Translations under genes and position numbers: made by a program
Notes under the pieces: model-generated
Told to the model about the DNA's origin: nothing
Seen by the model: only the letters and a program-made list of their open reading frames with translations
Database searches by the model: none
NCBI GenBank assembly: GCA_024180945.1
Contig: JAKSGN010000006.1
Span: 4,278,001-4,342,000 of the forward strand
Source: Macrophomina tecta
Lineage: Eukaryota > Ascomycota > Dothideomycetes > Botryosphaeriales > Botryosphaeriaceae
Length of the DNA: 64,000 bases
Reading direction: 5' to 3'
Shown: positions 1-64,000 of the stretch, one piece after another
How the letters are laid out: the number at the start of each line of letters is the position of its first letter
Numbering within the stretch: the stretch's first letter is position 1

Positions 1-1296
1 AGGGTGGGTGCGGGGTGTGCGGGCGTCAGGTGGAGCACGCTCGTGATAGGGCCGCGACGGGTGTAAATCTATGCGCGCGTGGTGAGGGCGACGGTAGATT
101 GGGGTAGCGGTGGTGATGGGGAGGAGGGTGTGGTTGTGGTCATTATGGTGTTTTTTCCTCTATTTTTCTTTTTTTCTTTGAATGGTCCTGGGAAATGGTT
201 TCGTTTCCATATCCTTATAGAGAGACAGCCGCTGATATTAATGAGGCTTTGAGGGAATGGAGTAACAACTTGCAGAGGCTTTATATGCGCGTTGGATGGT
301 TGCAAGATGGGGGGACGCGCCTCAGCCTGGCTGCCTGCGAATCTTGCCTACCTGCATGACCTAACCGCGCCACAGCGCACCAGCAGGTTTGGACTGGGCC
401 GAAAATAACCACACGGAGCAGACATGTGCTGCGGGAAGACCACGACGAGAGTCTGTGAATCCGTCAGTGGGGCATGTTTTCGTCCGGATGGATTGGTAGT
501 GCGGCTTACCGCGCTATTACGGACGGACAAAGGCTTCGAAATCGAGCGATTTGCTCACACTGCTACTGCTCAAAGATATGAGGCTGGCAGATAACAGCTA
601 ACCGTTGACATGAGACACTGAAAGCGACTGTTCTGAGAAGATACACGGAATTGGGAAACTTGTTGCAGTAAGTTTGGCTAGTAAAGTCTTGGAAGAGACA
701 AGGAGTCAAGGGATAGCTACAACAATGGGGACGTCCATGAGATATCTTGACTTCCCGTGAGGAGCTTTGAATGAAGATTTCAGACCAGACATGAATCATT
801 AAGATGCGATGGACGTCTGGTCGCGTGTAGTACACTGCATATAGCTATGTGCTGTTCAAGCTTTAGCCTTGCGTGTAGGGAATAAAAGCGGAAGAAAAGC
901 CCCAGAAGTCATAGAGAGCTTTGAGATACGAAATGCAGACGTCATGCTTAATTGGACATTCCTAGATATAAGTGAAGAGGTCCAGAAACGGTTTCAGTTG
1001 AGGCGAGGTGACGGGGACGCGGGTATTCGCGAGAGCAGGATGCGGAGCGTGCACCTTCGCAAAGAGCAAACGACGCAAGCAATATCGACCGTAGTAAGAT
1101 AACAGCGCGCGTATGAGCTTGCATTGCGTTGGCGTTGGGCTGGTGGTGGTTGCGGGGTTGGTGCGGCGGTGATGGATGGCATCACACCGTCTCGCTTGCT
1201 GCAGCTGCCGCGCACAAGCAGTTTTCAGTCCCGCCAAACAGCTCAACGCCCGGCGACGACAACCCTCAGATCGCTCCACCAACAAACCCGCCCACC
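1..1296. other. Left-edge intergenic region
   Basis: No reading frame here looks like a gene. The minus-strand frame at 69-305 is short, low in complexity and Pro/Ser/Thr-rich near its end, with no recognisable domain. It could be the first exon of a gene running off the left edge, but nothing supports that. The last ~150 bases before 1297 are the leader of the next gene. Confidence 0.5.
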
Positions 1297-2114
1297 ATGT
1301 CCAACCCCCGCGTCGAAGAGCTCCCCGACGAGCCCGAGAAGAAGGTCGCCGAGGTCGCCGACGATGATTCCAGCTCCGAGTCTGGCGACGAGGGTGCCGG
1401 CGACGCCAGCATCCCCGCCGGCGCCCAGGTCACTGTCCACTCGCGCAACGAGAAGAAGGCCCGCAAGGCTATCGCGAAGCTTGGCCTGAAGCACATCGAG
1501 GGCATTACCCGCGTCACTCTCCGCAGGCCCAAGAACGTGAGTCACGCACTGCGGTAGCCCGCGTCGTCTGCAGCCTCGTGCGATGGCATTGGGGCCTCAC
1601 CCGGCTCCGCGCCGACGCTGCTGTCAATGCTGGAGCAACTGTGAAGTCGATACGCCAATTCTGCAGCTCTGGCTGACTATTTGATTGCAGATCCTCTTCG
1701 TCATCAACAACCCCGATGTCTACAAGTCCCCCAACAGCAACACCTGGATGTAAGCAATTCTTGCAACCCCACTCTTTGGACGAATCATAGTAACAAGTTG
1801 GCAGCATCTTCGGTGAGGCCAAGATTGAGGATCTGAACGCCGCTGCCCAGGCCTCCGCCGCTCAGCAGCTCGCTCAGGCCGAGGCTGCCGGTGAGCACGA
1901 GGGTCACGACCACGGCAAGGGCAAGGAGCCTGCCACCGAGGAGAAGAAGGAGGAGGAGGAGGACGACGGCGAGGAGGTCGACGAGACTGGCCTCGAGGCC
2001 AAGGACATCGAGCTCGTTATGCAGCAGGCTAGCGTCTCGCGGAAGAAGGCCGTCAAGGCGCTCAAGGAGAACGACAATGATATTGTCAACTCCATCATGG
2101 CTCTCAGCATATAA
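1297..2114 (+). CDS. EGD2: Nascent polypeptide-associated complex subunit alpha
   Basis: Three exons, 1297-1536, 1691-1749 and 1805-2114, give 202 aa, the usual length for fungal NAC-alpha. With the beta subunit the protein binds the ribosome exit site and shields nascent chains in the cytosol. The N-terminus is acidic, followed by the NAC domain (about residues 48-110, including [25 protein letters not shown] and, after intron 1, [15 protein letters not shown]). A charged linker with an [10 protein letters not shown] run precedes a C-terminal UBA domain (about 160-202, ending in the [10 protein letters not shown](S)I pattern). The start is the first ATG before the conserved block, in good context (CCACCATG). 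Introns are 154 and 55 bp with consensus ends. The ATP7 gene follows on the same strand after 470 bp. Confidence 0.96.
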
Positions 2115-2584
2115 GTCTGCAGAAATGCGGACACGCGTTGAGACTACGCGACGCGCTGCTTTAGCTGGGAGCGAAGGCTGGGCGAAGGGCTTATCTGTAT
2201 ATGTACAGGATAAGACACTGGGCCGCGACCTAGGATAGGAACCACTGGCCTCTGAGGAGCCGTGGTAAAATCTAAAAAGTTCCTTCGATACCGGAGCTGC
2301 ATGCTGTGCACAAAGAGCTTCATGGGGCCAATTGCTATTCTCTTGACTTTTCCTCAATGCTACAAACGCCATACCACCTTCAGATCGAAAAGATACGGCC
2401 TGATGACGATTTTGGGAGCTGTGCGTTTCTCAGCACCATCGAGCAGCTTCGTGCGTGCGAGAGCGGCGTATCACGTGCACTTAGTCTTGGCATTTGCGGG
2501 CTTGCGGGAAGCTCGAAAACGCAGCCGACTTCGTCCTTGTCAGTCCGATACTCTCCACTCCACACCAACACAGCAACCATCACA
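2115..2584. other. EGD2-ATP7 intergenic region
   Basis: Holds the 3' end of EGD2 and the promoter and leader of ATP7. A CACGTG-type E-box occurs at about 2471. No other gene seen. Confidence 0.5.
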
Positions 2585-3385
2585 ATGGCCGTCGGAGTAT
2601 GTGCAATTCCCCCGTCCACCCCGTCGCAGCCCGCTTCGATTACGAATCCCGCCACGGCGCACCTGCATTGGGGGATCCCGGTGCCGGAGCAATTGGGAGC
2701 AGCGCTAACATCCGTCCCAACATGCAGCGCAGCGCAGCCCTGAAGATCGACTGGACCAAGCTGGGCACCCAGCTGGGCCTGCGCGGCTCGACCGCGAACT
2801 CGCTCGCCGCCTTCAAGAAGCGCAACGACGACGCGCGCCGCAAGGTGCAGCAGCTGTCCGAGCAGCCGACCACCGTCGACTTCGCCCACTACCGCTCCGT
2901 TCTCAAGAACCAGGCCATCGTCGACCAGATCGAGAAGGAGTTCAACGCCTTCAAGCCCGCCACCTACGACGTCAACAGGCAGATCAAGGCTATTGAGGCA
3001 TTTGAGGCGCAGGCCGTCAAGAGCGCCGAGGAGACCAAGGGCGCCGTCGATGCCGAGCTCCGCGACCTGGAGAAGACCTTGAAGAACATTGAGGAGGCCA
3101 GGCCGTTCGAGGACCTCACCGTGGTGCGTATATGCCTGGATTGGGGATGGAATTGGGTGGTAGTGGTTGGATCTGTGGACGGTTTGGCTGATGATTCGTG
3201 TTTTCCCCGTTGCAGGACGAGGTTGCCGCCGCCCGCCCCGACGTCGACCAGCGCACCGAGCAGCTCATCCGCAAGGGCCGCTGGGCCGTTCCCGGCTACA
3301 AGGTGCGTGTCTACTATTTGATCGAATTGAAGAATGTATACTGACCCCCCAACAGGAGAAGTTCGGCGACCTGTCCGTCCTCTAG
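2585..3385 (+). CDS. ATP7: Mitochondrial F1Fo-ATP synthase subunit d
   Basis: Four exons, 2585-2596, 2728-3123, 3216-3302 and 3356-3385, give 174 aa, matching fungal Atp7. Subunit d is part of the peripheral stalk that holds F1 against Fo at the inner mitochondrial membrane. The sequence shows the family pattern [25 protein letters not shown], then [25 protein letters not shown], a long helical coiled segment, and a C-terminal [21 protein letters not shown]. The first exon codes only MAVG; the 131-bp first intron has a clear GCTAAC branch site near 2704. This tiny first exon is common for small fungal mitochondrial subunits and is easily missed by gene finders. The last exon has nine codons. 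Confidence 0.95.
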
Positions 3386-4056
3386 ATGCTCTCATGGTTA
3401 TCGAAAATCATCTCGTCCTCGCCGGGACTGTACTATTGTGCATAACTCCGATTTCCCCGGCCTCAAGATAGATAGTTCAACTGACTATTTTGACCGCACG
3501 AAGACCAATATCCCAGAATTTATTTCTTTTGCTCTTCTTTTGACTATTATCTTCCCGATTGAGAAATCCACATTTTTGATTGACTGCTACACAATGACAA
3601 ATTCTGTTATTGCTTCCGTCAGAAGCACGGCCAATCAGTCCGGACAGTTTTTTTTTGGCTTCTGCTCGCTATCTCCCTCTCACCATTGCTGAGGCAGCTT
3701 CCAGTGGACTCTCAGGGGATGAGATCATATGCACGAGTCATCATACTGAAAATTACCGAACAAGTAGACAATGTTACAAGAGTGATCGCTTTTACACAAC
3801 GGCAGAGTTAGGTTTGCTCGTTGGACACTCAACAGGTTCATGCTGGATCACGATAAAGAAACCATCCTCCGAGCTGAAGGTTTGAAAGAGCTAGGGGAGG
3901 CGCAGGATGTAATACAAGATTAGAGTCCGAATGCTCTGGTTTCTGTTGAGCTGTGACTTCTGGTGCTTCAAGCCTCTGTTGTTTGAGGGCTGATCTAGAG
4001 TCTCTATAAATTACCTTTACCCATGGATGCATCGCATCAGGTAAGGAAACGATCTA
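3386..4056. other. ATP7/TRK convergent intergenic region
   Basis: Lies between the 3' ends of two convergent genes. AT-richer than the flanking exons. No gene or RNA recognised. Confidence 0.5.
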
Positions 4057-6257
4057 TCAAGTCATTTCAAAGTGCGGCTCATAATCCTCGTCTTCGGTTC
4101 TCGAACTGCTCATCCCTCCTTCTCGAGCGCTGCCCGCGTCATCTTCTCGGAGTCTCTCCGGATCCTGCTCACTCAAGCCCTTGCCCGGCCCAAGACTCCC
4201 CAATCCGCTCTGCTCCTCGTCCCGACGACATTCCGCCTCGCACTCGCACGACCACCGTCCGTATTCGCCGTACTCACGATCCATCCGGTGCATTAGCTCC
4301 TCGCCCGGCAGCAGGATGCTCCGGTCTATGGCAAGCGGCAAGCCTCTGTGCCGACCGCGTAGCATTACGCCCAGCATGACGACCTTGCTGCCCGCTCTGA
4401 ACGCGCCGCTCAGACTGTACTGATCATAGGGCACGCCGGTGCTCAGCCCCACCGTGCCGTACGCGCTCGTCACCTCGAACAGGACGCTGAAGATGGTGAA
4501 ACCAGGCTCTGACCCGATCAGCTTGGCGCGCTCGATGACGCAAATCAGGAACCATGCCAGCAACTGGAACCAGATATCGTAGGCGAGCTGCCGGCGCAGG
4601 TGCATGCCCAACCTGCCCTCGCTGCCGCCACCGCTTTCCGGATGCCGCCTGTCGAGCCCGACGCTCCGCTCCTCGTACGTGTTGGTCTGGCGCAGCGCCA
4701 TGACGATGGGGAAGGAGCTGATGTACATTGTCACGAGGTAGGCGACGAGCAGCGCGGGCGCGAGCGAGGAAATGGCGATGATGTAGGCGCCGCTATTGCG
4801 CAGGCCGGTCGCCTGGAAGAGACCGTCGAGGATGCGCGTGCCGAGCGGCCCTGCGGCTTCGACGGGCGGCAGCCCGATATTGAGGTTCTCGTAGAGGATC
4901 CACATGGCCAGATCGATCGACAGCTGGATCGCGAGCAGGTACCACGTCTCTTTGGCGGGAAACAGGTAGATGAAGCAGCGCCGCGGGTGGTGCAGGAGGA
5001 AGAGGCAGGTCTGGCGCAGGCGCGAGGCCGTGGGCACGCTCTTGGAGAGCGTCCAGATCAGGAGCCGGAGGAGGATGGGGAATTGCGTATTCCCGGCGAC
5101 AGTGAGGGCGCCGCTGATGACGAGGATGAGAGCGTTGCCGGAGAAGGGGATGTAGTTGCTGTTGAGTACGTTGAGGCCGCCGTTGGAGAAGCTCGTCACC
5201 GTGGCGAAGAAGCCCCACCAGCCCGGGCTGAGGTCGCCTGGCTGCGAGGTTTTGAGGATGGTGGCGATTGCATCGCGGTAGGCGTAGGGGACCAGGAATG
5301 CCGTGCCCACCGCGTACCAGAACAGCTGGTACGCGATGAGGAGCGTGAGGAGGAGTTCGAGCGCTCGGTACTCGACGCCCCCCAGCTCGGCTCGCTCGTG
5401 CTTGCTGAGGTTACGGAATCGGCCCCTCGCGTCGTACGTGGCGGTGAAAGAGATGTAGGACCGGTCGTGCGGCTGCCATTCCTGGTGCAGTCGCTGGAAG
5501 GGGTAGTGAAAGAGGCGTTGCACGTTTTGGGCCTCCCACGGCCAGGGGAAGGCGCCGAAGCCGGAGGTGTGGTGGTAGAGGCGTCTGTTGGGTGGTTTCT
5601 CCTGATTGCGGGACTGGTACTGGCGTTGTTGTCGGCTATGGTCTCGCAGCGGCCGCCGCTCGCTGGTGTCGCGGTGGTTGGTGGGAACGTTGCGTCGGCG
5701 GATTCGGGATGTGTTGCAGTCCTGTCTTGCCTCTTCTATTCCTCGGTGCTTCCTTGCGTCTTGCTGCTCCAAGTCTCGGACCATCTGCCGGCCAGACCGG
5801 GAGTGCTGGACCACGTCGGCCAGCTTGCGGTGGAAGTAATGGCGGCGGATGACGACGACGAAGGAGGAGACGAATGGGACGGTGCCGATGATGAGCAGGA
5901 TGCAGAGTACTGCTTGCTGGAACCCCGTCAGTGATCCGAGATTAACGCTGTTGAGTCCTGTATGGATGATCAGCCACCACTCTTTCTACACGGAGCATTC
6001 GACGCACCTGTTGTCGTCATGGCGCTGCAGCATAGAAACAGTGCGTCTATGTAGCGCAAAGAGTCCCCATTGATCTGGTTGGAGTCGTCCGCCAGGCCTT
6101 CACCGTAGACGATGACAGAACCTACAAGGATGGCAGCGATAAAGTAGAGCATGTGCATGCGGTAGAAGTTGAGGTGGAATACTTCATTCTTGAGATACTG
6201 CAGAAAATGCTCCTTTGCCTCACCAGGGTTGCGTACTTCTTCTATCGGGTCACGCAT
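4057..6257 (-). CDS. TRK-family potassium transporter
   Basis: Two exons on the minus strand, 6257-6008 and 5957-4057, joined across a 50-bp intron with frame kept, give 716 aa. Trk/Ktr/HKT proteins carry K+ across the plasma membrane with four membrane-pore-membrane repeats, each with a filter glycine. All four pore segments can be seen: SAMTTTGLNSVNL (split by the intron), TSFSNGGLNVLNSNYIPF, GLRNSGAYIIAISSLAPALL and SAYGTVGLSTGVPYDQYSLSG. The HLNFYRMHMLYFI start of helix 1 and the terminal MLRGRHRGLPLAIDRSILLPGE are typical. Between repeats 1 and 2 is a basic, Arg/Gln-rich cytosolic loop, shorter than the long loop of yeast Trk1, which explains the modest length. Start chosen at the first ATG before helix 1; an extra upstream exon is possible. 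Probable TRK1/TRK2 orthologue. Confidence 0.93.
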
Positions 6258-7750
6258 TTTCTCCAGAAACTGTTGAGACCCGTGCGGAGACGTGGAAGTC
6301 GAAGCCCATTGGGGAAACGAGGTGGGAATGCGTGTCTAAGATTTGCGGAACCAGGGGCGGATGCAGTCATAGCATATCAGTCGCAGAAGGGTAGTGTCCT
6401 CGAGTTCATAAAGCCGTGGGGAAGCCGTAAGACCTGTATCACCAAGACAGGCAGATGAGCTTTGCTTTTCCTTTGCCAGCGGTCTTCAAGTTGGCCCTTT
6501 GCACCCTTGAGCAGAGCCAAGAGGCCTGTGTGCCGTCGGGGGACGGGACAGATGTTGTGTGGCTGACGTCATGGTCGAGACATGCGCCGTCCCGCCGCCC
6601 GGACTCTGCTGGCAAAGACAGCATCGTCTGGACCCGCCGCTTGCTACGATATCCCTACTGACCAATGAGCTGCACCTGGTGTCCGCGCTGGCCCAATGTT
6701 GCGCGCAGTCGGTCCTGGTATGCTGATGCGAGGCACCAGCTGGCTGTAAGCCTGACCTATTTAGGTAAGCAGTAGATACTATGTACCTCGCCAGAAAGGC
6801 TAGATCCAGCCCTCCAAAGTATGTTTTGCTTTGGAAGCCGAGCTTGGCCCGATATTCTTTTTCATCCAGACATGTTACGGCCCTGGAGCCAGATATCTCA
6901 TAGTGAGAAGGGCAGACTTGTCGCAAGAGCATATATGCATGAAGAGTTGAAGCATTATCACAGCTGATGAAGGAGTTCAAGTATGGCATCGCTTGCTTAT
7001 AGAGGAGAGCATGCCGCGGTCGGCGTTGGGAGGTGTTTTCTTTGGCCGCATGCGCCGCTCCTTGAGTACTATCGACAGCAAATCAGTGTGTGGAGAGCCA
7101 AGGGCAGAATGCACTTTCAGGAGGCCGAGCTTTTTCGGGGTACCAGTTGATATTGTGTGGTCGGTCCAGCGGACGCGATGACGTAAGGCCCGGATGAAGG
7201 AGACGCGTCTAACACCAACTCGCGTCGCTCTTGGCACCAATTCACCCGCCGCGGAGTCAGCTCTCCACCACCACACCATCGACGAGGGTTCTTTGGTACC
7301 CATCAGACCACGAGAGCCCCTTGCCTGCCTCTGAACAAACTTTTCCATCCGTGCTGCCGAGTCTATTTCGCACTCAAAGACTCGCCACACCTCCACGACC
7401 TGACTGTCTCGTCCGGCTCTGCTCAACGGCCTCCATTCGACGCCTGCGTCATGTATCCGAAGCGTCTAAGCATTTGGTCCAGTTCTGCTCCTCTCATATC
7501 GACGTTCTTCTCTCAATCCCGACAGCAAGCCGCTCGCTCACACTCGGTTCCTCACTAAGATAGCGCAACAGCGTAGTCGGAGCGGCGTGGCTGTCGTTTG
7601 TCAGCAAATATACGCTGTGGGGCAAGTGATGGTCCGGCTTACTTCAGTAGACGTCCATAAGGATCATCAAGATGAGTGGCTCTCAGCAACTCTTGGCGTC
7701 CTTGTTCCTGGCTGTGCTGGCGGGAATCCGGTCTTCTGGCATCCAGTCGG
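6258..7750. other. Gene-poor region upstream of TRK
   Basis: Contains the TRK promoter. A TGACGTCA palindrome (CRE/ATF-type site) lies at about 6563. The frames present, for example 6977-7426 on the minus strand, are short and show no domain. Nothing else can be supported. Confidence 0.4.
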
Positions 7751-7996
7751 TCAGCTAGAACTTTGCTTTGGAGAGGGGCAAGGAACGCACTTCGCAGCTT
7801 CTCCTGGAAGCGCTCCCTCGCCGGCAACCGTCGCACCAGTGCAGTTCACGCACGCTGGAGCGCCGCAGTAGCTGCACGCCGGATGCAACGAATATATTTG
7901 CGGTCCGTATCCACAACCACAGCAGAAGTACGCTGGCTCTCCACGACTCCTCTCATTGGAGGGTTGAGGCTTTGGGATGAGAGTCATGCGGACCAT
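7751..7996 (-). CDS. Small Cys-rich zinc-ribbon-like protein
   Basis: A single open frame of 81 aa starting with ATG at 7996. Residues 24-50 hold an ordered cysteine array (CCGCGYGP, then ACSYCGAPACVNC), followed later by CVPC near the C-terminus. The pairing of CxxC knuckles around an aromatic Gly-Pro segment resembles the many small uncharacterised zinc-ribbon-like proteins of filamentous ascomycetes. No signal peptide or membrane segment is seen, so a cytosolic or nuclear place is more likely. The downstream in-frame stop is clean. It stands alone between the divergent TRK and C2H2 genes. I cannot name a function. It could be a terminal exon of a larger gene or a chance frame, but six cysteines in 27 residues with regular spacing argue against chance. 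Confidence 0.45.
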   Translation of the reverse strand: MVRMTLIPKPQPSNERSRGEPAYFCCGCGYGPQIYSLHPACSYCGAPACVNCTGATVAGEGALPGEAAKCVPCPSPKQSSS

Positions 7997-8899
7997 TTTG
8001 CGAAGATCTGATGAACAGTTGAGAAGAACCTGGGCTTCGTCGCCTCTCGTCCTGGGCAGGTAGGAAGTCGTGGCTAACAGCAGGTGATGCCAGTCCTCAG
8101 TACGTTCTTATATCCATTGAATTCTCCACATCGTCCGGGCATCCCATATCGACTTTTCCACCTATGCCCACACGGTCTTGGCACGCTTCTGCAAAACACC
8201 GCACCAGCGCGCAAACGAGTTGATGTATTTATGCGCTACTGCGCGATTCGTATTTACGTATCTTGTATGCTGTCTTCGCCCTGACCGGTCCTACTTGGAC
8301 ATGCTCAGGCGCCCGTTAGGCGTTCGCTGGTATTCGCACATAGTATGGCTTGACGCGCAGCTGACCTGCGCGCGTCTGCGTGCAGAGCAGAGCCGCAAGG
8401 CTGAATTTCCTGAGGTGTAAGCCACAGCACACCGGTCGGTGCATGGATGTTCGTGCAGTTTCGACCATCCATAGCACTCAAGCAAATGGGCGCTTTTGGG
8501 AACACCGGTTCGTGGCTATAATTATGGCTGTGTTCATTTCGGCCGTAGATTGGTTCCTTGAGCATGCACGTCAGTTCGTAAGTTGCCAATCCGAGATGTA
8601 TGTTTTGTTTCATCCCCTGTCCGGCTCTGCATGAGAGTGGCACTAGAGACGCGCGAGAAGCAAGGTCTGCGCGCGACTGCGCAAATCCAGCCTCGAGGGC
8701 TTGCGCATTTATTCCTCTCTCATCCCGCCTGCGCAATTGACAGCCTTCCCTCCTCCATGATGTTTTTCTCCTCTACATTCTCTGTTTCTCGAAGATACGG
8801 GTCGGCGGACTGACGGAGCTGACAGAACGGCCCCTGTGACGCCCTCGGCGACGCATTTCTTAGCCGTTGACGTCAACGTCAGCCTTCCCTTCGCGTAAG
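7997..8899. other. Intergenic region before C2H2 gene
   Basis: No gene seen. A TTGACGTCAA-type palindrome (CRE-like) at about 8867-8876 is 24 bases before the start of the C2H2 gene and probably belongs to its promoter or leader. Confidence 0.4.
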
Positions 8900-11621
8900 A
8901 TGGGAGAGCCCAAAGCACCTGAACCGAGTAAAAAGGACTTGTTGGCGCAAGAAGCCGCCAAGCGCATCCTGAAAGACATCCGAGGAAAGCGACAGTCACA
9001 ATCTTTGGCCCAATCCTCCGACAATGTCGCCGCTGAAGAGACCCCGCTGCAAGAGAAGGCCAGACAAGTTGAAGAAAGGACAGTATCGGGGGTCAAGAAG
9101 GACTCTGCACCAAAAGGGCATCGGACAAGAGTCTATCGAGAAGCAACCGTCAAAAGAAGGGACTGTCATGCTCTCGACCCTACGTCTGCCCCAGGTCTTC
9201 CAGTGCGTGCACGGCATCCAGAGAGGGTCGGGGTTCTTCCGGAGCAAAAGAAATCGCCCTTGTCCAGACTCGAGGAATCTTTGCAACATTTGAATTTGAA
9301 CCGCGCAGAATTCCTTGGCTCTCACTCCGTCCGCGGACCTGAGCAGGCGCCATTCTCGTCTTCCGCAACTGTAGTCGAGCCTATCAGCGGAAGAGAACGT
9401 ACTCATGTTTTGCACGGACATAGACGGCGGTCGGCTGGGACAAACACACCAGAGATTTGGGGAAGTAATGGCTTCCAGGAAAGCATCTCCGCTTCCTATT
9501 CAATCTCGTCAGCAAAGCAGGAGATCGTTCCTGGATCGACGCCCCCTCATGCTCAGAGCAACACCTTCCCGCCGAATCAAAATAAGAGCGATACGGATAT
9601 ATTTTGCTCTACGCAGCGCTCAACAAATGGTGATCATCGGACACAATCTCCACCGTGGAAAGATCATACCACAAGTGGTCCTGACGTCCAAGCCTGGCTC
9701 GCTTACGACGAAGGCTACTCCGATTCATCTGCCTTGGCCTCTGCCATCTTTTCCAAAAGTAAACACTTTCTCTTCTATATCTAAAAGACTATGTTTGGCT
9801 GACATATTTTAGGAATTTGGGGAGATCTGAAGAAGCAGTCATTGAGCCCCTTGGACGTGATTAACATGGTGGACTCGTCCTGGAATAGATTGTCTCCTGA
9901 AGAGTGCCGGGCCTTCGAAAAACAAGCTATTAATACCGCAAAAGCAATACAGGAGACAGCAAACGCAGCTAGAAGGGAAATAGACATGAACAGAGTAGCC
10001 GAGACGGCCAAGAGGGATATTATCGACAGGCTCATGATACCTTTCCATAGGTTATTCGGCAGCAACCTCAATGGATCTTCCGACTACCTTACCCGAAACG
10101 GGAGCTCCTGGGGAAGTTCACAGTCCGGCTGCACTTCTATCGATCTGGAGCCTGCGGATGGCAACGACAACGCAGGGCGCACCCAAGTTACGCAACGTCG
10201 GGACAGAAGTCACTGCCTAGCCGCACAAGCAGGTCCTGCTTCACGACTCCGGAAAAAGCACGGGAGAGACAGCCACAAAGGAGAATCAGATTGCGACGAA
10301 GAAGATGGCAATGGAAAGCGCCGGAAGCCATCATCGACAAAGCCAGATGGTGGGCCGGGTTCTCCCAGACGATTTGCTTGCCCGTTCGCTAAACATTTTC
10401 CCGATCGAACTTGGGAGTCGGCGGCTTGTACCCACAAAGGATTCAGCTCCATCCATCGTGTGAAAGAACACCTCTACCGTGTTCATCGACAACCCAGACA
10501 CAGATGTTTCCGATGCTACGAGACGTTCAATGACGAGGCACAGTTCAAGGCGCATGCCAGAGCTGCCGTGAGATGTGACGAAATGGAAGAGCCGCCGGAT
10601 AATGATGCCATTGATGATGAACAGGAGGCGCAGCTTAAGAGTAAGAGGCTGGGAAGGGACTCGTCCGAAGAGATCAAATGGAAGCTGATCTACTTGATCT
10701 GCTTTCGAGATGTAGAAGAGGCCCATGTACCGTCCCCTTGTAAGTCTTGTCTCTACGCTCACGCTGCAGCCACTGGCCCACATGCTGACGAAGCTCAAAT
10801 TCGCAGATTTTGAGACGCCTGCCCTGAGGTCACCGATAACGCAGGACTTCGAGTTGTTCGAGCAGTACCAGAGAGAAAGACTGCCCCAGATTGTGCGAGA
10901 AGAGCTTGAGCACCTGGTGCAGAAACACCCGCAAATGGCGCCGCTAATGGCGACTCTGGAGGGGCCTCTTACCGAAACTGTTCGCACCGCGCTGGCCACG
11001 GTCCGCCGGGAATACAGAAGCAGTGAGGCTGCGTCTTCCTCGAGCGAAGGTGACGCCAGCCGGCAGTATCAGCGTGCCCACAGCATCCCCGATGTGCAAG
11101 CGTCCATATTCCAAATGGATGGCCTGCCCACCGATAGGCCATGGACGCAAGCAGGCTTGCGTGGCCAGACCGGTGACTTTCGTTCCCGCTGGGCTGCGAA
11201 TCCGGATTTACTGGCGGTGCCACGGCCCGCATCGGAGACGGCGTACAGCTCCCTGGACGACACCTTCACCATGGTGTCGGCTTCGACGTCGGAATGGCAG
11301 TTCCCGGTGCCGCATGAGGACTCTGCGTACGGTTCTGGGGCGGCGGCGCCGAGCAATCTCCGGAGTACTCAATATCCGGTAGGCAGCAGCTCTAGTCCCT
11401 TATACTCTGATTTTGATACAACGTTGCAGCAGCAGACGTCGTACGCTTACCCGCAAGGAAGCCTTGGTGGAGTTTCTGCACTCGACTCAGCAGGGCATCC
11501 TGAAGGCAGTCGTACGCAATCTGTGTATCTCAGCACGCTTGATCACAGAGGCGTTGGAGCACAGTTTGATGGGCCTGATGCTGGTAGCTCTTACTATAAT
11601 ATCCAGTTTCCGAATTCCTGA
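8900..11621 (+). CDS. Large fungal C2H2 zinc-finger protein
   Basis: Three exons, 8900-9758, 9813-10739 and 10807-11621, give 866 aa. Both introns (54 and 67 bp) have CTGAC branch points and restore the frame exactly. The N-terminal third is polar and probably disordered. The zinc module (about residues 470-545) reads FACPFAKHFPDR, a second Cys, VKEHLYRVH, then CFRCYETFNDEAQFKAHARAAVRC, i.e. two irregular fingers joined by the SIHRVKEHLYRVH segment. After it comes a block with KW(K)LIYLICFRD and VPSPYFE followed by FELFEQYQRERLP. This layout is a recurrent ascomycete family of nuclear, probably DNA-binding proteins without an assigned role. The C-terminal 250 residues are Ser/Gly/Tyr-rich. 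ATG 8900 is the first ATG in frame; the upstream codons in the same frame have none. Confidence 0.85.
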
Positions 11622-13570
11622 GGCTCCTCAGATCTTGAAATGTAGATCTTCCTATTTCTTTGTACTCCTCCAATTGCACTTAGTGCTGGTCACAGTCCAT
11701 CCATCGGTCGAACAATGCCGATCAGCAGAGTGGGTTTGAAACCTTCGCCTCACAAGTTTGCCGATACCAACCGCGGGTGAAAATACTCGGCATTGGTTAT
11801 CATCAGGTCGTGCTACGGAGCGGCAGCTGTAGAGAGCCTTCTTATTGCTCCCCCGTTGTATCACTCAGGTGCTTTGCCGGGATACCTGCACAATGGCATT
11901 ACGCGGCTTGAGTAACGTGCAGTTGCGTGCGGGCAGCCTTGTGGAGAACATGTCAGGAAAATACAAGATGCACTCTCTAAGCGCGCATTGTAACAATCTG
12001 CACATTTCTAGCCTGAAATATACACCTTTTTTTTTTTTTTGCCAAGAGATACGTGAAAGAGCATATGTATAGGGACCCATATTCTATCATGTACCCTTAG
12101 AAGCGCAAGGTGTTATGGGCCCTTTGATGATTAGTTACTTCTTAAAGCGCAGCTGACCGCTGTGGAGAGATGCTTGGAGAGTGAGAAGCCACCGGAAGCT
12201 CAGGGACTGAACTGTGAGCAGGAAAGAAAATCTAAGGGACAAGCGAAGACTGGAAAGAGAGAATTCCGGGGAGGCAAAATGGCGGTAGATCTATCGAATC
12301 TGCTTCTCAGAGGTTCGCGAGGACGACATACCATCTCCATGTAGGTTCGAAGTCCTTAGGCTCATTGGAAGGAGCCGACATTGTCCCGTGCAGGCTGCGA
12401 CTTGAGCAATCGCCACTACCGAGAGACCTCGAACACTTGAACGGTTCTAACGCAGGCATTTACCGGAGCTGGTGCGCCGGGCACTGGATATGGTGGCTCG
12501 GACTGTTCTGCGATTTGCGCAGCTCAGGAGAGCATGAGGAGCCAGCTCGTGGAGATCATATGGACATGCCAGGACGAAGTGTGTGAATACCGCGGTACTT
12601 CGATCGAATGCTTGGAAGCCGATGGTAGCATTTTCAGGTCTCGCCTCCTCACGTATGCATCTTCGTCCGGTGCTCCCGAGCGCACCTGGATTGCCTCTTG
12701 GACGTTCGAGGGGCCCTACGAATATGGGCCTGAACAATCAGGCCCCTGATGCCTTCCGCCCGGCCCCGCAAGATACGGGCTTAGACATACGTAGTAAAGC
12801 TAAATGACCTGACTGGCACCATACTTGGCCAGTCTCCGGCCCGGTCACAGGACGTCGACTCGACCCACAGGTCAGAGCTATTCGAGATCCATCATGCTGA
12901 CGACAGACCTCGTTTAGGTGGTTCCGTACTGCCACATCAAGGAGCTTTTTTGGATTCGCAATTTTCGTTCAACAACCCCCTTTTTTTGTGGATGAAGATC
13001 TGAGATCCGTCTTTCGCGGGCGTCAGCATACATCGACCTTCGCCCCAAAGTCTTCAAATTCGAGGGTAAGTATGGCTCTACTAGATGTCGGCGATCCTGG
13101 TATGTTGGAACCTCCAAGTGACTTACCGCCTCAAATCTCTCCTCGAAGGGAAGCGGTGAATAGCGGGATGCTGAGTAATCATTTCTCGAAGGTTTACAGG
13201 CTTCATTTTTAGTCCGTGTGAGGAATTCTTGTCCTTCTTTGGAAGGAAACATTATGCGCTGGAAAGAATAGCCGACGAGCGTTGTCAATAGGTTCTGTCA
13301 ATGGAGGAATCTGCGAGGCCTATGCCCCTTTCCGGTGTAATAACGCCGGCTGATTCAGTAGGGGATAGCTTTGCAGTGTCGAGACCTTCGGCGACGTTAT
13401 GAAAATATAGATGGGGCTCGTGGGTATCCATTCCGCCAGCATGCCGTTCGTTCCACGGTGAAGAGCAACACGACCCTGATCCGTAACCCCCCGCCGTCAG
13501 GCAGAACATGAGCCGCTCTTTTACTTGAGGCATCCGCCTGCTGGCACCGGCCCAAGCTTTACGTCCTCCG
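11622..13570. other. Region between C2H2 gene and retroelement
   Basis: No confident gene. A T15 run lies at about 12030. A plus-strand open frame of unusual composition at 12444-12749 is listed separately. The pre-insertion site of the retroelement is at the right end. Confidence 0.4.
12444..12749 (+). other. Unassigned open frame, possible gene fragment
   Basis: The frame is open from just after a TGA at 12439-12441 to the stop at 12749. Its translation includes YGGSDCSAICAAQ, EIIWTCQDEVCEY and ECLEADGSIFRSRLLTY, with five evenly spread cysteines and little low complexity, so it reads more like protein than its competing frames. The only ATG (12534) is internal. An exon starting at ATG 12279 could supply the N-terminus, but I found no splice pair that keeps the frame with good consensus. 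Either a decayed gene, an exon of an unrecognised one, or chance. Confidence 0.2.
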
Positions 13571-13575
13571 ATAGG
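13571..13575. repeat. Target site duplication, left copy (ATAGG)
   Basis: ATAGG immediately before the left LTR; the same five bases follow the right LTR at 21368-21372. Five-base duplications are normal for Ty3/gypsy integrases. Confidence 0.95.
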
Positions 13576-14064
13576 TGTAACGAGCGGGCCTCTGCCTCTA
13601 AGGATCCAAACACCGAAGAGGGAGAAAACCTGTCGAGGGGGTTTTCCTTGAGTGGGTACAAGAAGAGGGTGAGAGCAAGTCGAACACGTGACAAGACTGA
13701 GCACTGCGTGCGAAGGCCGTGTTACTAACAATGTGCTGAATTGTTATTGAAGTTGACCACGAAGGTCAAAGCTATCTAAGGAGTGTGGTTTATATACAAG
13801 TAGGAAAGTGTATACAATCTAGTTTCTGATCCGTCTGCTCTGTCCCTCGGGAGGGCGGTGACCTTGGGAGCAGACAGAGTAGCTTGTCCTGCTCTGGGTG
13901 CTCTGTGGTGTTCCGGTCCGAGCGCCTTCGGAGCAGTGAGAGCACTATCTTGGCGTCACGTGCTTCACGTGAGCGCGCGTGGGTCCTTTCCACGCCGCAC
14001 CCGAGCTCCCCACTTACTACCTCATCCTGCTGTTCCCTAACCCTGTGGAGGCTGCGCCGTAACA
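13576..14064 (-). repeat. Downstream (3') LTR of the element
   Basis: 489 bp, identical by eye to 20879-21367. Contains a TATATA core at 13790-13797, and CACGTG E-boxes at 13685-13690, 13957-13962 and 13966-13971. It lies directly upstream of the antisense gene at 14162 and could supply that gene's promoter. Confidence 0.96.
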
Positions 14065-17000
14065 CTATCCCCCCTTTTAGGTCCTTCGGCCCGAAGGATT
14101 CCGTGACGTGTATAAGTTCTTGGTAGGTGACCTTCGCTTCCTTCCGTGACTTTCGCTCATCATGCCCAAGGTTTCTTCGACGCAACGTCGCCACGCGCTC
14201 GTCAGTCGCTGCCGATACGAGATGCCTTCCCCCTGCAGCGCTTGTCGTGCCGCTGGTGCGAAGTGTTTCATTAGCTTGGATTCGGGGCACTGCAAGCGCT
14301 GTTTGTCGAAGAACCGTAAATGCGACTTGGTGGTTTCTCAGCGCGACTGTGTGTCTTCCCCGCTTGTTCTCTGTCCTGGCTGACTTTTGTAGGGGCGAAA
14401 ATTGACGCGGAAGTGGAGAAGGTGGAGGATCAGCTGGAGCGCCTTCATGAGGATGAGCGTCAAATTCTGGTGGAGGAGTTAAAACTCCAGGAGCGTCGTT
14501 CCGAGGTGTACGCTCGTCGTCATCGCTTAAAGAAGCAACTCGCTCTTCTTGAGCGTAAGCGGAAGGGGATGTTTGAACGCGAGCTAGCGTCCATCGAGGA
14601 GTTGGAAAAACTCGAAAAGGAGGATCGCGACAGGCGACGTGCAGCTGGCGAGGACGTGCCAACTCCGGAACGTTCTCCGAGTCCTCCTGTTGTTGCGGGC
14701 TCCTCGAATTCTGGAGGTCCTCAGCCTGACTCGGTGGCTGGGATTGCGTTTCCGTCTGGGGCTGAGTTGTGGATGGATCCGTCCTTCTGGGGCGACCCCG
14801 TTTCCGCGGGAGGTCAGGGTTCTGGCGATGGAATTCTGTGACGAGATCTGGGTGTATGTCGTCCTTTGGCACCCACTGGTTGTCTTCATTTCCGTAACCC
14901 TCCCATTTGACGAGATATTTGAGCTGACGTCCGAACCGCTTGCAGTCTAGGATCTTCTCGACTGGGTACTGGGTTTCTTCGGCGTCAGGGTTTTCTGGTA
15001 CAATCTCTTCTTGAGTTTCTGGGATGGTGGCGTTTTCTGGTGCTGGCTCGAGCAATGCCACGTGAAAGGTAGAGTTCATTCGTGTGTTAGGCAATTTGAG
15101 TCGATAAGTGACTTCTCCCAGTTTTTTTGCAATTTCGAATGGACCGATTTTCTTGAAATCCAATTTGTCGCTCGGTCGTTTTGATTTGATGTTTTTCGTG
15201 AGGAGGTACACTTTATCCCCCCTTTTAAGGTTCGGTGCCGCCTGGTGCCGTCTGTTGTAGTATTTGGACATCATGATTCGTACATATTCGAGGTCGAGAC
15301 TGATGGCTTTGTGCAATCCTCTTAGCTGCTCGGCCTTGAGAACACCTTTCTGGGCCAATTTCCTGCTTGGGATGGCTTCTCTATACGCGTCTGGTTCAAA
15401 CCCATAGTTGGCAAAGAACGGGGATACGTTGGTTGACTCTTGTTTGGCGCTGTTATAGGCGAATTGTGCCGTGGGCAGCCATGTGGCCCAGTCATCCTGT
15501 GGGTAGTTGATGTAACAGCGGAGATATTGTTCGAGAGTCCGGTTCATCCGTTCTGTCTGGCCGTCGGTTTGCGCGTGTGCCGTTGTAGAGAGTTTGTTCT
15601 TTGCTCCAAGCTGGCGCGTAAGTGTTTGCCAAAATTCCGATCTCATCAGCTTGTCCCTGTCCGAGACCAATACTTCCGGCATTCCGTGATCCGCGAAGAT
15701 GTATCGGAGAAACGTGTAGGCTAGCTGTTCTGCATTCGATGCTTCTAGGTAGGGCAAAAAGCATGCGTACTTCGTGAGTCTGTCGACAAAGACTAGGATC
15801 GAGTCGAATTTGACTCCTGTGAGCGGATCTCTGGACTCTGGTAGCTTCGTGATGAAGTCTAGTGTGATCCATTGCCATGGTCGTTCTGGTACTTCCAGGG
15901 GTTGTAGTTGTCCGTACGGAGCGTGTGTCGCGGCTTTGCTTCGGATGCAAAGGTCGCATTGTGAAACTATACGCTGGACCATTTTTCGTAATCCTGGAAA
16001 GTAGAAGTTTTGCGTGATCCTCTCGGTCGTTCTGTCGATGCCCTGATGTCCATGCGCGGGTGCTACGTGCATGTCCTTGACGAGTGCTTCTCGCAGTCTT
16101 GTCGGGACATAAATTAATCCTTTGAAGAGAAGCATTCCTTCCCTATCTCGAGCAACACGCGGGTCGTCCTCCAGCGCTAAAAGTTCCTGCGCGAAGGAGT
16201 CCTGAGCGTATGCTTCTCGGATTTTCTGATGCCACGGGTTTGACTCGATGCGAAGCATTGGGAAAGATTGTCTGGCAAGGGTGAGCGATCCATCGCTTGT
16301 CCACTGCAATACTGCAGGTTGCGGCTCGATTCTTCCTTCCATGTAGTCTACCCTTCTGCTGAGCGCGTCAGCGGCGGCGTTGTCTACACCTTTTCTGTGC
16401 GTGATCTTGAAATTGTAGGATGCCAATTCTTGTGACCAGCGAACCTGTCGTCGGTTCAGCTCCTTGGTCGTGGTGAAGCGTGTGAGATTCTGATGGTCGC
16501 AATGCACTATCACCTGTTGGTCGGCTCCTTCCAGGTAGTGTCTCCAGTGCTTGAATGCTGAGACGATAGCCAAGAGCTCCTTATCATGAGTGTCGTAGTT
16601 GAGCTCTGCTGGGGTGAACTTTCTTGAGTAGAACGCGATCGGGTGCCATCTGCCTTCCTCGTCAGGCTGGCTGAGACATGCTCCTAGGGCGAATCCTGAC
16701 GCATCAGTCTCTACTTCGATCGGTTTGTCGGGATCGTATATCCCCAAGACGGGTGCTTCGCAAAACATCCGTTTCAGCGAATCGAAGGCTTGTTGCTGAT
16801 CGTCTCCCCATTGGAAGCCATGCTCCTTCTGAGTGAGTCGCGTTAAAGGTTCCGTGACCTTTGAATAGTTCCAGATGAATTTCCTGTAGAAGTTCGCGAA
16901 CCCAAGGAAGGACTGTACTTCCTTGATCGTCTTTGGTACTGGCCATTCTCTGATGGAATCCAGTTTCGAGTCGTCCATACCGACATGTCCGGGGGTGATG

Positions 17001-18979
17001 ACAAAGCCTAAGAATTCTGTTCTTTGTACGTGCCACTCGCACTTATCGGGTGCGATGGTCAGGTTCTTGGCTTGGAGGGTTTCTAGGACTTTTCTGACAT
17101 GCTTCTTGTGTTCCTCGAGTGTTTCTGAGAAGATGAGGATATCGTCGAGGTATGCCAGGCAGAAGATGTCTAAGTATTCGCGCAGCGTGTCGTTGACGAG
17201 CGACTGAAAGGTTGCTGGCGCGTTTGTAAGCCCGAATGGCATTACCGTGTACTCGTAGAGTCCTAGCCTCGTTCTGAAGGCTGTCTTCCATTCTTCCCCT
17301 TCTTTGATCCTAACCAGGTGATATCCGTCCCTGAGGTCCAGTTTCGTGAAGTACTTTGCATTCCCTAACTTGTCCTGGAGCTCATCGATGCGTGGGAGCG
17401 GGTATCGGTTCTTGATCGTGATGTCGTTGAGTTGTCGATAGTCGACGCAGAGGCGTAGCTTGCCATTCTTCTTGGGGACGAAGAGGATCGGATATCCGGC
17501 TGATGACGTTGATGGTCGAACGTATCCTCGTTCGAGGTTCTTCTCGATGTATTCCTTCAAAGCCTCCATTTCCTTCTTCGATAAGGAGTAGATAGGCTTG
17601 TAAGCCGGTTTCGTTCCTGGCTTGAGCGGAATCTCGTGGTCCCATGGTTGATGTTTGGGCAAGTCTCCTTTTCCTCTTTCTTGGCAAACGGCAACTAAGT
17701 CCCAATACTCTTCGGGTACCGTTTCCATTTCTGGTATTGGAGGTGTTCCTTGTGGTTGCTGCCACATCTCCAAACTGCCGTGTTGTCCTCCTTTGATCCT
17801 CGCAGGATCATCTCCTCCGATGGGAGTTGGACAGTCCTCATCCCTTGGCCTTTCCCGTTGGGCCCTGGCCAATGCTCTTTGTTGCACCGCCGGTGAGGGT
17901 TTGATGTACATGAGGCAGACCTGTTGTCCTTGGCGTCGCATACGCCTGAATGCCTCTCCTGAGATTGTCTGGACGTCTACGGGAGGTTCCAGGGCTGCCA
18001 ATTGCTTCCGCGAAGCCTTACTCTTGGCCTTACGCTTTTTCCGCGTAGTCCTTCGTGATAAGTGTTGTACCTGAATTTCGGGAATACTTGACTCGGTAGG
18101 GCTTACTCCGCTTGAGGCGCTGCATTTTACCGAGGAGGCGGCGTCTCGTACGCTGCAGTCCTGGTCCTGTCTTAGGCCTTCCTCAAGGTTGCCGTTGATG
18201 CTGCCGTCACTGGGCCTTACGCCATCGTTTGAGTCTTGCGTTTCTTCTGATGATTCGAGGGTATCGTTTCGCTCAGTAGGGCTTATTCCTGCGATAGGGT
18301 TGCATTTTACCAAGGAGGCTTCGCCTTCTGCGTCGCAGTCCTGGTTCTGACTTACACCACTATCGGAGTCGCCTACACAGTTGCCACATTCAGGCCTTAC
18401 ACTGGCTACTTCCCGTTTCATGCTGAAGATGTATCCTTGGAAGATGTCTAGCAGTTCCTGTTTGATGTTCTTATAACTGCTTTCTGGGTTCTCGATGATG
18501 TCCCAAATATCCTGTCGTAGGAAGAGTGTATCGCTCGCCCAGTCGATGAGGGGGTTGCGAGTCCTGAGCCAAGGCATTCCGAGGATAACGTCGTGTCCCG
18601 GGATCCTTTGGACATCAAGGGTGACCCAATCGGTGTGTCCGTTGATTTCTAGTGAGACTTCTTCTGTTTCGATGCGCACCCATCCTCCTCCGTAGTCGGC
18701 GTTTCTTCCGTCGAATCCGCTGAGAGAGTAGGGTTCTTTCTTTTTTCGATAAGGGATGTTCAGTTCTTGTACTAGCTCGTTGTGGATGAAGTCTCCGCTT
18801 GATCCACTGTCGACTAGTATCGAGATCGTGCGTCCTCGCAGGACTCCGGTGATCTTGAATTGCCCCCAAAGTTTCTTTCCAGTGAGAGTTTCCGTTTCCG
18901 ATGTGCGTGATACCATGTGAAGGGACCTAGACTGTGGCCCCTGGGTCGATCCCAATGCCGTAGGGCCGTCTAGTTTTTT
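13790..18979 (-). CDS. pol: Pol polyprotein (PR-RT-RNaseH-IN-chromodomain)
   Basis: Open in the -1 frame relative to gag from the slippery site to TAA at 13792-13790. Numbering from 18955: protease DSGSS at 49-53; RT catalytic YLDD at 602-605; RNase H with ETDASGFALGA and the THDKELLAIV segment; integrase HHCC zinc domain (HxHQGIDRT..CDLC), catalytic D1033, D1099 and E1135 with D-x35-E spacing; GPF motif (KKIGPFEIAKKLG); chromodomain at about 1326-1380 (YPVEKILDCKRFGRQLKYLVKWEGYGNEDNQW). All catalytic residues are present. After the chromodomain the frame stays open for 338 more codons of Pro/Gln/Arg-rich sequence, antisense to the Zn2Cys6 gene and into the LTR. The frame has no ATG at its beginning, which agrees with expression only as a Gag-Pol fusion. 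Confidence 0.95.
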   Translation of the reverse strand, partial: KKLDGPTALGSTQGPQSRSLHMVSRTSETETLTGKKLWGQFKITGVLRGRTISILVDSGSSGDFIHNELVQELNIPYRKKKEPYSLSGFDGRNADYGGGWVRIETEEVSLEINGHTDWVTLDVQRIPGHDVILGMPWLRTRNPLIDWASDTLFLRQDIWDIIENPESSYKNIKQELLDIFQGYIFSMKREVASVRPECGNCVGDSDSGVSQNQDCDAEGEASLVKCNPIAGISPTERNDTLESSEETQDSNDGVRPSDGSINGNLEEGLRQDQDCSVRDAASSVKCSASSGVSPTESSIPEIQVQHLSRRTTRKKRKAKSKASRKQLAALEPPVDVQTISGEAFRRMRRQGQQVCLMYIKPSPAVQQRALARAQRERPRDEDCPTPIGGDDPARIKGGQHGSLEMWQQPQGTPPIPEMETVPEEYWDLVAVCQERGKGDLPKHQPWDHEIPLKPGTKPAYKPIYSLSKKEMEALKEYIEKNLERGYVRPSTSSAGYPILFVPKKNGKLRLCVDYRQLNDITIKNRYPLPRIDELQDKLGNAKYFTKLDLRDGYHLVRIKEGEEWKTAFRTRLGLYEYTVMPFGLTNAPATFQSLVNDTLREYLDIFCLAYLDDILIFSETLEEHKKHVRKVLETLQAKNLTIAPDKCEWHVQRTEFLGFVITPGHVGMDDSKLDSIREWPVPKTIKEVQSFLGFANFYRKFIWNYSKVTEPLTRLTQKEHGFQWGDDQQQAFDSLKRMFCEAPVLGIYDPDKPIEVETDASGFALGACLSQPDEEGRWHPIAFYSRKFTPAELNYDTHDKELLAIVSAFKHWRHYLEGADQQVIVHCDHQNLTRFTTTKELNRRQVRWSQELASYNFKITHRKGVDNAAADALSRRVDYMEGRIEPQPAVLQWTSDGSLTLARQSFPMLRIESNPWHQKIREAYAQDSFAQELLALEDDPRVARDREGMLLFKGLIYVPTRLREALVKDMHVAPAHGHQGIDRTTERITQNFYFPGLRKMVQRIVSQCDLCIRSKAATHAPYGQLQPLEVPERPWQWITLDFITKLPESRDPLTGVKFDSILVFVDRLTKYACFLPYLEASNAEQLAYTFLRYIFADHGMPEVLVSDRDKLMRSEFWQTLTRQLGAKNKLSTTAHAQTDGQTERMNRTLEQYLRCYINYPQDDWATWLPTAQFAYNSAKQESTNVSPFFANYGFEPDAYREAIPSRKLAQKGVLKAEQLRGLHKAISLDLEYVRIMMSKYYNRRHQAAPNLKRGDKVYLLTKNIKSKRPSDKLDFKKIGPFEIAKKLGEVTYRLKLPNTRMNSTFHVALLEPAPENATIPETQEEIVPENPDAEETQYPVEKILDCKRFGRQLKYLVKWEGYGNEDNQWVPKDDIHPDLVTEFHRQNPDLPRKRGRPRRTDPSTTQPQTETQSQPPSQAEDLQNSRSPQQQEDSENVPELARPRQLHVACRDPPFRVFPTPRWTLARVQTSPSAYAQEERVASLSDDDERTPRNDAPGVLTPPPEFDAHPHEGAPADPPPSPLPRQFSPLQKSARTENKRGRHTVALRNHQVAFTVLRQTALAVPRIQANETLRTSGTTSAAGGRHLVSAATDERVATLRRRNLGHDERKSRKEAKVTYQELIHVTESFGPKDLKGGIVLRRSLHRVREQQDEVVSGELGCGVERTHARSREARDAKIVLSLLRRRSDRNTTEHPEQDKLLCLLPRSPPSRGTEQTDQKLDCIHFPTCI
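14065..14079 (-). other. Polypurine tract (plus-strand primer)
   Basis: In element sense the bases just before the 3' LTR read AAAAGGGGGGATAG. A purine run touching the LTR is the expected primer for second-strand DNA synthesis. Confidence 0.85.
14162..14841 (+). CDS. Antisense Zn2Cys6-coiled-coil gene in retroelement
   Basis: Lies on the strand opposite to gag-pol, between the chromodomain end of pol and the 3' LTR. Exons 14162-14348 and 14393-14841 are joined over a 44-bp intron (GTGTGT ... CTGAC ... TTTGTAG) that keeps the frame and gives 211 aa. Residues 25-54 have six cysteines spaced C-x2-C-x6-C-x8-C-x2-C-x6-C, exactly the fungal Zn(II)2Cys6 binuclear cluster pattern. After the junction (SQRDWAKIDAEVEK) comes about 90 residues of Glu/Lys/Arg/Leu-rich coiled coil with repeated LE/EE heptad-like blocks, then a Pro/Ser/Gly tail. 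Such a cluster followed by a coiled coil suggests DNA binding and dimer formation, but no activation domain is seen. An intron in this direction would survive retrotransposition because the genomic RNA is its complement. The role is unknown; regulation of the element or a host target are both possible. Confidence 0.75.
18930..18979 (-). promoter_or_regulatory. -1 ribosomal frameshift signal gag/pol
   Basis: In element sense the gag end reads CCA AAA AAC TAG. A AAA AAC (18979-18973) is a classical X XXY YYZ slippery heptamer, and the gag stop follows at once. Shifting back one base opens the pol frame. Five bases after the heptamer, GGCCC can pair with GGGCC (+ strand 18963-18967 and 18936-18940), enclosing an inner TGGG/CCCA stem with an ATCGA loop. 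Spacing and layout fit programmed -1 frameshifting. Confidence 0.8.
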
Positions 18980-20787
18980 GGCTTCGGATAGCCGTAGACT
19001 TCACTGTGCATGTAGTCTTCCCATTCGTTGACTTGAAGGTATGCTTGTTTCCAGTTGGTCCATTTATTGGTGCGCAACTGTTTTCGCTGGTAGACTATGT
19101 CCTTTCGCACCTGGTATCGGAAGGTTGGCATGTTGAGTTTCTCGTCCGGTATCCACTGGAGTGTGTGGTTCTGGATGGTTGCCGTGCCATGCTGACAAAG
19201 AATCCTTGCTAACTCTCGGAGGGAGTCGTAGTCTGCTTGCTGTCGAGCAGTCATTCCTTGATGATGGAGCGTCACGAGTGCGGTTTCCTTTGTGACGATG
19301 AGTTCGTACTTCTTTCCATCTTGCTCGATTCGGGTTTCCCAGAGGGTCCCTTGGCGCCATGTCCACAGCACCGTGAGGGCCAATCCTCTCTCGTGGGGAA
19401 TCCAGATTACCTGGGCGAGTTGATCGTTCTCGTCCGTCATTTCTGCGCTAATCCCGTACTTGGCTGCAAGGCGCTCGAGTTCCGGAAGGGTTGTGGGGTC
19501 CGGCACAGCTTCTGCTTCGCTGTCCGTTGAGTCGTATAGTTCTCCGGTTTCGCTGTTCGCGAGCTCCTCGTCCAAGGGGAAGCTGTTAATAATATCGTCG
19601 GTCTCGATGACTTCTTCGTTCCTAGTCATCATACCGAATTGTCGCGGTTCGTGGGGGTACCATCCCGATATGTCTTTGCTGCTTTGGTGCATCTGGCAGT
19701 CATCGTCGTAGCAGGCTGTCCAGTGCAGCGTATCATGGTTGTCTTGGCGGGATGCGACCGATGCTTCGCGCTGAGCGCTCGAGGTCTGCTTTCCATCCTT
19801 CTTGTTTCGAGGGTTCTGCGGACACTTGGGAGAAAAGTGTTTGTCACTGCCGCAGGTGATGCAGAGTCGATCCTTGTAGCGCTGTTTCTGTTCGTCCGTC
19901 CAGTTCGGATTAGGTCCTTTGGGCTTCTTGTTGCTGTTTCGACCCTTATTTCCTTTCTTATCATCTTGACGGTTGGCGGCGTCGAGGGCCATAGCGTCTC
20001 CGCCTTCGAGGGTTGTTCTTTCACGGCGAGGCTTCGAGGTGTTGGCTTGTCGAGAACCCATTTTCCATTCGTACATGCGACCGTCGATCTGAGACGCAAG
20101 GTCTACCATCTTCTGGAAGGTGGATGGGTATTCGTGGGTAATCATGTTCTTCTTGACTTCTTCCTTCAGGCCTTTGTAGAAGAGGTCGCGGAAAGTCTCG
20201 TCTGACCATTCGAGGTAGGCTGCAAGCTGTTGAAACTTGGTTGCGTAGACAGCTACAGACCCTAGTTGTTTAACGGTCATGATATCGTTAGAGGCTTTGC
20301 GGACTTCATCCCGATCGTTGAAAGTGGCCCTAAGGTTGTCTGCGAATCCCGTGTAGGTGCCGAAGATTTCCTTGGTCTTTTCTCGTCTCTTCTCGAGAGA
20401 GTGTTCGTTGGCTAGGTGGTCGCGAAGGTATGGTTCCATCCATGCCTCTGCCGTTCCTCTGAGGTAGGTTGATGCGAAGAGTACTTCCTCGGCGTCGCTG
20501 TCGAATTGCGCTTGATTGAACTGGAGGTAGCGTTGCATCTGGAGTAGGAATGATTGAAGCTTCTTCCTGTCCCCATCGAACTTCTCGGGTGCCGCTACTT
20601 TAACCTTAGTAGCGCTCCGCTTTGTCGTGTGCTCGATCAGTCGAGCGTTCTGAGTCTTCAGCTCCTCGATGAGCTGCAAGAGCTCAGCTCTGGTGGGCTC
20701 CGTTTGCTGTGCGGGCTGAGCTGGCCCCTGGACACCCTGAACCTGACCCTCGGCCGGGTCGACCTCCATCTGAGATCCTGGTGCCAT
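18970..20787 (-). CDS. gag: Gag polyprotein with CCHC zinc knuckle
   Basis: 605 aa from ATG 20787 to TAG 18970. The N-terminus has a Gln/Pro-rich start and a short coiled coil (ELLQLIEELKTQNARL), then the retrotransposon capsid region (KFDGDRKKLQSFLLQMQRYL, STYLRGTAEAWMEPYL, typical of the gag-capsid family). The nucleocapsid zinc knuckle is at residues 309-322, CITCGSDKHFSPKC, spaced C-x2-C-x4-H-x4-C. About 280 residues follow the knuckle, longer than in most Ty3 elements; they contain an acidic stretch and no recognised domain. Gag forms the virus-like particle and packages the RNA. The leader between the 5' LTR and this ATG is 92 bases. Confidence 0.95.
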   Translation of the reverse strand: MAPGSQMEVDPAEGQVQGVQGPAQPAQQTEPTRAELLQLIEELKTQNARLIEHTTKRSATKVKVAAPEKFDGDRKKLQSFLLQMQRYLQFNQAQFDSDAEEVLFASTYLRGTAEAWMEPYLRDHLANEHSLEKRREKTKEIFGTYTGFADNLRATFNDRDEVRKASNDIMTVKQLGSVAVYATKFQQLAAYLEWSDETFRDLFYKGLKEEVKKNMITHEYPSTFQKMVDLASQIDGRMYEWKMGSRQANTSKPRRERTTLEGGDAMALDAANRQDDKKGNKGRNSNKKPKGPNPNWTDEQKQRYKDRLCITCGSDKHFSPKCPQNPRNKKDGKQTSSAQREASVASRQDNHDTLHWTACYDDDCQMHQSSKDISGWYPHEPRQFGMMTRNEEVIETDDIINSFPLDEELANSETGELYDSTDSEAEAVPDPTTLPELERLAAKYGISAEMTDENDQLAQVIWIPHERGLALTVLWTWRQGTLWETRIEQDGKKYELIVTKETALVTLHHQGMTARQQADYDSLRELARILCQHGTATIQNHTLQWIPDEKLNMPTFRYQVRKDIVYQRKQLRTNKWTNWKQAYLQVNEWEDYMHSEVYGYPKPKN

Positions 20788-20854
20788 TGCTGTTTCCTAA
20801 ACTCGTTAGGGGGTGATACCTTACCCGATGAGACTTGATCTCGGAACCTTCCTC

Positions 20855-20866
20855 TCCTTGCAAGGA
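20855..20866. repeat. 12-bp perfect palindrome at the element primer region
   Basis: TCCTTGCAAGGA lies 12 bases downstream (element sense) of the 5' LTR, where the primer-binding site should be. The bases directly after the LTR do not read TGG as in tRNA-primed elements. A self-paired leader is one explanation. Confidence 0.5.
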
Positions 20867-20878
20867 TGGTGGTCAAAG

Positions 20879-21367
20879 TGTAACGAGCGGGCCTCTGCCT
20901 CTAAGGATCCAAACACCGAAGAGGGAGAAAACCTGTCGAGGGGGTTTTCCTTGAGTGGGTACAAGAAGAGGGTGAGAGCAAGTCGAACACGTGACAAGAC
21001 TGAGCACTGCGTGCGAAGGCCGTGTTACTAACAATGTGCTGAATTGTTATTGAAGTTGACCACGAAGGTCAAAGCTATCTAAGGAGTGTGGTTTATATAC
21101 AAGTAGGAAAGTGTATACAATCTAGTTTCTGATCCGTCTGCTCTGTCCCTCGGGAGGGCGGTGACCTTGGGAGCAGACAGAGTAGCTTGTCCTGCTCTGG
21201 GTGCTCTGTGGTGTTCCGGTCCGAGCGCCTTCGGAGCAGTGAGAGCACTATCTTGGCGTCACGTGCTTCACGTGAGCGCGCGTGGGTCCTTTCCACGCCG
21301 CACCCGAGCTCCCCACTTACTACCTCATCCTGCTGTTCCCTAACCCTGTGGAGGCTGCGCCGTAACA
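20879..21367 (-). repeat. Upstream (5') LTR of the element
   Basis: 489 bp, identical by eye to 13576-14064. In element sense it carries the promoter; a TATATAAA box lies at 21099-21092. Confidence 0.96.
21092..21099 (-). promoter_or_regulatory. LTR TATA box driving gag-pol
   Basis: Reads TATATAAA on the minus strand, about 270 bases into the 5' LTR in element sense, leaving about 210 bases of LTR downstream for the transcribed R-U5 part. Confidence 0.6.
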
Positions 21368-21372
21368 ATAGG
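21368..21372. repeat. Target site duplication, right copy (ATAGG)
   Basis: Matches 13571-13575. Confidence 0.95.
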
Positions 21373-22491
21373 GTGTCGATGACAGCGCCTCACCCTTGCT
21401 ATACGAGCCCGGGTAGCTCCCTCTTTTTTCTACCTCCGGCATCCGATCCACTTATTTTTGGAAAGCTTGGTTCTCTGCGGTGACCGCCTGACCCTACATC
21501 GCTCTAGAAAATTCCGTTTACGGTCTGAGACAGGATGACTTCGGCGGCACGCCAAAGTCTCGGGTAAATCACGGCTCGATCACTCACTTCACGTAGTGTG
21601 TGTTATATTTAGCATGACCATGCCGAAAGGAGCTTCCACGGGAGGCAAAATCTTGACGATCTTGTAAATAACTGTGGGAGAAACGGGGCTGTTTATCCGC
21701 TGGACGATAGAGGGGCCTCGGCGTGTCGCGTTTACACTATGCCAACACACGTCTATCGATGGGCGGTCCGCCTCGGCGATGGGCCGAGAAACAGTGCTCC
21801 GCTGGCCTGAGCATCGGGAATCGGTGCATCCGGTTGGCAAGGCCGCACGATACGGTGTTGTATACTGAGCACGGGTATGTATGTGCTAGCAGCACATGGA
21901 TATCCATACCCGGCGAGGAAAGGGGGCACCGATTTTCGACCTCGGCCGATGGCGATGGCGGTGTCGTGCTCCCTGCGGCGCAACGCACCCCCGCAATCAA
22001 GCTTCCGCATCAGAACAGAGTAATATGAGAGTGGTCTTTGATAAACTTGTGTAGTATTTGGGGATAAGCTAATGCTAAAACCTAGTCTGCTACGTCGGCA
22101 GTCGGTACGTTGACTTATATCAACAAAACATGCTATTTACTATTGATGCCTCAGTGCTCCCCTCGCAGTCCTCCACTCCTTGGAATAGTACCGTGACATC
22201 AGATGTACAGCACCCTTGCGAGAGCGCCAGTTGGCTGTAGCTTGCCGCACGTTCCGAGCATTAATGCAACCCTTTTCTGTGCGTTCTGCAAACATGACGT
22301 CTTAGCGCAGGTGCTCCTCGTATTGCACACAGGCTCCGCCACACCTCCTCTATATGTAGCCAGTATAAGAACGTCTTGGAGCGCATCTACAGAATACCAT
22401 ACAACAGCACAGCATCGATCAACACAGCCCTCAACGAAGTTCAACCGCTCTTCCTTTGCCAGCAATTGCAACCACCAGAAACATCTACAAA
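21373..22491. other. Region between retroelement and PhiA-like gene
   Basis: No convincing gene. The last 150 bases are the promoter and leader of the PhiA-like gene, with a TATAAGA box at 22364-22370, 128 bases before its ATG, and a TATATG at 22351. Confidence 0.5.
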
Positions 22492-23134
22492 ATGCAGTTC
22501 AAGACTCTCATCGCCGGTGCTGCCCTCGCTGCGAGCGCTGCCGCCGCTCCTGCCGCCGCTCCCTCGGCCACTCCCTTCACCAAGCCCTTCAGCCTGATTG
22601 CCATCCAATCTGGTTCTGTCATCCACAACCTGCCCCTCTCCGCCGAGCGCGGCAGCCTTTGGATCACCCAGAAGACCAACGCCACTTGCGATCCTCCCGC
22701 TGCCGACCCCTCCGCGGTGCAGACCACCTTCTTCGTCACACCCGAGAGCCAGCAATTCTTCTTGTACGGCAAGTTGCCCAACGAGAATGCCAAGCAGCAG
22801 TGTAAGTTCCCTTCCAAACCACAAGCACTATCAGTGAATGGGCTTTAAGCTGACATTTGATCCTTCAGTCTACACCGACCGCTCCGGCATGGGCCGGGGT
22901 GTCCTGCAGTACCAGGACGTCCCGATTACCGGTGAGAACTTCGAGACCGTCGGCTGGACTGTCAACGGCACGCACCTCAACTTCGACGGCCAAGAGTCCT
23001 TCGTCGCTTGCCCGGTCAGGGACGGCTCGTGGGTCGTGTCTCTGAGCCTGGTCGACCCCACCCTGACCGGCTGCTTGAGCTTTGCTGCTCACGTCATTGA
23101 GAATGACAACCCCGTTGGCTGCTACTACAACTAA
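22492..23134 (+). CDS. PhiA-like secreted cell wall protein
   Basis: Exons 22492-22801 and 22869-23134 (67-bp intron with CTGAC branch point) give 191 aa. The first ~19 residues (MQFKTLIAGAALAASAAAA) form a signal peptide. The body matches the fungal PhiA family: FSLIAIQSGSVIHNLPL near the start, FYTDRSGMGRGVLQYQ after the intron, then GWTVNGTHLNFDGQESFVACP and a terminal cysteine-containing DNPVGCYYN. In Aspergillus, PhiA is a wall protein linked to phialide and conidium formation. Four cysteines remain in the mature part and probably pair. One N-glycosylation site occurs in NATC and another in NGTH. A TATA box lies upstream. Confident in the family, not in the developmental role here. Confidence 0.88.
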
Positions 23135-23672
23135 GTCACGAAATACCACACATAATGTAAATAATATGTAATGCGCTAAAAGTAATGCATACGGCAATTT
23201 TTCACTGAACATAAGAGACCAGAATATTCTCCCATCTGAGATTTAATGTACAAATCTTGTTAGGATTTTTTTTCTTTTTTGTTGCCTAGCGTCTGATCTC
23301 TGGGCTTTGGCCTGGGTTTGGAAGTAAAAATTTTGCGGTGCATAATCTATCGTGCTTAGTACTGATCCTCCAGCGGATAAGGGTACTACAAATGGGTATA
23401 AGTGCTCACCCATCTCACTAAGGTCCAGTGGCCCTCCCATGGGCTCATCTTTTTCTTTTTTTTTTGTCGACCCACTGAAATAGGATCCTCGTGATATCCA
23501 GATTAGCCTTCTATATCCCGGTACTCGGGTTCATGTGATGCCGCCCGTAACTGAAATCGCTTGCCAACACGAGAAGGGCTCAGCAGCCCTACTCAAAGGG
23601 GATGTGTGGCTCCTGGAGGGAGGAGGAAACCTTGTAGTAAAGAAGCGAGAGGATTTTGTAATACGATATACG
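23135..23672. other. Intergenic region after PhiA-like gene
   Basis: AT-rich 3' region with a few T runs. No gene recognised. Confidence 0.4.
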
Positions 23673-23957
23673 CTAAGCCGATCTAATTATAATCTGCTTC
23701 AGTGCCTCCTTCACGCTGACTTCCGGCTCATCCGCGAGCTCCTGGACCGGGTTTTGGGTGAGGAGCATTTCGATGGCTTCCACATGACCTCCGTGCATGG
23801 CCCAATGGAGCGGTGTGGCGAATGAGAAGAGCTGAAGATACGCGCAAACACGCGCGATCAAAATTCCTTTTACATCAGCACCGCGCTCTATCAGCATATG
23901 TATCTTGCTGAGGTGCCCCATGCATGCGGCTGTGCGCAGTGCTCCGTCCGTTGGGAT
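23673..23957 (-). pseudogene. Ankyrin-repeat gene remnant
   Basis: Minus-strand translation gives two ankyrin-like units: DGALRTAACMGHLSKIHMLIERGAD and, after a probable 42-bp intron (23873-23832), LFSFATPLHWAMHGGHVEAIEMLLTQ. TPLHWAMHGGHVEAIEMLL is a typical ankyrin core. The frame ends at 23673. Going upstream it meets a TAA at 23960-23958, and the more likely N-terminal sequence continues in another frame, so the gene appears to be truncated and frameshifted. The intron lacks a clear branch point. It lies in a decayed stretch between PhiA and CMR1. Confidence 0.5.
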
Positions 23958-24189
23958 TTACTGTCTCGGTTGAAGGTGGAAAGAATATACGCTTTCTAAT
24001 ATCACTCGCTTGTTTTCCGTCCATTGACTCGAACACGATTGCTTGGCTTGTGAAGTGAAGTTGATTGGTGGTGCAGCTGTTCCGTGACTGCAGCAAGATG
24101 TTTCCCCGTAGAGGTTCATTCCGTCTCAACTACGGAGAAAGGGCGGGCTGGCAATATGCGCGCATTGCGGATGCAGCTGGGAGCATTTC

Positions 24190-24682
24190 GTGCGTTACAG
24201 CGGGCGGTTGGCGATTGCCGTTGGCTTTTCCGGCCAGCAGTACGGCATGACTCCATAGGTGGTGCCCATTTCCGAGAGCGGCGAGTGCCCAGCAGACTGC
24301 AAGCCGCCCACTACCTTTACGCCGCAGACTTTTAGCGTCTCCAACGTCAACATGGATACTTTGCTCAACGGCACGCCGGACGTGCCGGAGATGTGCATCA
24401 ACGAGCACCTTACCACTGCGGTCGCCGAAGCGCTGCGCCCAAAGCAGATAAAGAGATATACGATATAACAGCTACGACAAGGAGTTCCAGATCTACAGAG
24501 GCTATGTGCGAGAGCTCATTCAGGAACAGCTGCTCGTGCGAACGTCAGAACACGCACTCGACTGTACCCATTGGCAAACGGAGCTGGAGCGGGTGAGAGC
24601 GCTGCAAGGGCTGCAGCATGACATGCGGCGAGTGATCTCGGTAGCTTCTAACTACGGAATGGGCCTGCGCAGCTCGAAGTGA
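24190..24682 (+). pseudogene. Broken protein-coding remnant, family unknown
   Basis: One frame runs through WEHFVRYSGRLAIAVGFSGQQYGMTP, hits TAG at 24256-24258, and goes on as VVPISESGECPADCKPPTT and FSVSNVNMDTLLNGTPDVPEMCINEHL to about 24465. Then the likely coding frame moves by one or two bases and continues as SYDKEFQIYRGYVRELIQEQL to TGA at 24680-24682. Continuity of protein-like sequence across a stop and a shift points to a decayed gene. I do not recognise the family. The C-terminal part is helical and charged. Confidence 0.4.
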
Positions 24683-26146
24683 TCGTGCAGCGAATTTGTG
24701 CCGAATATGAATAAGGTGCAGATGGCTCACTAGCACAAAAGCCTAAAGACAGCGATAGATATTGAATACTCGAAAGAGGTAGGTAGCGTTAGCGGTGATA
24801 GCTAAGTATACATGACTTTCAACTAAGCGCCGTAAGTGATGATATATAACGGACAGCACTCGTTAAGTAGTGGTAAACACCCCTCCTACTATTAGTCTAT
24901 ATTGGTATAATGTCATTTAAGAGTTTGGTCGTGGCACTTTCGCGTTTATACTGGCACGGATAGTAGCGCCGGTATAAGAACTGAGGTTGATGTACTAAAG
25001 GGGATACCAAGCTTTAGAGGCTTGACTCAGTATGTTGCTAATATTTTCTACCTCGTGTGCACGTTCGACAACGGCTTTTTGTACAACATGCCAGGGCAAA
25101 CACACTGAGCTGCGGACAACAATTTCTTCCAGACGACGTAGTGGACATGATGAGCGCCACTACAATCTCGGTGCGTGAGGCGCAGGCAGAGATGGAGCAT
25201 CAACGCAGACCATCAAGGCTAAATTTCGTGAGGGGTCCTCATGTTATCCAAAGAAGGATAAAGGGAGTACAAGAGGCATTTGCGCGGACTGGACCAACGC
25301 GCAGGAGGCCACCAAAGCAAAACCGAAGCACCCGCACTCTGTAACATATCGCTTCATCACGGTTGGGATGCAGCTACCGCAATGCGGTCTGTTGAAAGTT
25401 CAAGCAGGAACGCTCTCGAACCGAACCCACGGGCCACCGCACGACCAAAAGACTCACGGGAGCAAAACAAATATACGTACAACAGCCGGGATTCCCCAAT
25501 GGTCACCCACTTGAGTACTAATCGGCCGGTTCGCAGCTTAAGTACGGCTGAGCGGACGGGAAGCCCTGTATTCTGCGACCTGTGGTCGTACGTGACGAGC
25601 ATGATTGCTGGCAAGTTACATGAACCCATATTTGCTGACTGCCTGTTGACCATGAGGTGAACGTCTGGCAATGTTGCATTGATACCTCTTGACCTGAATA
25701 GTACTATTGGATAACTCATACTAAAGCCCCGAGCTCCTCAATCAATGCTGTGTTGCATCCACAAGGTGGACTATCGCAACCCGCAGCTTCGCCGCGCTTG
25801 CCCTCATCTCCATCGCTTAGCAGTGTGAGGCCCGACTCGGAGGGGACAGATAGCAAAGGGGAATTCATGATCCATAATATCAACGTCTTGTTCCTCTGAT
25901 ACGAAGACTAGGAACTCCCGCGTACCTGCGCCATTTCCAAGATTCTAACTTCACAAACCTAGATTCTGGGGCAAAGTCTGTCCAGTTGCATTCCTGTCCA
26001 AGCCTGGCGGGTTAAACGGATAGCTGTTGCATGTACGTAGCCTGCTCAGTATTTCCCCCTGCCTGTATGCTCCGATGCACCCAAAAACAAGATAGTCCTC
26101 GGCTTCAGGATCGACATAATAGCTGTGAAGCTAACATGTTTCGCGC
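24683..26146. other. AT-richer, gene-poor stretch
   Basis: Short frames rich in stops. Around 25057-25340 fragments such as LVCTFDNGFLYNMPGQ are interrupted by several stops, which may be further decayed gene sequence. Nothing intact. Confidence 0.4.
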
Positions 26147-27884
26147 TTATTGCCAGAAGCAGAGCTTGCCGCTGGCCGTACCGGCAGCAATCCAGTCCAT
26201 GCTCGGGTGAAATTGTGCAACAGCCGGGACAGCCGTGATGCCATCACCACCGAGCTGAGCTAGTTGCTCTCCTTTGCTGGTATAGATATCGACGAAACGG
26301 TTCATGTTTCCTATACAGAAGCGTTGTACTCCGTCCTGTGGCATTTGTTGCCATTGTGCGCGCAAGCTGCCTCAGATTAGCTTGCACGCATTTATAAGAC
26401 TGTCGTATCAAGACTCACATGGTCACCCATCTGCCGGTTTGGTTATTGTGAGGAACGATCGTAGCAGGCTTCATTTTCTCCTCGCTCAACTCAGCGCCGG
26501 CCTTCCAAGCACCGCAATCTGCGAAATCGTAGATTTTGACCGTGTCATCGTAGGAAGCAGTGGCGACATGACCGACAGAGTTGAATGCCGCATGAGATAC
26601 AGAAAGCCTGCTCTCGTGCTCTCCGAGCAAGGCAGGTACACGGGAATCCCCCTTGCCGGTTATCTTACGTAGGTCCCAGAGTTTCATTGTCCGGTCAAGA
26701 GAGGCAGTTGCGAAAAGGTGTTTATGAGCAGGGTGCATGCTGAACCCTCCGATCTTCTTTTCCGAAAGTTGAAAAAGCTGGGTCCCTCCGGTGTTGTTTG
26801 GGGGAGCGCGTATGTCGTGCATGCCGAAACTGCCATCGAGGGTTGAGAAATATACCATGTTTTCCGTTCCAACATCCACGCCTGAGAGAGGAGCGTCCTC
26901 AGACTTGTCCGCCGGTGCATAGACTTCGACAGCCACGCCCTTGTTGAGATCCAATTTGCGCACGGACGAGTCATATGATGCCGAGAACAGTAAATGTGAA
27001 TCGGTCGTGCTGAATTGGAATGCCGAAATAGTTCGTGTGTGTATCTTGAAAGTTGACACAGCCGGCTCCGCCTCGTCAACCTCCTCATCATCTTCAGCAT
27101 TCTCAGCCTTGATCTCCGGCACATTCTGTGATCCGTCGAAGAGCCCAAGATTGCCCATCTTGTCGCCCGCGAATATCAAAGCCTTGTCTGTGGTCGGGTG
27201 GAAGCCCATGGCATATATACGTTCCGGTGTCAGCTTGATCTCTGCAACTAGGTCAGCCCATGCTCGCCGTAGGGATATGTATGGCAAAAATGATCCTACG
27301 GTTCGGTTCAAACCCATTCCATAGCTGAAGATTGCTCATCTTCTCGCGTAACGCTCTCAGTTCCTTATCCGATGTCTTTTTAACATTGTCGGCTGTGAAA
27401 GTCCGCTCGTACGGCTTTGCCGGGCCAACACCAGTCAGAAAGTTTCCGCTTTGGTTCCAATGGTGCCCAGCAACAACAACATCGCCGAGATTCAGGTCGT
27501 CGCTAACACGCTGCCGTTTCGCCCTTTCGGCCTCTTGGAGAGCTGCATGCTCATCCTCGGCCTTCCGTTTGGCTACTTCACTATCCGCAACGAGTCCTTG
27601 TAGACGAGCCGATGTTCTCCTATCACTAATCAATATTTGCGCGCTTTGAACTCGGATGCAAGGCATACTCACCTAGGGACGACTTCTTCCTTTTCTTTTT
27701 TCAAAGCAGGCTTCTTCTTCTCCTTCTTCGCGGGCGTCGATGAGCGAGCCTTGGAGGTGGTAGGCGCGAGGCCTGCTTGTTGCGCATCTAGCTGGAGCGA
27801 CCTGAGAAGGGCCTGGTTTTTTGCGATTTGTTCCTGGCGCTTGAGCTCATACTCGCTCAACTGCGGCTTTACGCCACGAGCCAT
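26147..27884 (-). CDS. CMR1: WD-repeat DNA damage-binding protein Cmr1
   Basis: Four exons on the minus strand: 27884-27673, 27619-27300, 27241-26419 and 26366-26147, giving 524 aa, as usual for Cmr1. The protein is nuclear and binds DNA or chromatin at sites of damage and replication stress. The N-terminus is basic and helical ([30 protein letters not shown]), then the conserved [15 protein letters not shown] starts a WD40 propeller with [41 protein letters not shown] and [13 protein letters not shown] blades. The hallmark [12 protein letters not shown] spans the third intron, and [33 protein letters not shown] ends the protein. The acceptor of exon 3 is uncertain by eight bases (CTAG or GCAG); I took the one giving PNQIKLTPER. 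Shares a 287-bp divergent promoter with the Mtf2-like gene. Confidence 0.95.
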
Positions 27885-28171
27885 TACAAAGACTAGGGCC
27901 GATCTTGGGGTCGCAAAATTAGCCAAGAAGATTCTATGCGTGGCCTGGAAAGGCAGCGGCCGGTGCAAGGGCGCGCAAAGGATGTGATGGTGTTCACGAC
28001 GTGGAGCACGATCGCGACGGTGAAGTCATTCATTGGCGCCTAGACGCGTCGTCGCGTGCCCGCGCGTTCCCGGAATTATGCCGGGTAAATTATTCAGTTC
28101 CTGTCAATCGGTCCTCGCCATCTGATGCTCCAAGCAGCCTCTAAATCCCTTTTTCATGTTGACTTATCACC

Positions 28172-29392
28172 ATGACACACTCGAGAGCCGCACAACGGGT
28201 GGTTCTTCCATTAAATGCCACCTTTCTCTCATTTCTATACCAGACCCCGACCATCTTGGGACGCACACCTCGCCGATCGCCAGCTCGAATCCAGACTCGC
28301 ATTAGATGCCTCAATGTTGCTAGCGAAGTTGCAACCCGGCGAGTCCCATATCGCAACAGAAAGAGCTCTGAGGAGAGCTCTTCGAATGATGTGCCCTTCG
28401 AGGGGGAACAGTTGGAGGCGGAGGCCTTTCACCGACAGCGCAAGTCTACAATCACAGCGAACGAACGGCAGACATTCGAAAAGCTCTTCAAGCAGTATAC
28501 TTCCAAGCAAGAATCGCCGGAGACAGGACTCAACAACATATCCGACGACCTCTCCGATTCTCCAGAGGATACGTTAGATTCAATACTGGATAGCGCGATC
28601 GCTGAAGTGGAGCCGGAAACAGCCGTACATGATACATCGTCTGGCCTTACGTCTCGGGCACGAAGGAAGCTCATGGAGAGACAGGCCATCGTCAATGAAG
28701 AGGAGGATACGCCGCTCAGGATTGCGCAGCGAGAGCAATTCGAGCGTGTGGAGAACATGATGAAAGAGGCAAAAAGCGACGTTGAGCTCTGGAATATCTT
28801 GGAGACCGAAGTCCTTTCTGCTGTTCGGCGAATGGACCTAGACGCTTCTCGCAGCTCATCTGGCAAAGGACAGGAGGCACAACAGCTTGTGGACGGCCAA
28901 GCCATGGAAGGGGATCAGCCCTTCTCAGAGTTCCAGGTCATCGGGCCTAACTACCCCTCTTTCTTGCTCATTGCAATGCGTCAGTTGCGCGTGGATTTCC
29001 CGGGATCTACGCTAGGCCTCGCCTTGCTCCCTGCCATCAAGAGTCTCGGCCGGGGATCTTTCGCTCTAGGTGCGAGCACCGAGCTCTACAACGAATTGCT
29101 GGCCATGACCTGGCTCACATACTCCGACTTTCAAGGCCTTGATGACCTGCTACAGGAGATGGAAAACGGAGGAATTGATTTCGATACAAACACACTGGAT
29201 ATTCTCGACTCAATCAAGAAGAACGCCCTTGATGTGCGTTCAGGTCGCTTGGGCGAAGGAGCAAGTGCAGTGCTGGATATGGACCGCTTCCAACGGGGGC
29301 TGCGAAGGCTGCAACGTTGGAGAGATGCTATCAGGTTGCGGATGGAGGCTGAGGCAATCCGACAGGCTAAGGAATATGAGGTGCAGCTATAG
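28172..29392 (+). CDS. Mitochondrial Mtf2/Nam9-type expression factor
   Basis: Single exon, 406 aa. The first ~60 residues are rich in Arg, Ser and Thr with few acids (RIQTRIRCLNVASEVATRRVPYRNRK), a good mitochondrial targeting sequence. The middle is acidic and linker-like. The C-terminal part (about 195-405) matches the fungal Mtf2-like C-terminal domain: ELWNILETEVLSAVRRMD, NYPSFLLIAMRQLRVDFPGSTLGLALLPAIKSLG, SFALGASTELYNELLAMTW and the MENGGIDFDTNTLDILDSI block. Yeast Mtf2 (Nam1) helps mitochondrial transcripts reach translation at the inner membrane. The exact molecular activity is not clear. Divergent from CMR1. Confidence 0.85.
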   Translation: MTHSRAAQRVVLPLNATFLSFLYQTPTILGRTPRRSPARIQTRIRCLNVASEVATRRVPYRNRKSSEESSSNDVPFEGEQLEAEAFHRQRKSTITANERQTFEKLFKQYTSKQESPETGLNNISDDLSDSPEDTLDSILDSAIAEVEPETAVHDTSSGLTSRARRKLMERQAIVNEEEDTPLRIAQREQFERVENMMKEAKSDVELWNILETEVLSAVRRMDLDASRSSSGKGQEAQQLVDGQAMEGDQPFSEFQVIGPNYPSFLLIAMRQLRVDFPGSTLGLALLPAIKSLGRGSFALGASTELYNELLAMTWLTYSDFQGLDDLLQEMENGGIDFDTNTLDILDSIKKNALDVRSGRLGEGASAVLDMDRFQRGLRRLQRWRDAIRLRMEAEAIRQAKEYEVQL

Positions 29393-29700
29393 CGCCATGT
29401 ATCTGAAAGTTCACTGCTCCGGCATTGATGCCGGTGCAACAAGCATGATTGTGGTCAAAGGAATAGATACCGAGCACTCCCCAGATTGCCTGTCAAGAAG
29501 TTTATGCGTGTGATCCGACATCCATTTCAAATAAAGTCGGGCGTGTTTTGAGCCAAGCATTATTAAAGGACCTGTGAGCCGGGCTCGGCGACACCAGATA
29601 TCGGTGGTCGTGACATCAGACGAGCTCCGGTGCGGCGGGCGAGGACCGAGAGCAGCGCAAATCACTTGAAGAAGCTCAAGCTCGACAGCGACTCAACACC
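29393..29700. other. Intergenic region before COQ9
   Basis: 308 bases with the end of the Mtf2-like transcript and the COQ9 promoter. Nothing else seen. Confidence 0.5.
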
Positions 29701-30562
29701 ATGGCGACTTCAGCACGCGCAGTCCGGCCGGCCTTTCGCAAGCTAAGTAGATACAGCTTGCAGCCCAATGTATCCCGAACGGCCTGCTATCACTCGTACG
29801 AGCACGCTCAACCAGAACCGTATCCGCCTGCAGAATCCGCGATCCTCTCTGCCGCGCTCCCCCACGTTCCCGAACACGGTTTTACCAATGCTGCCTTACA
29901 GCTCGGCGCTCGAGATGCCGGCTATCTTGATGCCTCCACGAACCTCTTTCCGCGCGGCCCATTCGACCTGATACAGTATCACCTCGTCATCCGTAGGCTG
30001 GCGCTCCGCGACACGGTGCAGTTTCCCGAAGATCGTGAGAATGGAGGCAAGCGGCTGGGGATCGGGGCACGGGTCAGGCTGTTGACACTGGAAAGACTTC
30101 GGGCAAATGCACCGGTTATACACCGTTGGCAGGAGGTAAGAGCTCCGGGTTAGCTGGGACGACGGCCGTTGCATCGGCCTTGCAGAGAGGAGTGTCGCAG
30201 ACCGGGCTCTAACGTTGTTTAATCCACAGGCTCTAGCCATTATGGCCCAACCGTCGTACGTCCCGGAATCGCTCAAGGAGCTTGCGAAGCTTTCCGACGA
30301 AATATGGTTCCTTGCTGGCGACACCAGCGTCGACAGCAGCTGGTATAGCAAACGCGCGAGCTTGTCGGCTATCTATTCAGCGTCGGAGGTGTTTATGACC
30401 CAAGATCAGTCCCCTGACTTCAAGGACACTGAGCGCTTCCTTGACTCGAGGCTAGAGGATTTGCGAAAGTTGGGAGGGGCAACCAGTGCGTTTTCGGAGT
30501 GGCTGGACTACACTGGCCATTCAGTGGTGAATGTGCTGAGGAGCAAGGGCATGCGTATTTAG
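29701..30562 (+). CDS. COQ9: Ubiquinone biosynthesis protein Coq9
   Basis: Exons 29701-30135 and 30230-30562 give 255 aa. Coq9 is a lipid-binding subunit of the coenzyme Q synthome on the matrix side of the inner mitochondrial membrane and presents intermediates to Coq7. The N-terminus (MATSARAVRPAFRKLSRYSLQPNVSR) is a mitochondrial presequence. Family marks are the AILSAALPHVPEHGFTNAALQLGARDAGYLDAS block with FPRGPFDLIQYHL, RVRLLTLERLRANAPVIHRWQEALAIMAQPSYVPESLKELAKLSDEIWFLAGDTSVDSSWYSKRASLSAIYSASEVFMTQDQSPDF. The 94-bp intron falls after WQE and is phase 0. Same strand as CSN3 downstream. Confidence 0.96.
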
Positions 30563-30993
30563 GCAGAAATGGGCCACATTCCCCTCAGCAAGTGACAATG
30601 TATGTTGCATGGCAATTATGTTCTCTCCAAGCTATGGCTATGGTGATCAAGACTCCGCAGCGTTCCTGGCTGCATGGCAGGGTAGGGCAGAGGACCGCAG
30701 TCCGTAGGTACGGAGCTGGCGCGTCGGCGAAGCAAACAACCGACCGCATCATCGGAATCTGGGGGAGGCAACAACCAAGCTTCCAACACCACCTACGCAC
30801 CAAATTTGCGCCTGCCGTGCGCGCTTGTACTCATCACTAACTTTGAGTGTAACTGTGCACGCTACGTCACTCCACAACAGCTTAGGCGCGTGGTGCCTAC
30901 AGCTTGCCCCACCTCGCCGCAGAGAGTTCCGCCCACATCTGCCTTCATCCTCACCACATCGCACACCACCTCGTCACCACCGGGGCCGACATC
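30563..30993. other. COQ9-CSN3 intergenic region
   Basis: 431 bases between two same-strand genes; the CSN3 promoter. Nothing else seen. Confidence 0.5.
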
Positions 30994-32658
30994 ATGGCGG
31001 AGGCAGCCCAGATCTTCAATTTCCCACCTGACCAGGCTGCAGTAGAGCACCTGTCGCCTATCGAGTACGACCAATCGATTCGCCAGTACATTGCACAGCT
31101 TAGCCGCATATCGAAAGCCGTCTGGGCTGTTGGACAACTTGGTGATCAGAACTTATTAGAGGTTCGTGCTTGTATTATTTCATGCAATACAGGTGGCAGA
31201 CTTCTAATACTTGCAATACAGATCCTCGACCCAGCCGTCAACACCATACCCTATCTCTTCGTTCTCGTCCACCAATTCCAGACCAAAGTCGAATCGGCCA
31301 ACACTGCAGCAAACGTTCCGGAGGAATGCCGTCCTGGTGGTGAACTCTGGCTGAAGCTAATCAACTTTCTCAGCGTCTTCGACCCAGTTCAGATCCGCTA
31401 TGTGGGCATTGAGTGGAGGAAGGCTGTGGAATACGTGGATAGGGTTGTGCGCCTGATGGACACTGTATGTGACCAGTGATACAGAGACATCAGCCTATGT
31501 ACTGACGATTTGCGCATAGCCGGCCATAGGCTTGGTACCAGTCCGCACCGCAATGAGCCGTATGGACCCTACCTTGGGAACATTCACCACGTTACACTTG
31601 CTATATCTCCGTCTATGTCATGAGGTCAGAGCTTATTACGAGGCTTTGCCGGTGCTTGACCAGTACATCCACAGCTTTCCCTCACAACCGATCGCTGGTG
31701 CAGAGTTTACTCTGCCATGCGCAAATCACTTCACTAGTGCTGGCTACATAACACAACGCTCCGGTCTGTCGGATAGAGTCACTGCCGCGGATGTGCAAGA
31801 ATACTTTCTCCTTGGCGCCAACACCTATTTGGCTTTGCGCCAGTACAAACAAGCTCAATTGTTTCTGGAGTACATCCTGACAGCGCCCACTCAAAACGTC
31901 GCGAGTGGTCTGATGGCCGAAGCGTACAGGAAGTGGGTATTGGTGGGTTGTCTGGTGGACGGCGGTGTAAGTGCTCGGCTCCTCAAACTTAAATATTTCG
32001 AAGCTGACTATAAGTTCCACAGCCGTCTCAGAACATCAAGACGGCAAACAGCCACGCGCTTAGGGTCATCAGGACAGCGTCCAAAGCATATGATACGATT
32101 GCTGAGATCTTCCAAGGTGGTGACCCTGCCCGACTCCAGGCCGAAATAGATGTAGGCTCGCAAATCTGGAGCGAGGACGGTAACACCGGCCTCATCCGGG
32201 AGGTTCAGGAGCACCAGGCGAAACTTTACGTCAGAAATCTGCAGAAGACGTACGCCGCAGCCCCTGTCTCGACGGTGGCCAAATGGCTGGGTCAGACTCC
32301 GGCGGCTGCCGAGGAGTACCTGAAGGCCCTGATTGACGATGGCTTTCTGAATGCTACCACAGAACAAAGTGCGGACGGCCAGCAGATCCTCCGGTTCCAC
32401 TCCGAGTTGTCCATGGGTCCGCGCAGCAAGACGGAGGAGCAGCAGCTCTTAGAGCTCATGGCCCAGACGAAGAAGACGAATGAGTTGGCTGAGCACGTGA
32501 AAGCAGCGACCCAAAGATTGAGTTTGACTAAGGAGTACATCGACTTCGCGAAGAAAAAGGCGCGTCAGAAGGACGAATCTGGCCAAGTGTTGGGCGAGAC
32601 GATGGACACGTCGTGGGACGCTTACGACCAGGACGAGGACATGATGGCGGATCTGTGA
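30994..32658 (+). CDS. CSN3: COP9 signalosome subunit 3
   Basis: Four exons, 30994-31161, 31222-31464, 31520-31966 and 32023-32658, all phase 0, give 497 aa. CSN3 is a PCI-domain scaffold of the COP9 signalosome, which removes NEDD8 from cullins and in filamentous fungi affects development. The helical repeat N-terminal half carries ILDPAVNTIPYLFVLVHQFQ and FTTLHLLYLRLCHEVRAYYEALPVLDQYIHSFP. The PCI region (about 280-420) includes VREHQAKLYVRNLQKTYAAAPVSTVAKWLGQTPAAAEEYLKALIDDGFLNATT-like sequence with the winged-helix end. An acidic tail (DQDEDMMADL) closes the protein. Proteasome subunit Rpn3 is the nearest alternative, but the length and the N-terminal motifs favour CSN3. Confidence 0.88.
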
Positions 32659-33987
32659 AGAGGCCCGCATCCGAGTTCTTCTTATGTCAGGGTGATTTCA
32701 TGAGGCTGAGGATTGCATGATTGCGGCGTCAAGGCGCGTATCAAAGAGTAGCTAATACATGGGAGGTGGGCAGATTTGTGCAGTGGCTCACGGAGTGGGG
32801 GCATCCGGATGGGACTTGCGCCTCTTAGCATGAGCAAATCCGGGGACCACCGGGCCTAGACAGTGGCTACACGAGATAGACACCCTCAAAGCCGGGTGCA
32901 ATGAAGCTCCAACTAGACGGGCGCCTCAAGCACTATTAGACAGTGTTTCTCGGGGCAGCTAGTGATACAAGTCACTCAAGGGCTTCGGCAGGGTGGGTCG
33001 CTGAAGTGAACATAAAACGCTCTGGGGGGCGGCAGGCCGCGGGCACCAGCTGTGGGTTGCTGTAGTGGGCGATCGGCCATGAATCGAGGCCGGAGACGTG
33101 AGCTGCCTCAGTTGTAGCCGAAGGCTCAGCGCACGCCACCAGCGGAACAGAAAGGATCCAGCTACGGAGGGTTTTCAGCCCAGGCCGGGGGTCGCAGCTT
33201 GCTACACGCCCTCGTGTTTCGCTGTTTCACGTCACTGACCAAGTGTTCCTCGCGGGATTGTGTGGACGCGGCGGGCCCCAGAGGTGCGGCCGGGGATGCT
33301 GGCTGGCGGCGTAGCAGCGTCAGCGCAAGGGTAATCCCACGTGCCGACGTTCCACAGGTCAACGGCAGCGTTCTGCAGCACCCGCATCAAGCTTAACAGG
33401 GCGTGAGCTCTCTTGCGTCTCGTCGGCGGGCCGCAGCGGCCCCCTTGCCTCGCAGTGCGTTCCTGAAGATTCGCACGACCGCGGGCTGCAGCGAGGCGCG
33501 AGGGCGGGCTGGACTGGCCGTGAGCGACACCGGCGGCCGTGCGGGCAGCAGGCCGCGTTGGCATTGACTGCAGTCGCATTGCACAAGCACGCGGTGCGGT
33601 GCGGGCTCAGGACCCTCTGGTGCTCGGCTTCAGGACGCAAGTGGGAGTCGCTGGCCGGAGGGCGCGGGCTGCGCCGTGCATCGCGAGAGGTGATCCCTGC
33701 ATGCAACTCTGGGGTTGGGGGAGAAGCGCTGAGAGCCCTGAGAGGAGCCGCATACCCAGCCAGCGAGCAGCGCAATCATAATTCTCCCGCAGCCGTACCG
33801 TAGCGGCCAGGCGGGCGATTATTGGGACAGCTAGCGTGCGACCCGACTGCTGGCCGTCGGACGAGGGAGCGGTTATTAGGCAGCGCGATCTGCATCCGCC
33901 GACTCGCGCGTCCGTCTCGTCGTCTGCGCGACAAAAGGGCCAGCCGCCAGCGTCGAGCGCCTGCTGCCGTAGCCACCCTCGGGCCCT

Positions 33988-34018
<31 letters not shown>

Positions 34019-34468
34019 TGCTGCTGCTGCTGCTGCTGCTGCTCTCGTGTGCTGCTTCCTCTCGCCGCCGTCCGCCTATACTTAACTCGGGGGCGCCGCC
34101 CAAGCCTCCTCCATCGCGATCGACAGCAGCGCTGAGCGAGACCTGCTGCGCGGCTCTCGAAGCCACAAGCGCGGCCGCCTTCTCGCCCCCCTGTTCATCA
34201 CTCAAGGGGCCGGACCACTCACAACACCCTCAGCGCAGCGCCTCCAACCCGTAAACTGCTGGAGAGCAGCACAACATCCGCCCCGGCCCCAAATCGCAAT
34301 CCCCTTTTTCGCCCGGCCGCAACGAAGGCTTCGGGCAACACCAGCACCTCCGCCCACGCGCCCTCCCGCTCTGAACGCATGCATGAACTAGGCGCATGAG
34401 CTTCGATTGTTTGGGGTTCGTCTCTTACCGCCAATTGGCCTCGACCAGCACGGCTTGTACCTAGGACG
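32659..34468. other. CSN3 to MIT-gene intergenic region, GC-rich leader
   Basis: 1.8 kb without a convincing gene. The right half is GC-rich and probably contains the promoter and a long leader of the MIT-domain gene, including a triplet repeat at 33988-34043. Several short ATG frames in it could act as upstream ORFs. Confidence 0.4.
33988..34043. repeat. (CCG)10(CTG)8 compound microsatellite
   Basis: Ten CCG units run directly into eight CTG units, about 425 bases before the MIT-gene ATG. Such a tract can form hairpins in DNA and RNA and is likely to vary between isolates. Confidence 0.95.
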
Positions 34469-37400
34469 ATGCATTCCGCTAGCAACGCCCACGCCGCTGC
34501 CGCCAAATCCTCCCATCATCGCAAGGCCTCCCACTCGAACACCAGCTCCCTGTCGTCCTCGTCCACCACCACCCTCAAGCGCGCCTCGTCGCTGAAGGCC
34601 TCGTCGTCCGCCCACCCCTCGCATCCGCCCGTACACCCGCCGCTGGAGCCGCCCATTGAGGACGACCCGTCGCCCGACGCACAGAAGAAGCTTAGGAAGC
34701 GCTCCTCCACCCACCGCCGCCGCTCGACCGTCGCGCATGTCGCGCACGACCAAGTGAGCAGCCCCATCCGCGAGGGCGTCGGCAACCTGCACCGCTGGTC
34801 CCAGTCGTCCACGAGCAGCCGTGCCTCCATAGCGAAGGACCTGCGACAGGGTAGTTTCTCGAGGCGGCTGAGTTTCAGCAGCGGTCCTCTGGACCCCCTC
34901 CATGGCTCTGCTCTGCACTCTCCGCAACGATCTCCTTCCCGAACTCGCTCCCCGGACGTGAGCCCTCGTGGCAAGACGAGACCCTACTCGCCGCCTCCCA
35001 AAATACCCACCCCGGACCCCGCGCCTGCGCTGCCGCTGCTCCCAGCGACCACTTTCAATCCGAGCTCGCCCTTGACCGCTGCGACGACCAATCCCTCGGC
35101 CCCCGGCCTGTTTACGCCGCCCGCGACCTTGTCCTCGGGCCCTGATTACTTCAGCCACAAGCCATACGGCGCTGCGACGTCGCCCCGAACCAAGAAGCCG
35201 CTACCGCCCAAGGGTTTCGCCAAGTCTCCCCTCGCCTCCCCTCCAATCTTCGAGACTTCGAGCAGCCGATCAACCAAACCGCTCCACTCAGCATCCGCCT
35301 CCGTTTCGTCGCGGTCGCGTGCAGCATCTGTGGAACAGCAACAAAGATCGAGAAGTGCGCTGGAAAAGGAAAGACGTGCTCCTCTGCGGGAGCACACCAG
35401 GAGCAGAAACAGGGACCGGAGTGTGAGCGGCGCGACAACTGGGTCTGAGGACGACGTCAGGAGGGCACCATCACGGAATCGTGACCGCGGGGAAAAGGAC
35501 AAAAAGACCATGTTGTCGCGGGCACTACAGAAGGCCAACACCGCCGTGTTGCTCGACAATGCGCAGAATTTCGAGGGTGCGATGGAAGCGTACGGCGATG
35601 CTTGCAGGCTGTTGCAGCAGGTCATGTTGAGAAGTTCTGGGGAGGATGACCGGCGGAAACTAGAGGCAATTGTAAGCGCGTTCAACCCGCTGTATCCTCC
35701 CATGGTTTACTAATTTGACTCGCAGCGCGTGACGTACACAAATCGCATACAGGAACTGAAGATGCTTGACCCGGCATGGCAGTCCTCAGGCGGCAAAGCG
35801 TTGCCTTCGCGGCCCATGAGCGACCAGTCTCTAGCGGACACGCAATCCTTTATAGACAACGTCGTGGACGACGACGAGGAGGAGCCTGTTGTCATAGAGA
35901 CGGCCACAATCACGAGAATCGTGAATGACAAGTCAGTTGAAGCGACACGGACACAGGCCGCCAGCCAAAAACGCCCAGCTCGAGAGTCTGTCTTGACGTC
36001 CGCCATCCGCGACGTCGAAAGCACGATACCAAAGACATCCGATGCCGAATTATTACTTTCACCTCCACCTGTTAAGGGGGCTGGCCACACGCAGGATGTG
36101 GACCGTTCCAATCTGGACTCACCCATGGATCGGAGCTACATGCCGCCTCCGCTATCTCCTCGAGGACGTCCTTTATCGCCTAATGCACCCGGGGATCCGT
36201 TCGATGAGCCCAGTGTCAGGGAAGCAATGAATCAAAGATCCGCAAGCCAGGCAAGCCAGGTCAGCCTGAGCCACAACCGCGCGGCTAGCAACGAATCCAT
36301 ATCCTGGCTCGACACCATTGACGAGTCAGGTGGCTCTTCGTGCTCTTCTTCTGTACACTCCTTGCAGATGGGCACATTACAGCGGAAACACCTGCGCCAC
36401 GTCAGTGGTGCCACAGAAGCGGAATTTGACGCAGCCCTCGACGCAGCTGTGGAGGCGGCTTACGATGATAACCTGGAACCATATGACGACGAGGTTCCCA
36501 TGTCTCCATATCGAAGGAACGTGGAAATTGCCAAGGAGCGGGTACGTGAAGTGGAAAGGGAAATGGCCATCCAAGCGGCGAAGCGACGCGACCGGGAAAT
36601 GCGCTTAAGAGGAGAGTCGCTACCACACGTTCGCGACGGAAGCGTGGATCTCGGAGACCAAGGCGAAGATGCGGACGACGAGGAGCGTATTCTGGATGAG
36701 ATGACGAAAGACTACATGCTCGATGATTTCGACTTCGGCCTCCAATCAAAGTCAGCCCTGCCGCGCCAATCGGATTCGAGCACTTTCTCTGGAAGCACAT
36801 GGCACAGCTCAATGTCCTCCGTACGGAACACGGCTGGAATGTCTCTCTCCACTGTCACTGAGTCGAATGCCTCTCCAACTTCTACAGTTACCCAAAAGCC
36901 GCTCCCTGAGCGTCCCGCAAATCCGCTACCACCGGTCTCAGAATCAGAGCCCCAGACCGCAGTTCCTCTACCGCCCACGCCATCGCACAAGACCACGGCA
37001 TCTGGAGGCGGCTCAAGCGTGAGAAGCAGAAGACTCTCTGGACAGAACGCCAAGCAGCTGAAGATTGAGACATCAATACCGGCCAATCAAGGACCAATGA
37101 CGCAACAACCATACGCACTCAAGGTCGACGAGACACCTGCTATGCCGAAGACGGCCAATGCTACTTTGCCGAACACGTCTCTCAAAATGCCCTCGCTGTC
37201 GAATCTGCAGGCTCCATCGTTGAGTTCAGCTGCCGTTAGTCCAGCAGACAGCATGCCATCCATTTCTCCGTCCACTTCTCTGAGCCAGGCCATGTCGAAC
37301 GAGAACATTACCAGTGATCCCTCGAGTCGATCTAAGGCCCCTGGCCCCCCTCCACCTCTGAAAAAGAATAAGTCTTCCCTGAGCTTGCGGAACCGGCAAA

Positions 37401-38553
37401 TGTCTGTGTCAAGTCCGGACGGATCTGAAGTCTCTGTTGGCACCCCACTCAGCACAACTTTTACCACGTTCAGTCAGCGCAAGCCCAGTAATCCTCAGCT
37501 TGCGCAGACTCCAGGAATTCCGACTTTCACGCTTGATGGCATGAACTTGCCAACTGGAGGCATGCACCTTTTCGAAGCCGACATTCACTCCCCCTACAGC
37601 CCTGGATCACCCAATCCTATGGCCATTAACGCACCTATTCCTCTGGAGCCCTGTCCCGAAAGCTACCTTCTGCGTCCCTTCTGGCTTATGCGCTGTTTCT
37701 ACCAAACCCTTGCACACCCTCGTGGTGGCTATCTGTCTACGAAGCTGTTCATTCCACGCGATATCTGGAACGTGAAAGGAGTCAAGATCAAGTCGGTTGA
37801 GGAGAAGATATCAAACTGCGACCTGCTGACTGCTGCACTTCTCAAACTCGGCAAGGTCGACACCCTCGACGCCGATGCGACGTTAGAGGAGATGCAGGCG
37901 TTGGAGCTTGTCCTGGATCAAGTCCAGAGCAATCTGATCAAGAAGCTCGGTAGCGACGTCGGCACGGCTGGTGTGAGCTCCATGTTCAAAGATGCGCAAA
38001 CGGTTGGTGTGACCTCGCCTGATGGTAGCACAGCTACGGAGCTGCCTTCAAAACTTGGTGCTAGCAGCCGCTACCTTAGCTCTTGGAAGAAGCTGCGGTC
38101 GAAGAACTCTGGCGTCAACTTGGCGAACAATTTCGGAGCCAGCAAAGACGTCTCCAAGGACTCTTTGACCATGAACACACTGCCGATGACGACGTTGCCA
38201 AATATTCGGTTGGCCAAGCGCGACGTCGCGCAGGTGGATTTCTCTGGACCGAACGCGCATTATATGGGATCCCTTGCGCGGCTGTTTGATGCCGTGCAGG
38301 TTCTAGGTAAGCACTGGTCACCGTGCCCTACAGCATCCGAAATGAAGTGCTAATATAATATGCAGATCAAGTGGCCCGCCAAGTAGAAGATCCAGGATTG
38401 AAGCATTCTTCTCCCACCCACGTGGGCCTGGAGCTGAGTACCCGCCACGCTGCGGAATTCTTCGGCTTCTACATCTGTCGATTTGTACTGAGCGATATCG
38501 CTATGATGCTGGACAAGTTCATCAAGCGCGGAAGCGAATGGGTTCTGATATAG
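34469..38553 (+). CDS. MIT-domain protein, 1323 aa
   Basis: Three exons, 34469-35671, 35726-38306 and 38366-38553, give 1323 aa. The first ~345 residues are Ser/Pro/Arg-rich and disordered. A MIT (microtubule interacting and trafficking) domain at about 348-425 reads MLSRALQKANTAVLLDNAQNFEGAMEAYGDACRLLQQVM, then RVTYTNRIQELKMLD; intron 1 splits it. The middle 600 residues are again disordered with many SP/TP sites. The conserved C-terminal region (about 1050-1323) has PFWLMRCFYQTLAHPRGGYLSTKLFIPRDIWNVKGVKIKSVEEKISNCDLLTAALLKL and ends in HAAEFFGFYICRFVLSDIAMMLDKFIKRGSEWV. This is a conserved ascomycete architecture with no assigned biochemical role; MIT domains bind ESCRT-III tails, so an endosomal or septation link is inference. 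ATG 34469 is the first in frame. Confidence 0.88.
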
Positions 38554-41247
38554 TTACTATTTTGGCTACCGCGGGGCTCTCACCAGGAAATCATTATACC
38601 CTCTAGACACATCAAGCGCACTTACCAGGCTGTTTTTCTTCTGCAGCTCTTCTTTCCCACACAAGCGCTACTTCCCTCACGCTCAATGATCTTTTCTGTC
38701 GTACTACTCAATATACCACTTTTTTCGTGTCTTTCACTCACTCTCACTCTGCGGCTTTCTTCCTCTTTGCCACTGGGCTTTCGTATTATCCCTTCCTTCG
38801 GAGAGACCCTGTCTTTGTTATTTCGCTGTTTTCCCAATCATAGCAGGGTGTGTTCAGGTGTGAAACGGGTTTTGGGCTTCGTTTGCCTTTCTTTTTTAAG
38901 ATTTGGTGGGGTAAGTGGGGTTTGGAGGGTCTCTTCAACAAGGTTTGGACTGTATTTTCTTGGTGTGTTTTGACAGAAGGAGGGCATAGCGAAGAGAAGA
39001 ACTTGTTGTCGGAGGGTAAAAGATTGGAAAGCAAAGAGAAAGAGAAGCATGCGCTGAGAAGAGAAGGAGAGCAATGTTCATACGCCCCTTTCTGTTTCTT
39101 CGTTCTATGGAAGCCTTGTGCGCAAATGATATCCCACCCGGTCGCTGTTGGTTCTTCTTTGGAAAACTTTTTTTGTGTATCTTTCATGTGATATGGCTCT
39201 CTTTTTGCTTCTCTGGGAATACCCGCTTTTGCCTGTCTGTTGTATCATCCGCCTTTGGGAGGAGTTCTCTTGTTTTCTCACTAGTTTGGTCGTTTGAGCA
39301 CCTTTGCGCTTTGTTTCCTCTCTGCTGGAAATTTTTTTTTTTTAAAAAAAAAAGGGTTTGATGAAGCGGTGATTGGTGCTTATTGTGTCGGAAAGAGGAC
39401 CTTCTCTAATACTTCTTATGGCTGTGCTGTATCTCTCATTCTCCATTTGGCGATCCCCATCATCTCAAGTGGCGGACCAGTGGTGTGTAACTTCAGGCCG
39501 AACAGCATCGTCCACTCCAAGCGGTCACTTCGTGCCCATTCTCATCAATTCTTCTGCATCTTCGTATACACGGGGCATGCAAAAGGCTGGTTACGCAAGA
39601 TGACATCCTAATAACAACGGCTGGCGTCTCAGCCAGCACATGTTCATATCACCGCCTCTCCGTGTAACCAAACTCTCTCATCCGTACGGATGTGCGTCAC
39701 GATCAGTCCACTTTGGATGACGAGGACAACACCAATAACACAGAGACAGCTTCATGATTTGATACTCTTGATACAACGCACGAACCCCGTATCCCAAAAA
39801 TCCTCTTCAAATCTTTTCCTCCTGCCGGTCCCTTCCCGGGGGGGGTGTTAGCGGCGGGGGCATTATTCCCGCACGCTAAGTTCGTGGCGGCGGCTATTTC
39901 GAGTATCATGTCACGGAAGTGGTGGACAGGCCTGTTGTTCTTCCGCCACTTTAATTGGCGTTGGAGCGAAACAGATGTGGTCGTGGAGGATGCCGAGGTC
40001 GCCCGTCCGAAGGAGCTTCGGCGGAAGGATCAATGGGCAGAAAGCATGTGCTGTTTTCGTTTTTTTTCTTTTTTTCTTTCTTTCTCGATTAGGTTGCCGG
40101 ATCGGCGGCTGCTTCAGATGTCGCTCGTCTTACTATACCTTTTTCCCTTTTTTTTTTTTTTTTTTTTTCTTTCTTCGTCGGCGTCGGAGAGGAGAGTTCT
40201 GCTATCTTCTGCGGGGGCCGGCTAGCGGATTTCGGAGATTGTGGCGGAGCAGAGTGGTGGGATGATGGCATTTTGTCTCCCCCGCCCTGTCAAGCACTTA
40301 TCGGCGACAACGCGCGAGACGGAGCGAGTGTTGTGTTGCAACGCGCCGTCGTCTTGCCGTCGCCGAGAAAGGTGCCGGAGATGGGAGCCTTGGCCTCTCT
40401 TTTTCCTTTTTTTTATTTTCCTTTTTTTTCTCCTTTCTTTTTCCTCATTTCTTTGCTTTAGACCTCTTGCCGGGTAGCGGCGCGATAGGTGTGCGTGTGC
40501 ATGTGAGAAGGTTAGTAGTCTGCTACGTGCGGACATCTGTGTGTTTGGGTGTCCCTTGAGTGGTCAGGGCGATCGCCCTGTAAGGGCTGGCCATGTATAG
40601 TTGTCGTTCATGCTAAGCATCGTAAGCTCCGCGTATAGGCCGATGCTGGAAAGCTTGGCGAGAGGGGCAGATGCGTTGACGTAATCGGTGGCGATGCAAG
40701 TGGATATGGCGAGTTTCTATGGCGGGCTGCGAAAAAGTCGCAAGAGAGAAGGGTTTGTGCCGTGTGGGTTCGTGTCTCATACTCACATGCATTGTCTTAT
40801 TTCGACACCATGGTTGAACTATGGTCGTGTCTTGGCTAAATGAGACTATCCGAAGTGAATGAATTACTGGAACGATTGCTGACTGGGAATTATGATAATA
40901 TGCAACTCCCGCTGCCAGACATACAAATATGGACGTGCTACTCAATACCAAACGCCGACTAAACCATGCTCTCCCGAGCGTCCATCAACACTAAGATCCG
41001 ATCAGATACTGGATCTCAGATAGCCTCCCTCGACTCCCCGAAACGCAGAACACCATTGGAGAACGGTATCAACAGAAAACAAGGGGGCTAAGTGCAGAAT
41101 AAAGAAACCCCAGAATCCGAAAAGACTCGCAAGTCATGAAAAATCAGGAAAGAAAGAGAGACATCAACCTCTCTAGCACCCGTCAACAACACAGCGGGGA
41201 GGTGAAGCAGACATGACGGGAAAAGAACATGACAAGAAACACAAATC
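38554..41247. other. 2.7-kb pyrimidine-rich intergenic region
   Basis: Between the convergent MIT and patatin genes. Long T and CT runs occur on the plus strand (39332, 40060-40090, 40149-40170, 40404-40445). A 16-bp perfect palindrome, CAGGGCGATCGCCCTG, is at 40565-40580. No gene recognised. Confidence 0.5.
39332..39353. repeat. T12A10 tract
   Basis: Twelve T followed directly by ten A, hence near-palindromic. Similar tracts occur at 47848, 50287 and 53402. Confidence 0.95.
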
Positions 41248-43359
41248 CTACTCATCGAAAACGGGCTCCAACCGCACGCCGCCGAAACTCCATCCGCCAA
41301 CCACGACACCTTCCTCATACCTCTTCGTCACCATCAATCCCAGCGCGCCGTCCAGCCCCACGTCCACCAACACATCGCCCACAATCTCGATCCATCCCTT
41401 CCCCTTCTTCTCCGCATACCTCGTCTTTCCCACCCTCACGCGCACCGCATCCGGATGCAGCAGGACTGGCACGATATCCGGCGTGATCTTGACATCCACG
41501 TACCTCGACCCAAAAGTCTTGACGTCGAAGGGCCTGCCAACCGAGAACACCAGCTCCGTCGGGGGCGTGACATCAACCGCACCCTCCTCCGGCACCCGCG
41601 CCGCACCCTCCGGCGCCTTGGGCTCGAAGAAGCACACGATGAACTTGACGCGGTACTTCCCGGGAGGGATACCTGTCCTCAGCACGCGCAGACACACATT
41701 CTCCGCAGCCCTGCACGTCAGCACCGCGCTCTCCTCCCGCCTACCATCGCCATCCAAATCCAGCGCGACGGGGAGCACCTTCTGCGAGCGGCCGGTGCGC
41801 ACATCGACTGCGATGCCCGCCTTGCCCGACGGACTCGTGTCGCGGCCCTCTCCCAACATCTGTACCTCGCCAAGCGAAGGGCGGTAGCCGAGCGGAAACC
41901 CGGTCTTGAAGTCAAGCTCCTCGGACGCGAACGAGCCATCGACGAGGCCGCGGCCGGCGACGCCGACGCGGAAGGCGAGGGCGGCGATCTCGAATTTCGG
42001 GGGCAGGGCCGACAGCTTGCAGATGAGGTCGGACAGCTTGCGCGCGCGAATGGCCTGGTGCGGGTCGCGCATGTACTGCTCTGTCAGCGCCGCCATCTCG
42101 TCCTCCTTCATCCACTGCTCCAGCGACACGTCCGCCAGCCCACTCTCTACGTCGAAGCGCGTGTACCGCGTCGGCGTGCCGTAGTACATGCGGTGCATCT
42201 CGTTGTCGACGCGCGCCGTGCCCGTCGCCATCGAGGCGAGCGCGGAGGCGAGCGCGATGTCCGTGCCTAGTCCGAAGGGGAGCCAGCTGGCGACTTTTTT
42301 GACCGAGGGGATTGTCTGCAGGCCTGTACCGATGGAGACGATGACGCCGATAGAGCGGCCTTCCCAGATCTCTTTGGCTGCGTGGCTGACTTCTGCGCAT
42401 GGGTTGTTGAATCCGACGCCGCCGTCCAGGTAGGTCATGCGGGGCGTGCCGAACGTCATTTCTTCGAAGAAAGTCGGCGCTGCGGACGTGGCGCGCAGAG
42501 CCTGCCAGATCTTGGTTTGTCTGTCGTTGGGGTTGTAGGTGGAGAGGATTTGTGGGAGGCCGAGCGCGCTCTTGAGCGTTGTGACAACGAAGGTGCGGCA
42601 TCCTTTCTGGCCGGCACGGCGGTGGACAGAGTTTCGGGGATGGATGCGGAAAGTGTTCTTCCTGGTGATGCCATCTTTGGAGATGATTGAGGAAGCATCG
42701 GAGTCTTGGGACATCTTGCTGTTGTAGCTTTGCCATAGTGTTGCTCGTGACTCCTCGACGGTATTTGTTTGCGACTCTTCAAGTTCCTTGGGAACAGAGA
42801 AGCTCTCCTCCGGGGATTCGGTGAGGCGGGGCGGTGTTGGCTGGTCCGCCCAGATGCTCTCTCCCTCAATGTTCAACGGCTCCACGACCTCCTCGAATAG
42901 GGAGTCATCCCACATGAGCTCGTCTTCCTTGTAGCCCAGGTCAACGAGGGCTTGCTTGATAGCAGCTTCAAGAGCGGCCCCGGAGAAGCGGGTCGAGCTG
43001 GTAGGCAGCTTCACGCCAAGGATGCTGATGGAGCGGTCTTTCTTGAAGATGTCTTGGGCGAGCTTGGTGTAGATGCCGATGCATGTCTCGACGTCAAGTC
43101 GGAGTCTTCCCAGAAGCACTGCAATAATGCCACCGGTGGAGGTGCCGCCAATGAGGTCGAAGTAATCACAAGGCTTCAGCTTCTCTTTGCTGTTCAGGGG
43201 GCGCTTCTTTAGTCGCTTCTCCTGGGCGGCGATGCTGTCCATCAGGTCTTTTAGTACCATCAGGCTGGAGAGGCCCCGCACGCCTCCTCCGTCGAGCGAC
43301 AGCAAGCGGAGCGGGGCGTTAGGGTTAGACTTCGATCCTTCCAAGGGTGGCGAACGCAT
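41248..43359 (-). CDS. Patatin-like phospholipase
   Basis: Single exon, 703 aa from ATG 43359. Patatin lipases are Ser-Asp dyad acyl hydrolases. The oxyanion loop DGGGVRG is at residues 23-29, the nucleophile elbow GTSTGG has Ser74, and the catalytic Asp312 lies in YLDGGVGFNNP; all are intact. The extra C-terminal ~200 residues (after about 500) contain a beta-rich block with DLDGDGR and repeated FKTGFPLGYRP-type sequence and no named domain. The frame continues upstream of 43359 to about 43611 but without an ATG and with poor composition, so the start is the Met just before the conserved block. No signal peptide: probably cytosolic, acting on membrane phospholipids. Fungal proteins of this type often occur as stand-alone lipases or are fused to NLR-like repeats; no such repeats are here. 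Confidence 0.92.
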   Translation of the reverse strand: MRSPPLEGSKSNPNAPLRLLSLDGGGVRGLSSLMVLKDLMDSIAAQEKRLKKRPLNSKEKLKPCDYFDLIGGTSTGGIIAVLLGRLRLDVETCIGIYTKLAQDIFKKDRSISILGVKLPTSSTRFSGAALEAAIKQALVDLGYKEDELMWDDSLFEEVVEPLNIEGESIWADQPTPPRLTESPEESFSVPKELEESQTNTVEESRATLWQSYNSKMSQDSDASSIISKDGITRKNTFRIHPRNSVHRRAGQKGCRTFVVTTLKSALGLPQILSTYNPNDRQTKIWQALRATSAAPTFFEEMTFGTPRMTYLDGGVGFNNPCAEVSHAAKEIWEGRSIGVIVSIGTGLQTIPSVKKVASWLPFGLGTDIALASALASMATGTARVDNEMHRMYYGTPTRYTRFDVESGLADVSLEQWMKEDEMAALTEQYMRDPHQAIRARKLSDLICKLSALPPKFEIAALAFRVGVAGRGLVDGSFASEELDFKTGFPLGYRPSLGEVQMLGEGRDTSPSGKAGIAVDVRTGRSQKVLPVALDLDGDGRREESAVLTCRAAENVCLRVLRTGIPPGKYRVKFIVCFFEPKAPEGAARVPEEGAVDVTPPTELVFSVGRPFDVKTFGSRYVDVKITPDIVPVLLHPDAVRVRVGKTRYAEKKGKGWIEIVGDVLVDVGLDGALGLMVTKRYEEGVVVGGWSFGGVRLEPVFDE

Positions 43360-44395
43360 GTTGGGTGGTTTGCCGGTGGGTGTAGACGGAAGAGCAGGCT
43401 GGGGACAGTTTATATATTCTGCAGGGTGGAGGCCGCCCCGTAGTGACGCAACTCTGGAGGCTCTGGAGGATGACTTCTGGCAATGCAAAAAGGGGCGCAC
43501 GTGGTGAGTCAGTGTTTCCGCTGGGTGAAGAATCTCGTAGCGGGAAGTGATGTGTCTTGGGCAGGGCAAACTCGGGACGAGAGGTCGTGTGCCTGTGTGA
43601 CGCGGGTCCAAAAAGGCAACCGCCTACCTAAACGGGGCGAGTGGCAGTGCGCGGATGAGCAGGAAGGCAAAGCCGAGCAGCAAGCATATCTCAAGCGATC
43701 GGGGAACGAGCGCGATGACTGGTAAGGCGACTTTCTGGCGGGACGGCGCGGTGCGCAGCCCCGGTCGAAGCTTTTATCTTATACGTAGGTCGCCGGCGCG
43801 TCTGCCCAAGGCAGCTGGGGTCGTTGATGCGGCTGACTCTAATTCGGGCGTCCATTCGGATGCCGGCACATGCTGGCAAATAAGCGCCAACGACCGCTCG
43901 ACAGGCTCAAGGCTGCAGCCAGTTGCGGACATGTCAGCTGCAGCCTCCCTTCTCAAAGTGCTGGTCATGGGAACGCCACCGCTGCGCCCTGCCCCATCCA
44001 TGCTACATCTGGGATTAGCGAAGATCGCCTGTTGCACGCATCAGTAATGCTGATTGGCTCAAAAGCGATAAGCAGTAATCCTCATTCAGCCTTGCCTAAC
44101 CCTGCCAACGGCATACGTACATGCTTCAGCATCTTTTCTGCTTTCCTGGGCTTGCCTTTTGCCTCTGGAACGGCCGGGCGTAGAAAAATGAGATAGGAAG
44201 AAGGACATGGGCATGGCAAAAATGTGAACGGGTATGCCTCCCTCCCTTTCTGCATAAACAAGCCAGACACAACATCGGCGGCCGAGGCTGCCGCACTCTC
44301 AATGGCTTCCAGGGACAAACAAACGGCGCATCAAGTCGTCTGCCTCCCTTCCACCGACCGCGGGTCTCGGCCGTCGCCATTGCAACGGCGAAGAT
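43360..44395. other. Patatin promoter region
   Basis: About 1 kb holding the patatin gene promoter and the 3' end of the GNAT gene. No other gene seen. Confidence 0.5.
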
Positions 44396-45006
44396 CTAAG
44401 CAGCTCTTTCGGGGAGCTCGGTGCCAGGGCGAGGGGCGCGATAGACTTGGGTATCTCTCAAGCCCAGGGTGGGGCTTTGGAAATCCTGCTCCTTTGTTTC
44501 CCACAAGATGAAGCCACACTTCTCGAGCACCTTCCGGCTCGCAAAATGGCCGGGGTCGATCTTGGCGGTGGCATAGCCATAAACGCCTTCATACTTCTTC
44601 CAGAACAAGGGCAGGAAGGCCGTGAGGGCCTCGGTGGCGATGCCTCTGCCCCAATAGTCGGGATGTAGTATATAGCCAATCTCGGGAGCGCGGGCAGCTC
44701 CCAGCACGCCAATGACTCTGCGGGCGGGCAGCAGCTCGATGGAGAAGTTGTAGCAGTTGGAGCGGCCAAGGCAGTCGCGGATCCAGTCCTCAGTTTGCGA
44801 GACATCAGTTGCCGGGCCCGTCGGACTAATGCGCCTGGTCAGCACTGTGGCCGCAAGTGCGCAGGCACCCAAGTCGCGTACGTGTACTTCATGACGTCGG
44901 GCCTCTCGCGGAGTCGGTGAACATCGGCGACGTCTTCCAGGCTGAGGCGGCGCAAGCGGATGCGAGCGGTTCTGGCCTCCTCGGTGGCTTCCTGTAATGC
45001 GGGCAT
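44396..45006 (-). CDS. GNAT-family N-acetyltransferase (RimJ/RimL type)
   Basis: Exons 45006-44882 and 44825-44396 (56-bp intron with GCTGAC branch point) give 184 aa. The family moves acetyl from acetyl-CoA to an amine. RIRLRRLSLEDVADVHRLRERPDVMKYTPTGP is the N-terminal strand-helix; the intron falls in KYT/P. TEDWIRDCLG, ARRVIGVLG and IGYILHPDYWGRGIATEALTAFLPLFW follow, with the acetyl-CoA-binding Q/RxxGxG/A loop as YWGRGIAT. GYATAKIDPGHFASRKVLEKCGFI is the usual C-terminal motif of RimJ/RimL-like enzymes. The substrate is unknown; it may be a small molecule or a protein N-terminus. The start is the ATG giving the conserved first strand. Confidence 0.9.
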
Positions 45007-45835
45007 TGCGTGGTTGCGCAGAGGGGGAGAGGAGGCGTGGCCGGTTGAGTCATTTTGGCGGCTGCGGGCTGGGCGCTGCGGCGGGGGCGGGCGGCCTTAG
45101 CCAAGACCGGAGCACAGCTGGTTTGGATCGCATAGAGGAGGAAGAAGTAGAGTAGATGGAGCTGGGTTGCGCAGTCTTTCGAGTGCGCATGCAGATCCTC
45201 TGACTCAGGCAGCGCCGGCCGGCAACATCTTCCTCCTCCACCCACTGGCACCCCTGCTTCTACACCCCCTCCAACTTCTCAACAGCCACCAACCACCGAG
45301 GCCGATGCTGAGAGGCGCAAGCCCGCATGCACTGCCTGCCACTCTGCCGGGACTGAGGCTCTGCCGCCCTGCTTGCCCTGCGTCTGGAGAAGACCCCGCC
45401 GTCCCCGTCTCACCCGGCAACCTGTTGGTGTCGCACAACGACGTTGCCTGCTCCCAATTCTTCAGCAGCCACCGCTTCAGGCAGATGCCGAGCCGGCCAG
45501 CAGTGGAGCAGAGGCAAGGCTAAAATTATGTCCCCGAGCGCGCATGAGGGTGGTCAGAGATTGGCCGGCCCGCTCTATCACCCTCGAGTCTGACTGCTCA
45601 CGTGCTTCGTGGCATACCGAAGTCAGAATTCCCGGACACCACCAGGCAAATGGCCCTTTTCCTCTCATGCGATCCGAGACCGTCAATATGTTCTGGATAT
45701 CGAGCCGCTCACACCTGATGCAGACATCCGGGCGTAGGTGCATATTGATGCTAGCAAGAAAGTCATGCCTATGAGGTCTTCCGCTTCCCACAAAAATCAT
45801 CGCTTAAGCGCAAACTGCTCTTTCCCTATCCGTCG
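45007..45835. other. Intergenic region upstream of GNAT gene
   Basis: No gene recognised; contains the GNAT promoter and the 3' end of the membrane-protein gene. Confidence 0.45.
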
Positions 45836-47140
45836 TCATTCCTCTACCGGGCTGGCAACCGTCTCTACGCACATCGTCTTCCGTATACCGATCTGCTCGC
45901 TCGACAGGATATGTTTTTCGCTCTCGCTGTCAGCACCACTGCTGACTGTATTGCGCCATTCGCTGTGAGATCCTCTATACGCGTCCAGCTCCACGAGTCC
46001 TTGCGCGCGGAATCTCGGAGTTCCGGAGAACATCCCCCCTGCGGACTTGCTTCCACTGTCCTTTCTGGATCTGCTCGACGAGTTACCTCGAAATGTTTCC
46101 TTGAACATTGGACGCAGTGGCGGTATGCAAGCTGTTACGATTGCAATGTTGCACTCTACTTGTGACCAAAGAAGAATCTGTCGTATGTCTCAGCAATGCC
46201 CTTGTGTTCCTCTGGATATCACTTACAAACACTGCGTCATACGGGACATCCTTCGAGACGGTGTATATGTACAGGGCGTTGAGCCGTACGATGGATGCCG
46301 CTACCGCGATACTTCCAGTCAGGAAAATGCCGATCAATGCCCCTGACTTATCAGCATAGAAAATCTGTGTTGGTATGGCTGCACTTACAACGTCGGTTTC
46401 GTGGGATGTTCAGCCTCGTTAGTACGGGAATTGGGAGCAGCAGAATTACGAAGTCCGTTGCGATGCTGACCCCAGCCGTCGAAAAATATGTCTTCGGTAG
46501 ATTGTTGCAGCCCTTGGGAAAAGTTGGGCTCCATGCATCCGATATCCTGTGTCGGCACTCGAAAGCATTGACGAACACGGCCACTGCCGTGTGTGCCGCA
46601 ACGACCGCAGCAGTTATCGAGATCCATATTCGGAACACTCTCTGGGAGAAGACCTTGTAGTAGAGCGCGAGAATGCTCGCTTTGATGAAGAACAAGGCGA
46701 AGGGATATACCATCTGATAGGCGTACCAGTGCTTCAGCGTTGGCACGAGGATTTCCGGTGAAAGATCAGCGGAATGCCTCCTGTTATCCATCAGCTCAAT
46801 TTCCATCAAATCGGCAGATGCATTCTTACCCCGTTCCATAGCTAACGTGGATAGCATTCGCTATGCTCATCCCCAGCACGACAAGCAGAGCTGTAAGGAT
46901 GAAGTAGTCATCCGTACCGACATATCGGAGATATACGATTCGACAATACAGCCTTGATGTTGCCAAGCCGGCATCAATTTCATTGTCTGCTTCAACAACA
47001 CAAATGCGCCGGGCCATGGACTTGACAACATGAAAAGCTTACCTGAGAATTACTGTCGAGATGGAAAGGGAGAGCAAAGAGCCCAAGATAGCCAAGAACA
47101 TAGGTTGCCGGGATTCATCATGGGTCGTGATCTCTTGCAT
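45836..47140 (-). CDS. Fungal rhodopsin-fold integral membrane protein
   Basis: Five exons on the minus strand: 47140-47043, 46952-46830, 46780-46389, 46342-46227 and 46177-45836. All four junctions keep frame and give 356 aa. About seven hydrophobic segments occur: FLAILGSLLSLSISTVIL, then YFILTALLVVLGMSIANAI, VYPFALFFIKASILALYY, ISITAAVVAAHTAVAVFV, VSIATDFVILLLPIPVL, ALIGIFLTGSIAVAASIV, and VECNIAIVTACIPPLRPM after ILLWSQ. The CNN-type cysteine segment (AFECRHRISDAWSP, PKGCNN) before TM5 and the final LLWSQVE..ACIPPLRP are hallmarks of the fungal SAT4/PTH11-related rhodopsin-fold family. The cytosolic tail is Ser/Arg-rich. Ligand and signalling role are unknown; a PTH11-like receptor is possible but the N-terminal CFEM domain of PTH11 is absent. 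Confidence 0.88.
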
Positions 47141-48860
47141 CTTGAGAGGTCTGACGGGAGATGGCTCTGCTTCTTCACGCACTGAAGCAAAAGCAGGGTG
47201 ATTCAGCATCAGTGGAATTCCCAGGCGTCACACGCCATTGAAGTATGCCTGTAATTTTTGTGTTGCATTCGCCTCTGGCTGCTTTGGCTAACTGCAGAAT
47301 TTCTGCTCGCATTTGCAACATTATCTCCGCGACCCGTTGTTATGTTTCGACTGCCTTAGGACCTTCGATCCGAAAGCACAATGCACTTGCCAGGGTTGAC
47401 TGCACTTTCGCAGGGTCCTCAGTGGTCGAGTCGAGGGCTTTCGGACCCACCTAATACGGCCTGTCGTCCACCTGATTGAACGCCTCCAATGCTTCGCCTT
47501 CGCAGAGCCACTTGCTCTACACAGGGGGGATACCCATATGACCACCGACGGGGAGCCACGGGATGGAAATCCCTATCGCACAGCATTTTGGACGGATCGA
47601 TGAGCCAGAGGACAACATCCAACCCCCAGCTCGAAGTCCTGCCTTGTGTGCCGACTGCATCTTCTTCACACATCAAATTACCGCTGTCACAATCACGGCT
47701 GAAGTGACCAATGAAAGCGTTGGATCGACAAAGTACACGCAATCATTCCAATTAGCATCGCAATAGCATCGCTCAAAAAGGGCATGAGTCTTCGGACAGA
47801 CCGTCTGCGCAGCAGTTGCTACATGCTCACGTTTTTCTTTTTTTTTCTTTTTTAAAAAAAAAAAATTTTCATGACTGAGCCCACACGTCGCAATATTATT
47901 TAAATCAACTCCATCTGTTATAATCACAGGTTCACCGGCGTCCGGTGCCGCTGTCAAGTAATTTACGGCCCGATCCCACCGCGCCCACCCCGTGTATGCG
48001 ATATAGTTGCTTTCCCCACAAATTTGCTCCACGGGGGATCAGACACGACCTTCCACTCGCTGACAGCGGCACAGAAAACCCCGGTCATTGTTGCTGTGCC
48101 GCAGATCACAGCCGTGCTGCCGCTGCACGCCATCAACAAACTCCTGCCAATGAAGAGGCTCGCGCCGGGATTCAAGTGTACTCGCACCCGCGTAGATCTG
48201 TTAAACATATTACGGATCTTGGAAGGTGTGAGCACCAGAAAAACATGCGATCTTGTCGCTTCCGCAAAGCTCAACCGAGGAAATAAGGAACGGCCATCCG
48301 TCTCTTGTTGTTTTCGGAGAGCACTACGCGATGCTTGGCTTGCATACGCCACAACCATTCCACTGGACGCGGCAGAAACTGTGCCGCCTTCCTTCCACAC
48401 GGAAATTATGTGTTGTGAAGGCACAGCGAGGCATTATGCGCATGGGGGCCGGGTAAACTATGAATAAGAAAAAGAAGGGTCGCATTTGCGGGTGCAGAGA
48501 ACCGCCCATTCTGCGGCACACGCGGTAGACCCGCCGCCAAAGGTCGATTTCGGCAGCCACTTTCTGCCATCTAAACGGCAAGTGATCTCCTCTCGTTCGG
48601 TTGTTCTTCACACATCTGGAAACCGTCCGAGACTTCGGCTTCTCTACCTGTCGTTGATTTCGGCTGTGCGGCGGGGGCCCAGACCAGGAACGTTTCTGCA
48701 GTACAGAGAAGAAATAGTCGCTTCCTTGCTTCCGGGTACCGAGGTTTTTACTGTTTCAGCGCCATCTTTTTTTTTAATACGCGGAACAGTTCCCAAACGG
48801 GAAGAAAAAGAAGACCCTTTCGATCTGTAGTGTACCAGCCGTTTTCGGCTGATCGCAAAG
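47141..48860. other. Divergent intergenic region, rhodopsin-fold/tyrosinase
   Basis: 1.7 kb with the promoters of two divergent genes. A T6A12 tract lies at 47848-47865. Short frames near 47489-47770 and 48024-48467 show no domain. Confidence 0.45.
47848..47865. repeat. T6A12 tract
   Basis: Six T (preceded by CT-rich runs) then twelve A and a TTTT; one of four T-run/A-run tracts in intergenic DNA here. Confidence 0.9.
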
Positions 48861-50086
48861 ATGTATCTGATGACACTGTTGGTGGCTTTTGAGGGCTTGG
48901 CTGGTGCTGTATTGGGGGGACTTATCACTGCAGAGAAAGCTTGCGTGAATCCGCCGGTGCGGAGGGAGTGGTAGGGCTTACTTGGAGGTTGCAAAGTTGT
49001 TGTGGAGGTGAAGAGTTAATCACAATCACAGGAGAGAGCTTTCGCTGCTCGAGAGAACGTCGTACATCGATGCTGTTCTGTGTCTCACGCGTAGGCCAGC
49101 CATCTCCGGACTCAATGGCACTGTGAACCGCTTCGACGATCATCATGCTGTTCACAGTGAACAGACACCTGCGATCCATTGGGTCGTAAGTCCGCACAAC
49201 CATAATCATTCTTCTCCGGCGGGACATGCTGAACAGAAACACAGGGCCACTTCGCACTATGGCACCGCTACTTCGTCGCGACCTACGAGAAAGCACTGCG
49301 AGAAGAATGCGGCTACCAAGGCGCACAACCGTAAGTGAGCCCCCTCCGGCAAACTGTCCTCTCTACCACACCCACCCCAGAGAAACAACTCACTCACTTC
49401 ACTCCTCAAATAAGTTACTGGAACTGGTCTCTCGACGCCAGCCCAACCGACTCCAACAACACCGCCGTCTTTTCCCCCGCCATCTTCTCCCCCGTCACCG
49501 GCTTCGGCCGCAACGGCCCCTGGGCGCCCGCCACACCCGCCCAAAACCCACTCAACCTGACCGGCCGCACGGGCGGCGGCTGCGTCCCCTCGGGTCCCTT
49601 CGCCTATCCCAACTTCCGCGTCAACGTCGGCGTCCCCGGCTGCCTCAAGCGCGATTTCACGCCCTGGGTCCTGAACACCTTCGCCGCGGCATCGCTCGTC
49701 GAGCACGTCGTCTCGCAGCCCGACTACGCCGCCTTCGCGCGCGCCCTCGAGGGCATCCCGAGCTTCAGCGCGCCGAACATCCACGGCAGCGGCCACTTTG
49801 GCGTCGGGGGCGCGCTGGGTACCATTGGGATGCGGCGAACAGTCTGGGAGACCCGCTGTTCTATCTGCATCATGCGAACTTGGATCGCGTGTTGTGGGAG
49901 TGGCAGAAGAGGGACCTGCAGGCGCGGTTGCGTGACGTAGGGGGTCCTGTGGTGCCGTTTGATTACGCGGGCGTGAATGTGACGCTCGGGTTCGAGGTCA
50001 ATATGGGCCCATTGGCAGGGAACGCGTCGTTGGGGGAATTGTTGAATACGACGGATGGGAAGCTTTGCTATAGCTACGGGGACTGA
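48861..50086 (+). pseudogene. Secreted tyrosinase with one-base frameshift
   Basis: Exons 48861-48970, 49032-49185, 49245-49330 and 49415-50086. The signal peptide MYLMTLLVAFEGLAGAV is followed by CVNPPVRREWRELSLLERTSYIDAVLCL, the usual start of fungal secreted tyrosinases. The CuA region is AVHSEQTPAIHWVGHFALWHRYFVATYEKALREECGY, then YWNWSLD. The CuB region has HGSGHFGVGGALG and, after a break, DPLFYLHHANLDRVLWEWQ, so all expected copper ligands appear. The frame changes at about 49829: the sequence ACCATTGGGATGCGG lacks one G that would restore GT-IG-D-AANS. Coding length is 1022, one short of a multiple of three (340 residues if whole). As read, translation would leave the family 14 residues after the first CuB histidines. 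No intron of realistic size explains the shift. A sequencing slip in the GGG run is the alternative. Confidence 0.85.
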
Positions 50087-50884
50087 TAAATTTGAGGGAT
50101 GTGGTGCTATTCAGGCAGTTCGGTAGGCGATTCGTGGAGGGACTGGCAGTGAGTTTAGAACTGCAGTGAGTGCTTTAAGCGCTCCGTATGGTTCGGGATG
50201 CCTACTAGAAAATTTGCGGACCTGTCTATCCCTGAATGTACTAAATAATTCTCTTAGCTCGATAATAGAGGGTGAGAATTGTGAAATTTTTTTTTTTTAA
50301 AAAAAAAGAAAAGAAAAAAAGACCAGAATCATTTCGCCCAAGTTCGGAATATGCTGTTATCCGTGAATGTACATTTTCAGGAAGATGTAATCAATATGTT
50401 GTTTTCTCTGGCTGAGGTCATCCATGGTTATCTGCAATGGTACGCTCGTTGAATTGGTAGGAATTATGTTGACAGCCTAACATAGTTGGTCGAGCACGGA
50501 CACCTGACTCCTAGGAGGAAAGAGCTTGGATCAAACTCTAAAGGCAGATCATGGGGAAAGGTATCAATTACAACACGGTGCGGGTCCAGAGGTCGATAGG
50601 GCAATATCCGTCAATAAACACCGTGAATAACAGTTCGAGAGTAGCCGATTCACGATGTAAAATGTCCCAAAGAAACCGGGAAGTTTGACTGAAATTCGGA
50701 AGGTTGATGCCTTGGAGTGTATCATTCCATGATTCTTTACGCCCAGCATTCAACCAATTGATGACCCCCGAAATGCCCATGCCTTCATCGAAACCCGGTG
50801 TATCGCATCTGCTTTTTTGGACCCAATCCGTCGTCACGACGATTTTCTTCTTCCATCCTCCTAACGAGCCCCGACGCCTATCGC
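50087..50884. other. Tyrosinase/RPS6 convergent intergenic region
   Basis: AT-rich, with a T12A9 tract at 50287. No gene recognised. Confidence 0.5.
50287..50307. repeat. T12A9 tract
   Basis: Twelve T followed by nine A, about 200 bases after the tyrosinase stop and 580 after the RPS6 stop on the other strand. Confidence 0.95.
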
Positions 50885-51764
50885 TTACTTCCTCAGGGAA
50901 GAGGCCCTCCTCTTCTTGGCCTCGTCGTGAGCAGCCTTGTTCTCGGCGACACGCTGGTGAAGCAGCTTGGCGTAGTCGGACTGATTTCTTGTTAGCCGCA
51001 ATGCAATTGACACTCCAGGGGGAAGTGGAACATACGGCAGCATCGCGCTGGCGCTCGGCGTTGCGGCGCTTCAGGGCGATCCTGTGGCGCTTGTGCTGGA
51101 GACGCTGAGGAGTAACCAGGCGCTGGATCCTGGGAGCCTTGGTGTAGGGCTTCTTGCCCTCGCCCTTGGGCTGAACCTCGCGGCGGATGACGAACTTGCG
51201 GACCTATTTCATATCACATCAGATTCGGCTCTTTCTAACTCAGACTCGGCATCATCTCAGAATAATTGAGATGACCCGGCGAAGCACGATAAGGGGAAGG
51301 AAACCCACATCGTCTTCCTTGCTGAGACCAAACATGCGGCGGATCTTGGTGGCGCGCTTGGGGCCAAGGCGCTTGGGGTGGACGGTGTCGGTCAGGCCGG
51401 GGATGTCGGCGTCGCCCTGCTTGACAATGGAGAGAGCGAGGACGGAGAGATCCATGGCGACAATGCAGCCGCGGACGGACTTCCTCTTGCGCTCACCAGT
51501 GCGGCGAGGGCGGTAGCAGGAGTGGCCGTCGCTGAGCAGGAGACGGACACGGGTAGGGTGCATAACACCCTGCTTCATCGGGAAACCCTGCTTGTCGTTG
51601 CCGCCGGTGATCCTGAAGACGTAGCCCTTGAACTCGTCGCCAATGCTGTCGCCGGGAACCTCTTGACCCATGCGGCGGTCCATGAAGGCACGGAGCTTGC
51701 GCTCATCGTCGATCTCGATCAGCTTCTGCGAGCCGTTGGCCGGGTAGGAAATGTTGAGCTTCAT
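50885..51764 (-). CDS. RPS6: 40S ribosomal protein S6
   Basis: Exons 51764-51309, 51203-51036 and 50980-50885 on the minus strand, all phase 0, give 239 aa, the standard fungal length. Sequence is highly typical: [128 protein letters not shown] and the C-terminal RRASSLRK. The terminal RRxSS serines are the sites phosphorylated by TOR-dependent AGC kinases (Ypk3 in yeast). Cytosolic small ribosomal subunit. Divergent from the PRPP synthetase gene over 297 bp. Confidence 0.98.
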
Positions 51765-52061
51765 CTTGACGGCTCGGGGGTCAAGATCGAAAGGACTCGG
51801 TGTCGGGGGGCTGGTGTTGTCGTCGCGGTCGTCGCGGTAAAGCGGTGTTGATGGGCGAATTCTTTTCGAGTGGGCTTCGCTAGCGGAGCCGGTGAAACGT
51901 GGTGCCGGCGCGACCGCCCGCCGCTTGGGGCAGGCGGTGGGGCGCGGCAAATGGGCGCGCGAATGGATTTTATCGCATTCTGCAAGGCGGGCGCTGCTCT
52001 TGAAGCTTCTCCACCATGCGCTCCGCCAGCAACTTCCGCGCTGCTGCTGCAATCACCCGCC
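51765..52061. promoter_or_regulatory. Shared divergent promoter RPS6/PRS
   Basis: 297 bases between two start codons pointing apart. GC-rich, no TATA box seen. Both genes are growth-linked (ribosome and nucleotide supply), so co-regulation is plausible. Confidence 0.5.
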
Positions 52062-53222
52062 ATGGCCACCAACTCGATCAAGCTGCTCACGGGCAACAGC
52101 CATCCCACGCTCGCCAAGCTGGTGGCTGATCGGTACGCCGCTACCTGACCGGCAATAGCTGCTGCACTGCGCCAGGCGCCGCGCTCACACTCCAATCCCA
52201 CACAGGCTAGGCATCGAGCTGACCAAGATCCTCGTGCTGCAATACTCCAACCAGGAGACCTCCGTCACCATCGGCGAGTCGGTCCGTGACGAAGATGGTA
52301 CTGTTGGCGCAAAGCCCGTGTAGCCCAGAAGCATGCCCGGCTGACAATGCATGCGCGCAGTCTTCATCCTGCAGTCCACCGCTCCCGGCGACATCAACGA
52401 CGGCCTGATGGAGCTGCTGATCATGATCAACGCCTGCAAGACCGCCTCTGCCCGCCGCATCACTGCCGTGATCCCCAATTTCCCCTACGCCCGCCAAGAT
52501 AAGAAAGACAAATCGCGAGCCCCCATCACGGCAAAATTGATGGCAAACATGCTGCAGACGGCCGGCTGCAACCATGTCATCACCATGGATCTGCACGCCA
52601 GCCAGATCCAGGGTTTCTTCAACGTCCCCGTCGACAACCTCTACGCCGAGCCCAGCACCCTCCGCTGGATCCGCGAGCATCTGCCTGTGAAGGAGTGCGT
52701 CATTGTCAGCCCCGACGCCGGCGGTGCGAAGAGAGCGACATCCATTGCGGACGGCCTGGATCTCGGCTTCGCGCTGATCCATAAGGAGCGCGCGCGGCCG
52801 AATGAGGTCTCGAAGATGGTCTTGGTCGGAGACGTCAGCGACAAGATCGCCATCATCGTGGACGACATGGCCGACACCTGCGGCACACTTGCGAAGGCCG
52901 CCGACGTCGTCATCCAGCACGGCGCTAAGTCGGCCATTGCCATTGTCACACACGGCATCCTGAGCGGCAACGCCATTGAGGCCCTGAACAACAGCAAGCT
53001 GGAGAAGGTCGTAGTGACCAACACCGTCCCGCATGATGATAAGAAACTGCTCTGCCCTCGTATCGAGACGATCGATATCAGCCCTACGGTGAGTTTTTCC
53101 GGGTTCGCAGTGATCTTCCACCGCATGATCTAACTTAGCTCACATAGCTTGCCGAGGCGTGCCGCCGTACCCACAATGGCGAAAGTGTGTCGTTCCTGTT
53201 CAAGCATGCCCCTGTTGATTAA
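52062..53222 (+). CDS. Ribose-phosphate pyrophosphokinase (PRPP synthetase)
   Basis: Exons 52062-52132, 52206-52297, 52361-53088 and 53148-53222 give 321 aa. The enzyme makes PRPP from ribose 5-phosphate and ATP for purine, pyrimidine, His and Trp synthesis in the cytosol. Visible motifs: [24 protein letters not shown], the ATP/flexible-loop region with [48 protein letters not shown], and the PRPP-binding [13 protein letters not shown]. The loop is complete and no non-homologous insert is present, so this is a short, catalytic-type subunit like yeast Prs2/Prs3/Prs4. Which paralogue it is cannot be told by eye. Confidence 0.96.
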
Positions 53223-54220
53223 ACCGTTTTCTTGATCATACCACCAATTTTTCCTCCATTTCATTTCTGTGGCGTACGGCGTGGTGACGAGACAGCGACT
53301 CAATACGTGCGTATATGGGAAAAGGATAAGGAAAAAAAAAAGTCTCCGGTACACAAAGTCCATAAAAGATTTACAAGCTTGACATCACAGAACGTCTTTT
53401 ATTTTTTTTAAAAAAAAAATTGTTTTAAGCCTACAATGAAATCGAAAAAATGAGAAAAGAAGCCCGGCCTCTCTCAGCTCTTTCTCCATTGGCGAGAAAC
53501 ACGGCGATAGGCTGATGGTAGCCCTGACCTGGGGCCCCCTCCCCTCCTAGCCAGCCTGCATCTCACCTGCATCACCCACGCCGCCGCCGCTGCTGCCGGT
53601 TAATTTATACCGCCCCACTTTTGGCTGCAGCACACCACCACTCATCCACCCGCCCAACTACATGCATGGCCAACCAGCCTTATTGCTCCTTCGGCAGCGC
53701 TCGTGGGGAACATGTTTCAAACGTATTTGCTTGGCCAGACGTCGGAAGGTCATGCAAGCGCACGGTTTTGCGAGAGCTTAAGCGAGGGATGTGCAGGGTG
53801 TAGCTGGTGTTTGTGGCTCGGATGCGTCATGTGGGCTTGGAAAACAATGTTCCTGGTTGGTATTTTGTTCCTTTCCACCAAGAACGCTTGGCGCACCTGC
53901 ATGACGGCTGCAGAAAGATTTGTGAGCGGCTAGGGTTGGAGGGTGGGAAAGGCAGTTGATTAACCGGTTTGCATTGATTGAGCGAGGCGACGGACCCCGT
54001 CGTGTGCTGAGCTGGGTACATGCGAAGACCACAGACGAGCATTGCTTAGTGCTGGATATCGAATCTTTGGAGAAAAAAAAAAAAAAAAGAAATCCATCCT
54101 CCCATGGGTATACATGCATTCATTCCGCGCTTCATCACGTACGGCGCATACCAGGGCACAGATCCCAGGCAGCCGAAGCGTACATCATTCGAACTTCTAC
54201 TATGTAAGATATCCGCTGCT
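53223..54220. other. PRS/transporter convergent intergenic region
   Basis: 1 kb without a gene. T8A10 tract at 53402-53419 and an A16 run at about 54073-54088. Confidence 0.5.
53402..53419. repeat. T8A10 tract
   Basis: Eight T then ten A, 180 bases after the PRPP synthetase stop. Confidence 0.95.
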
Positions 54221-55986
54221 TCATATCTTCGCTTCCTCGTGATGTTGTACGATGCTTCCCTTGCGCTCGACCTCCTCCACCCTGCGCTCCAGGTCGTGTT
54301 GCTCGTAGGTGGAGCGGTCCATGGTCGGGACGAAAAGCGGAGCGTTGGTGAAGAGGTAGTTCATCTCTTCGAGCGGGCGCTGCTTGGTCTCGGGCAGGAT
54401 GGCCCAGAAGTAGACGGCGTTGGTGAAGTTGCAGACCTGGCAGAGAAAACCGTATAAGCATAGTTCCCGAGTTCTTTTTATTGTGGTTGCGGGGACTTAC
54501 GACAAAGAGGATGTAATATTTCCAGCCGATGTTAGTCAAGGCGATGGGAGTGACCTGCCCGATCATGGTGTTGAAGGCGAAGGAAGTCATGGTAGCGATG
54601 GCGACACCCTTGCTACGTGTGCGAGTGTCGAAAATCTCAGCAGGAACTAAAGGTTGACGGCCTTGTCAGTAAAATAATCGCTAGCGTGAACAGCGATAAG
54701 CATTTGGGGCTACTCACTGATCCAAGACAGCGGACCGCAGGTGCACGAAAAGGAGAAGTTGTAAAGCCAGGTCATGGCAATGAAGCCCCAAGAAGCTGCG
54801 CCATTACCGGTTGCACCAGGAGGGAAAACGGCGAGCAGAGCAGTTGCGATGATGAAGCACACCATATTACCCAAGTTTCCGAAAATCAAGGGCCAGCGGC
54901 GACCAGTCTTGTCGATGAAGAGGATGGTCAAGAGCTGAGCAACCAGGGCGATGACGGAGTTGATGGCCTGATACTTCAGGGTGTCATCACCGGCAATGCC
55001 AATCTGCTTGTAGATATCGACGGAGTAGTACTGAATCGCGCTGACACCGGTCATCTGGACGGAGGCCTGGAGAGATATGGCGATGAAGAGACGGCGGAAG
55101 CATGACTTGTCGGTGAAGAGCTCCGTGTGGGACTTTGCCTCATGCTCATGTTCAACGCTGATAGCGTCCTGAATTTGGTCGAATTCGGCGCGCACCCAGG
55201 CGTCGTTTACGTCGCCGTGAGCGTGCAGCTGGGCGAGAGTCTGGAGGCCCTTATCAGGCTGGCCGTGGTCGATCAACCAACGAGGAGACTCGGGGAAGAA
55301 GAGGATGAGCATGGCCAGGAGACCGGCGGGGATGACCTGAATACCCAGCGAAACACGCCATTGGCGGTTGTCGTCCTCTGCATAGCCGATGTAGGTACCG
55401 TAAGAGATCCAAGAGGCGGCGAGGGCGCCGATGCCAAGCATGAATTGCTGCAAAGCAGTGACGGCGCCACGAATGCTTGGATGCGCCAGCTCTGCTTGGT
55501 ACAGAGGGACGACCATGACCAAGAAGCCAACACCAACACCGGCTAGACAGCGACCAGAGTACAGGTAGTCAATGGTCTGGGCCCCGGTCTGGAGACCACC
55601 ACCTAGGCAGAAGATCAGAGCGCCGACCAAAATAGTCAATTTACGTCCGAGTCTGTCGTTCAGGAAACCGGCAAACATGGCACCAAAGAAGGCGCCACCG
55701 GTGAAGACGGAGACGACGGCTCCGCTGGTGATCGTCAGCTGTCAGACCGCGAATCAAGTAGGAGCAAGAGCACTTACGTTTCATTGTCGTTGTCGCCGAA
55801 CTTGGCTACGAAAGAGTGACTGGCAATGACCTCTGCAATTACACCCAGGTCGTAGCCGTAGAGCACGGAGCCGAGCGAGGCGAAGACGCAGACCAGAAAC
55901 TGAATACTGTCAACGCTGGAGCCAACTGACAGAAGAGGCAAGTCGGAGGGCGATCATACCTGGTAGACTTTGGGAGGGAGAGCCAT
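54221..55986 (-). CDS. MFS sugar/H+ symporter (sugar porter family)
   Basis: Five exons on the minus strand: 55986-55960 (only 9 codons), 55899-55778, 55724-54718, 54646-54501 and 54436-54221, giving 505 aa. Sugar porters move hexoses or pentoses with protons across the plasma membrane through 12 helices. Motifs: LVCVFASLGSVLYGYDLGVIAEV (TM1), FAGFLNDRLGRKLTI, GRCLAGVGVGFLVMVVPLYQAELAHPSIRGAVTALQQFMLGIGALAASW, PESPRWLIDHG, QASVQMTGVSAIQYYSVDIYKQIG (sugar-binding TM7), DKTGRRWPLIFG, IPAEIFDTRTRSKGVA and LPETKQRPLEEMN. The acceptor of exon 3 is the second AG (55726-55725); the first gives a stop. Divergent from the GH51 gene, so arabinose or another pentose is the likely substrate; that is inference. 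Confidence 0.94.
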
Positions 55987-56657
55987 GACGTGCGCCCTAT
56001 CCAGAAGATCGAGGCAGAAGCAGGCAGCGGTGGCGGGTTGGAATTCAGGCCCACGCATTGGGCGCGGAGAGAGGTCTTATAGCATTTGGGTGAGCAACGG
56101 TGCTCTCCGCATTTTCAAGCATCCCCGGTTGTGCACCGCGCGAATCCTACGCGGAGCCGTGCACGGCATTGTCTGGGGTAGGCAGTCCGGGGCTTGGCAT
56201 GGATGGGGCATAGCGTGACTGACGTCGCGTGGGCGGACTCGAAGAAATAAGGTGAGAGCAAACAGCCGATAGGCGCGTGAGCTGAGAAGTCAGGCCGGTG
56301 GACGCGGTGCAGCGTGTCGTGGGCGTGGACAAGCGGGCCCAGATGTGCCGAGCGCAGACGGCAAGGCCGCTCTCGAAGCGAGCCGCCTGCAGCCATGGCG
56401 CCCCTGTCCGTTTCTCCACCAATCCCCGCGCCGCCTGCGCCTGCCCAGGGCCGGTATGGCTGCAAAGGACCCGGTGGGCTGCGGTGGGAGTTATGCTCGT
56501 GAACTGACCCACCCGCCGGCTTCACCATCGCCGTGGCGTGCTCGTTCTTAGACGGCCGCAGACGCTGTTCACGAAAGCCTCACTGCCTGCATCCATCCAC
56601 CCGTCAACCCAGCACATTCCCTCCTCACGCCAGGAACTGCCAATTCTCGCCCCAGCC
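55987..56657. promoter_or_regulatory. Shared promoter, sugar transporter and GH51
   Basis: 671 bases between two ATGs pointing apart. A TATAAGA box on the minus strand at 56082-56076 is about 90 bases from the transporter ATG. Two SYGGRG-type CreA sites, CTGGGG (56173-56178) and CCGGGG (56187-56192), lie eight bases apart; paired sites are the usual functional form of carbon-catabolite repression. Confidence 0.5.
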
Positions 56658-58880
<2,223 letters not shown>

Positions 58881-59181
58881 GTTAGGGACGGTGTGGTGTG
58901 GCTATGGTTGCCTGAGCATATAGATTTGTTCTCTGATAGAATCACAACTGCATCATGGTTTTGGCGTTTAAATCTATGCTACGCTCGCAGATCTTTACTT
59001 ATGGCAACCAGTGCGCAAGGGGAGTTGAAGTTGTTGTACAGACGCGGGATGCCACGAAAGGTTTCAAACAGTTACATCCTGATGACTGTTTCAACTCCAG
59101 GCGCTGAGCCGTGACATGGACCTGCTACGTCTGCAACACGCTGGTGATGTCCTGGGTTTCGATTTGGGCTACAGCTACATT
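58881..59181. other. Intergenic region after GH51
   Basis: 301 bases, 3' region of the GH51 gene. Nothing else seen. Confidence 0.5.
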
Positions 59182-59709
59182 TCATGCCTGCACCGAAGTC
59201 TTCCACACCCTCTGGATGGGTCCGAGATATTTGATATCCTCAACCTCGTGCGTTTTACCACACCGAGCGAGGTCCCATACAGCGTATGGGCTTGCCTCCA
59301 GGGAATTCCCATAAATCCCGGCCTGATCCCGTGTCATGGTAAGAACCTTCCTCGGACTTGAAGGGAAATGCCTGTCTTCAACATTCTTCAGAAGATTTTG
59401 GCGAATGTCGGAGTCCTTCCAGAAGTTTATGTAGATAATGAGCTGGCTTATACCATCAGCGCCGAGGATTCCCCAGATTTTCCCCCGCGTCATGAGATCG
59501 TCGCGTAGGCGGAGCTCTGTGAGAGATGCCAGGAGAATGCTCGCGAACGGCTTCCAATCTTTACCGCTGAATAGAGACCCTGGCGATATTTCGAGGGCCT
59601 TGAGATCGTTGAGGTGACCGAGTGGACCGAAGTTTCCGTGGAAGATGGACGTCTTACTCAAGTGAGTCGTATTCTCCTCGCCGAAGGATGTATGCCAATC
59701 TTCGATAAT
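59182..59709 (-). other. Possible F-box/LRR-like gene fragment
   Basis: The minus-strand frame is open from 59709 to the stop at 59182, about 175 residues, with no ATG at its start. It reads IIEDWHTSFGEENTTHLSKTSIFHGNFGPLGHLNDLKALEISPGSLFSGKDWKPFASILLASLTELRLRDD, which resembles the C-terminal leucine-rich part of fungal F-box proteins (LxxLKxLEIS, LxxLTELRL). An in-frame TAA sits just upstream at 59712-59710, so an upstream exon would be needed, and I could not find one with a recognisable F-box. A truncated gene or relic is likely. Confidence 0.35.
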
Positions 59710-60274
59710 TTAGCCGTTTCTTAAAGTGATGTGAACAGTTCCCATTTGGATGCGTCCTGTTGGACACCATGGGTGTTCAGTACGGATGGCTTTTCTGAAG
59801 ACTGTACAAGATCGGAACAGTACCGCAACGACAAGCGTGGACAGATATAGGTGGCTGAAGCATTCATTCAGGTGAAAATGTACAAAAAGCCGACGACATA
59901 TAGACCTTGATGAACGCTTCCATTCCGTACGGCACGGGTGCCCCGTGTGGCTGTTCTTCGTTGGTTTCATAGCGATATATCCAACACGAGGGATCAGCTG
60001 TGTAATTTTAGCAATATCGCGTTTGGCTGAGATGTTTGAGAACGCTTTCAGGAAAGCTACCCGGGTGTGTAATGAACCGCCATGTCTTGGAAGAAGGGTG
60101 TGGAAATGAAAATGTGAAAGCTTCCTATAAGCACTCACGTCCAGAATTCTGCTTTCGCATTGTGGTTGTATATTACTCGCGATGAAGGAAGCATTTAAAA
60201 GAGGACAGGAAGGAGCCGTACCATCCTCAGAGGATATTTCCGCTGATACGCTGCTAGGACGAGGATGCCGCGTC
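59710..60274. other. Intergenic region between fragment and SDR gene
   Basis: No gene supported; a minus-strand frame at 59710-60303 has no domain and overlaps the end of the SDR gene. Confidence 0.4.
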
Positions 60275-61373
60275 TCAATTGTCCTCGGTTTCGGTCCGTG
60301 CAACCTGGAGTACTTCCGGTACGTCTCGTCTTACAGCATCTATGATCTCGTGCCAAACCTGATGTCGTATCGCTTCTCCAGCCTCCCCCAGAAGCGTTGG
60401 ATCCAATCTGTATCTCAGTTAGCCGGGTTTCATGTAGAAAAATACGTAAATGTACTCACTCCAGCAGCTTATCACTATGCCAGAAACCCCCATGAGCCTC
60501 TTCTCCTAAGAGCACTGCGCTTACCAGCGATCTTGCGCCCTCCTCCGTTTCTCTAGCAAAGATCGCGTAGAACAACCAACCGAGAAGTTTAGCTGCCAGC
60601 CCTGTGTAATGTCTCCGTAGATCGCTCTTGCAGAAGCCCGGCGACGCCGACATGACGACCACGTCCTTGCCACCATTCGTATACGTGTCCATCGCAGCAA
60701 GGCTCATCATCGCATGTATCACCAGCGCCTTCGACACAGCGTACTGCTTCCTGCCATTAAAGCCCTCCTTTTTATTGAACCTCTCCAGAATCTTCTCTCC
60801 TGGTCCTCCCAGCTGAGCACGCCGGTACAGACTCGATCCCACGATTTCAAGCACAGGCTGCCTCCCGTCCTCCCTCTCCGCACTTCCCCTTTTCAAAATT
60901 GGCAGCAGCAAAACCCCCAACAGCGCCGTCCCCAGCACATTCACCTGCAGCGTCTCTTCCCAGCCATGCTTACTCCTCTTCCACTCCTTCACGCTCACCC
61001 CCGCGTTCAGGATTGCCGCATCCACCCTCCTGTCCTCGTCGCGCACCTTCTCCGCAAAATGCTTCACACTCTCGAAATCCATGAGATCCAAGTGGAACAC
61101 GTCCACCACCACTTCGCCGGTGGGTTCGGCTGTCGAGATGCGCCTTCGCCGCTTCGCGCGCTGCTCGATTGTCTTCTTGACCTTTTCGCCCTTGGAGGCG
61201 TCGCGCACGCCGAGGATGAGGCGCGCGACGCCCAGCTGCGCGCACTTGATTGCGGCTTCCAGGCCGAGACCGGTGTTAGCGCCGGTGATGATGATGGTTA
61301 GGCCGGCCAGGGAGGTCGTAGGGTCGCGGGGCGGCGACCATTTGTCATGGAGGAGGCGAAGAAGACCCGACAT
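60275..61373 (-). CDS. Short-chain dehydrogenase/reductase
   Basis: Exons 61373-60460 and 60407-60275 give 348 aa. Classical-type SDR features: cofactor motif TGANTGLG at residues 30-37 after LTIIITG, the NNAG-equivalent AILNAGVS, VNVLGTALLGVLLLPIL, catalytic Ser in EIVGSSLYRR and the active-site YAVSK. The Arg after the first Rossmann strand (GVRDASKGEKV) suggests NADP(H). The 52-bp second intron (CTAACTG branch) adds a 44-residue C-terminal exon, ELDPTLLGEAGEAIRHQVWHEIIDAVRRDVPEVL, which completes the retinol-dehydrogenase-like fold; without it the protein would stop early in the intron. Substrate unknown. Confidence 0.93.
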
Positions 61374-62288
61374 TTGTTCGCACGATATGAGTTTTTGGCG
61401 ACTCGGTGGGGGTTCTTGGCGGCGATGATGGGATGTCGTTGGATTTATCTCGTAAGGTTGTTGGGAGGGCGGAGCAACTGTTGGCCCGTTTGGAATGGAC
61501 GCAGATGGCCAGCGAGGATCAGATCCTTGACGGGTTGGGCGGCTGCTTATTCGTGGCCGGTTAGGTGGTGGGGCTAGGTGGGTGTGGAGGTCACTTTATC
61601 TCAGGGCCGATATCATTCAGGACCCGTGCTCCATGATTGACTTTTTGAAGTGTAATTGCGCGCTCCTGTTACTTATCGATGTGTAGCTACCGCTACCACG
61701 TTGTTGTGTCCATAGATCGGAAGAGAACGAACTCTTTCCATGAATCCTTGGCTTTTTTGATATCCCCCAAACAAGCCAGCAATGAACCGAATCTCGAAAA
61801 ATTCTGATAGGGTATTCCGGGAACAAAGTCTGGAATGAAAGATAAGCTAAGCACAATGACAAAAATTTGCCCTTACAACCCGAGTCGACTTTTACCTTCA
61901 GGCGGGCACCGTCCAGCTCAAGTACTGCCGATCAGGGCACGAAATGTGTTTTTCGAAAATGGTTATACATCCCTCAATAACGGGCTTGTTCATCTCTGCA
62001 AGCAATTCTCTTCTGGCATCGTATCGAGAACGTGAGATGAAGTTCCGGTGATGTTTTCGGCACGATGGCCGACGATTTTACGTCAATGACAGGGATGTGG
62101 GGGAACGAGGTGTCACGAGTCATGCGAAGTCTGGGGAAGCCGAGGTCTCTTTCACATGCGCAACCCGCCGGGCGCTGGTCGCGACAACATCATCATCCAT
62201 CCGAGCATTCCCCCGGAAAGCATGCGACGCCGCCCAGCTCAAGTCCCGTCCTGCCTGATGCCCCGCTGAGCCAGGCTCCTCTCCTAAC
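61374..62288. other. Divergent intergenic region SDR/ABC transporter
   Basis: About 900 bases with the promoters of both genes. No other gene recognised. Confidence 0.5.
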
Positions 62289-64000
62289 ATGGCCGCCCAG
62301 TCGAAGCTCCTGCCCTCGGATCGCTCGCTCAAGGGAATCGTCAACGAGCTCACCTCCCTCTATCTCAAGCATCGGACACGTATCTCGCGCGCCGTCTACC
62401 TCACCCTTTTCGTTGCCCTGATCAATCGCATACGCATAGCCATCTCCGAGCAGAAAGCTGCATCTGCCCGCCAGGCCGAAGCCCGAAGGAAGCCAGGAAC
62501 AGGATCGACTGAAGGCGAAGCCACTTCGCGCAAGAAGGTTGAGCTGAACCGCGAGTTCTTCAAGAACCTCTTCCGGCTCTTGAAGATCGTGATTCCCGGA
62601 TGGAGGAGTAAGGAGCTGCGGCTGCTCATAAGCCATACCATCTTTCTCGTGCTCCGGACGCTCATCAGTCTCTATGTGGCGGAACTGGATGGGCGGCTGG
62701 TGAGCAACTTGGTCAGAGGGAGGGGCAAAGACTTCTTGACTGGGCTCGTATGGTGGATGGTCGTGGCCATTCCTGCGACTTTCACGAACTCCATGGTGAG
62801 GAATCCTTTACCAGTCTCTGGATGAACACGCTAATCATGCCCTAGCTTTCCTACCACCAATGCAAACTCTCCCTACAATACCGCACGCGCCTGACGAACT
62901 TCATCCACAACAAATACCTCTCTCAGATGACCTTTTATTCCCTGTCCGCCCTCGATGACCGGATTAAGAATGCAGATCAATTGATCACCGTCGACGTCGC
63001 CAAGTTCTCCAACAGCCTTGCCGAGCTGTACTCAAACATCGCGAAGCCGGTTCTGGATATGGTAATCTACAACTACTCGTTATCGCGGAGTGTCGGTGGC
63101 GAGGGTCTTTTTGCCATGAGTTTGATCGTCCAGCTGTCGGCCAGTGTGATGCGAGCCCTCACACCACCGTTTGGAAAATACGTTGCAGAAGAAGCGCGTC
63201 TGGAGGGAGAATTTCGATTCCACCACTCGAGACTGATAGACTACAGCGAAGAGGTGGCACTCTACTCTGGGCATGAGGCAGAGAAAGATACATTGGACAA
63301 AGGTTATTTCACACTGATCAAGCACGTGAACCGGATATTGAGGAGAAGGTTTTACCATGGCTTCATGGAGGACTTTGTCATCAAATATTTCTGGGGAGCG
63401 TTGGGATTGATGTTGTGCAGCGTCCCGGTCTTTTTCAAGATTCCGGGCGTTGCAGGCAACAATATGGGAGACCGCACTGAAAGTAAGTGCAAAGGCAGAT
63501 ATCGGCAGACTCTCCCGTGCTGACCGTGCAATCGCAGGCTTCGTCACAAACCGCAGAATGCTCCTTAGTTCATCAGACGCCTTCGGCCGCCTCATGTTCT
63601 CGTACAAGGAGATCATGGAGCTCGCAGGTTATACCGCCCGCGTTTCCACTCTTCTCGACGTTATGGATGAGATTCAAGCCGGCCGTTTTGAGAAAAAGCT
63701 GGTGTCTTCCGCAGATACGGAAGAAAATGCGGCAGTATTGCGCGGGAGAGGACAGGTCTCCGAAGGCGAGGACATCGAATTCGTGGATGTCCCTATTGTC
63801 TCTCCCAACGGTGATGTACTGGTCCGCAAACTCAGCTTCACGGTCAAGCCCGGCGATCACTTGCTCATCGTCGGCCCCAACGGATGTGGAAAGTCCTCGC
63901 TCTTCCGTATCCTGGGTGGTCTGTGGCCGGTTTATGGTGGGAACGTCAGGAAGCCTCCGTTCGAGGATATTTTCTACATTCCTCAGCGACCGTATCTGTC
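62289..64000 (+). CDS. Peroxisomal ABCD half-transporter (5' part)
   Basis: Exons 62289-62795, 62846-63482 and 63538 to the window end; the gene runs off at 64000 after about 535 codons. Subfamily D half-transporters (yeast Pxa1/Pxa2, human ALDP) import long-chain acyl-CoA into peroxisomes for beta-oxidation. Visible: an N-terminal region with hydrophobic [17 protein letters not shown], the transmembrane domain with [79 protein letters not shown], the EAA-like [26 protein letters not shown], and the start of the nucleotide-binding domain with [23 protein letters not shown] (Walker A) and FYIPQRPYL (Q-loop). Signature and Walker B lie beyond the window. Which of the two paralogues it is cannot be decided. 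Confidence 0.95.

What the first reader, a model, noticed from the sequence alone, without database searches (positions are those of the whole stretch)
14162..14841. Spliced antisense Zn2Cys6-coiled-coil gene carried by a Ty3 retrotransposon
Seen: opposite to gag-pol, between the chromodomain end and the 3' LTR, two exons code 211 residues with six cysteines in exact C-x2-C-x6-C-x8-C-x2-C-x6-C spacing, then a long charged coiled coil. A 44-bp intron with branch point and GT/AG joins them in frame. Known: this spacing defines the fungal binuclear zinc cluster of transcription factors; antisense ORFs are known in some plant gypsy elements. Inference: the element carries its own DNA-binding or silencing-control protein. 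An intron in this direction is invisible to the packaged sense RNA and so survives transposition, which explains why a retroelement can keep one. I have seen no named system of this type.
Basis: partly seen in the sequence, partly recalled or inferred. Interest (0 to 1): 0.88.

Follow-up and report, generated by a model that had tools for sequence, protein, structure and literature searches.

The report
Hidden reverse-strand gene in fungal retrotransposons
Jumping genes of one fungus carry, written backwards inside them, an extra gene that selection has preserved; it is predicted to be spliced and to make a zinc-binding control protein that likely switches the element's own activity.

Summary
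Opposite gag-pol, between chromodomain and 3' LTR of a young Ty3 element (489-bp LTRs, identical), lies a two-exon, 211-codon gene with the stated cysteine spacing. It is a real coding gene, not a shadow of pol. I found twelve divergent versions in this genome; the nine with open coding sequence each have a predicted intron of 44-49 nt. All 40 scored copies of the neighbouring pol stretch (of 189 candidates) have the gene 152-173 bp away. In six pairs of related versions exon-2 dN/dS is 0.20-0.59 in the antisense frame but 0.95-1.34 in the sense frame. Beyond the finding: a 17-bp dyad lies upstream of the gene in 11 of 11 versions examined. Elements 95-98% identical to the window's pol carry antisense proteins only 32-56% alike and (A against E) a different U3. 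The sense pol frame stays open through the gene in 8 of 9 versions. Membership in the Zn2Cys6 family is not supported: Pfam score below cutoff, basic loop missing, four versions break the spacing. There is no RNA evidence. Antisense genes at this place are a known kind (brtn in Boty; Grande gene23). Most likely role: an HBZ-like self-regulator.

The parts
13576..14064 (-). 3' LTR (U3 begins at 14064), 489 bp
   Evidence: identical to 20879-21367
20879..21367 (-). 5' LTR
   Evidence: the element is flanked by the 5-bp duplication ATAGG at 13571-13575 and 21368-21372
14065..14081 (-). polypurine tract and spacer (CCTAAAAGGGGGGATAG on the sense strand)
   Evidence: sequence; similar block in the 11 versions printed
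14082..14098 (.). 17-bp dyad TCCTTCGGCCCGAAGGA (8+1+8), candidate regulatory site
   Evidence: arm of exactly 8 in 11 of 11 versions examined; two outer pairs change on both sides in 7 aligned versions; genome count of the 13-bp core 192 against 5 for the reversed control
14111..14117 (+). TATA-like box (TATAAGT), predicted antisense promoter
   Evidence: at -51; TATA-type box at -51 to -59 in 8 of 11 versions; F, F2 and J have only CTATTTC at -50/-51, a pattern added after inspection
14162..14348 (+). antisense gene exon 1 (six-cysteine region)
   Evidence: constraint
14234..14323 (+). six cysteines, C-x2-C-x6-C-x8-C-x2-C-x6-C
   Evidence: invariant in the 8 versions aligned
14349..14392 (+). 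predicted intron, 44 nt; donor GTGTGT, branch-like CTGAC 14380-14384, acceptor TAG
   Evidence: equivalent intron of 44-49 nt in the nine versions solved
14393..14841 (+). antisense gene exon 2 (long charged helix, then proline/serine-rich tail)
14398..14643 (+). predicted long helix / coiled coil
   Evidence: AlphaFold2 model me40e3d50dbff, helix 2-83
13790..19000 (-). pol open frame (1736 codons stop to stop); its last ~350 codons run through the antisense gene and into U3
18970..20796 (-). gag open frame

Best explanation
Opposite gag-pol the element carries a preserved protein-coding gene that is predicted to be transcribed from its own promoter and spliced, and whose product would be a nuclear, likely dimeric, zinc-binding coiled-coil protein that likely binds the 17-bp dyad beside that promoter and would thereby regulate the element's own transcription. 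Shown by sequence: the gene, its constraint as protein, the conserved intron signals, the fixed dyad, a TATA-type box in 8 of 11 versions, and the occurrence of different 3' blocks (gene and, where compared, U3) on elements with nearly the same pol. Inferred: transcription, splicing, zinc binding, dimerisation, DNA binding, nuclear location (basic KRKR-type N terminus in F, F2, H, I, J, K, not in A), and the sign of control. I favour negative control (an HBZ-like brake that keeps copies below the level that triggers host defence), with positive autoregulation as the main alternative sign.
For: Coding: exon-2 dN/dS 0.20-0.59 in six related pairs (whole protein 0.19-0.44), sense frame of exon 2 0.95-1.34; codon-position bias of transversions, which RIP does not make; exon indels of 6, 9 and 42 nt between A and B and of 6 and 9 between A and C, while the intron differs by 1 and the leader by 2 (A-B) and 9 (A-C). 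Splicing: GT donor, branch-like site and AG acceptor in A, E, F, F2, G, H, I, J, K, intron 44-49 nt, always phase 1; the less decayed B and C copies keep donor and branch-like sites; the public gene model MPH_02168 of Macrophomina matches version H at 91% straight across the predicted junction. Association: 40 of 40 scored pol matches (189 first-look candidates) have an antisense exon-2 match 152-173 bp away; 13 of 13 E copies lack stops in both exons. Site: dyad 8+1+8 in 11 of 11 versions, centre 68-81 bp before ATG, outer pairs changed on both sides; of 8 usable dyad sites with no listed gene, 7 led to one. Precedents: HBZ, a spliced antisense retroviral zipper factor (PMC3185765, abstract and passages); PrnA, a Zn2Cys6 dimer on CCGG-N-CCGG (PMC5983819, one passage).
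Confidence: 0.5

Rival explanations
1. The antisense frame is a shadow of the sense pol tail and the intron and cysteines are coincidence.
For: The sense pol frame is open through the whole antisense gene in 8 of 9 versions.
Against: In exon 2 dN/dS is near 1 in the sense frame and 0.20-0.59 in the antisense frame; transversions peak at antisense position 3, not at the sense wobble; six cysteines invariant in 8 versions; intron lengths differ modulo 3 between versions, so the sense reading over exon 1 changes while the antisense protein does not.
Confidence: 0.02
2. The protein is an accessory factor of the retrotransposition machinery (nuclear import or integration of the cDNA, partner of integrase or Gag) rather than a transcription regulator.
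For: Strict association with this pol (40 of 40 scored); basic N terminus and coiled coil suit a protein-protein adaptor; PMC7264820 (parts 1 and 2 of 3 read) suggests accessory roles for plant antisense genes; the canonical DNA-contact loop is missing.
Against: Versions only 32-56% alike (A, E, F, G) go with nearly identical pol; the dyad-promoter arrangement needs another explanation.
Confidence: 0.22
3. A counter-defence protein: it blocks RNA silencing, RIP or DNA methylation and diversifies under host pressure.
For: High divergence between versions; older copies heavily decayed with CA-to-TA type changes, so host defence is strong.
Against: dN/dS stays well below 1 in the related pairs, no sign of positive selection overall; intact recent families and decayed ones both carry the gene.
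Confidence: 0.15
4. The antisense transcript itself is the functional part (double-stranded RNA with the sense RNA), the protein being secondary.
For: Overlap with the pol 3' end; the review PMC7264820 raises this option.
Against: Clear constraint at the protein level and conserved splice signals.
Confidence: 0.08

Closest known systems
brtn of Boty-like Ty3 elements (Botrytis cinerea; Zhao et al. 2011, paper not held, title seen in reference lists)
   Same: fungal chromodomain Ty3 element with an additional antisense gene; [quoted passage not shown] PMC4227169 describes the element's CHROMO domain
   Different: sequence, domains and splicing of brtn could not be compared here; whether it is homologous is open
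Antisense aORF-3R genes of plant Ty3 elements (Grande gene23, RIRE2, Retand, PvRetro13)
   Same: position between pol and 3' LTR, reverse strand, present in most copies; gene23 is nuclear with its own promoter (PMC7264820)
   Different: the parts of the review that I read name no six-cysteine region, conserved intron or promoter dyad for them; no sequence relation tested
HTLV-1 HBZ
   Same: spliced antisense retroelement gene at the 3' end, nuclear coiled-coil (zipper) regulator of sense transcription (PMC3185765)
   Different: basic zipper, no cysteine cluster known to me; starts inside the 3' LTR; our function is inferred
Fungal Zn2Cys6 transcription factors (GAL4, LEU3, PrnA)
   Same: six cysteines with compatible spacing in several versions followed by a long helix; inverted CGG triplets one base apart resemble the PrnA site
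   Different: below Pfam cutoff, basic loop missing, looser spacing in D, H, I, K

Membership tests
Fungal Zn2Cys6 binuclear cluster | cysteine spacing C-x2-C-x6-C-x5-16-C-x2-C-x6-8-C (range recalled) | tested here: inconclusive
   met by A, B, E, F, F2, G, J; not by H (12), I (11), K (15) nor D (7) in the second gap
Fungal Zn2Cys6 binuclear cluster | Pfam PF00172 score over the gathering cutoff | tested here: not met
   12.5 bits against 21 for A; 14.2 for B; no Zn_clus row for the other seven members of A2 at E up to 5. The window locus is absent from the 149 genome hits listed, but only 150 of 323 candidates were scored
Fungal Zn2Cys6 binuclear cluster | basic loop after the second cysteine (CxxCRxRKxKC) | tested here: not met
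   half-domain scores +2.6 to -13.1 for six versions; mean +20.2 for the 13 host clusters from which the matrix was built, so that yardstick is not held out
Fungal Zn2Cys6 binuclear cluster | profile similarity beyond the cysteines | tested here: inconclusive
   hhalign against 14 host clusters: 47% and score 19.9 for seven versions, 37% and 18.8 for all ten; 60 full column shuffles reach at most 14.6, 60 shuffles with cysteines fixed at most 20.0
Fungal Zn2Cys6 binuclear cluster | two-zinc cluster fold | tested here: inconclusive
Antisense additional ORF class (aORF-3R) | reverse strand, between pol and 3' LTR | tested here: met
Antisense additional ORF class (aORF-3R) | present in most copies of the family and conserved | tested here: met
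   40 of 40 scored pol matches, of 189 candidates; dN/dS
brtn of Boty | sequence homology to BRTN | not testable with these tools
   paper and sequence not held
HBZ-type antisense regulator | represses sense transcription | not testable with these tools
   no expression data

The most novel reading that the evidence does not exclude
A self-control cassette of LTR retrotransposons: a reverse-strand regulator gene, its operator dyad and the element's own U3 promoter travel as one block that is exchanged between elements sharing one pol backbone, so that near-identical retrotransposons in one genome run under different, diversified regulators, as phages do with repressor-operator modules, while the sense pol frame is kept open through the whole gene.
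Probability: 0.3. Interest if true: 0.87.

Novelty: new variant of a known kind. Interest (0 to 1): 0.72.

Why it matters
Antisense genes in LTR retrotransposons have been listed for years without a settled function (PMC7264820). This genome offers a test bed: at least twelve versions, several in young copies, with a predicted intron and a shared promoter dyad. It makes the question whether retrotransposons encode their own transcriptional brake testable by one binding assay and one reporter. It also shows two readings held in one DNA stretch: a constrained antisense protein and a sense frame kept free of stops though its residues drift. Of the 19 public relatives found, the eight that bear a name are called hypothetical or uncharacterized, and annotation by the Pfam zinc-cluster model would not flag the versions scanned here.

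Tried and rejected
Shadow ORF of pol: rejected. Pfam, PDB sequence and PDB fold searches for a known DNA-binding family: only sub-threshold hits, among them GAL4 (E 0.27) and LEU3 (E 0.87), with unrelated proteins scoring better in both lists. Relatives of exon 2 in viral contigs and in prokaryote contigs: none. RNA hairpin reading of the dyad: the sense stretch does not fold better than shuffles; the pair changes alone cannot tell DNA dyad from hairpin. Literature: five searches aimed at antisense genes in fungal, zinc-cluster or chromodomain elements and two for brtn. Searches returned nothing; for the others I saw only the listed titles and abstract starts, and none of these announces such a zinc-cluster gene. 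Only open-licence papers are held, so this is no proof of absence. Rows dropped: in the blind dyad test 2 of 10 sites were fetched on the wrong side and could not be judged; of the 8 usable L088 had no hit and L091 only a short one; the ten were picked by eye as the first listed sites without a gene. In the transversion tables nine named pairs were compared; L018, L019 and L037-L040 were left out of that alignment. For version J the sense frame has one stop. Version C was not in the dyad table. All genome lists are capped to the best candidates.

Full report
What was checked. The host element is a young Ty3 chromovirus on the minus strand: LTRs identical over 489 bp, a 5-bp target duplication, gag and pol open, chromodomain present. 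Five identical copies of the antisense region exist in the genome, this one included, and 42 DNA matches among the candidates scored.

Is it a gene? Older copies have decayed by CA-to-TA type changes, as expected from repeat-induced point mutation, so I first counted transversions, which that process does not make. Between versions A and B (L004 against L023) they fall 11/63, 1/62 and 25/62 on positions 1, 2 and 3 of exon 1 and 11/134, 7/135 and 20/135 in exon 2 (p 3.8e-7 and 0.021); for A against C (L031) p is 0.00037 and 0.018. The sense wobble coincides with antisense position 2 in exon 2, the least changed. Indels in the exons are 6, 9 and 42 bases between A and B and 6 and 9 between A and C. 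For pairs of little-decayed versions (F-F2, F-J, F2-J, H-I, H-K, I-K) dN/dS is 0.19-0.44 over the antisense protein, 0.20-0.59 in its exon 2, and 0.95-1.34 in the sense frame of exon 2; the two distant pairs give 0.62 (E-F) and 0.32 (A-G, near saturation) over the protein against 1.04 and 1.04 in the sense frame.

How widespread. A search with the 3' part of pol, independent of the gene, scored 40 of 189 candidates. All 40 have an antisense exon-2 match 152-173 bp away (coordinates copied). 28 of them are at least 95% identical to the window's pol, yet they carry at least five versions of the gene (A, E, F, F2, G). Versions A, E, F and G are 32-56% alike as proteins. In the LTRs of two E copies the outer ~245 bp (R/U5 side) are 95-96% identical to A, whereas the U3 half does not align apart from its last ~23 bp; B and C copies align to A only over the same outer part, at 79-92%, apart from one short further piece in L022. 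LTRs of F and G were not compared. So the block U3 - polypurine tract - dyad - antisense gene looks like one exchanged cassette. Version F2 looks like a mosaic: F-like at the front, G-like at the end. Adjacency alone could explain joint exchange, since U3 lies at the end of the RNA next to the gene. Version D sits in an element whose pol is only 47% identical in protein. For H, I and K only about 950 bp were fetched; the end of a chromodomain-like frame lies opposite at 47, 32 and 35% identity, for J at 89%. So the gene occurs with more than one pol lineage.

Intron. Each of the nine versions with open coding sequence yields a splice solution with GT donor, CTNAY branch-like site and AG acceptor: 44 (A), 47 (E), 46 (F), 49 (F2), 47 (G), 49 (H), 49 (I), 48 (K), 46 (J) nt, always in phase 1. 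In F and H one alternative donor also gives an open reading, but in F it removes the last cysteine. B and C, though decayed, keep GTAGGT or GTACGT and CTGAC or CTAAC at the same place in their less changed copies. A public gene model of Macrophomina phaseolina, MPH_02168, is 91% identical to version H straight across the predicted junction. The other models do not show it: MPH_13331 joins a few residues differently, MPH_12903 and MPH_13277 read into the intron, MPH_04130 starts after it, and the Aplosporella model skips the cysteines. The named public relatives are from Macrophomina, Aplosporella and Botryosphaeria plus one metagenome protein called hypothetical, all without a functional name (which scored the best 7995 candidates); this suggests a host in the Botryosphaeriales, not proven. 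Whether those relatives lie in Ty3 elements could not be tested.

The protein. All six cysteines and the aspartate after the last are invariant in the eight versions aligned. Exon 2 starts with an 82-residue helix at very high confidence. It is tempting to call it a Zn2Cys6 factor, but the tests do not allow it: Pfam is below cutoff for those scanned; a profile comparison with 14 zinc clusters of the same genome reaches 47% probability with seven versions and 37% with all ten, above 60 full column shuffles but matched by the best of 60 shuffles that keep the cysteines in place; the basic loop that marks the DNA-contacting half is missing (its role is recalled); H, I and K stretch the first loop to 12, 11 and 15 residues. 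The exon-1 model is too poor to judge. I call it zinc-cluster-like.

The promoter. Between polypurine tract and ATG each of 11 versions examined has a perfect dyad of exactly 8+1+8 bases, CTTCGG-C-CCGAAG at its core, with its centre 68-81 bp before the ATG; 8 of 11 have a TATA-type box at -51 to -59, the others (F, F2, J) only CTATTTC, a pattern I added after looking. The outer bases differ between versions and change on both arms together (TCC/GGA, TTC/GAA, ACC/GGT, ATC/GAT). In one search, with 7 versions, 56 of 56 cells pair and the covariation score is reached by 1 of 500 shuffles, but the mere number of two-sided pairs (2) by 132 of 500. The 13-bp core occurs 192 times in the genome against 5 for the same letters reversed; repeats of one family are of course not independent. 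Ten listed sites without a known gene beside them were fetched: two on the wrong side; of the other eight, seven lead to an antisense relative on the expected strand, one of them short. The inverted CGG triplets one base apart resemble the PrnA site CCGG-N-CCGG (PMC5983819, one passage).

Sense frame. In 8 of 9 versions the pol frame is open through the whole antisense gene, intron included; when synonymous codons are shuffled, that happens in 4 to 128 of 2000 trials per version. Related versions are not independent, so I give no joint probability. The sense residues drift freely, so what is preserved is the absence of stops, perhaps to let pol end near the transcript's 3' end. This is inference.

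Mechanism. The anatomy fits a self-regulator: own promoter, dyad at the promoter, a helix that could form a dimer, basic N terminus in several versions. HTLV-1 HBZ is the closest working model: spliced, antisense, nuclear, zipper, damping sense transcription and possibly stimulating its own (PMC3185765, abstract and passages). Transcription, splicing, zinc, dimer, binding and direction of control are all inferred. Main rival: a partner of the integration machinery.

Known or new. [quoted passage not shown] original not held). Not seen in what I could read: the six-cysteine coiled-coil family, its intron, the promoter dyad, the cassette exchange and the open sense frame. I file it as a new variant of a known kind.

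Noticed in passing
window 25474-25593 (-): A 5S rRNA gene, the only Rfam match in the window at gathering threshold (75.6 bits), fitting a fungus with dispersed 5S genes.
   Followed up: no
window 18970-19000 (-): gag and pol open frames overlap by 31 nt in different frames, suggesting a frameshift to make pol.
   Followed up: no
L084-L093: Some old copies are decayed almost to the limit: TA to (CA+TG)/2 ratio up to 68, yet the CTTCGGCCCGAAG core survives in them; it holds no CA or TG, so this decay would spare it.
   Followed up: partly
L080 (C36:243600-245200): Mosaic antisense gene: front like version F, last part like version G.
   Followed up: partly
L002 (C27), 3' LTR: One of the five identical copies has about 110 bp extra inside its 3' LTR.
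   Followed up: no
L085, L093: In these copies the central base of the dyad is the complement (G in antisense orientation, judged from the side of the polypurine tract), so the centre is not strictly fixed.
   Followed up: no
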